A DNA stretch of 64,000 nt from an uncultured bacterium (GTDB taxonomy: Bacteria > Cyanobacteriota > Vampirovibrionia > Gastranaerophilales > Gastranaerophilaceae): positions 85,599 to 149,598 of the forward strand of contig CADBFN010000001.1 in NCBI GenBank assembly GCA_902794035.1, read 5' to 3'. Under the pieces are notes generated by a model. The model did not search any database. It saw only the letters and a list, made by a program, of their open reading frames with translations, and was not told the origin of the DNA. The position numbers and the translations under genes were made by a program. Positions within the stretch are counted from its first letter, which is position 1, and each line of letters starts with the position of its first letter. Shown in pieces: positions 1-64,000 of this stretch.

Positions 1-108
1 AAGCAAGCCGTCAGAGATTTTCTTAAGACCTCACCATATGTTGCAAAATTCAGAGTCGGAGAAGATTCTGAAGGCGGTGACGGAGTAAGCGTAGTTGAAA
101 TCAAATAA
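1..108 (+). CDS. C-terminal end of an unknown protein (partial)
   Basis: An open frame runs from the window edge to a TAA at 106-108 and gives 35 residues ending VSVVEIK. The tail has an acidic, glycine-rich stretch (GEDSEGGDG) before a short beta-like end. The gene begins outside the window, so start, domain and family cannot be judged. It converges on the ABC ATPase gene with only three bases between the two stop codons. I do not recognise the family. Confidence 0.6.
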   Translation, partial: KQAVRDFLKTSPYVAKFRVGEDSEGGDGVSVVEIK

Positions 109-111
109 TAC

Positions 112-1110
112 TTAATATATTCTTTCACCTGTATTTATATCGAATTTGTAAAGATCGCCTGAATTTATTGATAAATCAAGTGTTGAACCAATCTTTACAT
201 CAGAGCCTAATACCGCGGAGCATTTTTTATCCCCGATATTAAAATATGCTATTTTTTCACTTCCTAACATTTCAGAAATATCAACATTTACATTTAACCT
301 GATATCCCCATCCGATTTAACCATCTTTTCAGGTCTTATTCCATATAAAATATTTTCATCTAAGCCCAAATCTTTACCGTTTATAAAATTCATCTGAGGA
401 GAGCCGATAAATCCGGCAACAAATGTATTTTTAGGGTTATTATATATTTCTTCAGGAGTATCGACCTGCTGAATATCCCCATTATTTAGAACAACGATTC
501 GATCCCCCATAGTCAAAGCTTCAGTCTGGTCATGAGTTACATAAATAAATGTTGTCTGAAGTTTTTGATGCAATTTTTTAATTTCCGCACGCATTTGCAC
601 CCGGAGTTTGGCATCTAAATTAGACAAAGGCTCATCCATTAAAAATACTTTAGGATTTCTGACAATTGCACGCCCCAATGCAACTCTTTGCCTTTGCCCT
701 CCGGAAAGTTGTTTAGGACGTCTGTCCAAATATTCTTCCAAATCCAAAATTTGAGCTGCCTGATGAACTTTTTGCTCTATTTCAGCTTTCGGAACTTTAC
801 GCATTTTAAGGCCAAAAGCAATATTTTCTTTTACTGTCATATGAGGATATAGCGCGTAACTTTGAAAAACAAATGCAATATCTCTGTCTTTTGGCGGTAC
901 ATCATTTACCTTTTTATCACCTATGTAAATTTCACCGTCAGTAATATTTTCCAAACCGGCAATCATACGCAGCAGAGTTGATTTACCACATCCTGAAGCT
1001 CCGACTAATACAATAAATTCTTTGTCTTTTATTTCAAGATTTACGTTATTTATAACAACTTTATTATTATCATATGATTTTCTTACATTTTTTAAAACTA
1101 AATTACTCAT
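112..1110 (-). CDS. Sugar ABC transporter ATP-binding protein (MalK/UgpC/MsmX type)
   Basis: This is the cytoplasmic ATPase of a CUT1-type sugar importer, 332 residues. Walker [10 protein letters not shown] lies at 37-45, the signature LSGGQRQR at 135-142, Walker B VFLMDE at 155-160 and the switch His at 193 (THDQTEA). A TOBE-like C-terminal part (about 240-332) includes the IRPE motif typical of MalK relatives. The start at 1110 (MSNLVLKN) is preferred; a longer frame to 1161 only adds residues translated from the upstream gene's end. It overlaps the stop of the kinase-like gene by 8 bp, so the two are probably co-transcribed. No permease or binding protein is adjacent; matching permeases lie at 47223 and 59836. 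A MsmX-like ATPase shared by several importers is possible. Confidence 0.93.
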
Positions 1111-2191
1111 CTTCGTCCTTTTGAACAGGAATAATAATACTAAACAAATTCCCGTTATCACAACTTATATTAAAAAATCCGTTTATACGTTTAACCAGAA
1201 TACTTGCAATACCCAGACGCAAACTCCTTAATAACTGTTTTTTACCCTTATCTACATTTGCATATGGATTACAAATATTTTTTATTTCGTTTTGCAAAAT
1301 TACAACATTTGAAGTTTTAATTTTAATTTGTGCATATTTGCGCCCCTCATCCAGACCATAAGTTATGAAAGATTCATCATTCGGCTGAGAAACAAATATT
1401 TCAATATTTTTACTTTCAAAACAGGTTTCAATAATATTTTTTAAGAGCATATCAACAGCTTTGAAATCACTGTAAACATTTCTGTTTTCAAAACCGTCAT
1501 AATAAAAATCTATATTAAACTTTTCTGAACCATATTTTTTATCGTATTCTTTTATAATATTTTTCATTTCCAACACTATATCAAAAGTTTTTAATTCAGG
1601 TTTATACGCAAGCGACTCAACATGACTAAAATTCAAAAATTTACTCATAAATTCTGACAATTCATTTGCATTTGACTGAATAATTTTAAGATATTTAGAT
1701 TGTTTTTGAGTAACTTCACCGCCTATACCATCAACCAAACCCTGACTGAAACCGGTTATAGTATTTAAAGGGGAAACTATTTCTTCTTCTAAATTAGCAA
1801 TAAAGGCATTTTTTTCATTGTTAAATTTTTCGATACCTTCCTGCTCAATATTATCTCTTATTACTTTTGTATTATCTCTTATACACACACAATAATTATT
1901 ATCAATTTTTGATGCCGTTAATTCAAAGTATTCTTTTGACTTTGACTCTATTAAAACAAATTTACCTGATTTAGCCGATTGTCTTACGGCACTGTACCCT
2001 TCACTAAAAAGATCATTTATTGTAATATTTTCTGTTATTCCGAGATTATTTTTTGCACTGTCATTAGCCTCAAGAATAATCCCGTCAGAATTGAGGTATA
2101 AAACCATATCAGGCAAATTATTTAAAATTTTGGACGCTGACAAAAAAGAATTTAATTTTTTTTTGAATTGCTCAAAATTCATAATTTGCAC
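1103..2191 (-). CDS. PAS domain, degenerate histidine-kinase-like protein
   Basis: A 362-residue soluble protein. Residues about 20-110 resemble a PAS sensor domain. Residues about 125-190 match the dimerisation/phosphoacceptor helix of histidine kinases, but the usual N-x-S-H-E-L-R-T-P-L reads [10 protein letters not shown] (133-142), so Glu136 stands where the phosphorylated His should be. The C-terminal ATPase-like part is also weak: no clear DxGxG box is visible, and only a remnant of the last glycine box (LRLGIASI) remains. GTG at 2191 is chosen because GAGG lies five bases upstream; ATG at 2182 would be badly spaced. It likely acts as a pseudokinase or PAS scaffold, transcribed with the ABC ATPase gene. 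Its partner is unknown. Confidence 0.75.
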
Positions 2192-2348
2192 TAAAACCTC
2201 ACATAATATATAATGAATGATAACATGAAATTAATTTTATGTAAATTTTTGTAATGATTTCAGAAACGAAATAGCAAAAAAATATGTTTATGCGGTTTAT
2301 AAACAAAGATTGATACATGGATAGTTAAACAAAGAAGCAGGTGATACT

Positions 2349-2678
2349 ATGAGAGAAATTGAAAACAACCTAAACAACGTAAATTTTAAAAGCATTCAGG
2401 CGGCAAAACCTATTACGGAAGAAACTGCAAAAGCTGAAACTCCGTCAGCTCCTGTTGAGCAAAAAGAAATTAAGGACCTTAAAAACATGCCGGCAGCTGA
2501 ACTTGGCAAATCTCAGGTCGCATCTGATTCTATTGAAACAGATTTAAAATTTTTACAAAAACATCCTCAGCTTGTTGCAGAATTAAATGAAGCAATGGAT
2601 AAATACGCACAAAATCATAGCGAAGAAGAAACTTTACAGATGTTTGAAAAAATGCATCAGGAATTTGCAACTAAGTAA
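2349..2678 (+). CDS. Small hydrophilic protein of unknown function
   Basis: A 109-residue protein with no membrane segment or known domain. The N-terminus carries NNVNFKS (residues 9-15), which matches a short motif shared by several unrelated proteins in this window. Residues about 20-55 are Ala/Pro/Glu/Lys-rich and probably disordered. Residues 65-105 (LKFLQKHPQLVAELNEAMDK and following) look like two amphipathic helices. AGGTG upstream supports the ATG. It is divergent from the kinase-like gene. Confidence 0.7.
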   Translation: MREIENNLNNVNFKSIQAAKPITEETAKAETPSAPVEQKEIKDLKNMPAAELGKSQVASDSIETDLKFLQKHPQLVAELNEAMDKYAQNHSEEETLQMFEKMHQEFATK

Positions 2679-2817
2679 TTAAAAATTATAAAAATTAATT
2701 ATTAAATGATTTTATTAAGTTTTAATTTAATATTTCTTAATAAATGCTAATTTTTTGGCAATTTTTAAACAATTTTGTACTTAATTAATATATAAGGGAA
2801 AAATCCAGGGATAAACT

Positions 2818-3042
2818 ATGGGAATTAATGTATCAAAATTATTTGGTTCAAATGTAATATCTGCAACGCGAGGCAGAACCCCGTTGAGCAGGGTTGTATC
2901 GAATCCTGTACAAAACAGTGGTTTATATGCATCTTTGAACAATTTGAACAGAACATACGGTCAATCTCCTGCAGTTGCAGACTGGTGTAACGCGCACGAA
3001 CTTTTAGGAGCTACCAAATATAACGAAATTGTCGTAGCTTAG
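2818..3042 (+). CDS. Small protein of unknown function
   Basis: A 74-residue polar protein with Ser, Asn and Gly throughout and no recognisable domain or signal peptide. AGGG and CCAGGGATAA precede the ATG, giving a reasonable ribosome site. An AT-rich stretch of about 140 bases separates it from the preceding small gene, so it probably has its own promoter. Its stop abuts the stop of the opposite-strand frame at 3043. I do not recognise it. Confidence 0.6.
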   Translation: MGINVSKLFGSNVISATRGRTPLSRVVSNPVQNSGLYASLNNLNRTYGQSPAVADWCNAHELLGATKYNEIVVA

Positions 3043-3246
3043 TTAAGATAAAATATCTAATTTATTCGCAGTTGTTGAATTTTGAACATTCGGATGAAAA
3101 GGATTAAAACCGTTTTGACTCTTTTGATTTATAAAATCGAAAGAGTTTTTTGATGCAATATGAGAATTTTTAGTTTCAAATAATTGCACCGGACTAACGG
3201 CAAACATATACTGCCTTTGTACAGCATTTATCGAATTGTTCATCAT
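3043..3246 (-). CDS. Possible small protein of unknown function
   Basis: A 67-residue frame rich in Asn, Gln, Ser and Phe. A TTG-started version reaches 3252, but ATG at 3246 or 3243 is more likely; only a weak purine stretch (GAAGAAG) lies upstream. It converges exactly, stop to stop, with the 74-residue gene. The length is modest and composition gives little help, so it could be spurious. Confidence 0.4.
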   Translation of the reverse strand: MMNNSINAVQRQYMFAVSPVQLFETKNSHIASKNSFDFINQKSQNGFNPFHPNVQNSTTANKLDILS

Positions 3247-3421
3247 AATCAATCTTCTTCGGGTAGTATTTTTCTCATTAATATAAAGGTTATTTATTTT
3301 ACATTATTTCAATTTTAAAAATTTTCGTTACATTTGTTACAAAAGCAGCAGAAATATTTATACAACTAACAATCACCCTTCATGTTAAGAATTGTTAAAC
3401 AGTATATACATAATATAGCAA

Positions 3422-3581
3422 TTTTAGATACTAAAAATACTTTATATACATGTAAACACGAGGATGCTTAAACTAGAGGACTTAAAAACCGAACTTTAAG
3501 CACACACTTCACACTTCACTATTACGAGGAATGGGACAAAGTTTACATTCCAAAGGGTCTAATTATTAGACTCTTTTTTTT
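3422..3581 (+). ncRNA. Candidate small RNA with terminator
   Basis: No convincing ORF lies here, but ordered structure does. A 7-bp stem pairs GCTTAAA (3466-3472) with TTTAAGC (3495-3501). A 6-bp stem pairs GGAATG (3528-3533) with CATTCC (3546-3551). A terminator hairpin follows at 3555-3573 with eight T. A possible promoter is TTTAGA near 3423 with TATACA about 16 bases downstream, giving an RNA of roughly 125 nt. The promoter and the exact 5' end are inferred. No known RNA family is recognised. Confidence 0.45.
3555..3581 (+). terminator. Rho-independent terminator
   Basis: An 8-bp stem GGGTCTAA/TTAGACTC with one G-T pair and a three-base loop is followed by eight T. It ends the candidate small RNA. 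Confidence 0.8.
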
Positions 3582-3657
3582 GCCTGAAAACGCATAATTA
3601 TAAAATGACTCGGTAAAATTAAGATAAACCCGACCTTTTTGCTTACTTATTTACATT

Positions 3658-3676
3658 GTCGGCATACAATGCCGAC
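3658..3676. repeat. GTCGGCAT palindrome, copy 1
   Basis: GTCGGCAT (3658-3665) is inverted as ATGCCGAC (3669-3676) around a three-base loop and followed by CTA. Near-identical palindromes lie at 44426-44445 and, in degenerate form, about 50446-50466. All are intergenic, like a REP-type family. Confidence 0.7.
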
Positions 3677-3780
3677 CTATTTACTTTTCCGCCCCGGATG
3701 GGTAGGTCAGGAGGGGTGAAGTTATAAAAGATGCGTATAAACGAACCCTACAGAACTACAGAGCTGTAAAAAAGATACAT

Positions 3781-3940
3781 GTCATTACGAGGAGGGCAAA
3801 GGATTGCCCGACGAAGTAATCCAGCTTTTTATTACATTTATTTTAAAAAGTATATTTTATTCTGATTTTGAATTATAAAACAACTGGATTGCCACGCCCT
3901 GACGATAAATCAAAAGATTCTTCGCTGCGTTCAGAATGAC
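3781..3940. repeat. Inverted-repeat intergenic element (MITE-like)
   Basis: The element begins GTCATTACGAGG and ends CAGAATGAC, with GTCATT/AATGAC as short terminal inverted repeats. An internal TAATCCAG (3826-3833) pairs with CTGGATT in the right half. The hairpin GGGCAA-aggat-TTGCCC lies in the left arm. The right arm (TTCGCTGCGTTCAGAATGAC) resembles sequences at 44480-44520 and 26491-26517. No ORF is present. The rest of 3590-4140 shows nothing further that I can support. Confidence 0.55.
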
Positions 3941-4170
3941 TAAGTTCTAAATCGCAAAAATCATTGTTATGAGAGATCTTTAACCACAAGACTGAAATGC
4001 TTGTTATTATAGCCTTTTGGCATGTTTTATTATCCTCTCTTTTTTAATTACAACTTATTTAATTATTTATTTTTTCAGGCTTTTGTCAAGAGTTACAAAT
4101 TAAAATCTGTAAAATTATATATAGTTTTTTAAAATTATGATAAAATAATAGAAAAGAATAGGGGAAAGTT

Positions 4171-5355
4171 ATGGATGTTAAAGCAATTATAATGGTCATA
4201 GATTCAATGGGAATAGGAGCAATGGAAGATTGCGCAGATTTTGGAGATATACCTCAGTGTAATACACTAAAACATGTTTGTGAATTTAATGACGGTCTGC
4301 ATGTTCCAAACATGGAGGCTTTAGGACTGGGGAATTTGGGAGATTTTAAAGGAATTGCAAAAGTTGAAAATCAAAAAGGATATTGTGCAACTTTGATTGA
4401 AAAATCAAAAGGCAAAGATACTACAACAGGCCACTGGGAAATAGCAGGACTTGTTTCTGAAAAGCCGTTTTCAACTTTTCCTGACGGATTTCCACAAGAA
4501 CTTATTGATAAATTTATTGAACAAACAGGCTGCGGAGGAGTATTAGCAAACATTCCTGCAAGCGGCACAAAAATTATCGAAGAATTGAATGAGCAACATC
4601 ACTCGACAAAATTTCCTATTGTATATACATCAGCTGATAGTGTGTTCCAAATTGCTCTTGATACGGATTTAATACCACTGCAAACACTATATAAATGGTG
4701 CGAAATCGCACGAAAACTCCTTGATGAGGGAGATTATAATGTAGCAAGGGTAATTGCGAGACCTTATAAAATTATTGACGGCAAACCGACAAGAATATCT
4801 AAAGACAGACGCGATTATTCTATGGTTCCTAAACGCACTTTTTTAAATGAATTAAAAGAACGCGGAGACAAAGTTATCGCAATAGGGAAAATTGAAGATA
4901 TTTTCTCTAAATCAGGCATTACTCACGCAATTCACACAGGTTCTAATAAAGAAGGGCTTGAATTAACCCTTAAAGCAGTTAAAGGAGAATTACCGCTTGA
5001 AGATATAGCGTATGAAAAAAACAAAAAATATAATGATAAAACTCTGATATTCACAAATTTAGTCGATACAGACATGCTCTATGGCCACAGAAATGATGCA
5101 AAAGGCTACGGAAAAGCAATAGAAGAAATTGACACTTATGTAAAACCTATTATTGAAGCTATGGGTGAATATGATGCACTTATTATAACTGCAGATCACG
5201 GATGCGACCCTTGTGTTCCGGGTACAGACCATACAAGAGAAAAAGTACCGTTTTTATTCTACGGAAAACATGTCAGACCGGGAGAAAATATGGGGAATTT
5301 AGGTGAAATAACAGGTTTTGACTATATCGTTGAGAATATAAAAGCTACATTATAA
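4171..5355 (+). CDS. deoB: Phosphopentomutase
   Basis: DeoB interconverts ribose/deoxyribose 1-phosphate and 5-phosphate in nucleoside salvage. The 394-residue length is normal for the family. Metal and active-site motifs of the alkaline-phosphatase superfamily are visible: DSMGIG at 11-16, TTGHWE at 85-90 (phosphorylatable Thr), YGHRND around 304-309, and TADHGCDP/GTDHTRE near 340-358. GGGGAAAG lies just before the ATG. It stands alone after a long non-coding stretch and is followed by the ferredoxin gene, with a TATAAT-like box between them. No other nucleoside-catabolism gene is near. Confidence 0.95.
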   Translation: MDVKAIIMVIDSMGIGAMEDCADFGDIPQCNTLKHVCEFNDGLHVPNMEALGLGNLGDFKGIAKVENQKGYCATLIEKSKGKDTTTGHWEIAGLVSEKPFSTFPDGFPQELIDKFIEQTGCGGVLANIPASGTKIIEELNEQHHSTKFPIVYTSADSVFQIALDTDLIPLQTLYKWCEIARKLLDEGDYNVARVIARPYKIIDGKPTRISKDRRDYSMVPKRTFLNELKERGDKVIAIGKIEDIFSKSGITHAIHTGSNKEGLELTLKAVKGELPLEDIAYEKNKKYNDKTLIFTNLVDTDMLYGHRNDAKGYGKAIEEIDTYVKPIIEAMGEYDALIITADHGCDPCVPGTDHTREKVPFLFYGKHVRPGENMGNLGEITGFDYIVENIKATL

Positions 5356-5440
5356 AACAGTAGAAATTTAAAATATTTTGTTATATAATAGAGTCGTGAA
5401 TAAATTTCACATGGTTAAATAATAATAAGGAGAAATTAAA

Positions 5441-5617
5441 ATGGCAGTTACAATTAGTGATTCTTGTATTGCATGCGGTGCTTGCGAATCAATTTGCTCA
5501 GATGTATTTTCAATCGAAGATAAAGCAGTTGTAAACGAAGCAGCAGTAGCAGACAACATTGACAGCGTTAAAGAAGCAGCAGATGCTTGCCCTGTAGGCG
5601 CTATTGAAGTTGAATAA
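5441..5617 (+). CDS. Small single-cluster [4Fe-4S] ferredoxin
   Basis: A 58-residue electron carrier. Cysteines at 9, 12 and 15 (CIACGAC) with Cys50-Pro51 form the set expected for one [4Fe-4S] cluster; Cys19 is extra. The second cluster motif of clostridial 2[4Fe-4S] ferredoxins is absent, giving the acidic one-cluster type seen in anaerobes. AAGGAGAAATT precedes the ATG. A strong terminator follows. The redox partner cannot be told from context. Confidence 0.92.
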   Translation: MAVTISDSCIACGACESICSDVFSIEDKAVVNEAAVADNIDSVKEAADACPVGAIEVE

Positions 5618-5638
5618 TTATAATTTAATTAATAAAAA

Positions 5639-5667
5639 GCCCGATTGAACATTCAATCGGGCTTTTT
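5639..5667. terminator. Bidirectional rho-independent terminator
   Basis: A 10-bp perfect stem GCCCGATTGA/TCAATCGGGC with a four-base loop has T5 on the plus side and an A-run on the other. It can stop both the ferredoxin transcript and the ribosomal operon arriving from the minus strand. Confidence 0.85.
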
Positions 5668-5741
5668 ATTCAAATTTTAGACAAAAAAGCAGGCACAAAA
5701 AACTATGCGCCTGCTTTTGTCAATAATTTTTGGCCTGCAAA

Positions 5742-5948
5742 CTACCAGCTTGCTTTTGTTACACCAGGTAATAAACCCTGATGCGCCATTTTTCTTAAAC
5801 AAATTCTGCAAAGACCGAAATCTCTGTGATATCCGTGAGGTCTGCCACAGATACTGCATCTGTTATGAAGTCTTACTGCCGGATATTTCCCAGCGGCAAC
5901 AAGTCTTTCGCGTTTTGCTTCTTTGTCTATCATCGCTTTTTTAGCCAT
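5742..5948 (-). CDS. rpsN: 30S ribosomal protein uS14, zinc-binding type
   Basis: A 68-residue uS14 of the short zinc type: CSIC at 31-34 and CRIC at 47-50 provide four ligands, followed by the conserved [17 protein letters not shown] end. It binds 16S rRNA in the small-subunit head. It is the last gene of the run here: instead of rpsH-rplF-rplR, a terminator and the convergent ferredoxin gene follow. Confidence 0.97.
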
Positions 5949-6017
5949 GAATTTCTCCTTTATGTTTTATGTGTATATTATTTTCATTATTATAGCCGGC
6001 AACTGCGCCAACTTTTA

Positions 6018-6575
6018 TTATTTGTTTAAACCTTTGAATGGCATACCCAAAAGTCTTAACAATTCTCTTGCTTCGTCATCTGTGTTAGCAGTTGTGATAA
6101 CTGAAACGTTCATACCCTTTACTAAATCTACTTCTTCATAAGAGATTTCAGGGAACAAAGCTTGTTCTTTTAAACCTAATGTATAATTACCTCTGCCATC
6201 AAAACTCTTTGCACTTACACCGCGGAAGTCACGAATTCTAGGCAAAACTACGCAAATAAGTTTTTGTAAGAAATCATACATTCTGTCGCCTCTCAATGTA
6301 GCCATTGCACCAACAGGCATTCCTTCTCTTAATTTATAAGAAGCGATTGATTTTTTTGCCTTTGTTACAACTGCTTTTTGACCGGCAATTTTTGTTAATT
6401 GGTGCTCGATTGCTTCTGCAATTTTTGAGTTGTGAGAAGCTTCACCTACACCCATATTTAAAACTATTTTAACTAATTTTGGTACTTGATGGATATTTTT
6501 ATATCCGAATTTTTCTTTTAACGCAGGAACAGCATCTTCAATATATCTGTCCTTTAAATTTTTTGTTACTGTCAT
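6018..6575 (-). CDS. rplE: 50S ribosomal protein uL5
   Basis: A 185-residue uL5 that contacts 5S rRNA and the P-site tRNA region. The core blocks [31 protein letters not shown] and [15 protein letters not shown] are intact. The length is normal. AAAGGAAAAAG lies upstream of the ATG. It sits in the canonical order between rplX and rpsN. Confidence 0.97.
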
Positions 6576-6623
6576 TTTTCTTTTTCCTTTACTATTGGTA
6601 TTAATGTCGTAAATCTTTACACA

Positions 6624-6962
6624 TTAAGCATCTAGTTGCTCACCGCATTTTTTACAAACGCGTACTTTTTTACCGTCAATAACTTTCATTGCCGGTCTTG
6701 TTGCTTTGTCGCAAGCCGGACAAACAATCATTACATTTGATGAATCAATTGGAGCTTCCAATTTGATTAATCCACCCTGAATACCTGCAGCCGGCTGAGG
6801 TTTTTGAGCTTTAGTAACCATGTTTGCACCTTCAACAGTTACTCTGCCTGTTGTACGGTCAACTTTTTTGATGTTACCGATTTTTCCTTTGTCTTTACCT
6901 GCAATTACAATGACTCTGTCACCATTTTTTACATGTAAATCTTTCTTATCTGTGTTTGTCAT
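6624..6962 (-). CDS. rplX: 50S ribosomal protein uL24
   Basis: A 112-residue uL24, an early 50S assembly protein. The KOW motif is at about 10-37 (KNGDRVIVIAGKDKGKIG). A C-terminal zinc-ribbon-like pair CPAC (81-84) and CKKC (103-106) is present, as in many bacterial uL24. The start at 6962 (MTNTDKKD) is preferred because GGAAAG sits just upstream; the longer frame to 6995 reads through that site. Confidence 0.96.
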   Translation of the reverse strand: MTNTDKKDLHVKNGDRVIVIAGKDKGKIGNIKKVDRTTGRVTVEGANMVTKAQKPQPAAGIQGGLIKLEAPIDSSNVMIVCPACDKATRPAMKVIDGKKVRVCKKCGEQLDA

Positions 6963-6981
6963 CTTTCTTTCCTTTTTATTA

Positions 6982-7020
6982 CTAACTATTCCCATTTATA
7001 TGGGATCCCGAAATAAGCTC
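6982..7020. repeat. Palindromes in the rplN-rplX gap
   Basis: Two small hairpins stand next to each other: CCCAT-ttat-ATGGG and ATCCCGA-aataagc-TCGGGAT. Neither has a T-run, so a terminator is unlikely. They may be a repeat insertion or an mRNA processing/stability site. Confidence 0.5.
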
Positions 7021-7061
7021 GGGATTATTTATCCCTGAATTCATATAAAGTGAACTATGGG

Positions 7062-7430
7062 TTAAATAACTTCAGGTGCTAAAGAAACAATCTTCATATA
7101 ACCTTTATCTCTCAATTCACGAGCGACAGGTCCGAATACACGAGTTCCTCTAGGGTTGCCGTCTTTTGCAATAATTACTGCAGCATTTTCATCAAATCTG
7201 ATTACAGAACCATCCTGACGTTTAATGTCTGCTTTTGTTCTTACGATTACTGCACGAACAACTTCACCTTTTTTTACGGTCATATTTGGAGTTGCATCTT
7301 TTACTGAAGCAACAATTTCATCGCCAACAGCCGCAAATTTTTTATTTGAACTGCCCATAACACGGATACACAATAATTCTTTTGCGCCTGTGTTATCTGC
7401 AACTACTAATCTGGTTTCTTGTTGTATCAT
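7062..7430 (-). CDS. rplN: 50S ribosomal protein uL14
   Basis: A 122-residue uL14, which forms part of bridge B8 with 16S rRNA. The blocks [18 protein letters not shown] and [15 protein letters not shown] are diagnostic. The start at 7430 is chosen over an upstream frame to 7487, since GGAAAG lies directly before it and family members start MIQxET. The gap to rpsQ holds a palindromic insertion. Confidence 0.97.
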
Positions 7431-7452
7431 TTTTCTTTCCTTTTTCTTATTT

Positions 7453-7537
7453 GTTAGGTTTTGATCCATCACCCGCCCTGCGGGCACCCTCTTTCAAAGG
7501 CAGATGGAAAGTTTCCTTTTTGAAATCTAAACCTAAC
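7453..7537. repeat. Palindromic element in the rpsQ-rplN gap
   Basis: GTTAGGTTT (7453-7461) and AAACCTAAC (7529-7537) form perfect 9-bp ends. Inside are CCCGC-cct-GCGGG, a CACCCTC-TTTCAAAGG segment and GGAAA-g-TTTCC. The middle resembles the repeat around the nuclease gene at 48082-48646 (CACCCG followed by CCCTCTCCCAAAGG). It is inserted between two co-transcribed ribosomal genes and has no T-run. Confidence 0.55.
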
Positions 7538-7597
7538 CTACATATACGCCTCTCATTACTCTTTGGTAATGTTGCTTTAGTTTGGTTAAAAAATCAA

Positions 7598-7843
7598 TTA
7601 TTTTGCTTTTTCAACAACTTCTGCCACTGTCCATCTTTTATCTTTAGACATTGGTTTGGATTCAACGATTCTAACTATATCGCCTTCGTTGCATACATTT
7701 TCTGCATCATGAGCTTTATAGTGTTTATTTGATTCCATAATTTTTTTGTATCTTGGATGTGGTTCGTAATCTGCAACTTTTACAACAACTGTTTTGTCCA
7801 TTTTATTGCTTATAACCATTCCTTGTTTTTCTTTTTTAGGCAT
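7598..7843 (-). CDS. rpsQ: 30S ribosomal protein uS17
   Basis: An 81-residue uS17, a primary 16S rRNA-binding protein. The OB-fold blocks QGMVISNKMDKTVVVKV, HPRYKKIMESNKHYKAHD and CNEGDIVRIVESKPMSKDKRW are intact. It overlaps the rpmC stop by 8 bp, so the two are translationally coupled. Confidence 0.97.
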   Translation of the reverse strand: MPKKEKQGMVISNKMDKTVVVKVADYEPHPRYKKIMESNKHYKAHDAENVCNEGDIVRIVESKPMSKDKRWTVAEVVEKAK

Positions 7844-8033
7844 TTTCCTTACCTTTCTCTGTTATAATTGTTTTTGCTTGTGCGATAAGTCTTTTTGTTT
7901 TTGAAATTGTTGCTGTATTTTCCAATTTATTAGTTGCAAGAGCCACTCTTGATTCTAATAATTGTTTTTTCCAATCAACAATTGCATTTTGCAACTCATC
8001 GACTGTCTTTTCACGCATTTCACTTAATTTCAT
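7836..8033 (-). CDS. rpmC: 50S ribosomal protein uL29
   Basis: A 65-residue two-helix protein near the nascent-chain exit. MKLSEMREKTVDELQ at the start and the Lys-rich helices fit uL29. Its position between rplP and rpsQ is the canonical one. AAGGAAAAT lies upstream of the ATG. It overlaps rpsQ. Confidence 0.95.
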   Translation of the reverse strand: MKLSEMREKTVDELQNAIVDWKKQLLESRVALATNKLENTATISKTKRLIAQAKTIITEKGKENA

Positions 8034-8107
8034 TGTTATTTTCCTTTTCGTTACTACTTAACAAATTCGACCAAGAAATTTCTTTCGCTTTTGTAAGTAT
8101 ATTGTTG

Positions 8108-8521
8108 TTATGCTTCTGTCTTTTCGACAATTTTTGTTTTGATAGGTAATTTTTGTGCAGCTAATTCTAAAGCGTGAACAGCAACACTTCTATCAAAGTA
8201 TTCAAGTTCAAACATGATTCTGTTTGGTTTTACTACAGATACCCAATACTCAACATTACCTTTACCTGAGCCCATACGAGTTTCAGCAGGTTTTGCTGTT
8301 ATAGGTTTATCCGGGAATATTTTAATCCATACATTACCGCCACGTTTGATTTCACGGGTCATTGCACGACGGGCAGCTTCTATCTGACGGCTGGTTATCC
8401 AACCAGGTTCTACTGCCTGCAAACCGTAGTGACCGAATTCAAGTTTTGTACCTCTTGTTTCGGTACCTTTCATTCTGCCTTTCATCATCTTGCGGTATTT
8501 TGTTTTTTTAGGCTGTAACAT
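8108..8521 (-). CDS. rplP: 50S ribosomal protein uL16
   Basis: A 137-residue uL16, which organises the A-site and peptidyl-transferase region. [37 protein letters not shown] and [18 protein letters not shown] are all conserved. The length is normal and the order rpsC-rplP-rpmC is kept. Confidence 0.97.
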
Positions 8522-8554
8522 TTTATATTTGCTCCTATTATATTTTATACCTTA

Positions 8555-9304
8555 TTACTTTGTTTCTTCTTCTGCTGAAGCGGCTGCTTTTGCACGTCTT
8601 GGACGTCTTGCAGTTCTTTCAGAATTATTTTCTCTGTTACCTTTGTTTGATTTGATGTTTTGATCTGCCAATTCACCAGGCATTAAATTACCTTTGAAAA
8701 TCCAAACCTTAACACCAATTTTACCCATGATTGTATCTGCTTCTGCAAAACCGAAATCTACATCTGCTCTTAATGTCTGAAGAGGAATTCTTCCTTCTTT
8801 AGCCCATTCTGAACGTGCAATTTCAGCTCCGCCCAAACGTCCTGATACCATAACTTTGATACCCTGAACACCTGAACGCATTGTTCTTTGCATAGCTTGT
8901 TTCATAGCACGACGGAATGCAATACGTTTTTCAAGTTGTTGTGCAATATTTTCAGCTACTAATTGTGCATCTGCATCAATTCTTGCTACTTCAACAACAT
9001 TGATAACAACTTCTTTGCCGATGTATTTTGAAACTTCTTTACGAAGATCATCAATACCTTGTCCGCCTCTGCCAACTACAATACCAGGTTTTGCTGTAAC
9101 AACTGTAATTGTTATTTTGTCACCTTTTCTTGCAATCCAGATTTTTGAAATTCCGGCTGCATAAAGTTTTTTCTTTACGAATTTTCTGATTTTAGCGTCT
9201 TCCGCTACGAATTCTCTGTAGTCTTTCACTTTAGCAAACCAGCTGCTTGCCCATTTTTGAATGATACCTACTCTGAATCCGGTTGGATGTGTTTTTTGTC
9301 CCAT
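8555..9304 (-). CDS. rpsC: 30S ribosomal protein uS3
   Basis: A 249-residue uS3 at the mRNA entry site. The N-terminal [14 protein letters not shown], the KH domain around 40-110 ([19 protein letters not shown]) and the C-terminal block [17 protein letters not shown] are clear. An Arg/Lys/Ala/Glu-rich tail of about 35 residues follows the conserved end. Confidence 0.97.
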
Positions 9305-9315
9305 ATCATTTATTC

Positions 9316-9657
9316 CTATTTTTTAACTACGTCACTTACTACTAATGTTAAATGAGACGTACGTTTCATTCTTGAATACATACGACCTTGCGCTCTTGTT
9401 CTTGCACGTTTATATGTTGTACTTTCATCAGCGAAAATTTGAGAAATTTTCAATGATTCAGGAGCAACACCATACTGTTCTCTTGCATTTGCAACAGCAG
9501 CTTTCAAATTCTTTTCAACCACTCTTGCTGCAAAGTATGGCATAAAACGCAACATATCCTGAGCTTCAATAACAGATTTTCCGCGAACTTCGTTGATTAC
9601 TCTGCGTAGTTTTCGTGCTGTCATTTTTATGTCTGTTTGTTTTGCTTTTGCTTCCAT
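9316..9657 (-). CDS. rplV: 50S ribosomal protein uL22
   Basis: A 113-residue uL22, which lines the peptide exit tunnel. [17 protein letters not shown] and the loop/helix RARGRM-like segment ([19 protein letters not shown]) fit the family. AAAAGGAT precedes the ATG. It is located between rpsS and rpsC as usual. Confidence 0.96.
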
Positions 9658-9702
9658 TGTTTTTATCCTTTTTATTTAATAAATATTACTTTGGATTTTG
9701 TA

Positions 9703-9984
9703 CTAACCTCTTTTTGCAGTTTTATCAGATCCTGCATGACCTTTGAAAAGTCTTGTTGGTGCGAATTCACCTAATTTATGTCCTACCATATCTTCAGTAA
9801 TATAAACAGGAACGTGAGTTTTTCCGTTATGTACTGCGATTGTATGGTTTAACATATCAGGTACTACCATTGATGCTCTGGACCAAGTTTTGATAACTTT
9901 CTTTTCAGAGTTAGCATTCATTTTGTCTATTTTCTTTTGTAGAGATTCTTCTACATATGCACCTTTTTTTAATGAACGTGCCAT
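9703..9984 (-). CDS. rpsS: 30S ribosomal protein uS19
   Basis: A 93-residue uS19 of the 30S head. [40 protein letters not shown] and [18 protein letters not shown] are conserved. AAAGGAG lies upstream of the ATG. Confidence 0.97.
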
Positions 9985-10022
9985 TTATTTCTCCTTTTTG
10001 TTAATTTTGTATTTATTATCGA

Positions 10023-10853
10023 TTAACGTTTATTGCGTCTTCTTACGATTAATTTATCAGACGCTTTTCCTTTTTTACGAGTCTTATAACCAAGTGCCGG
10101 TTTACCCCAAGGAGTCTTAGGATTACCACCAGGACCTGTTTTACCTTCACCACCACCGTGAGGGTGATCACAAGGGTTCATAGTTACACCACGAACTGTT
10201 GGTCTTATACCCAAATAACGTTTTCTGCCGGCTTTACCGATTGATAAGTTTTTGAATTCAGAATTACCTAAAACACCGATTGTTGCTAAGCATTCTTTTC
10301 TTATCATTCTCATTTCGCCTGAAGGAAGTTTTACTGTTACATAATTACCTTCTTTTGCCATTACCTGAGCACTGTTACCAGCAGCTCTTACTAAAATTCC
10401 GCCACGACCAGGGGTCATTTCAATATTGTGAACAAATGTACCTAACGGAATAAGTTCAAGCGGAAGTGCATTACCTGTCTGTACAGGTGCTTCCGGTCCG
10501 CTGATAATTTTATCGCCTACGCTTAATCCTTCCGGAGTCAAGATATATCTCTTTTCACCGTCAGCGTAGAAACATAGTGAAATTCTTACATTTCTGTTTG
10601 GATCATATTCAACAGTTTTTACTGTTGCAGGAACTCCAAATTTTTCCCTTCTGAAATCTATAACACGGTATGCTCTTTTTACACCGCCGCCTTTGTGACG
10701 ACAAGTAATTCTACCTGTATTATTTCTGCCTGATTTTTTATTCAAAGATCTTAGCAATGATTTTTCAGGAGTTGAAGTAGTGATTTCTGAGTAATCACTC
10801 TTTGTCATGCCTCTTTGTCCCGGAGACGTCGGATTAATTTTTCTGATTGCCAT
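10023..10853 (-). CDS. rplB: 50S ribosomal protein uL2
   Basis: A 276-residue uL2, required for peptidyl transfer and subunit joining. [16 protein letters not shown], the SH3-like centre and the C-terminal [17 protein letters not shown] (with the conserved His) are intact. AAGGAGAAAAT precedes the ATG. Confidence 0.98.
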
Positions 10854-10951
10854 TTTATTTTCTCCTTACGGCTTTCTACTACTTTTCAGGACTTATGCCG
10901 TTTACGCCCTGTTATTTTTGAGGATTTGCCCCTCACACGAATTAGAATTTA

Positions 10952-11242
10952 TTACACCTGCATAAATTCTAATGGTTCGCCTTCGATTGTTACGACGGCT
11001 TTTTTAGAAGAATCAGTTCTTCCGAATTTATAACCCATTCTCTTTGAATGAGATGGCATATAAATTGTATTTACGCTTTTTACCTTTCTGCCAGGGAAAG
11101 CCAATTCAACTGCCTGAGCAATTTCAATTTTAGTTGCATTCTTGCGTACTTCAAAAGTATATTGTCCATTTTCAGTAGCTGATACTGACTTTTCTGTTAT
11201 TAAAGGTTTTTTAATTACATCATATAATTTTTCTTTACTCAT
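10952..11242 (-). CDS. rplW: 50S ribosomal protein uL23
   Basis: A 96-residue uL23 at the tunnel exit, docking site for trigger factor and SRP. DVIKKPLITEKS at the start and the loop followed by VKSVNTIYMPSHSKRMG match the family. It lies between rplD and rplB with short gaps. Confidence 0.96.
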   Translation of the reverse strand: MSKEKLYDVIKKPLITEKSVSATENGQYTFEVRKNATKIEIAQAVELAFPGRKVKSVNTIYMPSHSKRMGYKFGRTDSSKKAVVTIEGEPLEFMQV

Positions 11243-11265
11243 TTTTCTTTCCTTTACACCTTAGA

Positions 11266-11892
11266 CTATGAAAGTCTTTCTGTAATCTCATTAACAGCAG
11301 ATTCTGTCATAATAACGAAATCAGCTTCAAGCAAATCTTTTACATTTAAGTTGCTTGGTAATAGAAGTCTTACACTTGGAATATTTCTTGCTGATAATTC
11401 AAGATTTTTGTTTTCATCAGCTGCAAAATTAGCAACTACTAAAACTTTTCCGCTTACATTTAATGATTTTAATGCGCTTACCATCAATTTAGTTTTAGGT
11501 TCAGAAATTGTTGAGAAATCTTTAACTATAACTAATTGAGATTCTCTTGCACTCAAAGCAGATTTTAAAGCTAATTTTCTTGCTTTTTGAGGCATATTGA
11601 ACGCATAACTTCTAGGTTTTGGCCCAAAGATTACGCCGCCGCCCTTGAATAAAGGTGAACGTAAAGAACCTGCTCTAGCACGTCCTGTCCCTTTTTGTTT
11701 CCAAGGTTTTTTACCGCCGCCTGCAACTTCTGCTCTTGTTTTTGTGCAAGCATTGCCTGAACGGCCATTGTTTAATTGTCTTCTTAATGCTAAGTGCATT
11801 ACATGTATATTAGGTTCTACACCGAATACTTCTTTTGATAAAGTGATTTCGCCTAATTTTTCACCATTTGTACTTAAAATTTCTTTTGACAT
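11266..11892 (-). CDS. rplD: 50S ribosomal protein uL4
   Basis: A 208-residue uL4. The tunnel loop is visible around 45-95 (RAEVAGGGKKPWKQKGTGRA and GGVIFGPKPRSY). In some bacteria uL4 is also the repressor of the S10 operon. That role here is only a possibility; the leader before rpsJ is short and the main structured leader lies before rplC. Confidence 0.96.
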   Translation of the reverse strand: MSKEILSTNGEKLGEITLSKEVFGVEPNIHVMHLALRRQLNNGRSGNACTKTRAEVAGGGKKPWKQKGTGRARAGSLRSPLFKGGGVIFGPKPRSYAFNMPQKARKLALKSALSARESQLVIVKDFSTISEPKTKLMVSALKSLNVSGKVLVVANFAADENKNLELSARNIPSVRLLLPSNLNVKDLLEADFVIMTESAVNEITERLS

Positions 11893-11973
11893 TTTTCTTT
11901 TTCCTTTTGCTTTCCGTCTACCCCTTTCGCTTTTAGGCGTTTTATATGGCAGAAGCGGTTCTACTACTTATAT

Positions 11974-12609
11974 TTAGTTCCATTTAGTTCTTGTAGGAAC
12001 GATTGTAACTAATCTTCCTTCACAACCCGGAACTGAACCTTTTACCAAAACTAAACCGTTAGCTGAATCAACTTTTACAAGTTTAAGTTTAGTAATTGTA
12101 ACTCTTTCATTACCCATGTTACCTGCCATTCTTTTGCCTTTGATAACGCGGGAAGGAGTTGTACCTGCACCGATTGAACCAGGTTCTCTGTGATTTTTAG
12201 AACCGTGAGCCATAGGTCCTCTGCCAAAGTTCCATCTTTTTACGGTACCTTGGAAGCCTTTACCTATTGATTTACCGGTAACATCTACTTTTTCTACATT
12301 ATCTAATACAGAAAGTTCAACTTTATCACCTACTTTGAAGTCAGCAGGATTATCAACTCTGAATTCCTGTAAGTGTCTGTAGTTTGATAAACTGTTTTTC
12401 TTGAAGTGACCTAATTGAGCTTTGGTTAAATGTTTTTCCTTAGCTGCAATTGTGCCGACCTGAATTGCATTGTAACCATCAGTATCAACTGTTTTAACCT
12501 GAGTTACAACAGTTTCATCAACTTTAATTACGGTTACAGGAATTGCCAAACCATTTTCATCAAAGATTTGAGTCATTCCAACTTTTTTACCTATTACACC
12601 TAGTGTCAT
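11974..12609 (-). CDS. rplC: 50S ribosomal protein uL3
   Basis: A 211-residue uL3 that reaches the peptidyl-transferase centre. MTLGVIGKKVGMTQIFDE and the loop KGFQGTVKRWNFGRGPMAHGSKNHREPGS region (about 118-148) are diagnostic; written here only to locate it: KGFQGTVKRWNF then the MAHGSK block. It is separated from rpsJ by 380 bp, which is unusual for this operon. AAAGGTAGA precedes the ATG. Confidence 0.96.
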   Translation of the reverse strand: MTLGVIGKKVGMTQIFDENGLAIPVTVIKVDETVVTQVKTVDTDGYNAIQVGTIAAKEKHLTKAQLGHFKKNSLSNYRHLQEFRVDNPADFKVGDKVELSVLDNVEKVDVTGKSIGKGFQGTVKRWNFGRGPMAHGSKNHREPGSIGAGTTPSRVIKGKRMAGNMGNERVTITKLKLVKVDSANGLVLVKGSVPGCEGRLVTIVPTRTKWN

Positions 12610-12989
12610 ATTCTACCTTTCCGTGCTCATCCTACTTGGTGCAGAAATCTCTGCCCCTTTGGATTTTATATTTTCCTGCTATAAAATCCGCCTTTTGGGA
12701 ATTGCATCTTTTCGCTTGCGAGCGCTACCATTACTTTACCTTTGAGGACTTTCACCTCATTACCCGCGGGATTAGCATTGCTGCTAAATATTTCCCCTGG
12801 TCGTAGTTCACATTATATGCATAATGCTTATTAAATTTTCAATTTCAGCTTTGATATTTTATTTCCGCCTGTCAAATCAGAGATTTGTTCGTTCATTTCG
12901 CTTCCGCGTCATTCACAACGGCGGTTTTATTGTGTTTCCCTGCTTGTCTTTGCCGATGCAAAGCCAACGCCGGAAACACCGGCTTGCGC
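12610..12989 (-). promoter_or_regulatory. Structured, non-coding leader candidate before rplC
   Basis: This stretch has no ORF I can support but several strong stems: GTGTTTCC/GGAAACAC (12932-12939 with 12972-12979) enclosing CTTTGC-cgat-GCAAAG (12948-12963); GAGG-actttca-CCTC near 12743-12757; CGCTTGCGAGCG near 12713-12724; a perfect 10-bp stem 12661-12670 with 12680-12689; and GCAGA-aatc-TCTGC at 12641-12654. No hairpin has a U-run on the minus strand. It may be an autoregulatory leader for rplC-rplD and following genes, or an inserted element. Confidence 0.5.
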
Positions 12990-13310
12990 CTACAGTTTAA
13001 CCTGAATATCAACGCCTGCTGGTAAATCTAATCTACGAACTTCTTCCATAGTTGCTTGGGTTGGATCATATATATCGATAATGCGTTTATGAGTTCTCAT
13101 TTCAAAATGTTCACGAGATTTTTTATCAACGTGAGGTGAACGCAATACACAATATATACGTCTTTTCGTAGGTAAAGGAATAGGTCCGGCTACTTTAGCG
13201 TCTGTTCTCTTAGCTGTTTCTACGATTTTTTCAGCTGATACATCAATAAGTTTGTGGTCATACGCCTTTAAACAAACTCTGATTCTTGATTTTTTTGTGC
13301 CATTTGCCAT
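12990..13310 (-). CDS. rpsJ: 30S ribosomal protein uS10
   Basis: A 106-residue uS10, component of the 30S head and (as NusE) of antitermination complexes. [52 protein letters not shown] and [11 protein letters not shown] are highly conserved and closest in style to cyanobacterial uS10. The start MANGTKK at 13310 is chosen: AAAGG lies ten bases upstream and the family begins at this point. It is the first gene of the run, without the usual rpsL-rpsG-fusA-tuf upstream. Confidence 0.95.
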
Positions 13311-13427
13311 CTTTAGCATTCCTTTATATTTTCTATGTACTACTTGAATCAAAAGCCCCGAAAAGCCTTTGTTTCGTACTCAAAACTGCTATTTTACATA
13401 CTTCGGACATTATTTTTGAGTATAACT

Positions 13428-13456
13428 ATACTATGATAAACAAAATTCACTGTCAA
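13428..13456 (-). promoter_or_regulatory. Promoter of the S10 ribosomal operon
   Basis: On the minus strand TTGACA (13451-13456) is followed after 17 bases by TAGTAT (13428-13433), close to the sigma-70 consensus. The leader of about 110 nt holds an 8-bp stem ACTCAAAA/TTTTGAGT. Confidence 0.75.
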
Positions 13457-13510
13457 CAAGCATTTTTCATGTTTGTAACTTTTTATTAATATTTTATATT
13501 TATTAAAAAT

Positions 13511-13536
13511 GTCGCCCTTAATAATTAAGGGACGAC
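13511..13536 (-). terminator. Rho-independent terminator
   Basis: An 11-bp stem (GTCG-CCCTTAA against TTAAGGG-a-CGAC, one bulge) is followed on the minus strand by ATTTTTAA. It ends the gene at 13546 and insulates the S10 promoter. Confidence 0.75.
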
Positions 13537-13545
13537 ACTCTGTTA

Positions 13546-14121
13546 TTATGTATTCGGTTTATAATTCTTAGAAATATTATATATAGTATCCTTATTTTTT
13601 TGCTGATTAATAAATGCCCGATTTAATTCATTTGCCCCCTGCGCGGCAGCTTTAAATGGTTCCGGCAATATATTTTTAGGTTTTATAATTAAAGTTTTTA
13701 AAAATTCTTTTACAAGAAGACATACTCCTTGCATACCATATATCCTCTTTTTTAATTTACTGTCTGCATTGCTGATTTTTTCTTTTAATTTTTCCACTTT
13801 TTGATCTGTAATTGATAAAAAATTAGAATCCTGATTAAATACTTTTTTGACTTCATCTCCATTCATAATTCTTAGTTGATATTTATTTGGGAAATCTTCA
13901 AATCCGACATATTCAATATCAAAATAACGATTTTTATCTTGTTCTTTTTTAAATTGTTTTAGCGCTCTGGTCATCAATTTTGAATTTTCTTGACCAAATA
14001 ATAAATTTTCGCAATGAGATAATGCAGCAGTTCTATTTTCGACTAACTCACCTTTTTTTATAACATATGTAGGGACTCTGAAAGCCATTCCAAAACTTGG
14101 GGTATTGTTCCTAATTTCCAT
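13546..14121 (-). CDS. Protein of unknown function with N-terminal PSFG motif
   Basis: A 191-residue protein with no recognised domain. The start MEIRNNTPSFGMAF at 14121 is preferred because a ribosome site (AAAGGA) lies just upstream; a longer frame to 14166 exists. NNTPSFG (5-11) resembles the Asn-Asn-x-x-Phe motif seen in other proteins here. The remainder is charged (many Lys/Glu), with a possible coiled region around 95-125. No signal peptide or membrane segment is visible. Confidence 0.65.
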   Translation of the reverse strand: MEIRNNTPSFGMAFRVPTYVIKKGELVENRTAALSHCENLLFGQENSKLMTRALKQFKKEQDKNRYFDIEYVGFEDFPNKYQLRIMNGDEVKKVFNQDSNFLSITDQKVEKLKEKISNADSKLKKRIYGMQGVCLLVKEFLKTLIIKPKNILPEPFKAAAQGANELNRAFINQQKNKDTIYNISKNYKPNT

Positions 14122-14239
14122 TTTTAATCCTTTCGTTTTTATTGTATCTTCTAATTTTTTTATCAAATTATCTATTTTCGTTTTTCACTATTAACGTTAC
14201 TGCTCTATCATGAAAATCACTAAAAAAATAATTTGCTAT

Positions 14240-15616
14240 TTATTTAACAAAATCGGAAATACAATTAATTTTTTGTTGAGAATCACTTTCGATATAAATT
14301 CTCAAAAGGGGTTCCGTACCTGACGGACGAACGAGGATCCAAGTTCTTCTATCATCAAAGTATAATTTTATACCATCCTTATTGTCTTTTTTATAAATTC
14401 CCATGCCGGCAATATCTGTCATTTGTGAAAACTTATCAATTGTTGGCACAACCTCATCAAAATTATCTAATTTTTTATCAACTCTTGTATTAATAAATTC
14501 ACAACCTACAAAATCTTTTAAATCTTGTTGTAATTGAACAAGAGATTTTCCATAATACGCCATAGCCTCAAGTATTAATAAATTTGCGAGTATTCCGTCT
14601 TTTTCAGGAATATGCCCTTTTATACTCAGACCTCCAGATTCCTCACCTGCAATAATCGGATCATATTTGCGCATTGCCTCTCCGACATGCTTAAATCCAA
14701 CGGGAGTTTCTATAAGTTCAACACCGAGTTTGTTACAAATAATATCAAGCATTAAACTTCCTGCAACAGTTTTTACAAAACATCCGTCATAACCTTTGTT
14801 TTGCTTTAAATGCATTAGTAAAATAGCCATAATTTCATTTGGTGTAACATATTCACCGTTTTCATTGATTACGCCGAACCTGTCAGCGTCTCCGTCATTT
14901 GCAAAAGCAACATAATCAGGATGATTTTTTACATATTCTATCGCTTCAGACATATATTGAGGCTTAGGTTCAGGCATTCCGCCGCCAAAATTTGTATCAT
15001 GATACATATGTATTGAATCAAATTTAATATCATGCTTTGATAATAATTTGTCAAAATACCCTATACTTGAGCTATACAAACCGTCAAAAAGAATATGAGT
15101 ATTTTTTAAATTAGATTTAATTTTTTCAAAATCTATAATTTCATCAATCTTTTTATAATAAGCATTTGAGAAATCAGTCTGAATTATTTTACCTTTTAAA
15201 CCTGTTTCAAATTCCTGTCCTATATTTGCAACAATTTCATCAGTAATTTCCTTTGTCGCAGGCCCTGCATAATCAGGTATAAATTTTATACCCAAATACT
15301 GCGGCGGATTATGTGATGCCGTAAACATAATTGCACAAGCATCTAAATATCTCGCATTAAAGGCAAGAATCGGAGTCGGAATAACTTTATCACTATATAA
15401 AACTTTAAATCCCAAATTTGATAAAATGCCGGCGCATTGCATTGAAAATTTATCTGCCATATTACGGGGATCATAACCTATAATTATAGTCTTATAAATT
15501 CCATAATTATCAAAAACATATTTACCAATAGCTTTTGATACTAGTTCAACATTTTCTTTATTAAAATCCTGACCGACAACTGCACGCCAGCCATCTGTTC
15601 CAAACTTTATAGTCAT
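14240..15616 (-). CDS. Phosphoglucomutase/phosphomannomutase family enzyme
   Basis: An alpha-D-phosphohexomutase of 458 residues that moves phosphate between C1 and C6 of a hexose. The four signature loops are present: active-site Ser101 in TASHNPP, metal loop DGDADRFG (241-248), sugar loop GEESGG, and phosphate loop RPSGTEPLLRIYIE near the C-terminus. Sugar preference (glucose, mannose or glucosamine) cannot be set from sequence alone. It shares a TAATG overlap with the upstream protease gene, so they form an operon. Confidence 0.93.
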   Translation of the reverse strand: MTIKFGTDGWRAVVGQDFNKENVELVSKAIGKYVFDNYGIYKTIIIGYDPRNMADKFSMQCAGILSNLGFKVLYSDKVIPTPILAFNARYLDACAIMFTASHNPPQYLGIKFIPDYAGPATKEITDEIVANIGQEFETGLKGKIIQTDFSNAYYKKIDEIIDFEKIKSNLKNTHILFDGLYSSSIGYFDKLLSKHDIKFDSIHMYHDTNFGGGMPEPKPQYMSEAIEYVKNHPDYVAFANDGDADRFGVINENGEYVTPNEIMAILLMHLKQNKGYDGCFVKTVAGSLMLDIICNKLGVELIETPVGFKHVGEAMRKYDPIIAGEESGGLSIKGHIPEKDGILANLLILEAMAYYGKSLVQLQQDLKDFVGCEFINTRVDKKLDNFDEVVPTIDKFSQMTDIAGMGIYKKDNKDGIKLYFDDRRTWILVRPSGTEPLLRIYIESDSQQKINCISDFVK

Positions 15617-16599
15617 TATATTTTTTCATCCTTAATTATTTTATTGTCTTTTTGAAACTCTTTATTTTTAGCTGTGTTTGGCTTCTTTTGTGATTGTTTT
15701 ATTTTATAATTCGCTTTTCTTTTTAATATATATTTTAATGCCCTTTGATATGAAATCGTATCATAACCACCTGCTAAGTATTTAGGATATTTTCTTTCAA
15801 TGTAATTATATGCTGCAATCATCCTTTTGTCGCCTGAAGGATGCTCAGAAAGAATATCCCAGCTCCGATTTAAAATTTTATTCATCATAGATATTGCAGC
15901 CAAAGGATTATAACCGGCTTTTACCATAAAATCTATACCATTAATATCTGCTCTGGCCTCCTGAAATTTACTTAATTTAGCTTCTGCCAAAGCCCCTGTG
16001 CCTGCCCCGATAATTAAGCCCTTACCTGCTCTGCGTGACCCGCCTGAACCTGCAGATGCCAAAACTATGCCTGTTGCAAGAGCACCTATTTCTACTCCGC
16101 GGCGTATAAGTTTTGTCCTTGAATCTTTCTTGTAAACATGCCCTAATTCATGCCCTAAAACATAAGCTAATTCATCCTCATTTTCAACATATTTCAATAA
16201 TCCGCGATAAACTTCTATTTCCCCATGATAATTTGCATAAGCATTTACTACTTCTTTTCCTGAAACGTGAAATCTGACAAAATCATCAATATCATTAGCC
16301 AAAAGAAGTTTTGTTCCTATATTATTAACTTTTGCCTGAGCTTCTCTTGTTGTCCAATCATCAAACATCGGAACAATATTTACAGAAACACTCCCTGTAA
16401 GAGATGTATATTCTTTTTTTGCGTCTTCTCTGGCCTGTAATTGCTCTTTTGTCGGTTCTATTTTGTATTCCTCAGTTCCTGCTGATGAGTAATCTTTTTG
16501 AGATTTGCTGTATTCAATTTCATATACATTATCAGCAAATGCCAAATTCGCAGATAACAACACCAAAGATAATAAACAAACACAAAAACTTTTTTTCAT
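15616..16599 (-). CDS. Secreted M48-family zinc metalloprotease
   Basis: A 327-residue exported peptidase related to BepA/LoiP/HtpX catalytic domains. A signal peptide spans about 1-22 (MKKSFCVCLLSLVLL, AFA-D). HELGH at 150-154 and EARAD at 214-218 give two His and a Glu zinc ligand. A glycine-rich segment at 182-206 may insert into membrane. The C-terminal 40 residues are Lys/Asn-rich. BepA-type enzymes act in outer-membrane protein quality control, which fits a diderm envelope. It is the first gene of the pair with the mutase. Confidence 0.9.
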   Translation of the reverse strand: MKKSFCVCLLSLVLLSANLAFADNVYEIEYSKSQKDYSSAGTEEYKIEPTKEQLQAREDAKKEYTSLTGSVSVNIVPMFDDWTTREAQAKVNNIGTKLLLANDIDDFVRFHVSGKEVVNAYANYHGEIEVYRGLLKYVENEDELAYVLGHELGHVYKKDSRTKLIRRGVEIGALATGIVLASAGSGGSRRAGKGLIIGAGTGALAEAKLSKFQEARADINGIDFMVKAGYNPLAAISMMNKILNRSWDILSEHPSGDKRMIAAYNYIERKYPKYLAGGYDTISYQRALKYILKRKANYKIKQSQKKPNTAKNKEFQKDNKIIKDEKI

Positions 16600-16661
16600 T
16601 TTAAACTTCCCATTTTTACAATGTTCTGGTACAATTTTAATAAAAAGCGGAGAGTTTGTAA

Positions 16662-17528
16662 ATGATTAATTTTAAAGATGTTAATAATATTGCCTACTTA
16701 GAACCTGAAACGAGTTTTAGCGCAATGGCAGTTGATGAATTTTGCAATATGTATAATATGAATTGTTTTACTACTCCTCTGAACAATATAAAACAAATTG
16801 TTGAATATGTTGAACAAAATCCTGACACTTTAGGGGTTTTACCGATAGAAAACACCTCAGACGGTACGATTCGTGAATCTTTTGATTGCATTATGACAAG
16901 TAAAAATCCTAATATCAGAATCATTTCAGAACTTATTCTTCCTATTGAATATTGTCTGTTATCAAAAACTACAGAATTATACAGCATATCAAATCTGATA
17001 GCATCTCCAAGAATGATTTCAAAATGTCAGAATTTTATAAAAAACGAACTTCCTATGCATCACACAATTACTGAAGCTGCATCTATGTTTGAAGCAGCAG
17101 AAGAATTAAGAAATTACAACCTGACTTATGCCTCTATAGGCAACCGCAAAATTGCACAAAACAATATGCTAAATATTTTAAAAGAAAATGTACATGATGA
17201 TAAAAATAATAAAACAAGATATATATTAATAGGAGATATGGAAACGACTCCAACAGGAAAAGACAAAACAACAGTCGCATTCAGAACAAATCACACTCCG
17301 GGAGCGTTGCTTAAAATATTGAATATATTTTTGGAACACAATATTAATCTTACATATATATCTTCACAACCTTCAAAATCCAATCCTGATGAATATATTT
17401 TCATTGTCAATTTTGATGGTCACGTTCAGGGAACAAATATGCTCAAAGCTATTAGAGAAATTAAACCTAAAACATCATTCTTCAGATATCTTGGTTCATA
17501 TAAAGCAGGAACCGAAGTAAAATTATAA
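16662..17528 (+). CDS. pheA: Prephenate dehydratase (monofunctional)
   Basis: PheA turns prephenate to phenylpyruvate in phenylalanine synthesis; 288 residues, without a chorismate mutase domain. The dehydratase region includes GVLPIENTSDGTI (58-70) and the catalytic TRY motif at 185-187. An ACT domain follows from about 204. The usual ESRP Phe-sensing motif reads SSQP (ISSQPSKSN), and the usual SHPQAL block reads ASPRMI (114-119), so feedback inhibition may be altered. GGAGAG precedes the ATG. nadE follows after 17 bases. Confidence 0.92.
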   Translation: MINFKDVNNIAYLEPETSFSAMAVDEFCNMYNMNCFTTPLNNIKQIVEYVEQNPDTLGVLPIENTSDGTIRESFDCIMTSKNPNIRIISELILPIEYCLLSKTTELYSISNLIASPRMISKCQNFIKNELPMHHTITEAASMFEAAEELRNYNLTYASIGNRKIAQNNMLNILKENVHDDKNNKTRYILIGDMETTPTGKDKTTVAFRTNHTPGALLKILNIFLEHNINLTYISSQPSKSNPDEYIFIVNFDGHVQGTNMLKAIREIKPKTSFFRYLGSYKAGTEVKL

Positions 17529-17545
17529 TTTTAAAAAGGACTTTT

Positions 17546-19441
17546 ATGAATAATATTGAAAAAATTTATAACCTGGAAGAAAAATTTCAGATAACAAAAG
17601 ACAAAAAAGAAACTGAACAAATTGAACAGGGACTAAAAGAATTACTAAAACCGTATAAACAAGGACTTATAGGAGTCGCACAAATTAATCCCATTGCAGG
17701 GGATATAGAATATAATTCAAAAAAAATCGTAAAATATATTAAACACGCACAAAATATAGAACTAGATTTGGTTGTTTTTCCTGAATTATCTCTGACAGGT
17801 TACCCGATTGGAGATGCAATTTCAAGATATCAGATGATTATTCAGGAAAATATAAAATGGCTTAACGGAATTGCTGAAATAACAAATAATACCCACGCGA
17901 TTGTCGGATTTTTAGAACCTGATGAAAAAACTAATAAATGTTATAATTCCGCTGCAGTTTTAGGGGATGGCAAAATCTTAAATATCATCCGCAAATCAAC
18001 CCTGAACGATAACTATGAATTTAATGATAATCGATATATAAAATCCGCTGAGGCTATGGGAAATCAAAATATTATAAACGGATTAAAATATGGAATTACA
18101 ATCGGAGACGATTGTTTAAATAAGAATAATGAATTTTGCAAAGGAAATTCTGACATACTTATTAATTGCAGTGCATCTGTATTTTATGCAGGCAAAGAAC
18201 AATTAAAATGTAATGCCCTTTCAAATATCGCGAAACAATCTTCTACCCCGCTGATTTATGTCAATCAGGTTGGTGCGATTGATAACGCTTCTTTTGCAGG
18301 TATAAGCAAAGTTTATAACTCCGAAGGGAATTTAATTGCTCAGGCAGAATCTTTTAATGAACAATTTTTAATCGTAAATCCTGTGAAAAATTTAGGCAAA
18401 ATATACCCTCAGGCTAAAGGAATTGAACAAACATATGAAAAAGAAGATGATTTTACTCTGGATTACGAACCTGATATGGAAAGAACATACAAAACTTTAA
18501 TTCAGGGTATAAAAGACTATTTTGGCAAAAGCGGTTTTAAACGTGCGGTACTTGGCTTATCAGGAGGCCTTGATTCAACAGTATGTGCAGTACTTCTTGC
18601 AGATGCTTTGGGGAAAGAAAATGTTTTGGGTATAAGTATGCCTTCAAAAATTACATCAGATCTCAGCAAAAATGATGCGCAAGTTTTAGCGCAAAATCTT
18701 GGAATAAAGTTTTCTCAGGCACCTATTAAAGAAATGTTTGAAACCACAAATAACAGTTTACAAAAATTATTTGGCGAAATTGAAAAAAATTGGGAAGGAA
18801 GATATGAAAAATCATACACTCCCGATAATATTCAGGCACGTTCAAGAGCAATGTTTTTATGGGGAATAAGTAACGAATTTGCTTCTTGTCTGCCTATTGC
18901 GACATCAGATAAATCCGAAGCATACATGGGATATGCAACAATAAATGGAGATATGTCAGGTGGTTATGCCCCAATAGCAGATATTACAAAAACAAAATTA
19001 TTCGCACTGGCAAAATGGATGAATGAAAATCGCCCTGAAAAAAATGCTATCCCTCAAAGTGTAATAGAAAAAAGACCGGGAGCCGAACTTGCAATAGATC
19101 CTAAAACCGGAAAACCTCTCATTGCAGAAGATGCTCTTATGCCATATGAATTTTTAGATGAAGTGATTTGGCGAATTGAAAATAAAAAAGAAAATTATGA
19201 AAATATGCTTACATCTGAATTTTTGTACGAAAAAACACATTCTGTTACACCCGAACAAAAGAAAGAATGGCTAAATAAATTCTACCGGAGAATGGCATCC
19301 GCATTATACAAAAAATCAATTATGCCGCCATATGTTATAGTAGATTCCCCACTGTATAACTTTAAGCAGCCTATTACTTCAAAAATAAATTATAACAACA
19401 TCTCACAGGAAAACATCAGAGAAAAATTACAGCAGATATAA
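17546..19441 (+). CDS. nadE: NAD synthetase with a glutaminase-like domain lacking the catalytic Cys
   Basis: A 631-residue two-domain enzyme making NAD from deamido-NAD. The N-terminal nitrilase-like domain (about 40-290) keeps Glu80 (FPELSLTGYP) and Lys150, but the position of the catalytic Cys (usual ICEDIW) reads IGDDCL, with Gly187 (GGA at 18104-18106) and a Cys three residues later. The C-terminal synthetase has the PP-loop LSGGLDST (338-345) and normal downstream blocks (ATSDKSEAYMGYAT, GDMSGGYAPIAD). Ammonia-dependent activity is therefore likely, and glutamine use is uncertain. AAAAGGA precedes the ATG. Confidence 0.93.
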   Translation: MNNIEKIYNLEEKFQITKDKKETEQIEQGLKELLKPYKQGLIGVAQINPIAGDIEYNSKKIVKYIKHAQNIELDLVVFPELSLTGYPIGDAISRYQMIIQENIKWLNGIAEITNNTHAIVGFLEPDEKTNKCYNSAAVLGDGKILNIIRKSTLNDNYEFNDNRYIKSAEAMGNQNIINGLKYGITIGDDCLNKNNEFCKGNSDILINCSASVFYAGKEQLKCNALSNIAKQSSTPLIYVNQVGAIDNASFAGISKVYNSEGNLIAQAESFNEQFLIVNPVKNLGKIYPQAKGIEQTYEKEDDFTLDYEPDMERTYKTLIQGIKDYFGKSGFKRAVLGLSGGLDSTVCAVLLADALGKENVLGISMPSKITSDLSKNDAQVLAQNLGIKFSQAPIKEMFETTNNSLQKLFGEIEKNWEGRYEKSYTPDNIQARSRAMFLWGISNEFASCLPIATSDKSEAYMGYATINGDMSGGYAPIADITKTKLFALAKWMNENRPEKNAIPQSVIEKRPGAELAIDPKTGKPLIAEDALMPYEFLDEVIWRIENKKENYENMLTSEFLYEKTHSVTPEQKKEWLNKFYRRMASALYKKSIMPPYVIVDSPLYNFKQPITSKINYNNISQENIREKLQQI

Positions 19442-19445
19442 ATTA

Positions 19446-19475
19446 TTGTCATAAAAACAAAAATTATAGTATAAT
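19446..19475 (+). promoter_or_regulatory. Promoter of the 255-residue membrane-anchored protein
   Basis: TTGTCA (19446-19451) and TATAAT (19470-19475) are 18 bases apart, right before the ribosome site GAAAGAGAG. Confidence 0.55.
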
Positions 19476-19495
19476 TTGTTGTGAAAGAGAGTTTT

Positions 19496-20263
19496 ATGAT
19501 AAAAAATAAAAGTTATAACAGTCTTTTGATAACAGGAATTTGCGCAATTATTCTGGGCATATCGCTGTTAATATACAGTATTGCATCATACTCTGAAATT
19601 AAACTTGTTACAGATAAAATTGATTTTGATAATCTTGATAACAATAATCAAATATCAACTTCCGATAAATACTATCAATACCTTTCAATTTGGGATACCC
19701 TTAATCAAAAGCTTGAAAAGAATAAAAATCTTCCAGTAAAAAACCTTTCCTGTGCCTATTTGGATTACACCCAACACAATATTAAATCAATGTATAAATT
19801 AATATACAAAAGTGCAAATGAAGATACTACAAGACGTTCTGTTGTTGAAGGAAACATAAAAACACTTTCAGATATGTACAAAAATTATAAAACTTGCAGA
19901 AAAACGGCTCTGTATCTGGATGAATTAGATAAAATGCTTGAAGAAATTGAAAACTCCGATGAAATTTTTTATCAGGGAAGAATGGAAACATTTTTAAATG
20001 GCAATCGGGATATAGAAAGAGTCGATTCCGGTTCAGCAGTGTCTGACGGAGAAATACAAGACGAAATTTACCCTCAGTATGAGCACCAAATTATCCCGCA
20101 AAATCAGGTAAGTACAAATCAACAAGTACCACAAATAATTAAGCAGACAGAACAAAATGAACAAAAATTTAAACAGGTAGAACAATACATTGAACCAAAT
20201 CAACCCCCAAAAACAAATTATTCCGAAGGGAAAACTTATAGTCAGACTTATCCGCAAAGATAA
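19496..20263 (+). CDS. Single-pass membrane protein of unknown function
   Basis: A 255-residue protein. Start ATG at 19496 is chosen since GAGAG lies six or so bases upstream; GTG at 19481 is the alternative. One hydrophobic segment (about 10-32, LLITGICAIILGISLLIYSI) anchors the N-terminus. The middle is Lys/Asp/Asn-rich and contains a likely helical region; the last 80 residues are Gln/Pro-rich with repeated QTEQNEQ/QVEQYIEP-like pieces and probably disordered. A possible extracytoplasmic stalk protein. The family is not recognised. Confidence 0.7.
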   Translation: MIKNKSYNSLLITGICAIILGISLLIYSIASYSEIKLVTDKIDFDNLDNNNQISTSDKYYQYLSIWDTLNQKLEKNKNLPVKNLSCAYLDYTQHNIKSMYKLIYKSANEDTTRRSVVEGNIKTLSDMYKNYKTCRKTALYLDELDKMLEEIENSDEIFYQGRMETFLNGNRDIERVDSGSAVSDGEIQDEIYPQYEHQIIPQNQVSTNQQVPQIIKQTEQNEQKFKQVEQYIEPNQPPKTNYSEGKTYSQTYPQR

Positions 20264-20350
20264 TAAATACAGATGTTAAGATTTGTAAAGTGTAAATTAT
20301 ACACTATTACTTGATTTCAGACATTTTGTTATTAATATTAAAACACATTG

Positions 20351-20379
20351 TTGACAGAGAAATTTTATTATGCAATAAT
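20351..20379 (+). promoter_or_regulatory. Promoter of a candidate small RNA
   Basis: A perfect TTGACA (20351-20356) is spaced 17 bases from AATAAT (20374-20379). No ORF follows before the terminator at 20498. Confidence 0.75.
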
Positions 20380-20385
20380 AATTAC

Positions 20386-20524
20386 ATAAGATTTAAGTGT
20401 AGTCGAAACACTAAATATAAATAGTTCATTAACCCCAAAACATATAAACTCCTAAATAATAAACACTAAAAGAGACCATTAGGATGCAGAAAACGACCCA
20501 CTCACTTGTGAGTGGTTTTTTTTT
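20386..20524 (+). ncRNA. Candidate small RNA of about 140 nt
   Basis: It has a consensus-like promoter, no ORF and a strong terminator. Near the 5' end AGTGT-agtcgaa-ACACT (20396-20412) can form a hairpin. A long unpaired-looking A/C-rich middle contains ACCCC and ACTCCT, the latter complementary to Shine-Dalgarno sequences. This is the layout of a trans-acting regulatory RNA, but 6S RNA or another class cannot be excluded. I recognise no conserved family. Confidence 0.6.
20498..20524 (+). terminator. Rho-independent terminator
   Basis: A perfect 8-bp stem CCACTCAC/GTGAGTGG with a two-base loop plus nine T ends the small RNA. Confidence 0.9.
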
Positions 20525-20529
20525 GCTGT

Positions 20530-20691
20530 TTACAACAAAAAGAAATTATTACTGTAATCCGGCTTAAAATATTGCTTGTGAACTTTAAAATTTTGATCAA
20601 TAAAAGAAGGATATTGATCAGTTTTTTCCCTAAATTTACTTAAACCAACTGCTTCTACCTCATCTTTTAAGATAAAACTTAACAATTCCAT
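20530..20691 (-). CDS. 53-residue protein of unknown function
   Basis: A small gene with a perfect AGGAGG (20699-20704 on the minus strand) seven bases from the ATG. The product begins MELLSFILKDEVEAVG and ends YSNNFFLL. It mixes charged and aromatic residues and has no cysteine or signal peptide. It converges on the small RNA terminator, whose T-run stops six bases from this gene's stop codon. It is divergent from the DUF1858 gene. Function is unknown, but the ribosome site makes translation likely. Confidence 0.65.
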   Translation of the reverse strand: MELLSFILKDEVEAVGLSKFREKTDQYPSFIDQNFKVHKQYFKPDYSNNFFLL

Positions 20692-20771
20692 TATTAAACC
20701 TCCTAAAAATTTTTAGCGTGTATAATATATTTAATGAATATTTAACAGAAGTCAAAAAAAAGGAGAAAAAA

Positions 20772-20990
20772 ATGGCTGAATTAGTAACAAAAGATATGAA
20801 CATTATTGAAATTGCACAAAAACATCCTGAAAGTATAGAAATATTCCACAAATACGGATTGGGTTGTTTAGGATGTGCAGCTGCAAGATTTGAAAATCTT
20901 GAAGCAGGTGCAAAAGTTCACGGCTTTGATGTTGATGCAATGGTAAATGATATTAATGCTGCAATTGAAGCAAACGAAACCGAAGCGTAA
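20772..20990 (+). CDS. DUF1858 / redox-disulfide domain protein
   Basis: A 72-residue protein matching the DUF1858 fold found alone or fused to hybrid-cluster and Fe-S repair (ScdA/RIC) proteins. MNIIEIAQKHPESIEIFHKYGLGCLGC is typical, with the CxxC pair at residues 32-35 region (GCLGC) within residues 13-36; key residues are the two Cys after GLG. AAAAAGGAG precedes the ATG at 20772. A terminator follows, so it is monocistronic. A small thiol/redox role in an anaerobe is inferred. Confidence 0.85.
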   Translation: MAELVTKDMNIIEIAQKHPESIEIFHKYGLGCLGCAAARFENLEAGAKVHGFDVDAMVNDINAAIEANETEA

Positions 20991-21040
20991 ATAATGAATC
21001 GTGAACAGCGAATTGTTCATTTAGAATATTAAAATGAAAA

Positions 21041-21072
21041 AACACCAAGAAATAATTTCTTGGTGTTTTTTT
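21041..21072 (+). terminator. Rho-independent terminator
   Basis: An 11-12 bp stem ACACCAAGAAA/TTTCTTGGTGT is followed by seven T. It lies downstream of the DUF1858 gene. Confidence 0.85.
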
Positions 21073-21162
21073 GCTTAATACAATATTTAAATAGAATAAA
21101 ATTATCCAAAATTTTGGTAAAGAACAACTACTCACTTTTCACAATTTACTACTTACTAAAAA

Positions 21163-23205
21163 TTAAGCTACATTTTTATTCAAAAAACCTGCCATTGTAG
21201 GTTTGCTTGACGGAACTAAAGGTGCTTGTTGTGCCTGAAGCTGATTTTTAATTCTGTTTTCTTCAGCTCTTTTCTTATCAGTCATGGCTTTACAAATATC
21301 TGTCAAAGCAATGATTAATCCAGGAACAAGAACTAATGTAGATAATGCACCGAAGAAGCTGTTACAAGTTTTCGCTCTGTTAAGAAGTTTATTAGGTTTC
21401 TTAAATAACTCATACAATGCATCAAGTTTTTTGGATTTATTTATATTAGCCAGATGCAGCGCTTCTTTGATTTCATCTTTTGTTGCTTTTTCGAATGTTT
21501 TACCTGAATCTTTAAGGATATTATCAACAACACCTTTTACATTAGAATCATTAGCAAGAGCTTTCTTTATATCTCCTCCGGATTTTTCTATAAATTCAAC
21601 AAAACCATCAATACCATTTTTATACAAATGAATATCCGTATATTTAGAATCAAGCTGTCTGCTTGAAAGTATTGAATGTCTGGAATCTGAAGGGTTAAGA
21701 TAATCCCATACCTTCTGTATTGCTGAACGACCATCCATGTTCTTACTGTTTAAAGCAAGACCCGTCAATTTTGTAAACCCGTCAGAGAACAATCTCGCAA
21801 GAGCTTTTGCACCAAATAACAATGCAGTAAATGCGGTCATATCACGAAGCATGATTTCGCCATAATCATATTTACTCTGAGCATTTGCAAGTCTAGGTGG
21901 TATGCAGGCACCATATAACAATACAGCCATTGCATTTCCCTGTATAATAGGACCGTTTAATTCAAATATATCAGAAATTTTCTTAGATTTTGAACCATTA
22001 AATACTTTATCACCTATTTTTTCAACAATTGCAGACTTACCTGCAAATGGAATATCTTTACCGTTTTTATTGTCGTTTTTGTCTGCCTTGTCGGTTGAAG
22101 TCTGCAAAGCTGCATCATCATTGTACATCTGAGCAGGGTCTTTACCGCCGGTACCCATATTATACAATTTTGGAATCTGAGTATAGAACAATGCAACAGT
22201 TGCGAACAACCCGAGGTTTGTTAAAATTCTTGATCCCATTCTGCGATTTGTAAATTTTTTAATTATTTCTGCAACATCTGCATTAGCTGTCTTCTTTAAA
22301 GATTCATGAGCATTTTTAGCAGCATCACTAAAATAATTTTTCATTGCGGTTGTAAGTTCACCTATGCTGCCGCCTTTTACTTTTCCGTCAGACGAAAGCA
22401 TCTGAATAGCTACATCACTGCTTGCTCCACCGACATGACTTTTTCTCAGCTTCATAAAGTCATCTTCAATTGAACCGATTTCTGCCAATTTTTCTGCACG
22501 GATCTTTCTGTTGCTAAATCCTTTATACTGCTGATGAATTTTTTCAATTGCAATTTGTTTATCAGCATAGCTTTCAGCCAAAGCATCAAGATTTTTAATC
22601 TTAACAGAATCAGGCTGAGCATTAATACTTTGATCTAAAACGCTTTTAAAGACTTCTTTATAGAAGGTCTTTTTATCGGCATTTCCTGCTTTTATTGCAT
22701 CAATATTATCTTGTGCATATTTTGTAAATATATTTTTGAACCCGTCAAGATAATCAAGACGAACACTGTTACCGGTTCCGAATTTTTTATTAATACCTTT
22801 TAGTAATAACCAAGGAATAATAAAGGCACTAGGTCCTGTTACGACCTCACGGATACCTTCTTTTCGAGCATAAGCCCAATTGAAACCGCGTTTTGGTTGG
22901 CCGTTTTCATCTAAAATCTTATTACCGTTTTCATCACGCTTCACAGGACCATCTCTGAAAAGTCCTTTCCCTACACGAGGAGCGATAAAACCTAAGCCGT
23001 CCTGAATACAGAATGATGCAGCAAATCCGCCGGCAGCAATAAAATCCATCAATGCCACAATAGGATTAGGAGCCTTGAACCCGCCGGTAAATGCAACCGA
23101 CTCATTATTTAAAACGGCATGGGGTGTCTTTTGTACATTTTTTTCGGCTCTTTTGTTATTATTATTTATTAAACCTAAATTTTGTCCTACTGATTTTACC
23201 TGCAT
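21163..23205 (-). CDS. Large membrane-associated protein of unknown function
   Basis: A 680-residue protein with no named domain. After a polar N-terminus comes NESVAFTGG (34-42), a variant of the motif shared by several proteins here. Hydrophobic, Gly/Ala-rich segments lie near 52-72, 120-135, 330-350, 430-445, 460-480 and 630-655, so it is probably multi-pass. Between them are Lys-rich helical stretches (about 150-330). The C-terminal tail is Gln/Ala/Pro-rich. No catalytic motif is visible. Its size and isolation suggest a lineage-specific envelope protein. Confidence 0.75.
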   Translation of the reverse strand: MQVKSVGQNLGLINNNNKRAEKNVQKTPHAVLNNESVAFTGGFKAPNPIVALMDFIAAGGFAASFCIQDGLGFIAPRVGKGLFRDGPVKRDENGNKILDENGQPKRGFNWAYARKEGIREVVTGPSAFIIPWLLLKGINKKFGTGNSVRLDYLDGFKNIFTKYAQDNIDAIKAGNADKKTFYKEVFKSVLDQSINAQPDSVKIKNLDALAESYADKQIAIEKIHQQYKGFSNRKIRAEKLAEIGSIEDDFMKLRKSHVGGASSDVAIQMLSSDGKVKGGSIGELTTAMKNYFSDAAKNAHESLKKTANADVAEIIKKFTNRRMGSRILTNLGLFATVALFYTQIPKLYNMGTGGKDPAQMYNDDAALQTSTDKADKNDNKNGKDIPFAGKSAIVEKIGDKVFNGSKSKKISDIFELNGPIIQGNAMAVLLYGACIPPRLANAQSKYDYGEIMLRDMTAFTALLFGAKALARLFSDGFTKLTGLALNSKNMDGRSAIQKVWDYLNPSDSRHSILSSRQLDSKYTDIHLYKNGIDGFVEFIEKSGGDIKKALANDSNVKGVVDNILKDSGKTFEKATKDEIKEALHLANINKSKKLDALYELFKKPNKLLNRAKTCNSFFGALSTLVLVPGLIIALTDICKAMTDKKRAEENRIKNQLQAQQAPLVPSSKPTMAGFLNKNVA

Positions 23206-23414
23206 AATCCCTACTGTATTTCAAAACCTGCTACATATTAGATAAAAACAACTATTTATACAAAATTGTCTTTATATCGGGTAATGTTTCAAAACTTTTA
23301 CATTTTACACAACTGTTTTAAAACAAGTGTACTTATTATACTTAATCCGGAAAAATTTTTCAAGTTTTTTACTACAATTATAACAATTCTGTTACAAAAT
23401 ATTTTATTCTACTG

Positions 23415-24728
23415 TTATAAAATAGAGTTCATATATGCTTCAAGCCGCGCTATTGCTCTTTTTGACATCAGTTCGCCTTTTAGTTTTTTATTTTTGCGTT
23501 CTTTTTTCGGAAGTTCAACAGGCGGTATAATTCCCCAATTTGAATTTATAGGCTGAAAATTATCGTTTTCGGTATTAGTTATATAATGAGTCAAAGCACC
23601 GAGCATGGTTTCAGGCGGTAGTTCAAGCAGTGGTTCATTATTCAAAAATTTTGCCATATTAATCCCTGCCAAAAGCCCTGATGCAATTGACTCGGTATAA
23701 CCTTCTGTTCCCGTTATCTGACCTGCAAAGAACAAGTCTTTTCTTTCTCTTGTCTGCAAAGTCGGATTTAAAAGTTTTGGTGAATTTATAAAAGTGTTTC
23801 TGTGCATAACACCGTAACGAACAATATTGCAATCTTCAAGCCCCGGGATTGATTGTAAAAGCTCTTTCTGCGCCCCCCATTTTAAATTTGTCTGAAATCC
23901 GACAAGGTTGAAAAGTGTTTTTGCACTGTTATCCTGTCTTAACTGAACAACGGCATAATTCTTTTCTCCTGTACGCTTATCAACAAGTCCGACAGGTTTC
24001 ATAGGGCCAAAGCGCAAAGTATCTTCCCCGCGAGATGCCAAAACTTCAATAGGCAGACAACTTTCAAAAAATTTAGCTCCTTTTTCAAAATCATGGCGTT
24101 CAATTCTTGGAGCATTGATTAAAATATTATAAAATTTTTCGTACTGCTCTTTATTCATCGGACAATTGATATATGATGCTTCCCCTTTATCGTATCGGCT
24201 TGCCCAAAACGCAATATCGAAATTTATACTGTCGCACTCGACAATCGGTGCTATTGCATCAAAAAAATGCAGATATTCGCTTTTTGTAAATTCTTTTATA
24301 CTGTCAGCAAATTTATCACTTGTCAAAGGTCCTGATGCGATAATTGTCGGAGTATCAGGAATTTTTGTCACTTCTTCTCTGATTAAATTGATATTAGGAT
24401 TTGATGTAATTTTTCCTGTTACGGTTTGAGAGAATTTGTGTCTGTCAATCGCAAGCGCATTTCCAGCAGGAACAGCACAATCTTTTGCGATTTCTATCAA
24501 TTCACCGCCTAAGATTTCCATTTCGTGTTTCAAAAGACCGCTGCCGTTTGTAATATCATAACTTCCGAGAGAATTTGAGCAGACAAATTCCGCGCAATCT
24601 TCTGTGGTATGCGCACCTGTTTCAACATTTGGGCGCATTTCGTATAAATTTACTTTAAACCCTCGTTTTGCAAGTTGCAAAGCCGCTTCCGAACCCGCAA
24701 GCCCTGCTCCGATAACATTCACTTCCAT
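23415..24728 (-). CDS. trmFO: Folate-dependent tRNA (uracil-54) methyltransferase TrmFO
   Basis: TrmFO makes ribothymidine at tRNA position 54 using methylene-tetrahydrofolate and FAD. The 437-residue length is normal. The FAD site GAGLAGSEAALQLAKRG (7-23) is followed by YEMRPNVETGAHTT and FVCSNSLGSYDITNGSGLLK, all diagnostic. Further blocks are KWGAQKELLQSIPGLE and FFAGQITGTEGYTESIASGL. The enzyme occurs in Cyanobacteria, Firmicutes and others. Confidence 0.97.
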   Translation of the reverse strand: MEVNVIGAGLAGSEAALQLAKRGFKVNLYEMRPNVETGAHTTEDCAEFVCSNSLGSYDITNGSGLLKHEMEILGGELIEIAKDCAVPAGNALAIDRHKFSQTVTGKITSNPNINLIREEVTKIPDTPTIIASGPLTSDKFADSIKEFTKSEYLHFFDAIAPIVECDSINFDIAFWASRYDKGEASYINCPMNKEQYEKFYNILINAPRIERHDFEKGAKFFESCLPIEVLASRGEDTLRFGPMKPVGLVDKRTGEKNYAVVQLRQDNSAKTLFNLVGFQTNLKWGAQKELLQSIPGLEDCNIVRYGVMHRNTFINSPKLLNPTLQTRERKDLFFAGQITGTEGYTESIASGLLAGINMAKFLNNEPLLELPPETMLGALTHYITNTENDNFQPINSNWGIIPPVELPKKERKNKKLKGELMSKRAIARLEAYMNSIL

Positions 24729-24771
24729 TGTAATAAAAGTTTAGGACAAAGAAGTAAGCATGTAAACAAGT

Positions 24772-24799
24772 TTAACAAAAGATACAATTATGTTAATAT
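24772..24799 (+). promoter_or_regulatory. Probable promoter of the small peptide RNA
   Basis: TTAACA (24772-24777), a 16-base spacer and TAATAT (24794-24799) precede the structured RNA. Transcription would start near 24806. Confidence 0.45.
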
Positions 24800-24879
24800 T
24801 TTCTTCAGGGTAAGCTCCTGTTTACCACCACCGTCACAGACAAGTTAAGTGGACTAAAACGGAAAGGTGGTGATGAGAA

Positions 24880-24954
24880 GTGAAGTTCAGTATTACTGAA
24901 AAAGCGCTATGGCTTATCTTACTGATAATCATAGCGCTAATCTTTGCTAAATAG
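24880..24954 (+). CDS. 24-residue hydrophobic peptide (toxin-like)
   Basis: From GTG at 24880 the frame reads KFSITEKALWLILLIIIAL after the initiator and ends IFAK. One transmembrane segment of about 16 residues is flanked by Lys at both ends. AGGTGGTGA lies six bases upstream. An 8-codon frame starting at ATG 24873 overlaps the start, which could couple translation. Short hydrophobic peptides of this kind include type I toxins and small membrane-complex subunits. Without an antisense RNA seen, the toxin assignment is a guess. Confidence 0.5.
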   Translation: MKFSITEKALWLILLIIIALIFAK

Positions 24955-24963
24955 GGAGTTAAG

Positions 24964-24999
24964 AAAGGTTCTAAAAGGTTACGACTTTTGGAACCTTTT
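24964..24999 (+). terminator. Terminator-like hairpin
   Basis: A 14-bp stem (AAAGGTTC-T-AAAAG with CTTTT-G-GAACCTTT, one G-T pair) has a seven-base loop. The T-run is short and overlaps the stem. Confidence 0.65.
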
Positions 25000-25076
25000 C
25001 CCTATATGTATATTTTAACCTATTTTACAAAATTTTCAACCCCTTATACAAATTCAATAAATATTAGTTTAGGCAG

Positions 25077-25685
25077 TTAAATTCTGAATTTTTTCATAAT
25101 CTTAATTAATTGTTTATATGTATTTTCGCCTAATTCATTTAATGCACGCAATCTCCCCTTCCCATAGTCTACATGTCTTTGTACTGTTTCAGAATCTGCC
25201 CATCCTTTCATTCTTTCAATGAAATCATCACTTATATGCTCGTTCGTTTCTTTTACATGTTCCTGAAATGATTTTTTAGAACCTAAATCTAACCAATAAC
25301 CATTTCCTAAGGATGTTTGAGTGCCATATATTATTCTTTCGCCTTGTGGAGTTGTGATATGTCTTCTCATACTGCCATCCGCTTCTTTAACAACACAAAC
25401 AGAATTTCCGGTTGATCTCTTATATCTCCCATGAGCCTTCTGCACCCCTCTATTGTGTTCTATATAAGCCGAATGAATATCATATATTAATGTTTTTTCT
25501 TCTCCATTTGGTTTGATTTCCGTTAATGCAGTATTAGTTCTGGCAAATTCACCTTCTTTTATTTGTCCGCGAGTTAATTCTTCATCAAATTTTCCATAAG
25601 GGTGTTCCCCTTCTTTTTTATAATGATATTTTTTTCCATTCAGATTGAAAGTTCTGTCTATAAGAATTATTGGCTTATCTAACAT
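25077..25685 (-). CDS. Protein of unknown function
   Basis: A 202-residue, hydrophilic, mostly basic protein without signal peptide or membrane segment. It is rich in Gly, His and Lys and carries beta-type stretches (ILIDRTFNLNGKKYHYKKEG, ERIIYGTQTSLGNGYWLDLG). The final 60 residues look helical. I do not recognise it. The ribosome site is weak, so the start is tentative. It sits alone between the peptide RNA and rplI. Confidence 0.6.
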   Translation of the reverse strand: MLDKPIILIDRTFNLNGKKYHYKKEGEHPYGKFDEELTRGQIKEGEFARTNTALTEIKPNGEEKTLIYDIHSAYIEHNRGVQKAHGRYKRSTGNSVCVVKEADGSMRRHITTPQGERIIYGTQTSLGNGYWLDLGSKKSFQEHVKETNEHISDDFIERMKGWADSETVQRHVDYGKGRLRALNELGENTYKQLIKIMKKFRI

Positions 25686-25945
25686 AAATTACCAGCTTTC
25701 TGTGTAAACACACTTTATCTTTTCTTCTACGCACCAATGATAAGTTATAAACATAAAAAAAATTGCTATAAGTATAAAGAAATATTAACACAATTTTCCC
25801 AAATTAACTTTACCAATTAAAAAATCTCTCTTTGGAAGATAAAGTACAATAACTTAACAAATTTACATAACCTCTCGACAAATGAGTTTGTTTGGTGTAA
25901 GGTTGTGCTACACGCAGAAATATAAGTACAAAGGAGAATATTATT

Positions 25946-26449
25946 ATGCAAATTATATTGAAAAAAGATGTTCAAAATCTTGGCGAAGCTGGTGACATCA
26001 TCAATGTTAAAGACGGTTATGCAAGAAACTTTTTGTTACCTCAAAATGTTGCAGAAGTAGCAACTAAAGGTGCTTTGGAAAACAGAGAAAAGAATATTGC
26101 AAGAATCAAAGCTAAACAGGAAAAATTAAACGCTGAAGCTATGGAAATTGCTAAGAAAATAGAAGAATTCGGCAAATTGGAATTATCTGCAAAAGCAGGT
26201 GAATCAGGTAAATTATTTGGTACAATCACTACCAAAAAACTTTCTGAAGAACTTGCTGCAAAAGCAGGCGTTGAAGTTGACCGAAAATCAATTTCTCTTA
26301 ATGCTCCAATCAACAAAATCGGCGAATACAAAATGCTTATCAAATTAACTTCTAAAGTAAAATGCGAATTAGCAGTATTTGTTACAGCTTCAGAAGTTGT
26401 TAAAGAAGCTATCGAAGAAGAAGTAGCAACTGAAGAAACTGCTGAATAA
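25946..26449 (+). CDS. rplI: 50S ribosomal protein bL9
   Basis: A 167-residue bL9. The N-terminal rRNA-binding domain (MQIILKKDVQNLGEAGDIIN, DGYARNFLLPQN) is followed by the long connecting helix (50-80) and a C-terminal domain with KLFGTITTKKL. A Glu-rich tail of about 15 residues extends it. AAAGGAGAATA precedes the ATG. The upstream leader holds a small ACAAA-TGAG-TTTGT hairpin. The common partners rpsF, rpsR, ssb and dnaB are absent. Confidence 0.96.
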   Translation: MQIILKKDVQNLGEAGDIINVKDGYARNFLLPQNVAEVATKGALENREKNIARIKAKQEKLNAEAMEIAKKIEEFGKLELSAKAGESGKLFGTITTKKLSEELAAKAGVEVDRKSISLNAPINKIGEYKMLIKLTSKVKCELAVFVTASEVVKEAIEEEVATEETAE

Positions 26450-26490
26450 TGCAAGCAGACATACAGATTAACGGTTATAAAATTGTAATT

Positions 26491-26517
26491 GTCATTCTGA
26501 ATTTATTTCAGAATGAC
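26491..26517. repeat. GTCATTCTGAA inverted repeat
   Basis: An 11-bp perfect inverted repeat with a five-base loop follows rplI. The T-run is poor (AGTTTCATT), so termination is uncertain; its arms resemble the ends of the 3781-3940 element. Confidence 0.6.
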
Positions 26518-26543
26518 AGTTTCATTATATAGGTAAAATTAGT

Positions 26544-27614
26544 ATGAAATATGATTTAAAATTGCAACCACTTGGAATAGGTTCACTGCCGCATAAAAAT
26601 CCTGATGAGGCTATGGCAGTTGTCTCACAAAATTTTTCACAAATTCCATTTTTCCCGCAGCTTGCAAACGTAAGCCGCAATGAAGATATGATGATACAAT
26701 TTTTAGAAGGACTGCCATCATACAATGTAAATAAAAGTGAAAATTTTGTACTGGATAGTGAAAGTGATGAATTTTTGTTTGGATTAGAAGAATTTTTTGA
26801 GGATTACGAAGAAATTATTGCAGACATAAATTCCCCGCTATTAAATAAATATGCAATCAGCGAAAAATCATCTTCCACATTTAATAAGTTTACAGAATTT
26901 ATAAAAAATAATAAGCCTTCATTTGCAAAAGGACAAATTACAGGGGCATTCACACTTTGTACAGCTTTGCGTGATAAATCAGGGCGTGCGGTAATCTTTG
27001 ACGAAACATTAACTGATGTAGTTGTAAAATTATTAATTTTGAAAGTTTTATGGCAAATAAAAAAGATGAAAGATGCAAATCCTGATATAACACCTATTAT
27101 ATTTATGGACGAGCCGTCTGTTTCTCAGATAGGTTCTTCTGCTTATCTGACAATTTCTGAACAAGACGTAATATCGAAAATAAATGAAATATCACAGGTA
27201 ATTAAAAGCCATGGCGGTTTGAGTGCAATTCATTGCTGCGGAAAATGCGACTGGCGTATTCCAATCAGAGCAGATGTTGATATAATAAATTTTGACGCAT
27301 ATACATATAGTGAAAATTTTATTGCATATCACAAAGAAATCGCAAAATTCCTGAATAACGGAGGGAAAATTGCCTGGGGCTTAATTCCAACTATGGACGG
27401 GAATTTATTAAAAGAATTAAAAATTGAAGATTTAATCAAAAAATATAAGAATAGTGTAAATTATTTGACCAATAACGGAATAAATGAGAAACTAATTTTA
27501 GAAAATTCTTTAATCACTTCCTCATGCGGAGCAGGCGGACTCAGTATTAAAGACGCCGAACTCGCAATGAATATGGTCAGAGAATTGGCACGAAGGTTGA
27601 AAAGAGAGGATTAA
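26544..27614 (+). CDS. MetE/UROD-like methyltransferase-type protein
   Basis: A 356-residue TIM-barrel-type protein related to the catalytic half of cobalamin-independent methionine synthase and to uroporphyrinogen decarboxylase. The start GIGSLPH (12-18) and the metal-binding-like HCCGKCDW (near 234-241) and SSCGAGGLS (near 330-338) fit a zinc thiolate site as in MetE-type cores. The MetE N-terminal half is absent. The methyl donor may be a corrinoid protein rather than folate. It runs with the CooC-like ATPase four bases downstream. Confidence 0.75.
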   Translation: MKYDLKLQPLGIGSLPHKNPDEAMAVVSQNFSQIPFFPQLANVSRNEDMMIQFLEGLPSYNVNKSENFVLDSESDEFLFGLEEFFEDYEEIIADINSPLLNKYAISEKSSSTFNKFTEFIKNNKPSFAKGQITGAFTLCTALRDKSGRAVIFDETLTDVVVKLLILKVLWQIKKMKDANPDITPIIFMDEPSVSQIGSSAYLTISEQDVISKINEISQVIKSHGGLSAIHCCGKCDWRIPIRADVDIINFDAYTYSENFIAYHKEIAKFLNNGGKIAWGLIPTMDGNLLKELKIEDLIKKYKNSVNYLTNNGINEKLILENSLITSSCGAGGLSIKDAELAMNMVRELARRLKRED

Positions 27615-27617
27615 GTT

Positions 27618-28367
27618 TTGACAATAAAATTAGCGGTTACAGGCAAAGGCGGAAGCGGAAAAACTACAATAGTAAAAGCTTTTATGCATATTTTTGAAGA
27701 AATGTATCCCGATAAATCAATTTTGTTGTTTGATAATGACCTTACAAGTGAATTGGCTCATAGCTTTGGTTTGGATATAAGAAATACAATCTACGGTATC
27801 AGAAGCGGTAAACACGAATATAAAACCGGAATCCCTGATGATATGAGCAAATCAGAATTTATAGAATGGGCATTAGAAGAAATTATTGTTCCGATAAACG
27901 ATAATGTTGATATTATTGAATCGTGGTTTGTAGGTTCAAAAGACTGCCGCTGTCCGATTACAAAACAAATCAATGATGCAGTTTATAAACTTATAAATCG
28001 CTATGATTTTGTAATTTTTGATTGCGAATTTGATTTAAAATACCTCAATCAGCTTGTTGATATTGAAATTGACTCCACAATAATTGTTGCAAACCCATCT
28101 GAAGAATCTGCTCATTTGGCTCAGCGTATAAAAGAATTCAGCGCGAAGCATGCCGCAGGGACTCAGCTGGGAGTTGTAATAAATAAAGTTGATAACAGTA
28201 AAATGATGGCATTATCAGAACTTTTACATAAATATGATTTAGACATTTTAGGAGCGATTCCTTATGACCCTGAACTTGAAAAAAATCCAATTCAGAGAGA
28301 ATCGCAAATTGTACAAAATTCCGTCAGGGCATTTTATTCAAGACTAAATCTTCCACAACAAGATTAG
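27618..28367 (+). CDS. CooC-like nickel/metallocentre-maturation ATPase
   Basis: A 249-residue P-loop ATPase of the MinD/CooC group. The deviant Walker A is GKGGSGKTT (9-17) and a CxC pair sits at Cys110-Arg-Cys112, the position of the metal-binding CxC in CooC proteins. The second motif VIFDCEFD keeps the Asp. TTG start with GAGAGGA seven bases upstream. CooC loads nickel into CO dehydrogenase; no such enzyme is in this window, so the client may be the adjacent MetE-like protein or encoded elsewhere. The gene end overlaps the convergent glycosyltransferase by four bases. Confidence 0.8.
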   Translation: MTIKLAVTGKGGSGKTTIVKAFMHIFEEMYPDKSILLFDNDLTSELAHSFGLDIRNTIYGIRSGKHEYKTGIPDDMSKSEFIEWALEEIIVPINDNVDIIESWFVGSKDCRCPITKQINDAVYKLINRYDFVIFDCEFDLKYLNQLVDIEIDSTIIVANPSEESAHLAQRIKEFSAKHAAGTQLGVVINKVDNSKMMALSELLHKYDLDILGAIPYDPELEKNPIQRESQIVQNSVRAFYSRLNLPQQD

Positions 28368-29443
28368 TGCTTATACTTATGCCTTTTAATTTTAATTTTA
28401 ATCCATAAAATTGTAATGACTTTGTGGGTTCTGTCATCAGAATTTCTGATATTAAATATGCCTTTTCCAAGTCTGAATATTTGCTCCAACCAACTTGGTA
28501 TAATTATTATATTTTTAAATTTTTTGTAATTAATATAATTTTTAATCTTTGAAATATCGTGTTCTCTATTTAATTTTTGAAATATCTTTTGCATAGTAAT
28601 ATAATAATCTTTCCTAACGGCATCATTTAAATTAGAAAAATAACCTTCCCAATACATTGCAGAATTTATATAATAAACCAGATACGCATTGATTAACTTC
28701 TCAGCATGCTGCGATTCTTTCACGAAAGAATACCCGAGTTCTCTGCTTTTAAATGTATCTTCCCATAAATCACTTCTTGAAGATGTCGTTTGAGCAGGAT
28801 ATATTCTGTAATTATAAAATGGCTTATTAATTATAGAAATTGATTGTGCATTAGCCATAGCCTTGATAAAAAATGGCACATCATCAGCTTGTCTGGATTT
28901 GTAAAAATGTACATCATATTTTTCCAAAAATTCTTTTTTATATATCTGACACCATATATATGAACTGAAAAATATATTCGTACCAATTTCATAAGGTTTT
29001 ATAGCAGGCTCCTCAATTACAGCACTAAATGGCTGCAATCTGTCGCCATCAATCCAAGTATTACCATTTTTTACATCATGATATCTTATATTAAAAATTA
29101 ACAAATCATTGTTATTTTCTTTTATTTGATTATATGCTTCTTCACAGGTGTTTAATTCATACCAGTCATCCTGGTCAATAAACATTATATATTCGCCCTG
29201 AGATGCCTGAATCCCGATATTACGTCCAATGCTCTGTCCCTGATTATTTTCCTGATTGATTATTTTAATTCTGTTATCTTTCTCGGCATAAGAATTCAAA
29301 ATCTCTAAACTTGAATCTTTTGAACAATCATTAACACAAATTATTTCAATATCCTTAAAAGATTGATTAATCAAACTGTCTAAGCATTCTTTTAAATACT
29401 TCTCACCATTATACACTGGCATTATGACAGATATCTTAGGCAT
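28364..29443 (-). CDS. Family 2 glycosyltransferase
   Basis: A 359-residue GT-A enzyme. ISVIMPVYNGEKYLKECLDS (4-23) binds the nucleotide sugar; the metal motif is DQDD at 90-93. The C-terminal tail ends with a basic, hydrophobic ITILWIKIKIKRHK segment without a clear membrane helix, possibly a membrane-surface anchor. It overlaps the LicD-like gene by one base (TAATG), so the three minus-strand genes are one operon. Donor and acceptor sugars are unknown. Confidence 0.88.
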   Translation of the reverse strand: MPKISVIMPVYNGEKYLKECLDSLINQSFKDIEIICVNDCSKDSSLEILNSYAEKDNRIKIINQENNQGQSIGRNIGIQASQGEYIMFIDQDDWYELNTCEEAYNQIKENNNDLLIFNIRYHDVKNGNTWIDGDRLQPFSAVIEEPAIKPYEIGTNIFFSSYIWCQIYKKEFLEKYDVHFYKSRQADDVPFFIKAMANAQSISIINKPFYNYRIYPAQTTSSRSDLWEDTFKSRELGYSFVKESQHAEKLINAYLVYYINSAMYWEGYFSNLNDAVRKDYYITMQKIFQKLNREHDISKIKNYINYKKFKNIIIIPSWLEQIFRLGKGIFNIRNSDDRTHKVITILWIKIKIKRHKYKH

Positions 29444-30432
29444 TATTTTTCAATATCCTCTCTTATTTGCTTTAATTCAGATATAACAGAAATTATGTCA
29501 CTATCTTCAATTGCAGCATTCAAATGTGAATGTTCAAATAATTTTTTCGGCAATTTCATATAATCACCGTATGACTGCATTAAGTAATTCTCCGGTTTTG
29601 AAGGAATATAAGTTTTTATGCCTTCAAATTCAACTTCTCTTAGAGGGAAAATATCATCTGCTCTGTATATAGCTCTCATATTATCGTAAAAATCTGCCCC
29701 TCTGTATATTATATCTTTTGCAGGCTGATTACATTTAAGTATATTTTTATTATTTAACTCCATTAAATATTTTAATTTATCTTCTACTGTTAAATTTACG
29801 CTGAACCTGTATTTATTCACATATTTTTCATAACAACTTTGTATATCATTGTATAAAATTTCTATTTCTTCTTTGGTATGAATATCTTTGTAATAATAAT
29901 CAAACGGGAATATATCAATTTGCACCGGAGAATTTTTGTATTTCAAACGAATTATAAAATCCTTATTTTTATCTCCTTCCCCAAAGGAGTAATTAAATCC
30001 GTATTTTGTTAAATTATCCAGTATTTTTGGAATTTTTAAATAATCTTGTCTAAGTAAATTTATATCAATATCATTATCCCAAGGCACAAAGCCGTTGTGG
30101 CGAACATATCCTAATACATTACCGCCTGCCAACCAATATTCTATACTATTTTGAGTCAAAAGTTTATGCAAAATATCTAATGAAATGATATTTGCTATTT
30201 GTATATTTCGCAAATAACCTTTTGCCTGAGGGATTTTTGTAATATCAACAGTAAATTCTAACAACTGACGTAGAATAGAAACTTCTGATTTTAAATTTTC
30301 TATTTCATTATATAAAAATTTTTTCGTAAGATTTTTACATTTTATTTTTATACCTAAAATGTAAATGATTCTATGCATACCCTCACATTTGAGAGAAAAA
30401 AGTTTTTGTAAAAAATTTTTAAATATTAACAT
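29443..30432 (-). CDS. LicD-family nucleotidyltransferase-fold protein
   Basis: A 329-residue protein. LAGGNVLGYVRHNGFVPWDN (101-120) followed by DID (121-123) is the signature of LicD, which transfers phosphocholine or other phospho-groups to surface glycans. Upstream residues 20-33 carry HRIIYILGIKIKCK, similar to the tail of the neighbouring glycosyltransferase. The middle of the protein is typical of the family (QIDIFPFDYYY). It likely decorates the glycan built by the flanking GT2 enzymes. The group transferred is not known. Confidence 0.85.
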   Translation of the reverse strand: MLIFKNFLQKLFSLKCEGMHRIIYILGIKIKCKNLTKKFLYNEIENLKSEVSILRQLLEFTVDITKIPQAKGYLRNIQIANIISLDILHKLLTQNSIEYWLAGGNVLGYVRHNGFVPWDNDIDINLLRQDYLKIPKILDNLTKYGFNYSFGEGDKNKDFIIRLKYKNSPVQIDIFPFDYYYKDIHTKEEIEILYNDIQSCYEKYVNKYRFSVNLTVEDKLKYLMELNNKNILKCNQPAKDIIYRGADFYDNMRAIYRADDIFPLREVEFEGIKTYIPSKPENYLMQSYGDYMKLPKKLFEHSHLNAAIEDSDIISVISELKQIREDIEK

Positions 30433-30465
30433 ACTTTCCTATGATAATTTTTCTGTCACACACAC

Positions 30466-31356
30466 CTATGAATTGGGATCATAATAATCCATTTGATAAG
30501 TTGTCAATATCGGAATAAAGCCAAATAAAGAATAAATTGTAAAATAACAATATTTACGGATTACAAATATTGGAATATTAAATAAATCAAATTGTTTCTT
30601 TGTTATAAAGTGATAAGATTTTTTATATTTTACAGGAATATTATTGCGCGCTACAAAGCAGGCAGATTTATATAATTCTCTCCTGTGTTCAGCTTCAGAA
30701 CGCTCAGATACATTATTCATTATTGAAAAAGGGACATTGCGATAATAATATTTCGTATTTGGAACCGCAACACATTTATTTAAATAATAAAATACTTTAT
30801 GCGAAAATAATGTATCTTCAAAAAGAATACCTTCTTCAAATAACAGTTTCTTTTTTTGCAATTTCATTCTGTCATATATTCTGTTCATAACATAATTATG
30901 CTTGGGCAAATAAGCCATTGCGAATTTTTGATAAAGTGATTTCGTAACTTTTGTTTTTTTATACTGTACTATGTAATAATCTGATCCGTTACCTGTTCTG
31001 TATAAATCCCCACAAGCAATATCTGCTTTATACTTTACTGCAGCGGAATACAAATTTTCATAAAAATCAGGACATATCCAGTCATCGCTATCAACAAATC
31101 CTATATATTCACCTGTAGCCTGCATTATTCCGTCATTTCTTGCCGCAGACAATCCGCCATTTTCCTTGTTTATTATTCTGATTCTTGAATCTTTTGATGC
31201 ATATTCATTTAATATATCTAAACAACCATCTGTTGAACCATCATTTATACAAATTATTTCTAAATCCTCTAATGTCTGATTTACTACACTATCCAAACAT
31301 TCTCTTAAATATTTTTCCACATTATAAACCGGGATTATAACGCTTACTTTAGGCAT
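30466..31356 (-). CDS. Family 2 glycosyltransferase
   Basis: A 296-residue GT-A enzyme, first gene of the three-gene operon. SVIIPVYNVEKYLRECLDSV (5-24) and DSDD at 89-92 are the nucleotide and metal sites. RIINKENGGLSAARNDGI is the usual family block. The C-terminal region is aromatic and basic (FITKKQFDLFNIPIFVIRKY). It is divergent from the MsbA-like gene with a 170-base AT-rich gap. The acceptor is unknown. Confidence 0.88.
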   Translation of the reverse strand: MPKVSVIIPVYNVEKYLRECLDSVVNQTLEDLEIICINDGSTDGCLDILNEYASKDSRIRIINKENGGLSAARNDGIMQATGEYIGFVDSDDWICPDFYENLYSAAVKYKADIACGDLYRTGNGSDYYIVQYKKTKVTKSLYQKFAMAYLPKHNYVMNRIYDRMKLQKKKLLFEEGILFEDTLFSHKVFYYLNKCVAVPNTKYYYRNVPFSIMNNVSERSEAEHRRELYKSACFVARNNIPVKYKKSYHFITKKQFDLFNIPIFVIRKYCYFTIYSLFGFIPILTTYQMDYYDPNS

Positions 31357-31529
31357 AAAATTTCTCTCCCTTAAAAATCAATTTATTACTTAAACTTACA
31401 ATTTCTTACTAAAAAATTATAACTTAAACATTAGAAATTTAAAAAAAATGTTAAGAAATAATATTACATTTTGTCGTATTTTTGTGCGATAATATCATAG
31501 AGTATATATTATTTTAAAGGGATTTAAAT

Positions 31530-33362
31530 ATGAAGTTAGCAGCAACACAGGCACAAAATTCATTTAAGTACGGATGGTTATTATCCAGAATATGGCCTTA
31601 TATCAGACCGTACTGGTTTAGAATATTTTTGGGTTTTTTAGTCGCAATACCTTTAGGTTTGTTAGACGGCGTAACCGCATTTGCACTAAAACCGTATATG
31701 GATTATGTAATTGGGGGTAAAGCATTAGAATTCAGCGCATTTGGGCATGCTTTTGTGATAACAAGTATTCAAATGGCATATATATTGCCGTTTGGAGTTG
31801 TTGCATTTGCAGGATTTCAGGGAGTTTTGAGATATTTAAACGGTTATCTTTCAACCTGGACTTCGCAAAGAATTACAAATGATGTAAAATTTGATCTATT
31901 TGACAGATTAATTCATATGCATCCGCAATTCTTTGACGAAAACCCGTCAGGGATAATTATTTCGAGATATATGAATGACCCTCAGACCGCATCAGCAGGA
32001 ATTGTTGATCAGATAAAAACAATTACTACAAGTATTTTCGGAGCACTAGGTTTAATTGCGGTCATGCTATACAGTTCATGGAAACTTGCGATAATTGGAG
32101 TATTAGTTTTATGTGTGGCATTTTTGCCAGTTGCACTTATCAGAAAAAGAATTAAGGCTGCATCAAACAAAAATATGGTTATTGGCGGAAATATTACAAC
32201 CAATATCAATGAAACTTATTCAGGCAATAAAGTAATGGCAGCATATGAGCTTCAGGACAGACAAAATGAATACTTCAAAAAACAAACCTGGGAATCATTT
32301 AATGTAAATATGTCTTTATATAAACGAGCAGGCTGGATGTCACCTATTATGTATTTAATTGCATCAATGGGTATTGCAACAGTTCTCGGGTTTGGTACAT
32401 ATTTAATTAATTCAGGCCAAATGACTGCAGGAAGTTTTGCATCTTTCGTAACTTCTTTATTATTATTGTATAAACCTGTTAAAACTCTCGGAAATACTCT
32501 GACTGGTATTCAAACTTTGTTCGTAGCTTTAGGACGTGTTTTTGAATTATTTGATTTAAAACCTGAAATAATTGACAGCCCTGATGCTATTGAAATGAAA
32601 GGACTTGACAATTCAATACAGTTTAAAGACGTAGAATTTGAATATATTCCAGGACATCCTGTTTTACACAATTTTAATTTAACAGTTAATAAAAATGAAA
32701 CACTTGCAATTGTAGGAAATTCAGGCGGCGGGAAATCAACTCTTGTAAATTTAATCCCAAGATTTTACGATATTAAATCAGGCTCAATTATGATTGACGG
32801 AGTAGATTTAAGACATTTCACCCTGAAATCATTAAGAAAAAATATTTCAATGGTATTTCAGGACAACTTTTTATATACCGGAACCATAAGAGAAAATATA
32901 ATGATGGGAAATCCTGATGCAGGAGAAGAAGATTTAAAGCGTGCTATTGTATCAGCACATTTGGAAGAAACTGTTGCAGATTTGCCTGAAGGTTTAGATA
33001 CCTTGCTTGGTGAACGCGGTTTGACACTATCAGGCGGTCAAAGACAACGCGTGGCAATTGCAAGAGCTATGCTCAGAAATGCTCCAATCGTTATACTTGA
33101 TGAAGCAACATCAGCACTTGATAACGAATCTGAAGCAATCGTTCAAAAAGCAATGGATAATTTGGTTCAAAACAAAACAGTATTTATTATTGCTCACAGA
33201 TTATCAACTATTAAAAACGCTGACAGAATTGCCGTTATTAACGAAGGTAATCTTGTCGAACTCGGTACTCATGAAGAACTGATGGCAATTGAAAATGGAG
33301 AATACAAAACTCTTTATGAAATGCAATTCAAACATCAGGAAAAAGTTTTAGAAAGTATTTAA
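31530..33362 (+). CDS. MsbA-like lipid/glycan ABC exporter
   Basis: A 610-residue half-transporter with fused membrane and ATPase domains. Six transmembrane helices lie in about 20-330. The ATPase has Walker A GNSGGGKST near 395-403, signature [16 protein letters not shown] near 500-515, Walker B VILDEATSALD near 518-528 and the His switch AHRLSTIKNADRI. It is probably a homodimeric flippase for lipid-linked envelope components. The position next to glycosyltransferase genes and 20 bases before galE supports a surface-glycan role. Confidence 0.9.
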   Translation: MKLAATQAQNSFKYGWLLSRIWPYIRPYWFRIFLGFLVAIPLGLLDGVTAFALKPYMDYVIGGKALEFSAFGHAFVITSIQMAYILPFGVVAFAGFQGVLRYLNGYLSTWTSQRITNDVKFDLFDRLIHMHPQFFDENPSGIIISRYMNDPQTASAGIVDQIKTITTSIFGALGLIAVMLYSSWKLAIIGVLVLCVAFLPVALIRKRIKAASNKNMVIGGNITTNINETYSGNKVMAAYELQDRQNEYFKKQTWESFNVNMSLYKRAGWMSPIMYLIASMGIATVLGFGTYLINSGQMTAGSFASFVTSLLLLYKPVKTLGNTLTGIQTLFVALGRVFELFDLKPEIIDSPDAIEMKGLDNSIQFKDVEFEYIPGHPVLHNFNLTVNKNETLAIVGNSGGGKSTLVNLIPRFYDIKSGSIMIDGVDLRHFTLKSLRKNISMVFQDNFLYTGTIRENIMMGNPDAGEEDLKRAIVSAHLEETVADLPEGLDTLLGERGLTLSGGQRQRVAIARAMLRNAPIVILDEATSALDNESEAIVQKAMDNLVQNKTVFIIAHRLSTIKNADRIAVINEGNLVELGTHEELMAIENGEYKTLYEMQFKHQEKVLESI

Positions 33363-33382
33363 GATAAACGAGGATTATTAAA

Positions 33383-34375
33383 ATGATATTAGTTACAGGA
33401 GGAGCCGGATATATAGGCAGTCATTGCGTAATGGCACTGTTAAATAAAGGATGTGAAGTTGCTATATTTGATAATCTTTCAACAGGACACTCTAAAACAA
33501 TAGAAACCCTTAAAAAATACGGACAAGTCAAATTTTATAAAGGTGATTTGAATAATTCAGCGGAAATAAATTCCGTTTTTGACGAAAATAAAATAGAAGC
33601 AGTAGTGCATTTTGCCGCATTTTCACAAGTAGGCGAATCTGTTAAAAATCCTCAAAAATATTATTATAACAATGTTTGCGGAACTATCAGCCTTTTAAAT
33701 GCAATGTTGAATCATAATGTAAAAAAAATTGTGTTTTCCTCAACCGCAGCAACATATGGAGAACCAAAATATGTACCAATAGATGAAAATCATCCTCAAA
33801 ATCCGATTAACCCATACGGACAAACAAAATTGATGATAGAAAAAATTATGGATGATTATGATAAGGCCTATAATCTTAAATCTGTAAGACTACGTTATTT
33901 TAATGTAGCAGGGGCAGATTCTCAAAACAGAATAGGTGAATGGCACAACCCTGAAACACATTTGATTCCTAACATTTTAAAATCAACTTTTTCAGGCGGG
34001 AAAACATTTGAAATGTACGGGAATGATTACAATACTAAAGACGGAACCTGCGTAAGAGATTATATTAATGTTGAAGATTTGGCACAGGCACATTTATTAG
34101 CCTTGGATTACCTCAATAACGGCGGGGAAACAAATTTCTTTAATTTGGGTACAAATGACGGCAACAGCGTAAAAGAAGTTTTTAGTAACTGTGAAAAAGT
34201 TACTCAAAAAACTATCCCCGTAAAACAAATGCCAAGACGTGAAGGAGATCCTGCAACATTAGTTGCGGATAACACAAAAGCAAAAGAAATTCTCAAATGG
34301 GAACCGAAAAAATCTTTAGAACAAAGCATTTCTTCAGCCTATGAATGGGAAAAGAAATTACAAACTATTATATAA
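33383..34375 (+). CDS. galE: UDP-glucose 4-epimerase
   Basis: GalE interconverts UDP-glucose and UDP-galactose (or their N-acetyl forms). The 330-residue extended SDR has GGAGYIG at 6-12, catalytic Ser-Thr-Ala block SSTAATYGEP and Tyr145/Lys149 (YGQTK). Late blocks VRDYINVEDLAQAHLLAL and LGTNDGNSVKEV are family-typical. It shares a transcript with the MsbA-like gene and overlaps the convergent fliR end by eight bases. Confidence 0.93.
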   Translation: MILVTGGAGYIGSHCVMALLNKGCEVAIFDNLSTGHSKTIETLKKYGQVKFYKGDLNNSAEINSVFDENKIEAVVHFAAFSQVGESVKNPQKYYYNNVCGTISLLNAMLNHNVKKIVFSSTAATYGEPKYVPIDENHPQNPINPYGQTKLMIEKIMDDYDKAYNLKSVRLRYFNVAGADSQNRIGEWHNPETHLIPNILKSTFSGGKTFEMYGNDYNTKDGTCVRDYINVEDLAQAHLLALDYLNNGGETNFFNLGTNDGNSVKEVFSNCEKVTQKTIPVKQMPRREGDPATLVADNTKAKEILKWEPKKSLEQSISSAYEWEKKLQTII

Positions 34376-35150
34376 TATTAGCAAAACTTATAAAATATTG
34401 TTCTATAACATTCATAAACATTGGTAAAATCCATACCATAATAGCTGCACCTAATACCGGTTTGAACAGGAAGCTTAACTGAAATACGTTTACCTGAGGA
34501 GCAGTTCTTGAAATTACACCAAGAATAATATCCTGTGCCAAAGTTGCCAGCAATATCGGAGATGCAATTTGCAAACCCATATATAAAGTATTGGAAGACA
34601 ACTTTATCAGCAAATCCATATTCGCAATCTTTAACAAAGGTATATGAACCGAATATAACGGGAATATCTCAAAACTTTTCATAATTGCTTTAAACAACCA
34701 ATAAAATCCCCCAATATTAATAAAAATCAATAACCCCATTAACGAAATTATATTTGATAAAATTGACACCTGACTTGAACTAGATGGATCAAGAGTTGTT
34801 GCAGAAGTCAATCCCATCTGCATATTAATCATTTCGGCACCGCAATCAACCGCTATAACAACAAGTCTTGCCATATAACCGATTACTGCCCCTACAACAA
34901 AATTCAAAAATACAGAAAGCATAAAAGAATCCGTATTTTCCATAACCTGTTCAGGAGTCAATAAAGGAGCAATTATAAATGTTATAATTATAGAAAATGA
35001 AATTTTTACCATTCCCGGAATTTCTTTTCTCGAAAAAGCCGGAGCAAATCTAAAAAAGCCTAATAAACGGCAAAATACTAAAAATCCCGTCATAAAATAG
35101 GCATTAATCTGAGGAAAAAGTTTCATTAACTCTGATAACATATTATCCAT
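34368..35150 (-). CDS. fliR: Flagellar export gate protein FliR
   Basis: A 260-residue inner-membrane protein of the flagellar type III export gate, with six or so hydrophobic segments. FMTGFLVFCRLLGFFRFAPA, GAEMINMQMGLTSATTLDP and DIILGVISRTAPQVNVFQL are typical FliR blocks. It ends the fliO-P-Q-R order and is six bases downstream of fliQ. flhB, which often follows, is absent. Confidence 0.92.
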   Translation of the reverse strand: MDNMLSELMKLFPQINAYFMTGFLVFCRLLGFFRFAPAFSRKEIPGMVKISFSIIITFIIAPLLTPEQVMENTDSFMLSVFLNFVVGAVIGYMARLVVIAVDCGAEMINMQMGLTSATTLDPSSSSQVSILSNIISLMGLLIFINIGGFYWLFKAIMKSFEIFPLYSVHIPLLKIANMDLLIKLSSNTLYMGLQIASPILLATLAQDIILGVISRTAPQVNVFQLSFLFKPVLGAAIMVWILPMFMNVIEQYFISFANII

Positions 35151-35155
35151 TTAAA

Positions 35156-35647
35156 CTATTGCCCCATAATTCTTTTTGTTTCCACAAAATCTGTTTTTGG
35201 CATAGGCGTTTTTTGTGCAGGAACGTATTTTTCACGTTTGTATTGATCAATATAGGGCAATTTCCCCGGATGTTTCATTATATAATCTACAGAATCGACA
35301 TCTTTAAATCTGTCATGCATTTCTTTTGCAAACGGAGTTGTGTAGTGATGATAACTTGAATCTAAAACAAATTTTTCAGAATGAGGAACGGTATTAAAAG
35401 CAAGAACAACACCTTCCTGAAATAAATTTGTAAGCAATTTTACAAAACCAACTCCGCCAATACAAATAACTAAAAATACCCCCAAAATTTTAGGAGCTGC
35501 AGCAATTGTTTGTTCCTGAACCTGTGTTACAGCCTGCAAAATACCGACAACAAGACCAATACCTGCAGCACAAAGTACACAAGGCATTGATATTGCCAAC
35601 ATTATTAAAAATCCTTTTGCCATATATTCAAGTAAAACTTCAACCAT
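35156..35647 (-). CDS. fliQ: Flagellar export gate protein FliQ with C-terminal extension
   Basis: Residues 1-88 are a normal FliQ with two transmembrane helices and the block AAGIGLVVGILQAVTQVQEQ. The protein continues for another 75 residues with many His, Tyr, Lys and Pro (KLPYIDQYKREKYVPAQKTP), so it is about 163 residues against the usual 85-90. The extension is polar and probably cytoplasmic. The downstream fliR start is close, and there is no sign of a frameshift. Confidence 0.88.
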   Translation of the reverse strand: MVEVLLEYMAKGFLIMLAISMPCVLCAAGIGLVVGILQAVTQVQEQTIAAAPKILGVFLVICIGGVGFVKLLTNLFQEGVVLAFNTVPHSEKFVLDSSYHHYTTPFAKEMHDRFKDVDSVDYIMKHPGKLPYIDQYKREKYVPAQKTPMPKTDFVETKRIMGQ

Positions 35648-35661
35648 ATTTTAATCCTTTA

Positions 35662-36297
35662 TCAGTTATAACTTGCAACCAATCCCTGTACTATCAAAGC
35701 CCAGCCATCAACTGCAATAAATATCAGCAGCTTAAACGGCATGGAAATAATTGTCGGCGACAGCATAAACATACCAAGAGCAAGTAATATATTTGCAACA
35801 ACAAGGTCCAATATTATAAACGGAACAAATATTATGAAACTTATCTCGAAAGAAGTCTTCAATTCACTGATAATATAAGCAGGTGCGACTTCCCAAATAG
35901 ATAAATCATCCGGAGATTTTGGACGTACTTTATGCGTCATATTGACAAAAAATTCCAAATCACCTTCTCTTGTCTGTTTTAACATGAATTCTTTTAACGG
36001 TTTAGACCCCTCATTCAAAGCAAGAACAATATCATGTTTTTCCTGATAAGGAACAGATCCCATATCATACATCTTTTGGAATGTAGAACCCATAGTATAG
36101 AATGTTAAAATCATTGAAAGTCCTATAATTACCATTGCAGGAGGTACCTGCTGAGTACCCATTGCAGTTTTTAGCATTGAAAATACAATTACAAATCGCA
36201 TAAAACTTGTCATTGCACAAAACATGAAAGGTAAAAGCGAAAATACCGCCATTACCACTAATATCTGAATTATAGGATTTAACGTTGCCTGATCCAT
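35662..36297 (-). CDS. fliP: Flagellar export gate protein FliP
   Basis: A 211-residue FliP. Four hydrophobic helices are visible; FMRFVIVFSMLKTAMGTQQ and the C-terminal FIIFVPFIILDLVVANILLALGM plus SPTIISMPFKLLIFIAVDGW blocks are diagnostic. The usual N-terminal signal peptide of proteobacterial FliP is absent, as in many other phyla. It precedes fliQ by 14 bases. Confidence 0.94.
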   Translation of the reverse strand: MDQATLNPIIQILVVMAVFSLLPFMFCAMTSFMRFVIVFSMLKTAMGTQQVPPAMVIIGLSMILTFYTMGSTFQKMYDMGSVPYQEKHDIVLALNEGSKPLKEFMLKQTREGDLEFFVNMTHKVRPKSPDDLSIWEVAPAYIISELKTSFEISFIIFVPFIILDLVVANILLALGMFMLSPTIISMPFKLLIFIAVDGWALIVQGLVASYN

Positions 36298-36312
36298 TTT
36301 TATTCCCTGTTG

Positions 36313-36945
36313 TTATATTTCATTTACCTTATGTACTATCTCTTTTATTGTCGAAAGTCCGTGATTTCTGACTTTTCCCACTTCTATTGTAACATTTTGT
36401 CTTTTTCCGTTACGAGATTTTCTAAGTTCTGACCCTTGTGGGTTTTTATCATTTATTACTTCAAAATGAACAACATTTTTAGCCTCTTTTGATTCTGTTT
36501 TATTTTGAAATTTACTATTTAACGAACTTCTTTGGTTTTCTTTCTCTTTTTTATTTTTATTCGGGAAAAGAACACTCATATTTTCATTCTCAATTGTATT
36601 TTTAACTTTATCCAAATCTACAATCGTACTTTTTGGCAAACCATTATTATAATCAGTTACAACATTTTCCTTTACGGCATCCGCAATCATTTCATGCTGA
36701 TTGAGTTTTGCTATTAAAGTTGTTTTATCAAGATCACAGGCAATTAAAAACCTTTCATTCCCTGCTTTTACTATCATCAAACTTTTTCTTGGATTTAGTG
36801 CCATAGATTCTTCGACACTGAGTATTTTAGAATTTTTACCGGATACAACACCACCCTGAACTTTTTTATATACCAAAAGAGCAAGACCAATTAACCCTGA
36901 CATTGCCAATGTATAAACCGTAAAACTAAGAATGTAATGTAACAT
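36313..36945 (-). CDS. fliO: FliO-like flagellar export accessory protein
   Basis: A 210-residue protein with one N-terminal transmembrane segment (about 3-25) and the FliO domain: LSVEESMALNPRKSLMIVKA then ERFLIACDLDKTTLIAKL. The rest is Lys/Asn-rich. Its place directly before fliP supports the call. FliO helps FliP assemble the export gate. A polar C-terminal tail of about 100 residues is longer than in many relatives. Confidence 0.85.
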   Translation of the reverse strand: MLHYILSFTVYTLAMSGLIGLALLVYKKVQGGVVSGKNSKILSVEESMALNPRKSLMIVKAGNERFLIACDLDKTTLIAKLNQHEMIADAVKENVVTDYNNGLPKSTIVDLDKVKNTIENENMSVLFPNKNKKEKENQRSSLNSKFQNKTESKEAKNVVHFEVINDKNPQGSELRKSRNGKRQNVTIEVGKVRNHGLSTIKEIVHKVNEI

Positions 36946-36969
36946 ATTTATCCCTCATTTAATTTTTTA

Positions 36970-38196
36970 TTATAAGTTTTCATCTTCCAGATCAAAATCG
37001 CTGTAATCAAAGTCTTCATCTTCTTCTCCACCTTGCGAAGAATTTTCTTCACCTTCAGCATTGCCATAATCGGCACCATTATTATATGACTCATTATTGT
37101 CGCCTTCCGGACCAAAATCATTTTCCTCTCCGGAATCGGTATTTTCTTCACCGGTACCAACAGCAGGTTGTCCTTTTGCAATAATATTATTAATTTTTAC
37201 ACCATATCTGTCATTTACTATTACCAAAGTTCCGCTTGCTATAGGTTTTCCCTCTACTTTCAATGTTACATTGTTATCGTAAAGGGATGTCAAATCTACA
37301 ACTAACCCATCTTCTATATTTTTCAAATCGCCAAGACTTATTTTAACGGCATCAAACTCCGCATTCATCTCAACTTCTATACTGTCCCATATATTGCGAG
37401 CAGCCATTTCTTCTCCTCCCGAATTATCTTCATCTTCTTGCGGTATAAGTAAATCCATATTTGGATTAAGGTTTATTTCTAATAATTCATCCTGAATTGA
37501 TAACGTCATTTTTTTGATATCACTGTTTTCAAACACTACAACATCATCTTGTTCAAGATTTTTAATATCATATAGAGAAAACTTTGTCTTTCCCATAATA
37601 ACTTTTGCGAAAATTTCACTTGACGGGAAATCTGTATTTCCGAATGTATTACCTGATGATTCTATTTTTTCAGGAGATAACAATGCCAGTGGTAAAGTTA
37701 CAATAATTTTTCCTGCTTCTTTCGCATCAGGCTCGATATTTTTTAAGATAAACGTCATATTAATCATATCGAAATTAGTTCTTTTTAAAAGTTTTGGATC
37801 AGGTTCATTCATTTTAGGCTTCAGCGCATCAAACATGAAACTGTTGAAAGCTGTAATGATTTTTGCTTCAAGTTCAGATATTTTATTTATATTGAATTTG
37901 TTTTTTGCTTTACCCAAAACTTTTTCAAGAATTATATCAATTGTTTTTTCTGTCAATCTGAAAAACATGTCGTGTTCTTCATCAATTTTAATTTTGGTAA
38001 CAAAACAAGATTCATTATTCAAAAGACAATTTATATTTTTGCTCAATCCGATAAATTCAATCTTAAAATTTTTAGTAAAAAAGTCATCACTTGCATCTTG
38101 CAATACGTCAGAAAACTCATTCATATACCAGCTATATTCTCTCAATAGCTCTTTTGTTGATATTGAATCTTCAATATTATTTGTATTGACTGCCAT
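36970..38196 (-). CDS. Flagellar C-ring protein with two SPOA domains (FliM/FliN fusion-like)
   Basis: A 408-residue protein. Residues about 10-170 resemble the FliM/FliY middle region; residues 192-252 (FAKVIMGKTKFSLYDIKNLE) and 270-338 (VEMNAEFDAVKISLGDLKN, VNDRYGVKINNI) are two SPOA/FliN-type domains. The last 60 residues (348-408) are almost only Glu, Asp, Asn, Gly and Ser. No FliM N-terminal EIDAL-type CheY-binding motif is seen. It leads the fliO-P-Q-R operon. It could serve as both FliM and FliN, or be a SctQ-like protein. Confidence 0.78.
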   Translation of the reverse strand: MAVNTNNIEDSISTKELLREYSWYMNEFSDVLQDASDDFFTKNFKIEFIGLSKNINCLLNNESCFVTKIKIDEEHDMFFRLTEKTIDIILEKVLGKAKNKFNINKISELEAKIITAFNSFMFDALKPKMNEPDPKLLKRTNFDMINMTFILKNIEPDAKEAGKIIVTLPLALLSPEKIESSGNTFGNTDFPSSEIFAKVIMGKTKFSLYDIKNLEQDDVVVFENSDIKKMTLSIQDELLEINLNPNMDLLIPQEDEDNSGGEEMAARNIWDSIEVEMNAEFDAVKISLGDLKNIEDGLVVDLTSLYDNNVTLKVEGKPIASGTLVIVNDRYGVKINNIIAKGQPAVGTGEENTDSGEENDFGPEGDNNESYNNGADYGNAEGEENSSQGGEEDEDFDYSDFDLEDENL

Positions 38197-38214
38197 ACTA
38201 CCTTTTAAGACTAC

Positions 38215-38257
38215 ACTTTTTCACCCGATTTCAATTTAATGAATTTTGTGAAAAAGT
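38215..38257. promoter_or_regulatory. 10-bp inverted repeat upstream of the flagellar operon
   Basis: ACTTTTTCAC (38215-38224) is repeated inverted as GTGAAAAAGT (38248-38257), just 20 bases upstream of the C-ring gene start. It may be an operator or a hairpin in the leader; the adjacent XRE-type regulator is a candidate binder. Confidence 0.4.
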
Positions 38258-38335
38258 CACATTCCTCCATCAAAATTGTAGCAGATTATTTAAAATTAGG
38301 AAAATTCGTAATATATCGCAACCTTTAGCATTGCA

Positions 38336-38605
38336 TTAAATATCAATAAATGTAAAATCCGATCCTAACTCATCTTCAAGCATTTTTGCAAAATCAGAGA
38401 ATTTAATTCCATTAGCTTCAGCTATTTTCCATGCTGTCGAAATTCGGCAGTCATAAATTCCTCTCTCCAATTTACTTAAAGTTCCTTTATCTATATCATA
38501 TTCCAATGCCAGTTTATTTAGAGAAATATTTTTATTTTCCCTTAATTTTCTTAAAATATTCCCTACGGCATTTTTTATAGTTAAAACTTTTGTATTGTGT
38601 TGCAT
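38336..38605 (-). CDS. XRE-family helix-turn-helix regulator
   Basis: An 89-residue single-domain DNA-binding protein. The HTH spans about 12-65: LRKLRENKNISLNKLALEYD followed by KGTLSKLERG. A short acidic tail follows. It sits between the flagellar operon and a divergent LuxR-type gene with 135 bp between the two start codons, so the gap may hold its operator. Possible targets are the neighbouring genes. Confidence 0.85.
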   Translation of the reverse strand: MQHNTKVLTIKNAVGNILRKLRENKNISLNKLALEYDIDKGTLSKLERGIYDCRISTAWKIAEANGIKFSDFAKMLEDELGSDFTFIDI

Positions 38606-38740
38606 ATTTTCATAATAATTGCTATAATTTGTTTAGTGTGGCGAATAATAAACATGCTTTACAAAGTACCCTAATACTTATTTAAGCAATTTAAAATAAT
38701 TTACAAACAATTATTTATATCTGTATCGGAGGATTATTTT

Positions 38741-38977
38741 ATGAACAAAGAAATTCTTGAAGGTAAATATGACAAACAATTTCTAATCTATTTATTGTCA
38801 GGTTATAATATTAAAGAAATCGCACAGAAATTGGAATTGAACACCGGAGCAATAAGAAACCTGACGAAACATTTATACAGTAAATTCGGTGCAGTTAATA
38901 AACCTTCATTAGCATATCAGGTTTTAAAACAAAAATTTATCAAACCTTCTGAACTGGTTGCGTATGTAAAACCTTAA
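38741..38977 (+). CDS. Small LuxR/GerE-type helix-turn-helix protein
   Basis: A 78-residue protein consisting only of an HTH. FLIYLLSGYNIKEIAQKLEL and GAIRNLTKHLYSKFGAVNK fit the GerE/LuxR DNA-binding fold, without receiver or ligand domain. CGGAGGA precedes the ATG. Its stop is one base from the convergent rnhB stop. A role in flagellar or envelope regulation is possible but not shown. Confidence 0.8.
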   Translation: MNKEILEGKYDKQFLIYLLSGYNIKEIAQKLELNTGAIRNLTKHLYSKFGAVNKPSLAYQVLKQKFIKPSELVAYVKP

Positions 38978-38978
38978 A

Positions 38979-39611
38979 TTAAAACAAAGTCAATTGCTTT
39001 TCAAAATGTTTTTTCAAAAATGAGGGGCGGTGATATTTACATAAGCCGTACTTGTCAATGGCATCAAGATGTTCTTTTGTCAGATAACCTGCATTATGCG
39101 CCCAACCATATTGTGGGAATTCTTTATCCAGTTTTTCCATATATCTGTCTCTTGTAACTTTTGCCAAAATACTTGCAGCCGCAATTGATGCGGATTTTCC
39201 ATCACCTTTTATTATAAATTGCTGAGGATAATTATAATTTTTAATTAATCTGTTGCCATCAATTATTGTAATAAAATCTTTTAAATTTGCCTGACAAATT
39301 ACATTTTCACAAGCCAATTTCATTGCTTTTAGAGAAGAATTTAAAATATTATTTTTTTCTATTTCTTCAACTTCCACGCAAACAGTAGAATTTACTGAAT
39401 TTTCACAAATCACATCATACAAATCTTCTCTTGCAGATTTTGATAATTTTTTAGAATCATTTAACCTGTCAAGTTTTTTCACCAAATCTGTGTTCACTTC
39501 CGGAAAATAAACACAGGAAGCAAAAACACCTCCTGCAGCAGGGCCTCTGCCTGCCTCATCAGTGCCAATAACAGTACCGAAATTTTTATCAAAGTTAAAC
39601 AGCTTGTTCAT
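38979..39611 (-). CDS. rnhB: Ribonuclease HII
   Basis: RNase HII removes ribonucleotides from DNA. The 210-residue protein has GTDEAGRGPAAGGVFASCVY (16-35) with the Asp-Glu metal pair, LNDSKKLS and IIDGN, plus KGDGKSASIAAASILAKVTRDR. The usual PLAGPV motif reads PAAGGV. The length is normal. Confidence 0.94.
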   Translation of the reverse strand: MNKLFNFDKNFGTVIGTDEAGRGPAAGGVFASCVYFPEVNTDLVKKLDRLNDSKKLSKSAREDLYDVICENSVNSTVCVEVEEIEKNNILNSSLKAMKLACENVICQANLKDFITIIDGNRLIKNYNYPQQFIIKGDGKSASIAAASILAKVTRDRYMEKLDKEFPQYGWAHNAGYLTKEHLDAIDKYGLCKYHRPSFLKKHFEKQLTLF

Positions 39612-39656
39612 TACTTTAATTCCATGAAAACATTATATAACAAACTTTTATTTTTC

Positions 39657-40391
39657 TTATTTAAGATGTTTTATTCTGTCATACCATTTATCAGAAGATT
39701 TTTTACCTAAATCTCTTTGCATAAAAACAGCATAATCAGGATAATCAATTCTTTCTCTTGCAAGTTCAGATATCGCAAATACCTGATTTGGATCATCTTT
39801 ATTCATTTTTGTAAATTTAAATTTTTTATAAAAATTTTCCGCCTCTTTATAAGCAACCAAAAACACCTCACTAAATCTGTCTTTTGAAGCTTTTAAGATT
39901 TTACCAAGAAGCACTTTTCCGATATTTTGTTTTTGATATTCCGGAGTTATCGCAAGAGAATCAATATATAACGTTTTATCATCTTTTAATACATAATTTA
40001 TATCTAAAACTCTTGCATAGATACCGCCAACAATTTTTCCCCGGCTATCTTTAACTAACAACACCGTAGAATCATCATCTTTAAATCGTTTTTTATATTC
40101 ATCTATTTCAGAATTAACATAATTACGATAAGTATGCTTATCTATATTTGGTTTACGGCATTTTTCCCAAAAGGGATGAGAGGAGGTATTGGCAAAAATA
40201 TCGAGGTAAAATTCTCCGATACTTTTATAAAAATCATTATCATAATCCTTTTTATAGTCAATTTCACTGCAATACAAACAACCTTTCTGAGTTTTTATTT
40301 TAAAAGGTTTTACAGGGCATCTTAATGATGAAAAATATATATTATTATTGTTATTATTTATTTTCATGCGATTAATAAAAAAATTAAACAT
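39657..40391 (-). CDS. GNAT-family acetyltransferase with N-terminal NNIYF motif
   Basis: A 244-residue protein. The GNAT core spans about 95-205; acetyl-CoA binding is by SLAITPEYQKQNIGKVLLGKIL. An alternative start is at 40367 (MKINNNNNNIYFSS), which would place the Asn-Asn-Ile-x-Phe motif at residues 8-12, as in other proteins of this window. No clear ribosome site precedes either start. The N-terminal 90 residues are not otherwise recognised. Substrate unknown. Confidence 0.75.
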   Translation of the reverse strand: MFNFFINRMKINNNNNNIYFSSLRCPVKPFKIKTQKGCLYCSEIDYKKDYDNDFYKSIGEFYLDIFANTSSHPFWEKCRKPNIDKHTYRNYVNSEIDEYKKRFKDDDSTVLLVKDSRGKIVGGIYARVLDINYVLKDDKTLYIDSLAITPEYQKQNIGKVLLGKILKASKDRFSEVFLVAYKEAENFYKKFKFTKMNKDDPNQVFAISELARERIDYPDYAVFMQRDLGKKSSDKWYDRIKHLK

Positions 40392-40435
40392 GTAATTTTT
40401 TGCTAAATTTTACAAACTTATGATATACTAAACAT

Positions 40436-41707
40436 ATGGAAAAGAAAATTAAAATCGGGTTAATTGGTTTAGGAACTGTTGGAAGCGGAGTTTACAAAGT
40501 ATTACAAAACTTTGACAACATTGAAATTGTAAAAATAGCAGTTCATAATAAGAAGAAAAAAAGAAACATAGAAGGTTTAGACGAAAGCATAATAACCGAT
40601 AATGCTTATGAAGTAGTTAATGATCCTGAAGTTCAGATTGTAGCCGAACTTATAGGAGGAACTGAACCTGCATTTGATTTAATAAAAACTGCAATTAAAA
40701 ACGGTAAACACATTGTTACCGCAAATAAAGAGCTTCTTGCAAAACATGGGGAAGAGCTTTTTAATTACGCACAGGACAATAATAAAGTTATTCTTTATGA
40801 AGCCGCAATTGCAGGAGGGATTCCGTTAATCATGCCTGTGAAAACAATCCTTGCAGGAAACAAAATTAATAAAATTAAGGCAATTCTGAACGGGACAACA
40901 AATTATATATTAACCAAAATGGATGTTCAGGGAGCATCATATAATGAAGTTTTGGCAGAAGCACAGGATTTGGGCTATGCAGAAACAAATCCGACAGGGG
41001 ATGTTGAAGGTTTTGATGCGGCATATAAGATTACAACTTTGGCCACCATTGCTTTTGGCAAAAGAATAAAATTTGAAAATGTATATAGAGAAGGCATAAC
41101 AAAAATTCGCCCTGAAGATATGAAAGCTGCAAATGAAATGGGTTATAAAATTAAATTGATTGCCTCCGCAGAACTTGATAATGAAGGCAAAGCAGATGTA
41201 AGAGTTCACCCTATGCTTGTTCCAAAGTATAAAACACTTGCTCATATAGATTATGTAACCAATGCAGTAACATTAAGCGGAAATCCTGTAGGGGAAATCA
41301 CATTATCAGGACCGGGAGCAGGCGAATTTCCAACAGCAAGTTCTGTTGTAGGCGATATTTTGGCGATTGTATCAGAACTTGGAAAAACTGATTACATACT
41401 GCCTATGATGAGATGCAATCACAACGAAAATGCTCAGATGATTGACATTTCACAAACACAAAATAAATACTACATATCAATTTGTGCAAATAATAAAACA
41501 GGTGTTATCGGCAAAATCGGTACTGCCTGCGGAGAACATAACATAAGTTTGGCAAGTATCGTTCAAAAAGAAGTAAAAGATAATTGTGCTGATATTACCG
41601 TCATTACTGAAATTTGTAAAGAAAAGGATATGCTTGAAGTTATAGAAACTCTGAAAAATGATGAGAACATTCTGAATGTAAACAGCATGATAAGAGTTCA
41701 GGTATAA
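40436..41707 (+). CDS. hom: Homoserine dehydrogenase
   Basis: Makes homoserine from aspartate semialdehyde, on the way to threonine and methionine. A 423-residue protein with NAD(P) site GLIGLGTVGSGVYKVL (8-23), catalytic region ANKELLAKHG and GGIPLIMPVK, NGTTNYILTKM, and DVEGFDAAYKITTLA. A C-terminal ACT domain (about 348-423) gives allosteric control. Monofunctional; no aspartokinase is fused. Confidence 0.95.
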   Translation: MEKKIKIGLIGLGTVGSGVYKVLQNFDNIEIVKIAVHNKKKKRNIEGLDESIITDNAYEVVNDPEVQIVAELIGGTEPAFDLIKTAIKNGKHIVTANKELLAKHGEELFNYAQDNNKVILYEAAIAGGIPLIMPVKTILAGNKINKIKAILNGTTNYILTKMDVQGASYNEVLAEAQDLGYAETNPTGDVEGFDAAYKITTLATIAFGKRIKFENVYREGITKIRPEDMKAANEMGYKIKLIASAELDNEGKADVRVHPMLVPKYKTLAHIDYVTNAVTLSGNPVGEITLSGPGAGEFPTASSVVGDILAIVSELGKTDYILPMMRCNHNENAQMIDISQTQNKYYISICANNKTGVIGKIGTACGEHNISLASIVQKEVKDNCADITVITEICKEKDMLEVIETLKNDENILNVNSMIRVQV

Positions 41708-41718
41708 TTATTCAATAA

Positions 41719-42855
41719 TTAGCATATTGTATAAACTTTTCTGTAATACAAAATACTGCCTAAAATTGTCAAAGTAATATTTGGTATCCATGCAGCAAGA
41801 AGCGGCGGTATCGTTCCTGCTCCGCCCATAGAAATTGACAATGCTCTCAATACATAAAACGCAAATATAATTAAAATTGTGAATAAAAACCCTCTGTTAT
41901 ATCTGACCCTAGGTGGTGTAATCGCAAGCGGAACCCCAAGTAATACAAAAACAATTGTCGCAACAGGTAATGCTATTTTGTCATATAACTGAACCGTATA
42001 TGCCCGTCTTTCCTCATCAGGAATATCGGAGCGTTTAAGATATTTTGACAAATTGGCAAAATTCATTTCGCCTGCCAAATTATTATTCATACTTGACGAT
42101 AAATCCAAACCAAATTGCACTGTAGAAGTATCAAACAATGTAGTATTAAGCACCTGACCATTGTGATCTATAGTATAAATTGCACCTTTATCAAACACCC
42201 ATCCTTCTGTTGAAGTTTTACCCTCTCTTGCCTGTAAAACCTGAATAGTATCAGGCTTTGAATTATCAAGAACAGTTACATTATATAAAACTTTATTTTT
42301 ACTTTTTCCGACATAAAATAATCTTCTCAAATAAGAATTACTGCCTAATTCTTTAAATACAAAGTTTTCTTTTCCGTCAGGGATATTTTTTTGTCCCAAT
42401 GACCATAATGCCAAATCTTTTGATGTTTTTGTCATTACAGGGGCAACACTTTCATTAATAACAAATGTCGCTAAAGCCATTACGATAGAAAATATAAATA
42501 TTGGCTTTGCTATTCTGTTAAGACTAATCCCGCATGAACGCATAACAGTAATTTCTGATGAGAGACTTAATCTGTTTAAAACCATTACCGTTGATAACAA
42601 AACACCCATTGGTATTGATAATACAATAACCGCAGGTAAGTTTAACAAAACCATTATAAATGCAACTTTAAACGGAACACCAAATTGTGAAATCTGTTTA
42701 ATCAAAGTTATAAAAGTATCAGATGCAAAAATAATACTTGTAAAAACAAAAACTCCCATCAAAAACATAATAATAATTTGCTTCAACAGGTACTTATCAA
42801 GCACTTTTACAGAATAATATTTTTCTTTCAGATATTTCAAAATCTTCGTAATCAT
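41719..42855 (-). CDS. LptF/LptG-family (YjgP/YjgQ) permease
   Basis: A 378-residue inner-membrane protein of the LPS-export permease family: helices near 15-45, 60-90, 100-125 at the N-terminus, a periplasmic beta region (150-270), and three more helices at the end. KYLLKQIIIMFLMGVFVF and LPAVIVLSIPMGVLLSTVMV are typical. It points to LPS or a related outer-membrane lipid. The other subunit, LptB or LptC is not in the window. Confidence 0.88.
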   Translation of the reverse strand: MITKILKYLKEKYYSVKVLDKYLLKQIIIMFLMGVFVFTSIIFASDTFITLIKQISQFGVPFKVAFIMVLLNLPAVIVLSIPMGVLLSTVMVLNRLSLSSEITVMRSCGISLNRIAKPIFIFSIVMALATFVINESVAPVMTKTSKDLALWSLGQKNIPDGKENFVFKELGSNSYLRRLFYVGKSKNKVLYNVTVLDNSKPDTIQVLQAREGKTSTEGWVFDKGAIYTIDHNGQVLNTTLFDTSTVQFGLDLSSSMNNNLAGEMNFANLSKYLKRSDIPDEERRAYTVQLYDKIALPVATIVFVLLGVPLAITPPRVRYNRGFLFTILIIFAFYVLRALSISMGGAGTIPPLLAAWIPNITLTILGSILYYRKVYTIC

Positions 42856-42913
42856 AAGTTAATTTTAATCTAAAAAAATAATTTTGTAAAATTTCTGTTT
42901 TGTAATAATATGA

Positions 42914-44377
<1,464 letters not shown>

Positions 44378-44425
44378 AAAATTTTATTACTTTGGGCATT
44401 TATCTGACCTAATTTGTATTACATA

Positions 44426-44445
44426 GTCGGCATTGCTATGCCGAC
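44426..44445. repeat. GTCGGCAT palindrome, copy 2
   Basis: GTCGGCAT (44426-44433) and ATGCCGAC (44438-44445) with a four-base loop, followed by CTAC. Same family as copies at 3658 and 50446. Adjacent 44480-44520 holds a diverged arm of the 3781-3940 element (CGCTGCGCTCAGAATGA). Confidence 0.7.
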
Positions 44446-44556
44446 CTACTGCTGAAATAATACAAAACATACCAAAAATTTTAAGATTCTGAAACAGCGA
44501 CTCGCTGCGCTCAGAATGAGCGAACTTATATATTTTTATAGTCATATAAACATATA

Positions 44557-47187
44557 TTAACGCAAATCTTTCATCTCTATTTTTAAGCCATTTTTTCTGC
44601 CAAAATAACCTAATACAGAAACTCTGAAAATTGAAACTTTGTCTGTTGCAGCAGCAGAAATTTCAGGGACTAATTTAAGCTTATCCTGATATTGTTGTGC
44701 TGTATGCTCAGGTTTAAAGACTAAACTATAAATCAGGTTAAGAGGAATTTTAAATATTTTGATACCTTTAGCCCAGGTTTTATTGCGCTTACCGTATATT
44801 CTCAAATTTGTTGCCTGAGAACAAGAATCATAATTCCCTTCGAAATACAACCCGATCCAGTCACTTTTTGCAAACATACGCAAATCTTTTAAAACATCAT
44901 TATCCAGATTAAATGAACCATATATATTTGCACTCAAATCACGTTTTTTAGAGAAATCTAAATTAATAATTTTCGAAAGAGTATATTTGTATCGATTATC
45001 AATTTTCTTATTTTTGTCACCCAAATAAAATTCCTGTTGCGCAAGTTTAGGCATATAACCATCACTTATTGCAAAAGTTGCAGAAGCCTTTATATCATTA
45101 AATTTATCTTTTGATATTACATGTAATGTTGCAAAAGCATCACCTGTAAACTGATCAGGCAATTTGAAGAAATTGGTAACAACAATATTTGAGTCAATAT
45201 CAGATGCAAAAAACTGAATATTTGAAGAATGATTTTTCAAATTATAAAAACCTTTCGCACTTAATAACCCGTTTGCATAATCGGCCTTCGGCATAACAAA
45301 ATCTGCAATATCATCCTTCAATGATCCCTGAATATTAACATTTCTTACATCAAATTTATTTCCATATAACCTGTCAACAACAACATTACCATGCTCAACA
45401 GTATATTTTATACGTTTTTTATGTGTTTTTTTAGGCTTTGCTTTTCCGGTTTTGAAAGATGCAGGAATACTTTCTATCTTACCCTTTTGCAGGAAAAATT
45501 CTTTTAATCTTATATCTACATCCTGAACTAAAATGTCATTACTTATTCTGTTTGAAACACTTGCTTTAATATTTATCGGAGACGAATAAAAGGTTCCGTC
45601 TGCTTTGAATTTCGTTGCATCTTCATCTGATGTTATATTTGCCTCTTTAAGATAAAGAAAATCTTTGTGCGAAATATCGTATAAGTTTATATAACCAATA
45701 GCAGTATCAGAGAAGATACCAAATTTCATATCCGCATCAAATGAGCCATTTTCAACATAATTTCTTATAAAAGATTTTATATAATTTACTGAAACTTTTC
45801 CATTTGTTTTTATGCTTAAATCAGATAATTTGTAATGCCCGTTTACCTTTTCAAAATTCCCGTCACCATACAAAATTTTAGATTTTTTACCTGTTTCACC
45901 TATAGAATAATCCCAGCTCTCGACTTTTATAGGGTCACCATGTTTTGCAGTATGCATAGAAAGAATACGGTTTTTATCAGTATTATCAAGATTACCCCAC
46001 TGACTTTCTATATTGTTATTTTTATTTACCTCCAAAGTATAATATACATCTGTTTTTTCATTATGCGTATGATATTTTACAGTTGCAGGAGCCGAACCTT
46101 TTACAGTCACAGCAGGATAATAAACCTGAGCAAACTTGTTTGTAAGAACAGAATATACATCACCCCAGACATGCAAATTTTTTGTCAGTAGGCCGCTTAG
46201 ATAAAAATTAGTTTCAACAGGGCCGGTACCGAATGTACCTTTAGCATTTGCGCTGATTTCTCTGCCTTCAAATTTAAATACTGTTTTTGGGAATGAAACA
46301 GGAATCTTAAAGTTAGAAAACTTTGCAGCTAAATCATATGTTGTACAACTACCTGTCATACCGTCTTTATTAGCAAATAAATCAATATCTATTACACCTT
46401 TAAAGTCTGAAAAATTCTCTATAAAATTACGTTTTTTAGGATGTTTTATTTTATAAATATGCAAAAATGTTTTTTCAAGTTCCGCAACAGGTAATTTGTT
46501 ACCCTTAATCCACATGCCTGTACTGTCACCTGACAAGAACAACTGAGAAAATCCGGTTTTAACAGAAAAACTGTCAAATCCCAATCTGTCTTTAAAAACA
46601 ATAACTCCGGCACTACCCAGTACAATCGGTCCTTTTGTATATGGACTATAAATTTTTGCCAAAAGCTTAGTTATGATTTTATCACCATATTTATTAGAAT
46701 TTATATTTTCAATTTCCGTATAAGCACTATCATTATACTTTATGTATGCTTTTTTGATATTTATTTGCGGGTAAAAACTTAAATCTAAATAATTTGAATC
46801 TGATTTCTTTTCAATTTTAATATATTTTTTCAATAAACCAACATTGGCATAAATATAATCAGCATCAAATTTTCCATGTTTTAGATTAAAAATATTCGCA
46901 CTGTATTTCAAATTATCGGCATGGAACAAATCCCCATCATTTCTCGGAATTATATATATACCCCTGACAGAAATATCAAACCCCAGATTCGGGTGAGTTT
47001 TTACTTCAAGATTTTTAATAGAAACCGGCGCATTGACTTTTTTTGACAAAAAATCTTCAAGTTTTGAAACATTATCAACAGAAGATAAAACTACAGGTAA
47101 AGTGAAAACAAAAAACGCATAAGCACCTAATGTGAATATTACTGTTAATGATATAAAAAGTTTTAAAAATTCTTTTAAAAATTTCAT
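44557..47187 (-). CDS. AsmA/TamB-like envelope protein
   Basis: An 876-residue protein with one N-terminal membrane anchor (about 8-32) and a long beta-rich body. KVNAPVSIKNLEVKTHPNLG (51-70) is the AsmA N-terminal signature. Similar proteins form grooves that carry phospholipids between membranes. No coiled coil. The C-terminal region lacks a clear TamB DUF490 end. It is divergent from no close gene; the sugar permease ends 36 bases away. Confidence 0.8.
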   Translation of the reverse strand: MKFLKEFLKLFISLTVIFTLGAYAFFVFTLPVVLSSVDNVSKLEDFLSKKVNAPVSIKNLEVKTHPNLGFDISVRGIYIIPRNDGDLFHADNLKYSANIFNLKHGKFDADYIYANVGLLKKYIKIEKKSDSNYLDLSFYPQINIKKAYIKYNDSAYTEIENINSNKYGDKIITKLLAKIYSPYTKGPIVLGSAGVIVFKDRLGFDSFSVKTGFSQLFLSGDSTGMWIKGNKLPVAELEKTFLHIYKIKHPKKRNFIENFSDFKGVIDIDLFANKDGMTGSCTTYDLAAKFSNFKIPVSFPKTVFKFEGREISANAKGTFGTGPVETNFYLSGLLTKNLHVWGDVYSVLTNKFAQVYYPAVTVKGSAPATVKYHTHNEKTDVYYTLEVNKNNNIESQWGNLDNTDKNRILSMHTAKHGDPIKVESWDYSIGETGKKSKILYGDGNFEKVNGHYKLSDLSIKTNGKVSVNYIKSFIRNYVENGSFDADMKFGIFSDTAIGYINLYDISHKDFLYLKEANITSDEDATKFKADGTFYSSPINIKASVSNRISNDILVQDVDIRLKEFFLQKGKIESIPASFKTGKAKPKKTHKKRIKYTVEHGNVVVDRLYGNKFDVRNVNIQGSLKDDIADFVMPKADYANGLLSAKGFYNLKNHSSNIQFFASDIDSNIVVTNFFKLPDQFTGDAFATLHVISKDKFNDIKASATFAISDGYMPKLAQQEFYLGDKNKKIDNRYKYTLSKIINLDFSKKRDLSANIYGSFNLDNDVLKDLRMFAKSDWIGLYFEGNYDSCSQATNLRIYGKRNKTWAKGIKIFKIPLNLIYSLVFKPEHTAQQYQDKLKLVPEISAAATDKVSIFRVSVLGYFGRKNGLKIEMKDLR

Positions 47188-47222
47188 ATAAATATTTTAG
47201 CATACAAAAGAATAATTATAAA

Positions 47223-48047
47223 TCATTCTTTTACACCACCCTGCATAATATCGTTTATAAAGTATTTTTTACCTATCAAAAATACCCCGACAACAGGCAA
47301 AGTACAGATTACAGAGCACGCCAGCAAATCTCCCCACAACGTAATTTCTCTGAAACTTCCCTTAAATATAGCAAGTCCGACAGGCAAAGTACGCATACTC
47401 TCGGTATTTGTAACAATCAACGGCCACATAAAACTGTTCCAGCTTGATACAAAGGTAAAAATCGCAAGAGTTGAAATAACAGGGATTGCAAGCGGTAAAA
47501 TCACTTTGCAAAACATCTGAAAAATATTGCATCCGTCTATTCTTGCAGATTCTTCCAAATCTTTTGGCAGCCCCAAAAAATACTGACGCATCATAAAAAT
47601 TCCAAACCCGCCAAAAAGCCCCGGCACAATCAAAGCCTGATAAGTATTTATCCATCCCAGCTGACGCATAAGAAAAAACAATGGAATAATATTCACTTGC
47701 GGAGGGGCAAGCATTGTGATTAAAACAATTAAAAATAACCCGTCACGGAATTTGAAATTTAATCTTGCAAAAGCATACCCTGCAAATGCACTGATTAAAA
47801 CCTGTCCGACAGTTGTGACAAGTGCCACAAAAAGACTGTTTGCAAAATATTGCCACAACGGAATTTTTTCAAACACGCTTTTATAATTCTCGATTGTTAT
47901 AGGGGTATAAACAAGTTTACCACCCTGATTAAAAATTTCTCCATTTGGGACAAAAGATAAATTTAACATAGCAAAAAACGGATAGAGCATACTGAATGCA
48001 ATAAGTACCAATACAAAATATCCTAAAATTTTCCGCCAATTGAACAT
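47223..48047 (-). CDS. Sugar ABC transporter permease (MalG/UgpE type)
   Basis: A 274-residue permease with six transmembrane helices. The EAA loop LEESARIDGCNIFQMFCKVI (about 180-200) contacts the ATPase. The sequence fits the smaller CUT1 permease (MalG/UgpE). Its usual partner, the MalF-type permease, lies 12 kb away at 59836 and the ATPase at 112. No binding protein is adjacent. Confidence 0.9.
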   Translation of the reverse strand: MFNWRKILGYFVLVLIAFSMLYPFFAMLNLSFVPNGEIFNQGGKLVYTPITIENYKSVFEKIPLWQYFANSLFVALVTTVGQVLISAFAGYAFARLNFKFRDGLFLIVLITMLAPPQVNIIPLFFLMRQLGWINTYQALIVPGLFGGFGIFMMRQYFLGLPKDLEESARIDGCNIFQMFCKVILPLAIPVISTLAIFTFVSSWNSFMWPLIVTNTESMRTLPVGLAIFKGSFREITLWGDLLACSVICTLPVVGVFLIGKKYFINDIMQGGVKE

Positions 48048-48081
48048 GTGTTAATTATAGCATAATTTTTAAAGATTACAC

Positions 48082-48646
48082 CCTCACCCGTTTTTCTAAT
48101 GCTCATACTTCGCATTGAAAAACTTCCCTCTCCCAAAGGTAGAGGGGTTAAAGTTTTGTATATGCTTGCAATATGTATCCCAAAACACCGTTTATATTTT
48201 TTGAAATGTCATTATTAAAAATTCTAACTACTTTATACCCTGATTTAAGCAAATATTCAGTTCTTTCTTTATCATATTCAACATTTTCATTTTCAAGATG
48301 TTGAGAGCCATCTAATTCAATAATCAAATTTTTATCCATACATACAAAATCAGCAATATATTTCCCGATAGGAAATTGCCGTCTGAATTTTATGTTATTC
48401 AGAGCACGATTTCTCAAATAATGCCACAATATACTTTCAGTATCTGTTTGATTTTGTCTTAGTTCTTTGGCATTTACATTTGCAATTTTTGTATAATGTC
48501 TATTCATAAAATAATTATATCATACCCCTCTACCTTTGGGAGAGGGCAGAAAATCAAGTTGAGACGGTGTGAGCAGAGGATGAAAGGTGAAGCCGATATC
48601 CGTTTAGTGCGAACACCGGATGCGAAACTTAGATTTTCGGGTGAGG
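48082..48646. mobile_element. Nuclease-bearing inverted-repeat element (565 bp)
   Basis: Outer arms CCTCACCCG (48082-48090) and CGGGTGAGG (48638-48646) are inverted. Inner arms are a 22-bp inverted repeat beginning CCCTCTCCCAAAGG (48126-48147) and ending CCTTTGGGAGAGGG (48526-48547). Between the inner arms is one DUF559 nuclease gene whose stop codon touches the left arm. The whole unit sits between two unrelated genes (permease and proS) and has no transposase. Boundaries are estimated; no target duplication was found by eye. Confidence 0.6.
48148..48507 (-). CDS. DUF559 (Vsr-like) endonuclease-fold protein
   Basis: A 119-residue DUF559 protein of the PD-(D/E)xK/Vsr group. Motifs are QFPIGKYIADFVCMDKNLII, ELDGSQH (with the acidic cluster) and GYKVVRIFNNDI. 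The family is usually linked to DNA repair or mobile elements but its function is poorly known. The stop codon TAA is the last three bases before the inverted repeat. No good ribosome site is seen; a TATAAT box overlaps the 5' side. It resembles the gene at 62076. Confidence 0.85.
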   Translation of the reverse strand: MNRHYTKIANVNAKELRQNQTDTESILWHYLRNRALNNIKFRRQFPIGKYIADFVCMDKNLIIELDGSQHLENENVEYDKERTEYLLKSGYKVVRIFNNDISKNINGVLGYILQAYTKL

Positions 48647-48651
48647 TTAGT

Positions 48652-48671
48652 GTTGGGGTAAAAACCCCAAC
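48652..48671 (-). terminator. Hairpin downstream of proS
   Basis: GTTGGGGT-aaaa-ACCCCAAC forms an 8-bp stem eight bases after the proS stop codon. No T-run follows on the minus strand, so it is a weak terminator or mRNA 3' stabiliser. Confidence 0.4.
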
Positions 48672-48678
48672 TTACACT

Positions 48679-50424
48679 TTATTTTATAGAACTAACCGCA
48701 TTAATTACTCTATCAACGGCATCCTGCACAGTGAGAGTAAGTTTTTCACCGTTTGAACGTTCAACAAATTCAACATTACCATCAGCAATAGTCTTACCAA
48801 CCGTAATTCTATACGGAAATCCGATTAAATCGGCATCTTTAAATTTTACCCCCGGACGCTCATTTCGGTCGTCTAAAACAACTTCAACACCTGCACCTAA
48901 AAGTTTTTCATAGATTTCGTTTGCAAACTTCATTTGTGTTTCATCTTGTGTACTTACAGGCACAACCACAACATGATACGGCGCAATAGCAAGAGGCCAT
49001 TTGATTCCCCATTCATCATGGTGTGCTTCAACTGCAGCCGCAGCGGTTCTTGTAACGCCAATTCCGTAACAACCCATTATATAAGGCTGAGTTTTGCCGT
49101 TTGCATCAAGATAAACCGCATTCATCGGTTTTGAATACTTCGTTCCGAGTTGAAAAATATTACCGACCTCTATTCCTCTTGTAACTTTTAAAGGTTTTCC
49201 GCATTGAGGACAAAAATCGCCCGCTTCAACAAGTCTTAAATCTTCAACCTGACTTGGCAATTCAACATCAACACCCCAATTTGCACCAACCAAATGTTTA
49301 TCAGTCTGGTTAATCCCGATTACAAAGTTTTTAAGATCTGCAACAGTCTTATCTGCAACAATTTTAATTTCATATTCACCGTATTTTTTCAAACCTTTTG
49401 GCCCGATAAATCCTGCAACTGCATTGAAACCGTTTTCTTTCATCATTTCTTCAATTTCGCCTGATGTTGCTATTCTTATATCAAGTCCGCCTACTGCGTT
49501 CATCAATTTTGTTTCTTCAACAGCCTTGTCGCCACGAATAAGTGCAATTACAGGGGCTTTATCAACAATATAAACAAGCGATTTGCAAATTGCAGTCTGA
49601 GGGCAATTTAAAAATTTACTCAAATCTTCTATTGTACCGACATTTGGAGTATCAATAATTTTTGCCTCATTATATCCGCCATCAACTACTGCATCAGGCA
49701 AGTTTGAAACCGCGTGATTTGAATTTGCGCTGTAATCACAATCATCACAATAGAAAACATCATTTTCACCCGCATCTGTATCTGTGATTACCATAAATTC
49801 ATGCGATACACTTCCGCCGATTGCGCCGGAATCAGACTGAACCGCTTTTGTATCCAAACCACATCTTTTAAATATATTTGTGTAAGCCTGCCACATATTT
49901 TGATATTCTCTTTCCAAATCTTCCTGCGAAGTTGAGAAAGAATACGCATCTTTCATTATAAATTCACGACCTCTCAAAAGTCCGAAACGAGGACGGCGTT
50001 CATCTCTGAATTTTGACTGAATTTGATATAAATTTACAGGTAACTGTTTATATGATTTCAAAACATCTCTGGCTACAGAAGTTATAATTTCTTCATGTGT
50101 AGGTCCAAGACACATTTCTCTGCCATGACGATCTTTTAATCTCATTAATTCACCGCCGTATGCGTTCCATCTGCCTGATTCTTCCCAGAGTTCTTTTGGC
50201 TGTACAAATGGCATCAAAAGTTCCTGCGCGCCTGCTTTATCCATTTCATCACGAATAATATTTTCTACTTTTTTCAAAACCCGCCACATTAAAGGCAAAA
50301 AAGTATAAACTCCGCTTGTAAGTTTTTTTATATAACCTGCTCTTGCAAGCATTTTGTGTGAAACTACTTCCGCATCTGACGGAAATTCTCTCATTGTTTG
50401 CACAAACATATTTGACATTTTCAT
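48679..50424 (-). CDS. proS: Prolyl-tRNA synthetase
   Basis: A 581-residue bacterial-type class II synthetase. Motif 1 and 2 regions are MKMSNMFVQTMRE, PTHEEIITSVARD and RFGLLRGREFIMKDAYSF; an inserted editing domain lies about 235-400 (CDDCDYSANSNHAVSNLP, HLVGANWG). Motif 3 is GCYGIGVTRTAAAAVE. The C-terminal anticodon domain ends VERSNGEKLTLTVQDAVDRV. GAGG lies nine bases from the ATG at 50424. Confidence 0.97.
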   Translation of the reverse strand: MKMSNMFVQTMREFPSDAEVVSHKMLARAGYIKKLTSGVYTFLPLMWRVLKKVENIIRDEMDKAGAQELLMPFVQPKELWEESGRWNAYGGELMRLKDRHGREMCLGPTHEEIITSVARDVLKSYKQLPVNLYQIQSKFRDERRPRFGLLRGREFIMKDAYSFSTSQEDLEREYQNMWQAYTNIFKRCGLDTKAVQSDSGAIGGSVSHEFMVITDTDAGENDVFYCDDCDYSANSNHAVSNLPDAVVDGGYNEAKIIDTPNVGTIEDLSKFLNCPQTAICKSLVYIVDKAPVIALIRGDKAVEETKLMNAVGGLDIRIATSGEIEEMMKENGFNAVAGFIGPKGLKKYGEYEIKIVADKTVADLKNFVIGINQTDKHLVGANWGVDVELPSQVEDLRLVEAGDFCPQCGKPLKVTRGIEVGNIFQLGTKYSKPMNAVYLDANGKTQPYIMGCYGIGVTRTAAAAVEAHHDEWGIKWPLAIAPYHVVVVPVSTQDETQMKFANEIYEKLLGAGVEVVLDDRNERPGVKFKDADLIGFPYRITVGKTIADGNVEFVERSNGEKLTLTVQDAVDRVINAVSSIK

Positions 50425-50445
50425 AATTAAAATCCTCTTTTTTAT

Positions 50446-50466
50446 GTCGGACAGGTATGCCCGACC
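50446..50466. repeat. GTCGG palindrome, copy 3 (degenerate)
   Basis: GTCGGaCAGG-tat-gCCCGACCTAC is a variant of the palindromes at 3658 and 44426; the 3' CGACCTAC matches them best. It lies upstream of proS. Confidence 0.55.
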
Positions 50467-50513
50467 TACATATTTGATTTTAACATAAAAATATCTTAAA
50501 AATATTATTTCAA

Positions 50514-50795
50514 TTATTTAGGAAAACAATTTCCGTAAATCATACAGTTTTGATTTAACAAAGGGAAACCGTTTTTCATCGGCACAGGATAAGACATTGT
50601 CGGAATTTGATAAGTTTTTTCCAGTTGTTGTTTCTGTTCAATATTTTCAATTTCTTTCTGATAAGAATTATTTATCGGGGCAGCACCCCCGCTGCAGGAA
50701 TTTTTTTTTTGAATATCCTGCAACAAACAAGCTCCGTTTGCGTGCAATGCTGTTATCACAAGTGCAATTAAACTAAATATAATAAACTTTTTCAT
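50514..50795 (-). CDS. Small exported protein
   Basis: A 93-residue protein. Start ATG at 50795 (MKKFIIFSLIALVITALHA) follows GGGAGAATAT; longer frames upstream are unlikely. A signal peptide spans about 1-20 (ALHA-NG). The mature part has five Cys (ACLLQ, NSC, NQNC, GNCFPK) and a Gln/Lys/Glu helix. NGAC is not a good lipobox. Function unknown. Confidence 0.65.
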   Translation of the reverse strand: MKKFIIFSLIALVITALHANGACLLQDIQKKNSCSGGAAPINNSYQKEIENIEQKQQLEKTYQIPTMSYPVPMKNGFPLLNQNCMIYGNCFPK

Positions 50796-50850
50796 AATAT
50801 ATTCTCCCATACTGATATGTAAATACATTTTAAATTTTTAAACACAAAAA

Positions 50851-50887
50851 AATAACCCGATTTATAACTAAATAAAACGGGTTATTT
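50851..50887 (-). terminator. Rho-independent terminator
   Basis: AATAACCCG and CGGGTTATT pair over a long loop; the minus strand continues with a T-rich stretch. It ends the 78-residue gene. Confidence 0.6.
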
Positions 50888-50905
50888 AAATTTTTCTTTT
50901 TAAAA

Positions 50906-51142
50906 TTAAGCTGTTTTTCTTTCTTTTTCAGGCTCCCCAACAGTTTCTATAAGAGTTTCTATAACTCTTGGCATCTGACAGATAAACGAATAATGTCCGG
51001 CAGAAAGAGAACATCTTTTGCAATCGCAGTTTATATAATAACATTCAAGAGCCTGCTGCGTCCAATTCTGAGTTATTGAATCAGAAATTTCATCATTCGC
51101 CGGAGAATAAAATTCATCCTCTAAATTCAACCATTCATCCAT
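50906..51142 (-). CDS. Small cysteine-rich protein of unknown function
   Basis: A 78-residue acidic protein. Cys residues at about 34, 39, 41 and 44 (CYYINCDCKRC), with a fifth at 55, resemble a metal or Fe-S site. The N-terminus is Asp/Glu-rich. AAGGGGC lies about eight bases before the ATG. It is followed by a terminator and lies 81 bases downstream of the ferredoxin-nitroreductase gene, so a shared transcript is possible. Confidence 0.6.
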   Translation of the reverse strand: MDEWLNLEDEFYSPANDEISDSITQNWTQQALECYYINCDCKRCSLSAGHYSFICQMPRVIETLIETVGEPEKERKTA

Positions 51143-51223
51143 CTTAATGCCCCTTATAATTCCTGCCCCTATCTAATTATTTACGACATTAAGTATTATT
51201 TTATCCTTTATTTGTAGGATATT

Positions 51224-52117
51224 TTATCTCAGAGAATTCCAGAAATATCGTTTAAATTTTTCCCATAAATTAAGCTTATAATAATATTTTGGCTGTACCT
51301 GCAACATATCATAATCTTCCGGCTGGGTAGCTCTTTGATATTTTAAATCAGATTTGCCAAATAACATTACATAGCCTATTTTATACCCATCAGGAATATC
51401 TAAATATTCACACAATTCAGGTATTAACTTGAGTGCAATTTCCGCAAATCCGCACCATAAAGTCCCAACCCCAAGACTTTGTGCATACAATTCAAAATAA
51501 CTGAGAAGAATTATGGGATCTACAGGCGCACAAGGAGCACTGACAGGGACAGAAACCACAATCATATGCGGTGCGCCTCTGAAAATTATATCCTCGCCAT
51601 CTAAAAATTTTTGTCTGTATTTCCCGAATTTTTTTGTTATAGGAGCAGAAATATTTAAAGACAAAAATTTGTTAATAGTTCCATTTGCGACATCTCTGAA
51701 TTTATCCATAGTTTCAACATCTTCTACAATAGAAATATGCAAAGTATGATTATTACATCCAGTCGGCGAATATTTAAGCATATCTTTCAACTTATATAAT
51801 GTTGCTTTATCAAGATTTTCATGCCTGTAACTTCTTATACTTTTTCTGTGCTGAATAAGACTCAAAACCTGTTCATCCGTCGGCAAGTTGTTATCACAAA
51901 TATCAGAATCTTCAGGATTTTTACCGCATACAGAAATTGCTCCCGCAGGACAAATTGCAAGACAATGCTGACATTTCATACAATATTTTTCATCATCTTT
52001 TTTTATTTGCGGTATCCTTTCTTCATTCAGTTCAATAATTGACGAACCGCAATCTTTTTCACATAGTCCGCAATGAATACATTTTTCTTTATTTACAATA
52101 AAATTTATATCTGACAT
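51224..52117 (-). CDS. Ferredoxin-fused nitroreductase-family protein
   Basis: A 297-residue fusion. The N-terminal 65 residues hold a 2[4Fe-4S] module: CIHCGLCEKDC (13-23) and CMKCQHCLAICP (46-57). From about 85 on is an FMN nitroreductase fold with RKSIRSYRHENL, KYSPTGCNNHTLHISIVED and SLGVGTLWCGFAE. Such fusions occur in anaerobes and draw electrons from ferredoxin. The substrate is unknown. Confidence 0.87.
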   Translation of the reverse strand: MSDINFIVNKEKCIHCGLCEKDCGSSIIELNEERIPQIKKDDEKYCMKCQHCLAICPAGAISVCGKNPEDSDICDNNLPTDEQVLSLIQHRKSIRSYRHENLDKATLYKLKDMLKYSPTGCNNHTLHISIVEDVETMDKFRDVANGTINKFLSLNISAPITKKFGKYRQKFLDGEDIIFRGAPHMIVVSVPVSAPCAPVDPIILLSYFELYAQSLGVGTLWCGFAEIALKLIPELCEYLDIPDGYKIGYVMLFGKSDLKYQRATQPEDYDMLQVQPKYYYKLNLWEKFKRYFWNSLR

Positions 52118-52225
52118 AAAAACTCCTTTTTTTATATACTAGCAAAAAATTTTTTTTTGAATGTTACTAAACATATTAAAATTTACATTTTTACAATACG
52201 AAATTAAAAAATTAAAAAAACAAAA

Positions 52226-52849
52226 ATGCCTGACAACAATATATCATTTACTTCAAGAATAAATTTTGTAAATTCAAAAATGTTTGATAAATTCAGACAT
52301 GGATCATATATCGATATTCGCAAAAGCAATAATCTTTCAGAAAACTTACAATTTGGAATATCAAATTCAGATGAATTTTACACAGACGAAGTCCGAACCT
52401 GTACTGCAGGTGCAATTATAAATTCAAAAACAAAACAATGTGTCGGATTCCACATATACGACTGCTTAAACAATGAAGAAAAAATAAACGATATAATAAA
52501 TTATATTTTGAGTTTTGTTGAAAAACCTGACAAAGCTTTATTACTTGGCAGTAAAAAAATAAAATGTTCAAATTATTCTCTGCCAATATTTGATAAAATA
52601 TATGAAAAATTAGCTTCAAATATAAAAAATATCACAACATTTAAAGAACATACTTTCCCATTTTCAGAAAGCAACATTCATTACAATGCAAAAAATGACA
52701 TTTGGACCATTCACTCCCTCTACAGAGAAAGAATAAATATTAAAGATAATGACGTATTATCACAAAATGACATAAAAAAAGCTTTTAAAGAAATAAAACT
52801 TGCAGATGGGGACAGCATATATACAGAAAATGCACCTGAGTTGAAATAA
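52226..52849 (+). CDS. Protein of unknown function with N-terminal NNISF motif
   Basis: A 207-residue soluble protein beginning MPDNNISFTSRINFVNSKMF: the NNISF motif is at residues 4-8. Four Cys are scattered (TCTAGAII, QCVGFHIYDC, KCSNY). A region at 55-85 (CTAGAIINSKTKQCVGFHIY) could be a small beta-alpha unit. No family recognised. No signal peptide. Confidence 0.65.
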   Translation: MPDNNISFTSRINFVNSKMFDKFRHGSYIDIRKSNNLSENLQFGISNSDEFYTDEVRTCTAGAIINSKTKQCVGFHIYDCLNNEEKINDIINYILSFVEKPDKALLLGSKKIKCSNYSLPIFDKIYEKLASNIKNITTFKEHTFPFSESNIHYNAKNDIWTIHSLYRERINIKDNDVLSQNDIKKAFKEIKLADGDSIYTENAPELK

Positions 52850-52967
52850 TATGTTTTTTTTAAGTTTTTGACTTTTTAATAAAAAAAGATAATATATACT
52901 TAGACAGTTTCGTAAATTTTATTTTATGTTAAACTTTTGGATATGATGTTTTAAATAAGAGGTATAT

Positions 52968-53468
52968 ATGAAAAAAATCAGTATAATTTTGGCTTTGTTA
53001 ATAAGTTTGGGAACAGGTGCAATAGTTTACTCTCAGACTTCCCCATCTGCAATATCTTCTCAGGTTGCAGCAAATTCTGCCGTCCAGTATAATCAGGTTA
53101 ATGCATTGGATGTTGTCGCATCCCCATTCAAATATTTACACAGGAATATATTAATAAGAGCAAAATTTGATAAATTTTCAACTTTAGGTCTTGATTATCC
53201 GCCTGCTATGCGTAAATCAGACAAATACATTTCTATCCTTATCCAAAGACCTGATACACCGGATCATAATATACCGCTTTCAGAGATGAAAATATTTCTT
53301 AAAAAAGAACTTGCAGAAAAAAATATAAATCTTGATGCCGGCGATGAAATCGAATTCAAAGGAAGAGTATTTTCAACAGCTTTAGGCGACACATGGATTG
53401 ATGCAGATGATTTGAAAGTTATAACAAAGAAAAATCCGCCTAAAAAAGAAGAAAAAGTGATAGAATAA
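52968..53468 (+). CDS. Exported protein of unknown function
   Basis: A 166-residue protein. Signal peptide 1-23 (KKISIILALLISLGTGAIVYS, cleavage after SQ). The rest is a single domain with beta strands (ILIRAKFDKFSTLG, DEIEFKGRVFSTALGDTWID), probably an OB-like fold, with a Lys/Glu tail. AGAGG lies upstream. Function unknown; the envelope location is inferred. Confidence 0.7.
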   Translation: MKKISIILALLISLGTGAIVYSQTSPSAISSQVAANSAVQYNQVNALDVVASPFKYLHRNILIRAKFDKFSTLGLDYPPAMRKSDKYISILIQRPDTPDHNIPLSEMKIFLKKELAEKNINLDAGDEIEFKGRVFSTALGDTWIDADDLKVITKKNPPKKEEKVIE

Positions 53469-53473
53469 AAAAT

Positions 53474-53566
53474 GTGAATTGTGAATTGTGAACAGTCGTT
53501 ATCGGTGCTATCGCACATTTTACAACCAACAAAATTGTAATGGTCAATTCACAACTCACGATTCAC
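53474..53566. repeat. GTGAATTG inverted repeat
   Basis: A GTGAATT direct pair on the left (53474-53493) is inverted, imperfectly, by CAATTCACAACTCACGATTC on the right. It fills the gap before the GH57 gene and resembles fragments near 3507 and 21000-21150. Confidence 0.5.
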
Positions 53567-53580
53567 GAAATGGAATAATT

Positions 53581-56079
53581 ATGGAAGCAAAAAAAGACAT
53601 ATATTTAACTATTCATGGACATTTTTATCAACCGCCAAGAGAGAATCCTTGGCTTGAAGCTATAGAGTTACAGGAAAGTGCACTACCTTGTCACGACTGG
53701 AATGAAAGAGTATGCATAGAATGTTATACTCCAAATTCAGTTTCCAGAGTTGTAGATAGCAGAAATAAAATTCTTGACATCGTAAACAATTATTCAAAAA
53801 TGAGTTTTAATTTCGGACCAACTTTATTAAGCTGGATGGAAATTTATGCACCACTTACTTATGAGCGAATTATAAAAGCTGATATTGAAAGTGTATCAGA
53901 ACACAATGGCCACGGCAATGCAATTGCTCAGGTATATAACCATATAATTATGCCTTTGGCAAATGAGCATGATAAAGAAACTCAGATTAAATGGGGAATT
54001 CGTGATTTTGAATACCGCTTCGGCAGAAAACCTGAAGGAATGTGGCTTGCTGAAACCGCAGTTGATGATGCAACATTAAAACTTTTAGTTGATAACGGGA
54101 TTAAATTTACGATACTATCACCATATCAGGCGTTGAAAATCAAGAAATTTAATGATAAAGACTGGCAGGATGTGAGCTGGGGCAACGTTGATCCTGCAAG
54201 AAGCTATAAATATATTATAAAATCAGATCCGTCAAAATCTATAAATTTATTCTTCTATGACGGTGCAATTTCCCGTTCTGTCGCTTTTGATGAACTTTTA
54301 AAAGACGGGAACAAATTTATTAACAGATTAAAAGAGGGAATTTCGGAATCAAGAAATTATCCTCAACTGATTAATATAGCAACAGATGGCGAAAGTTACG
54401 GACACCATACAAAATTTGGGGATATGGCTTTATCATACGTCTTAAAAATTAAAGCCGAATCAGAAGGTTTCAAAATAACCAATTACGGAGAATATCTTGA
54501 AAAGTGCGAAAGCGATTATGAAGCAGACATAAAACAGGCATCTTCCTGGAGTTGTTTCCACGGAGTCGGCAGATGGAAAGAAGATTGCGGCTGCTCTACA
54601 GGCGGACAACCGGGATGGAACCAAAAATGGAGAAAACCTTTAAGAGAAGCTCTTGACTATTTGCGTGACAAACTGGCTGTTATTTTTGAAAATGAAGGCA
54701 AAAAGTACTTTAACATTAGTGCATGGGAAGTCAGAAACAAATACATTGACGTTGTTTTGAATCGTTCTTATTCTGTTATAAAAAATTTCCAAAAAACAAA
54801 TTTCAGACCTGATTTAAATGAAACAGAAAAAGTACGCGGGATGGAACTTCTTGAAATGCAAAGACAGGCAATGCTTATGTACACAAGCTGCGGATGGTTT
54901 TTCAATGAAATTTCCGGAATTGAAACCGTACAAATTATGAAGTATGCAGCAAGAGCAATGCAGCTTGCAGCAAATTTCAGCAATGAAGATATTGAAACTC
55001 CGTTTTTAAATATTCTTGATGAAGCAAAAAGTAATATTAAAGAGCATGGTACGGGTAAAACTATTTATGAAAAATGGGTTAAACCTTCTGTTGTAAGCTT
55101 AAAAGAAGTAGCTGCTTTATGGGCAATATCCTCTTTATATCAGGAATTTGAAGATGAAGAAGATGTATATTGCTACAGCGTTAAAAGAAACAATTACCAA
55201 ATGGTTGAAAAAGGTAATACGAATCTTATTGTCGGAAATATTGAAGTTACTTCAAAAATTACATTACAAAAATCAAATTTGGTATTTGCTCTGATGCAAT
55301 ATGCAGACGGAGATTTTCATTGTGCAATTAAAGAATTTTCTTCAAATGAAGATTATAATGAATTAAAGAATACTTTAATCAAAACATTTGTTCTTTACCC
55401 TCAAACAGAAATCATTCGCGCTTTAGATGAAACTTTCGGAAAAGAATATTTTACATTAAAAGATATATTTATCGAAGAAAGAAAGAAGATTTTGCAAATT
55501 TTATTAAAAGATCAACTCAAAAAATTTGCAAATCGTTACGAAGAAATGTACGATCAGGGCAAAAGTTCAATATATCACATGCAAAGTCTGGGGCTTGAGA
55601 TTCCTAAGGAATTTAAAATTAGCGCAGGATATACATTGAGCCACCGTTATAATGAATTATTGCAAAACAGTTCCGGATTTGTAGAAGAAAATGTCATTCA
55701 GCAAATTATGGCTATCAATTATGAAGCAAAAAAAATGGGCATTGACATTGACAAAGCTCCTTCAAATAAGAATTTTGCAAAAAAAATAATTACAAACCTA
55801 AACAGATTAACAAAAAGTTTTGAAATAAGACAAGCTGATTCGGTGGCTGAATTATTTTCTATTATAGAAAAATTGGAATTGAATATTGACATGGCTGAAG
55901 CACAAAATATTTATTACAACAAAATTTATCACAGAATCGGCGATATTATTGAAAATTATTCCCGTGAAGCAAACGGAAAAGATATAGATTTTATAAATTT
56001 GCTTTTGACAATAGGAGAAAAACTAAATATCAATGTCGATTTTTACAGAATGAAACTCGACAGACTTATAAATGTATAA
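53581..56079 (+). CDS. Glycoside hydrolase family 57 / DUF3536 protein
   Basis: An 832-residue protein. Start at 53581 (MEAKKDIYLTIHGHFYQPPR) is chosen because residues upstream come from the repeat. The GH57-like barrel has HGHFYQPPRENPW, GPTLLSWME and GMWLAETAVD (Glu nucleophile region). The C-terminal DUF3536 half covers about 480-832. Probably acts on alpha-glucans, by family inference; substrate not proven. No signal peptide, so cytoplasmic. Confidence 0.87.
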   Translation: MEAKKDIYLTIHGHFYQPPRENPWLEAIELQESALPCHDWNERVCIECYTPNSVSRVVDSRNKILDIVNNYSKMSFNFGPTLLSWMEIYAPLTYERIIKADIESVSEHNGHGNAIAQVYNHIIMPLANEHDKETQIKWGIRDFEYRFGRKPEGMWLAETAVDDATLKLLVDNGIKFTILSPYQALKIKKFNDKDWQDVSWGNVDPARSYKYIIKSDPSKSINLFFYDGAISRSVAFDELLKDGNKFINRLKEGISESRNYPQLINIATDGESYGHHTKFGDMALSYVLKIKAESEGFKITNYGEYLEKCESDYEADIKQASSWSCFHGVGRWKEDCGCSTGGQPGWNQKWRKPLREALDYLRDKLAVIFENEGKKYFNISAWEVRNKYIDVVLNRSYSVIKNFQKTNFRPDLNETEKVRGMELLEMQRQAMLMYTSCGWFFNEISGIETVQIMKYAARAMQLAANFSNEDIETPFLNILDEAKSNIKEHGTGKTIYEKWVKPSVVSLKEVAALWAISSLYQEFEDEEDVYCYSVKRNNYQMVEKGNTNLIVGNIEVTSKITLQKSNLVFALMQYADGDFHCAIKEFSSNEDYNELKNTLIKTFVLYPQTEIIRALDETFGKEYFTLKDIFIEERKKILQILLKDQLKKFANRYEEMYDQGKSSIYHMQSLGLEIPKEFKISAGYTLSHRYNELLQNSSGFVEENVIQQIMAINYEAKKMGIDIDKAPSNKNFAKKIITNLNRLTKSFEIRQADSVAELFSIIEKLELNIDMAEAQNIYYNKIYHRIGDIIENYSREANGKDIDFINLLLTIGEKLNINVDFYRMKLDRLINV

Positions 56080-56159
56080 ATTCTATTATAAAATACTAAA
56101 TCCCTTTATTTTTAATTTTTTCGTCATATAATATAAGAAAAGATTAAGGAGTAGGGTAT

Positions 56160-57281
56160 ATGAAATTTATTATCAGTAAAGAGGATTTATTAAACGGAAT
56201 AAGAATTGTTGAAAGAGCAACTTCTCAAAAAGCGGTTCAACCTGTTTTATATAATATTTTAATAGAAACATTAGAAAATAATAAAGTACGTTTAACAGCA
56301 ACCGACTTGGTTTTGACAGTCATCACACAATTAGATGCACAAATTCAGGAACCTGGTAAAATTACCCTTCCTGCAAAAAAATTAAATGAACTTGTTTCAA
56401 AATTAGGTAATGATCTTGTTACGATAGAATCATCAAATGACAGTACAAATGTTTCTATTACATGTCAAAAATCAAAATTTGACATTATCGGAATTAGTGC
56501 AAACGAATTTCCATCAGATGTATTTAATTACGAAATAGATGAAACAAAATGTTTTGATGTGGAATTAAAACCGTTCCTAAAAGGGATTCATCAGGCAGGT
56601 TTTGCAGCTGCAAGCTATGAAGTTTCAAATCTTTTATCCGGTATTGTTTGCGATTTTAATAACGGAATATTGGAAATTGCTTCTACAGATGGTAACAGAC
56701 TTGCAAGAGTGAGAGAAAAAATTACAAGTGATATAACTGAACAAACTCAGCTTATTATCCCTTCAAGAACTCTGAATGAACTTTTAAAAATGAGTTCATT
56801 TATTGATGAAGAGTCTGTAAAAATTTGCAAAGATAAATCAACAATTATATTTAAATCTGAGAAAATTACAACAATATCAAGATTACTGGAAGGTCAATTC
56901 CCGAGATATAATCAGCTGATTCCTTCAGAAAGCCCGAAACAGGCAGTAGTTAATGTATCTCAATTAATTTCTGCACTTGAAAGGGTTTCTGTAATGGTAA
57001 ATGATAAAACAAGCATTGTAAAAATGTTATTTACAGAAAATGAATTGACTCTGACAGCGGATACTCCGGAAGCAGGAAAATCCGAAGATAAAATTGATAT
57101 TGAATATAATGCCGAAGAACTTTTAATAGCATTTAATTACAGATTTGTACTTGATGCTTTAAGAATAATCGAAAGCGACAATGTCATAATAGGATTAAAT
57201 GCTCCATTATCTGCAACCGTTTTGAGACCTCAAAGTGAAGATGATTTTATTTGTTTAATCATGCCGGTTCAAATCAGATAA
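56160..57281 (+). CDS. dnaN: DNA polymerase III beta sliding clamp
   Basis: A 373-residue clamp of three repeated domains. MKFIISKEDLLNGIRIVERATS at the start and YRFVLDALRIIESDNVIIGL and LRPQSEDDFICLIMPVQIR at the end are typical. AAGGAGTAGGGTAT precedes the ATG. It is not beside dnaA or recF as often found; the small DUF4236 gene follows. Confidence 0.95.
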   Translation: MKFIISKEDLLNGIRIVERATSQKAVQPVLYNILIETLENNKVRLTATDLVLTVITQLDAQIQEPGKITLPAKKLNELVSKLGNDLVTIESSNDSTNVSITCQKSKFDIIGISANEFPSDVFNYEIDETKCFDVELKPFLKGIHQAGFAAASYEVSNLLSGIVCDFNNGILEIASTDGNRLARVREKITSDITEQTQLIIPSRTLNELLKMSSFIDEESVKICKDKSTIIFKSEKITTISRLLEGQFPRYNQLIPSESPKQAVVNVSQLISALERVSVMVNDKTSIVKMLFTENELTLTADTPEAGKSEDKIDIEYNAEELLIAFNYRFVLDALRIIESDNVIIGLNAPLSATVLRPQSEDDFICLIMPVQIR

Positions 57282-57308
57282 TAAAATTATGTTTAAAAAG
57301 GGAATCTT

Positions 57309-57512
57309 ATGGGTTTTTATTTCAGAAAAAGTATTAATTTAGGCTTATTCAGAATAAATATTTCAAAATCGGGAATAGGTATATCTTTTGGAATAAAAGG
57401 CTGCAGGGTTTCTGTAGATCCAAAAGGCAAAACCACTCTCAACGCTGGTAAAGGCGGTCTTCATTACACAAAAACTCTTAAGAAAGCATCAAACAAAAAA
57501 AATAAAGATTAG
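57309..57512 (+). CDS. DUF4236 protein
   Basis: A 67-residue DUF4236 protein: MGFYFRKSINLGLFRINISK, then GIGISFGIKGCRVSVDPKGK. It is a small beta protein of unknown function seen in many bacteria. AAAGGGAATCTT precedes the ATG. It follows dnaN by 27 bases. Confidence 0.85.
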   Translation: MGFYFRKSINLGLFRINISKSGIGISFGIKGCRVSVDPKGKTTLNAGKGGLHYTKTLKKASNKKNKD

Positions 57513-57547
57513 CAAAATTTTTTTTGTTTTAGATTTATACAAAAAAT

Positions 57548-58351
57548 ATGAGAATTTCCCCCATACAAAATTACAAATATAACAATATACGATTTGGCGG
57601 AACTGCCCCCATTAATACCAGCTTTATGCCTGATTTGGGGCAGGAAGCGAATAACAAGCCAGACAAGGAATATAAACTTCCTGAATGGGTCAGAAAAAGT
57701 ACATTATTTGGATTGATTGGTCTTGCGGTTATAAATGATCCTGTAACGAAAGATTTTTTTAAATCCGAAACTGAAAAAATGCGCGAACAATACGAAAAAG
57801 AATATTTCCAAGACGTGTCAAATTTAAAAACAACAAGTGCAGCTCATCATTTAAACATGCTTGCAGATGTAGATAAACCGACCATCAGACCATGTGGAAA
57901 CGGACAATACAATATCCGCTTAAATCTTGATAACAATCAAAAAATAAATTTTAGAGTTAATTTATCTTACGAAAACGAAAATGTTTTACAAGGAATTTTC
58001 AAAGTCGAACATCAGCCGACATTAATGTATAAGGCTACATTTAATGATAAAAATCCTGAAGAATTTACAATCGAAGTAAGAAATTATAAACAAGATAAAT
58101 ATATTTTTGGCAGAAAAGCAAACGGAGAATTATACCGGCTTGAAGGGAATAAAAAAATTATTCTCAATAAAGAAAATGCAAAAAAATATCAACAGGAATT
58201 AAAAACAAACGAAGAATTAAATAATTGGGAATTTTTTACAAGCAAAAATGATATGTGGCGAAAATTAAATCTTATATTATTATTTTTATTAACTCTCAAT
58301 GAATGGGGACACGATCTGGAAAAAAGAGATAAAGAAAGAAATAAAAAATAA
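57548..58351 (+). CDS. Protein of unknown function with N-terminal NNIRFGG motif
   Basis: A 267-residue protein. NNIRFGG lies at residues 12-18, close to the motif in other unknown proteins here. A single hydrophobic segment (about 52-66, LFGLIGLAVINDPV) is weak; the C-terminus has LILLFLLTLNEW followed by a basic tail, possibly membrane-associated. The middle is a beta-rich domain. No family recognised. Confidence 0.65.
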   Translation: MRISPIQNYKYNNIRFGGTAPINTSFMPDLGQEANNKPDKEYKLPEWVRKSTLFGLIGLAVINDPVTKDFFKSETEKMREQYEKEYFQDVSNLKTTSAAHHLNMLADVDKPTIRPCGNGQYNIRLNLDNNQKINFRVNLSYENENVLQGIFKVEHQPTLMYKATFNDKNPEEFTIEVRNYKQDKYIFGRKANGELYRLEGNKKIILNKENAKKYQQELKTNEELNNWEFFTSKNDMWRKLNLILLFLLTLNEWGHDLEKRDKERNKK

Positions 58352-58447
58352 TCCGCCTGTTGAAATTAAACTTTGTTTGAGTTAAACTGTACAAGCTTGA
58401 CAAAATTGGAATTTAGTCTGAGCCGAAAGAAAACAGGGAGAAAAAAG

Positions 58448-59824
58448 ATGTATAATGTCGCTATAATAGGAGCAGGACCTGCGGGAATTTTTGCCGCTTT
58501 GGAAATCATGAAATTAAAACCTGAATGGAAAGTGGTTTTAATAGAAAAAGGACAGAGAATCGAAACAAGAAAATGTCCTTTGCGTCAGGGATCTCCTAAA
58601 TGTGTAAACTGCAAAAAGTGTGGACTTTTATGCGGTTGGGGTGGAGCAGGTGCGTTTTCTGACGGGAAATTAACTCTCACTCCTGATGTAGGCGGACATT
58701 TGGCTGAATATATGTCAAGAAAACAGGCTGAAGATTTAATTGGTTATGCAGACGATTTGTATTTAAAATACGGTGCAACTGATGAAGTTTTCGGAACAGA
58801 CAGAAAAGTTTTTGAAGAACTTGAACATCAGGCTGTTTTGGCAGAACTTAAACTTGTACATTCTCCTGTAAGACATTTAGGAACTGAAAGAAGTTTGGAT
58901 GTTCTGAAAAACATGCAGGATTATCTTGATGACAGAATTACAATTTTAAATAATGTAGTTGCAAAATCTTTAATAGTTGAATGCGAACAGGTTAAAGGTA
59001 TTGAACTTGATAATGGCGAAACGATTTGCGCAGAATATACAATTATAGCACCGGGCAGAGAAGGCGCGGATTGGCTGACTCAGGAATTTGCAAAACATAA
59101 AATCGGAATGGTTAATAATGCGGTAGATGTCGGGGTTCGTGTTGAGCTTCCTGCCCCTGTATTTGAACCTTTAACTTCAAAATTATATGAATCAAAACTC
59201 ATATATCATTCTCCGACTTTTGGAGATGAAGTCAGAACATTCTGTATGAATCCAAATGGGGAAGTTGTGCAGGAAAATTACTCCGGAATTGCAACCGTAA
59301 ACGGTCACAGTTATGCAAATTTCAAAACCCCTAATACAAACTTTGCACTTTTAGTCAGTGAAAAATTTACAGAACCGTTTAAAGAGCCTATTCAATACGG
59401 TCAGCATATAGCAAGACTTGCAAATATGCTTGGTGGCGGAATTTTGGTTCAGAGATTCGGAGATTTGTTAGAAGGACGACGCTCTACACCTGAAAGGATT
59501 AAATCAAGCGTAATTACTCCAACCCTGACTTGTGCTACTCCGGGGGATTTAAGTCTTGTAATACCATACAGACAAATGACAAGTATTATTGAAATGCTGA
59601 AAGCACTTGATAAACTTTGCCCGGGTACCGCATCAAGATATACTCTTCTTTACGGTATCGAAGTTAAATTCTATTCTGCAAGAGTAAAATTAACAAACGA
59701 ACTTGAAACAGAGGGCGTAAAAAATCTGTTTACAATCGGGGACGGTGCAGGAGTAACAAGAGGTCTGCTTCAGGCTTCGGCTTCAGGTGTATATGTAGCA
59801 AGAACAATTTGTGAAAGAGGTTAA
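58448..59824 (+). CDS. FAD-dependent NAD(P)/FAD oxidoreductase with Cys cluster
   Basis: A 458-residue flavoprotein. MYNVAIIGAGPAGIFAALEI gives the FAD site; the start at 58448 follows GGGAGAAAAA. A Cys-rich stretch (KCPLRQGSPKCVNCKKCGLL) at about 42-61 may bind an Fe-S cluster or form disulfides. The C-terminal GDGAGVTRGLLQASASGVY is the second FAD contact. The family is often listed as FAD-dependent dehydrogenase of unknown substrate. Confidence 0.85.
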   Translation: MYNVAIIGAGPAGIFAALEIMKLKPEWKVVLIEKGQRIETRKCPLRQGSPKCVNCKKCGLLCGWGGAGAFSDGKLTLTPDVGGHLAEYMSRKQAEDLIGYADDLYLKYGATDEVFGTDRKVFEELEHQAVLAELKLVHSPVRHLGTERSLDVLKNMQDYLDDRITILNNVVAKSLIVECEQVKGIELDNGETICAEYTIIAPGREGADWLTQEFAKHKIGMVNNAVDVGVRVELPAPVFEPLTSKLYESKLIYHSPTFGDEVRTFCMNPNGEVVQENYSGIATVNGHSYANFKTPNTNFALLVSEKFTEPFKEPIQYGQHIARLANMLGGGILVQRFGDLLEGRRSTPERIKSSVITPTLTCATPGDLSLVIPYRQMTSIIEMLKALDKLCPGTASRYTLLYGIEVKFYSARVKLTNELETEGVKNLFTIGDGAGVTRGLLQASASGVYVARTICERG

Positions 59825-59835
59825 TTAACGGTTAT

Positions 59836-60708
59836 TTAAATTTTATATTTCCCGCGTTCAAAAACAAAGATATTTAACAAAGAAAATATCATAACAATAA
59901 CCAAAAGAATTACCGCCATTGCACTGGCATAACCCAAATCCAGATTTTCAAAAGCTTTTTCATATATATAATATACAATCGTTTTTGTAGAATTTAGCGG
60001 ACCACCTTTGGTCATAACATAAATTTCTGCAAAAATTTTCATTGCCGAAATTGAACTGATTGTAGATACAAGTGCAATGGTAGGCATTAAATGAGGGATT
60101 GTTACAGTCAGGTGTTTTTGCCAAAAATTAGCTCCGTCAATATCACATGCTTCATAAAGCTCTTTTGGCACACTCATTAATGATGCCAAATAAATCATCA
60201 TATAATACCCGATGCCCTTCCAAATAGTAAGAATTATAACAGAATAAATTGAATATTTAGGATCGGTAAGCCACCCGATGGCAGGCAAATGTAACACCTG
60301 CATAAAATAATTTAATATTCCGTCCTGTGCATATAGCCACTTAAATGCAATCGCAGCAACAACTATTGAAACAATTACAGGCAAATAAATAAGAATTTTA
60401 TACAAAGTTATTGCACGTATTTTCTGATTTATTAATACCGCTAAAAACAAAGGAAAAATAGCCAAAACAGGTACTGCTACAATAAGATAAATTAAAGTAT
60501 TAAGCATGACTTTATAAAATACAGGATTGTGCAATATCTGAATATAATTTTGAATCCCCGCATAATCAGGATTGTAAATACTATCTGAATAATTAAAAAA
60601 ACTCAGCCCGATTGTCTGAAAAAACGGAATAAAGAAAAATACAACCAACACTAATACTGCAGGCAACAAGAACAAATATGGTGCAAATTTTCCATAATAC
60701 TTAAACAT
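59836..60708 (-). CDS. Sugar ABC transporter permease (MalF/UgpA type)
   Basis: A 290-residue permease with six transmembrane helices. The EAA loop is KELYEACDIDGANFWQKHL (about 190-210). FLFFLPAVLVLVVFFFIPFFQT-type start is typical (FAPYLFLLPAVLVLVVFFFI). It matches the MalG-type permease at 47223 and the ATPase at 112, all separated. Confidence 0.9.
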   Translation of the reverse strand: MFKYYGKFAPYLFLLPAVLVLVVFFFIPFFQTIGLSFFNYSDSIYNPDYAGIQNYIQILHNPVFYKVMLNTLIYLIVAVPVLAIFPLFLAVLINQKIRAITLYKILIYLPVIVSIVVAAIAFKWLYAQDGILNYFMQVLHLPAIGWLTDPKYSIYSVIILTIWKGIGYYMMIYLASLMSVPKELYEACDIDGANFWQKHLTVTIPHLMPTIALVSTISSISAMKIFAEIYVMTKGGPLNSTKTIVYYIYEKAFENLDLGYASAMAVILLVIVMIFSLLNIFVFERGKYKI

Positions 60709-60790
60709 AAACTGATTATCCCTTTTACAGTAAATTTAGTCAAGTAACGGTTCAATATTTATTAAAACTACTGAGCTATATTTTGAGAAA

Positions 60791-61666
60791 TTAACTTTTT
60801 GCAATTCTTTTTACATAAGAAAAATATTCATTATTCTTGTAATTTTTGATATTTTCAAGAATTTTATCAGGCGAAATAAATCCCATTCTCATGGCAATTT
60901 CTTCAAGACAGGCAATTTTTATCCCCTGATTATCTTCAATTGTCTGAATATACTGTCCTGCCTGCAATAATGATCTGTGAGTTCCCGTATCGAGCCAGGC
61001 AAAACCACGACCTAATATATTCACTCCCAAATTACCATTTTCAAGATATATCTTGTTAAGGTCGGTAATTTCAAGCTCTCCTCTGGCAGACGGTTTTAAA
61101 TTTTTAGCATATTCAACAACTTTGTTATCATAAAAATACAAACCTGTAACTGCGTAATTTGATTTTGGATTTTGAGGTTTTTCTTCAATAGATATTGCTT
61201 TCCCGTTTTCATCAAATTCAACAACACCAAATCTTTCAGGATCTTTTACCTGATAACCAAAAACAGAAGCACCGCCATATTTTTCAATAATTTTAATTGA
61301 GTTTTGCATCATTCCTGAAAAACCTGGGCCATAAAAAATATTATCTCCTAATATTAATGCAGCACAATCCTCTCCAATGAATTCTTCACCAATAATAAAA
61401 GCCTGCGCTAATCCGTCAGGTGAAGGTTGTTCTTTATAAGAAAAACTTACTCCAAATTGAGAGCCGTCACCTAATAATTTTTTAAAATTAGGTAAATCTT
61501 CAGGTGTTGAAATAATAAGAATTTCCTTAATACCGGCAAGCATTAAAACTGATAACGGATGATATATCATAGGTTTATCATAAACAGGAAGCAGTTGTTT
61601 TGATACGGTCATTGTACTTGGGTATAATCTTGTTCCGCTTCCGCCGGCTAATACAATTCCTTTCAT
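60791..61666 (-). CDS. rmlA: Glucose-1-phosphate thymidylyltransferase
   Basis: RmlA makes dTDP-glucose, first step to dTDP-rhamnose. A 291-residue protein with [20 protein letters not shown] (1-20), [20 protein letters not shown] and [14 protein letters not shown] (substrate site), and [20 protein letters not shown]. Length and motifs normal. The nuclease element lies between it and rmlD. Confidence 0.96.
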
Positions 61667-61750
61667 AATTAAACTCCTTTATTAAAATACTAACTGAAAA
61701 TGTGTTATATGTCAAAGCAGGATTAATTGCATAATTTGCGGGGGTTATAA

Positions 61751-62090
61751 GACTCCCTTGTGGAAAAGAGGAGAACCACATTAGTGGTGGAGGACAAATG
61801 CCTCCATTGTGAAAGGGAGGGAGACCACGTTAGTGGTGGAGGACAAATGCCTCCCTTGTGAAAGGGAGGGGGACCACGTTAGTGGTGGAAGACATCAGCC
61901 TCCCTTGTTAAAGGGAGGGGGACCACGTTAGTGGTGGAAGACATCAGCCTCCCTTGTTAAAGGGAGGGGGACCACGTTAGTGGTGGAGGACAAAAGCCTC
62001 CCTTGTCAAAGGGAGGGGGACCACGTTAGTGGTGGAAGGACAAAAGCCTCCCTTGTCAAAGGGAGGGGGACCACGTTAGTGGTGGAAGGA
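61751..62090. repeat. Seven-unit tandem array of a 49-50 bp palindromic repeat
   Basis: Units start at 61751, 61800, 61849, 61898, 61947, 61996 and 62046. Each reads GCCTCCCTTGT-n-AAAGGGAGG followed by GACCACGTTAGTGGTGGA and an 8-base tail. Two hairpins per unit: CCTCCCTT/AAGGGAGG and CCAC/GTGG. No unique spacers, so this is not CRISPR. The first two units are diverged, the last five nearly identical. The last unit contains the stop codon of the DUF559 gene. Confidence 0.85.
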
Positions 62091-62432
62091 TTTTGATACG
62101 ATATCATCAATATTATTACAAACCCCTTCAAAGTTATTATCAATATCTAAATTTGTAAATCTTATAACTTTTAATCCGTATCCTTCAAGAATTTCTGTTC
62201 GCTTTTTATCATACTCCATTGCTTCTTCTGTATAATGTTGTCCACCATCTATTTCGATTACCAATTTTGCTTTTGAACAATAAAAATCAACAACATAATT
62301 TTCTATTACTTTTTGACGCAAAAATCTTAATCTATATGTTCTTAAAAAGTCATACCACAGGTGCTTTTCTTGCTTTGTCATGTTTTTTCTTAAATTTTTT
62401 GCATATGGTGTGAGAATTTTGTTATGTTTCAT
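62076..62432 (-). CDS. DUF559 (Vsr-like) endonuclease-fold protein
   Basis: A 118-residue DUF559 protein. YAKNLRKNMTKQEKHLWYDF, VVDFYCSKAKLVI, EIDGGQHY and GLKVIRFTNLDI are family motifs with the acidic and His residues. Its last codons (Ser-Phe-His-His-stop) are encoded by the seventh repeat of the array. It is related to, but clearly different from, the protein at 48148. Nuclease activity is assumed from the fold. Confidence 0.87.
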   Translation of the reverse strand: MKHNKILTPYAKNLRKNMTKQEKHLWYDFLRTYRLRFLRQKVIENYVVDFYCSKAKLVIEIDGGQHYTEEAMEYDKKRTEILEGYGLKVIRFTNLDIDNNFEGVCNNIDDIVSKSFHH

Positions 62433-62437
62433 ATAAT

Positions 62438-62527
62438 CCCTCCGTCACTTCGTGCCACCTCCCTTTAACAAGGGAGGCCTTTCCCCTCCGTCACTTCGTG
62501 CCACCTCCCTTTAACAAGGAAGGCTGA
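62438..62527. repeat. Two inverted repeat units right of the nuclease gene
   Basis: Each 45-bp unit is CCCTCCGTCACTTCGTG followed by CCACCTCCCTTTAACAAG and GGAGGC. The AAAGGGAGG core is the same as in the left array, but the second hairpin differs (GTCACTTCGTG instead of CCACTAACGTGG). A decayed third copy (CAGCCACTTCGTAT) follows. Confidence 0.75.
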
Positions 62528-62558
62528 TACCACAGCCACTTCGTATTATCTATATTTG

Positions 62559-63467
62559 CTATCTGATTGCAATATAGTCCTTTAGTGCATCCTGCCAAGG
62601 TCTGCATAAACCGCCATTATCCATTACGCTATAAGCAGGACGCTTTGCAGGACGAGGGAATTCATCAGTCGTACAAGGCTTTAAATTAACATTTAAGCCT
62701 GACAAATCAAATATTTCTTGTGCAAATCCATACCATGATGTCTGACCGCCACCACAAACATGATAAGTTCCAAAAGCTTTACCTGACAATAATTTTATTA
62801 TTCCATTGCAAAGTTCAACCGTCCAAGTCGGGCATCCGACCTGATCATCAACTACTTTTAATTCAGGTTTATCAGCCAACGAAATCATTGTTTCAACAAA
62901 ATTTTTACCATGTATTCCATATAACCAGGCAGTACGGGCAATATAATACTTCTTACAATATTTGCGAACGGCTTGTTCCCCTTGCCATTTTGTTAAACCA
63001 TAATTGTTTAAAGGATCTGTAGGGTCTGTAGGTTTTAATTTTGTTATTTCTTCTCCTTTAAATACATAATCGGTAGAAATATAGACTAAGGTTATATTTT
63101 TTTCACCGCAAACTTTTGCAAGATTTTCTGTACCTGTGGCATTAATTTTATGAGCTGTTTCATAATCTTCTTCAGCTCTATCAACATTTGTATATGCGGC
63201 ACAATGAATAACAATATCCGGCTTTTGCTCGGATATTACGGATATAACAGAATGAAAATCGGTTATATCCAAAATCCCTCCACCACTAACGTGGTCCCCC
63301 TCCCTTTGACAAGGGAGGCTTTTCCCTCCACCACTAACGTGGTCCCCCTCCCTTTGACAAGGGAGGCTGATGTCAGTTTTGAATACTTCATAGCCATTCT
63401 GTTCTAATATTGGACAAATATCTTGCCCTAACATACCATTTGCACCTGTTACAAGAACTTTTGCCAT
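62559..63467 (-). CDS. rmlD: dTDP-4-dehydrorhamnose reductase with an in-frame repeat insertion
   Basis: RmlD performs the last step to dTDP-rhamnose. A 302-residue SDR with VTGANGMLGQDI (6-17), CAAYTNVDRAEED, STDYVFKGEE and YGLTKWQGEQAV (Tyr/Lys). Residues 34-64 are a duplicated 16-residue insertion (SLPCQREGDHVSGGG, Lys, SLPCQREGDHVSGGG, Ile) encoded by two 48-bp copies of the palindromic repeat. It lies in the loop after the first beta-alpha unit, between TDI and LDITD. The enzyme may tolerate it. One-base overlap (TAATG) with rmlB. Confidence 0.93.
   Translation of the reverse strand: MAKVLVTGANGMLGQDICPILEQNGYEVFKTDISLPCQREGDHVSGGGKSLPCQREGDHVSGGGILDITDFHSVISVISEQKPDIVIHCAAYTNVDRAEEDYETAHKINATGTENLAKVCGEKNITLVYISTDYVFKGEEITKLKPTDPTDPLNNYGLTKWQGEQAVRKYCKKYYIARTAWLYGIHGKNFVETMISLADKPELKVVDDQVGCPTWTVELCNGIIKLLSGKAFGTYHVCGGGQTSWYGFAQEIFDLSGLNVNLKPCTTDEFPRPAKRPAYSVMDNGGLCRPWQDALKDYIAIR
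63276..63371. repeat. Two palindromic repeat copies inside rmlD
   Basis: Two exact 48-bp copies (63276-63323, 63324-63371) of CCCTCCACCACTAACGTGG then TCCCCCTCCCTTTGACAAG and GGAGGC. They are inverted relative to the 61751 array. The period of 48 bases keeps the reading frame, while the array period of 49-50 would not. Confidence 0.9.
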
Positions 63468-64000
63468 TAAACAAGACTCGCTTTCTTTTCTTCAATATGC
63501 TTTATCCAATCCTGATTATTCAGATACCAGTCAATTGTCATTTTTATACCTTGTTCAAAAGTAACAGATGGTTCCCAACCAAGTTCTGCAGTTATCTTAT
63601 CATTAGAAATTGCATATCGTCTGTCATGTCCTAATCTATCCTGAACATACTCGATAGAGCTTTCGTCCTTCCCCATAGCTTCAAGTATTAAATGTGTAAT
63701 TTCAAGATTAGTTTTTTCGTTATGTCCGCCGATATTATAAATCTGACCGATTTGTCCTTTATGCAAAACTTCATCAATAGCTTCACAATGATCATAAACA
63801 TATAACCAATCACGAACATTTAGCCCGTCACCATATACAGGAACTTTTTCCCCTCTTAAAAGTTTTGAAATAAAGAACGGTATAAGTTTTTCGGGATATT
63901 GATAAGGTCCGTAATTATTTGAACATCTTGTGTTTAATACAGGTAATTTGTACGTTTCATAGTATGCTCTGACTAACAAATCCGCACTTGCTTTGGAAGC
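63467..64000 (-). CDS. rmlB: dTDP-glucose 4,6-dehydratase, C-terminal part (partial)
   Basis: The frame runs to the window edge without a start. ASKASADLLVRAYY (with the Lys of YxxxK), TRCSNNYGPYQYPEKLIPFF and GDGLNVRDWLYVYDHCEAID are RmlB blocks, and the last 177 residues are present. The gene begins beyond 64000. It is upstream of rmlD in the same operon. rmlC is not seen. Confidence 0.95.
   Translation of the reverse strand, partial: ASKASADLLVRAYYETYKLPVLNTRCSNNYGPYQYPEKLIPFFISKLLRGEKVPVYGDGLNVRDWLYVYDHCEAIDEVLHKGQIGQIYNIGGHNEKTNLEITHLILEAMGKDESSIEYVQDRLGHDRRYAISNDKITAELGWEPSVTFEQGIKMTIDWYLNNQDWIKHIEEKKASLV

Follow-up and report, generated by a model that had tools for sequence, protein, structure and literature searches.

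The stretch of DNA analyzed here (the window, 64,000 nucleotides) carries a small stand-alone gene for a DUF559 nuclease that is bounded on both sides by palindromic repeats, and the question that this locus raises is whether gene and repeats form a single unit and whether the nuclease is what spreads the repeats. We consider it likely that the gene and its flanking palindromes constitute one compact mobile cassette of about 430-520 bp, and that the DUF559 protein, as a nuclease resembling homing endonucleases, mobilizes both this cassette and solo repeats in trans. Several features were observed directly: the architecture and its breadth across phyla, a cassette-specific match between left and right repeats, one and the same cassette at sites that have no relation to each other, relatives in which the site is empty, and the dispersal of solo repeats, including into reading frames. 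Association and movement were thereby demonstrated, while causation is inferred, no experiment showing that the nuclease cleaves or mobilizes the repeat. An earlier note on this DNA had suggested, by analogy with RAYT transposases and REP sequences, that the nuclease may copy or move the repeats; the association and the moved cassettes described below favor that suggestion, but the copying or moving itself is still inference.

The DUF559 gene (62076..62432, minus strand; 118 amino acids) is flanked on one side by an array of 6.9 units of a two-hairpin palindrome (61749..62086, plus strand; period 49, with 92% matches among its copies) and on the other, upstream of the gene, by two inverted units 46 bp apart (62434..62525, minus strand), an arrangement that the earlier note had recognized as a seven-unit array facing inverted copies. 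Each array unit combines two hairpins, CCTCCCTTGTNAAAGGGAGG and ACCAC-GTTA-GTGGT, in a fixed order: the GC hairpin CCTCCCTT..AAGGGAGG, then the ACCAC-GTTA-GTGGT hairpin, then a closing purine run. When folded as single-stranded DNA, the unit gave a z of -3.8, and none of 200 shuffles folded as well. The ends of the repeat are CCCTC/GAGGG-type runs; a search of the window for the pattern CCCTCWMC with two mismatches allowed gave no match, because local variants differ in spacing. The first inverted copy carries GGAGGG (62438-62443), so the earlier claim that this copy supplies the Shine-Dalgarno sequence stands, except that the spacing to the ATG is 5 nt rather than six. Likewise, the TAA stop codon (62076-62078) lies within the last array unit, as had been proposed, but about six final codons, and not three, are repeat-derived, since the match of that unit to the copies in rmlD extends to 62095.

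Those rmlD copies are two further units of the window repeat, inserted in frame (63275..63368, minus strand) within the host gene (62559..63467, minus strand). A ThiF/MoeB-like gene on contig C28 of this genome (G000; L016 1380-1520) likewise holds two in-frame units of the same family. With at most one mismatch allowed, the family is confined to this genome and was found in 0/45 other genomes of the genus. No target-site duplication is visible at the rmlD insertion, but the proteins of the relatives compared are just 85-88% identical. In-frame insertions in the rmlD genes of genomes G002 and G015 were considered as possible copies of the window repeat and rejected, as they are an unrelated repeat: a different, longer sequence (..GCGCTATCTTATCCGCCTGTGCAATCACAGATTG..) lies mid-gene and in frame in both (L133 1240-1530 and L134 1980-2130). 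It seems that rmlD tolerates repeat insertions at two places.

The encoded protein is a stand-alone PD-(D/E)XK, Vsr-like nuclease. It matches the Pfam DUF559 profile (PF04480) with an E value of 1.1e-32 and 112.6 bits, above the curated cut-off of 20.6. The AF2 model (pLDDT 92.8) was matched by Foldseek to the Neisseria protein 3hrl and to the catalytic domain of I-Bth0305I (3r3p; TM-score 0.81 by target, profile match 2.7e-6) and, more weakly, to Vsr (1cw0/1vsr), and sequence profiles agreed with these fold matches. The residues that are invariant or nearly so in 166 relatives, E19, D48, E59, D61, H65, D74 and R77 (numbering of row 1 of alignment A1), are all present, the acidic and histidine residues being 98-100% conserved among those sequences. 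With dN/dS at 0-0.3 in all pairs but one, and at 0.05-0.3 in most of them, and with the active-site residues conserved, the nuclease is under purifying selection. In Caulobacter cells that lack its partner methylase, the DUF559 protein VsrA provokes an SOS response (PMC12907096), which is consistent with nuclease activity in vivo. Given the fold relatives, the conserved residues and the VsrA response, cutting or nicking at the repeat can be inferred, although it has not been shown. Hydrolytic nuclease chemistry alone leaves DNA ends unjoined, and this counts against DUF559 as the mobilizer. A defense-system assignment through PADLOC was rejected because the hits were weak.

The genome contains three stand-alone DUF559 genes, all of them palindrome-flanked, by three different sequences. 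The second lies in the same window (48148..48507, minus strand; cassette 48081-48646) and is flanked by a different repeat family: the downstream repeat (48081..48147, minus strand), which abuts the stop codon, reads CCCTCACCC, an AT hairpin and CCCTCTCCC..GGTAGAGGG, and the upstream inverted repeat (48524..48646, minus strand) reads CCCCTCTACC..GGGAGAGGG, a long hairpin and CGGGTGAGG. The third is on contig C13 (G000:C13).

To see how general this layout is, we looked within 300 bp of each DUF559 gene in 46 genomes of the genus. A palindrome motif accompanied 54/56 stand-alone genes, on both sides in 44 cases; the corresponding figures were 1/16 for DUF559 proteins that are fused or large and 13.75% for background pieces. 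We then surveyed 80 DUF559 loci from many phyla, discounting one (L172) as an N-run artefact. Here, the inverted-repeat score between the flanks had a median of 21 and reached at least 16 in 52/79 loci, whereas in 146 placements of this geometry at other points of these loci no score exceeded 12 (0/146 at 14 or more). Among loci with an unambiguous motif tail polarity on both sides, inverted arrangements outnumbered direct ones 35:8. The layout is also present in proteobacteria, Patescibacteria, Chloroflexi and further groups. Neisseria has direct flanking copies instead of inverted ones; at the N. gonorrhoeae locus (L230, DUF559 at 1501-1815), direct copies of about 100 bp, of a repeat containing CTCTCCCTGTGGGA, may represent a variant arrangement. 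The earlier note would have called the link between gene and palindromes accidental under two joint conditions, the first being that the relatives' DUF559 genes lack flanking repeats, and these counts, from the genus and from the broad survey alike, run the other way.

Gene and repeats were found together at different places. A block of 424 bp, made up of the gene with the repeat sequence next to it, is 91% identical between one locus of genome G019 (L043) and loci of G021 and G017 (L031/L049). Beyond the block, homology in matching positions is absent, and just scattered repeat copies are shared. Other pairs of loci likewise hold near-identical cassettes at unrelated sites. The window itself lacks the G019 cassette: in G019, that cassette follows a gene shared with the window, and homology ends where the repeat begins (59845..59846). 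Conversely, the window cassette is missing from the rmlD-rmlA junction of G019, where rmlA (60791..61666, minus strand, in the window) follows rmlD after about 30 bp, and likewise from G013; the insert within rmlD is absent from both genomes as well. The cleanest empty site lies downstream of lysAC, where genome G188 has both neighbor genes and neither DUF559 nor motif, while at the same locus G064 carries 39-bp perfect terminal inverted repeats (CTCCCTCTCCCCTCCGGGGAGAGGGTTGGGGTGAGGGGC) around its DUF559 gene. The search for empty sites that the earlier note had advised thus yielded both empty sites and moved cassettes and, with the flanking counts, supports its view of gene and palindromes as one unit.

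No target-site duplication was identified. A comparison of window positions 24766-25744 with L031/L049 was rejected as a clean empty site, there being another insertion at that place. In E. coli (ycjD) and Azospirillum, DUF559 is inherited stably at a single site; this shows that many copies are quiet, and they may be relics. A strain-level empty site in E. coli was rejected, as strains without ycjD have an efflux pump operon after sapF there (L231-L233), and strain polymorphism in Azospirillum plasmids was rejected because the orthologue is present in close strains. On the Klebsiella pneumoniae plasmid pVA126-339 (L229, 1501-1781), a ycjD-like DUF559 match falls in two pieces, is not annotated as a gene and has apparently decayed; it adjoins triplex-type motifs, as though the gene had been lost and the repeats left behind.

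We next asked whether gene and repeat vary together. In genomes with several cassettes, the left repeat resembled the right repeat of its own cassette more closely than that of any other in 28/37 cases (p 5e-10), and protein similarity tracked repeat similarity across genomes (Mantel r 0.32, 0/500 permutations). Among 121 genomes of the Xanthomonadales (an order name that we read from Dyella and Rhodanobacter), at least five exact motif copies were present in 19/30 genomes with a full-length DUF559 gene but in only 1/91 without one, and this lone exception (G179) holds a DUF559 remnant; in the order tested, high copy number is thus restricted to DUF559 genomes, apart from one with a remnant, and the second of the note's joint conditions for an accidental link, repeats equally common in genomes without the gene, did not hold either. 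The difference persisted within strata of relatedness (8/9 vs 0/7 and 11/17 vs 1/22; permutation p about 5e-5). These strata rest on LysAC identity, a rough measure, and the counts are species-level, partly phylogenetically dependent and not tree-corrected. Eight of the 30 DUF559-positive Xanthomonadales had no exact CCCTCTCC motif, other repeat types being uncounted. In the genus, any motif copy was present in 27/30 genomes with a stand-alone DUF559 gene vs 4/12 without any. Absence calls are imperfect, as many genomes are metagenome assemblies.

These data bear on the alternative that survives best, in which something else spreads the palindromes and DUF559, as an invader, cleaves them and homes into the space between paired copies. 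The closest characterized structural relative of the protein is a homing endonuclease, I-Bth0305I; cassettes do sit between inverted copies; and one genomic site can hold different DUF559 genes in opposite orientations, as at the site of the second window cassette, which in G021 and G024 is occupied by a different DUF559 gene pointing the other way. However, an invader of pre-existing repeats is hard to reconcile with the near absence of motif-rich genomes lacking DUF559, and each cassette has its own repeat variant rather than the common one of its genome. Moreover, the window repeat family was seen in none of the other genus genomes and was therefore not waiting there beforehand. We regard homing into pre-existing repeats as unlikely, and mobilization of gene and repeats by the nuclease remains the reading that we prefer.

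A second possibility is that the repeats depend for their movement on a separate transposase or recombinase, with DUF559, as a nuclease of VSP repair, restriction or addiction type, being cargo caught between two of them. DUF559 proteins can have host roles, as VsrA does in Caulobacter (PMC12907096), and the repeats could serve as recombination sites. Yet a Y1/RAYT transposase (PF01797) was not found in this genome, and we rejected such an enzyme as mobilizer on that ground; nor does cargo status predict the copy number of solo repeats. Small GIY-YIG nucleases of the same genus served as a control family. A conserved 88-aa orthologue had a DUF559-type motif in 1/25 cases and the other palindrome class in none, while a patchy group of about 100-150 aa was associated with a GTCATTGCGAG/GTCATCCTGAACTTGTTTCAGGATC class of palindrome at 15/20 loci and with the DUF559 class at 0/20; conversely, 0/56 DUF559 genes had the GIY-YIG class. 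Since the motif lists were compiled after some of the control and DUF559 loci had been viewed, these figures are descriptive. The double dissociation nonetheless argues against insertion hotspots, terminators and generic effects, and a different repeat class beside a different nuclease is not what trapped cargo would lead one to expect, so that we think this possibility improbable, more so than homing, and continue to favor the nuclease as mobilizer. The patchy GIY-YIG genes (L304-L323, e.g., L305, L309, L312 and L321) look like a parallel nuclease-repeat system in their own right, and this genome has such loci at G000:C6:31080, C17:21373 and C4:13396.

The commonest repeat flanking DUF559 genes turned out to be the intrastrand triplex motif TM/TMECO (PIT), CCCTCTCCC-loop-GGGAGAGGG-TTAGGGTGAGGGG, in the form CCCTCTCCC-loop-GGGAGAGGG-TT(A/G)GGGTGAGGGG. 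Many cassettes across phyla meet the criterion for this motif, namely CCCTCTCCC-loop-GGGAGAGGG followed by a third strand (T/C)(T/C)(A/G)GGGTGAGGG. The motif has been reported from more than 260 genomes, with 23 copies in E. coli MG1655, by authors who never found mobility genes near it and left its spread unexplained (PMC4666352). Here, it is tied to DUF559. In the RefSeq annotation of E. coli K-12, TMECO copy 9 (1351204-1351239) lies between fabI and ycjD (b1289, 1351407-1351760), which is the E. coli DUF559 gene, at 168 bp from ycjD, and direct inspection of another E. coli record also revealed a TMECO motif in the fabI-ycjD intergenic region. No paper describing the DUF559-repeat link was found among the open-access papers searched, although other papers could hold prior notice of it. 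Palindromes of the triplex/PIT type, which have been linked to rearrangement hotspots, are now tied to a specific gene family with a copy, ycjD, in E. coli K-12, and their origin and spread are therefore directly testable.

The same motif brings in the view that the hairpins are ordinary transcription signals, terminators or insulators, selected around small genes. GC hairpins do adjoin the gene, and the same palindrome, recorded at a hundred places in Enterobacter sp. 638, was guessed to be a terminator (PMC2869309). Against this, an earlier test saw no promoter or terminator activity of the E. coli motif (reported in PMC4666352); the repeats occur within reading frames (rmlD and the ThiF-like gene), upstream of genes as well as downstream, in arrays and in cassette-specific forms; and fused DUF559 genes and the conserved small GIY-YIG gene do without them, which leaves this view with very little to recommend it. 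That DUF559 and the repeats merely share GC-rich, mobile-rich genomes, by chance or lineage, gains something from the partial phylogenetic dependence of the counts but can be set aside with even greater confidence, given the proximity within 20-60 bp, the inverted arrangement, the left-right matching within genomes, the stratified association and the GIY-YIG double dissociation.

A cassette consists of an inverted repeat, a short promoter region, the DUF559 reading frame and a stop codon abutting or lying within the opposite inverted repeat. The DUF559 protein is inferred to recognize the repeat that belongs to it, probably folded as a hairpin or triplex, and it may nick or break DNA there, a step for which there are no cleavage data. 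Host repair could then copy the repeat, or repeat, gene and repeat together, into the break, which again is inference. Solo repeats would be non-autonomous passengers mobilized in trans, as is thought for REPs by RAYTs, and local arrays like the one of seven units in the window might reflect amplification, early or local, around a cassette that arrived recently. To date, DUF559 is the strongest candidate for what drives a widespread bacterial palindromic repeat whose origin and spread had gone unexplained. Were it the driver, the unusual proline-rich peptide tails added to proteins by such repeats, e.g., at L030 (DPHPNPLPQEREN), would be accounted for as well. A broader proposal, for which we judge the prospects to be evenly balanced, is that these cassettes represent a class of minimal mobile element not recognized before, whose cognate palindromic repeats are amplified by a single small endonuclease instead of a transposase. 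At least two unrelated nuclease families would have evolved this in parallel, DUF559 with CCCTCTCC/triplex repeats and GIY-YIG with GTCATTGCGAG/GTCATCCTGAA, and together they would lie behind a large part of the so far unexplained palindromic repeats in bacterial genomes, including E. coli TMECO/PIT.

Set beside known systems, the cassette has partial counterparts. Homing endonucleases drive the spread of their own genes, and I-Bth0305I (3R3P), a Vsr-like member of that class, resembles DUF559 in fold and profile match. Unlike the DUF559 cassette, I-Bth0305I is intron-associated, and we know of no dispersed palindromic repeat family that goes with it. Insertion sequences with their MITEs offer another parallel, an autonomous unit with terminal inverted repeats and short non-autonomous derivatives, and the requirement of terminal inverted repeats plus empty sites is met by the 39-bp ends in G064 and the empty site in G188; in contrast to those elements, the DUF559 cassette has no transposase of a known class and repeats that are themselves hairpins, and no target-site duplication was seen with it. 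The window repeat does not satisfy the TM/TMECO criterion and is a cousin of that motif, with a second hairpin in place of the third strand. Rickettsia palindromic elements (RPE, CGTC REPs) are also inserted in protein genes without a known dedicated transposase (PMC3733652), but differ in tag and sequence. The closest likeness is to RAYT/REP, in which a small gene lies between two inverted palindromes, solo repeats are dispersed, gene and repeat co-vary, repeats are abundant in genomes that have the gene, and repeats accumulate locally near it (PMC2817692, PMC3733652). The DUF559 system works like RAYT/REP but is not RAYT, for both enzyme family and repeat tag fail: RAYT is an HUH tyrosine transposase (PF01797), whereas the window gene encodes a PD-(D/E)XK nuclease (PF04480), and REPs are GTAG-tagged, whereas the DUF559 repeat belongs to the CCCTCTCC/triplex class with no GTAG at its end. 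The DUF559 cassette also differs in that related genomes have it at different sites. Should the nuclease prove to be the driver, it would constitute a second repeat-mobilizing system in bacteria, parallel to RAYT/REP and based on unrelated chemistry, with GIY-YIG perhaps a third.
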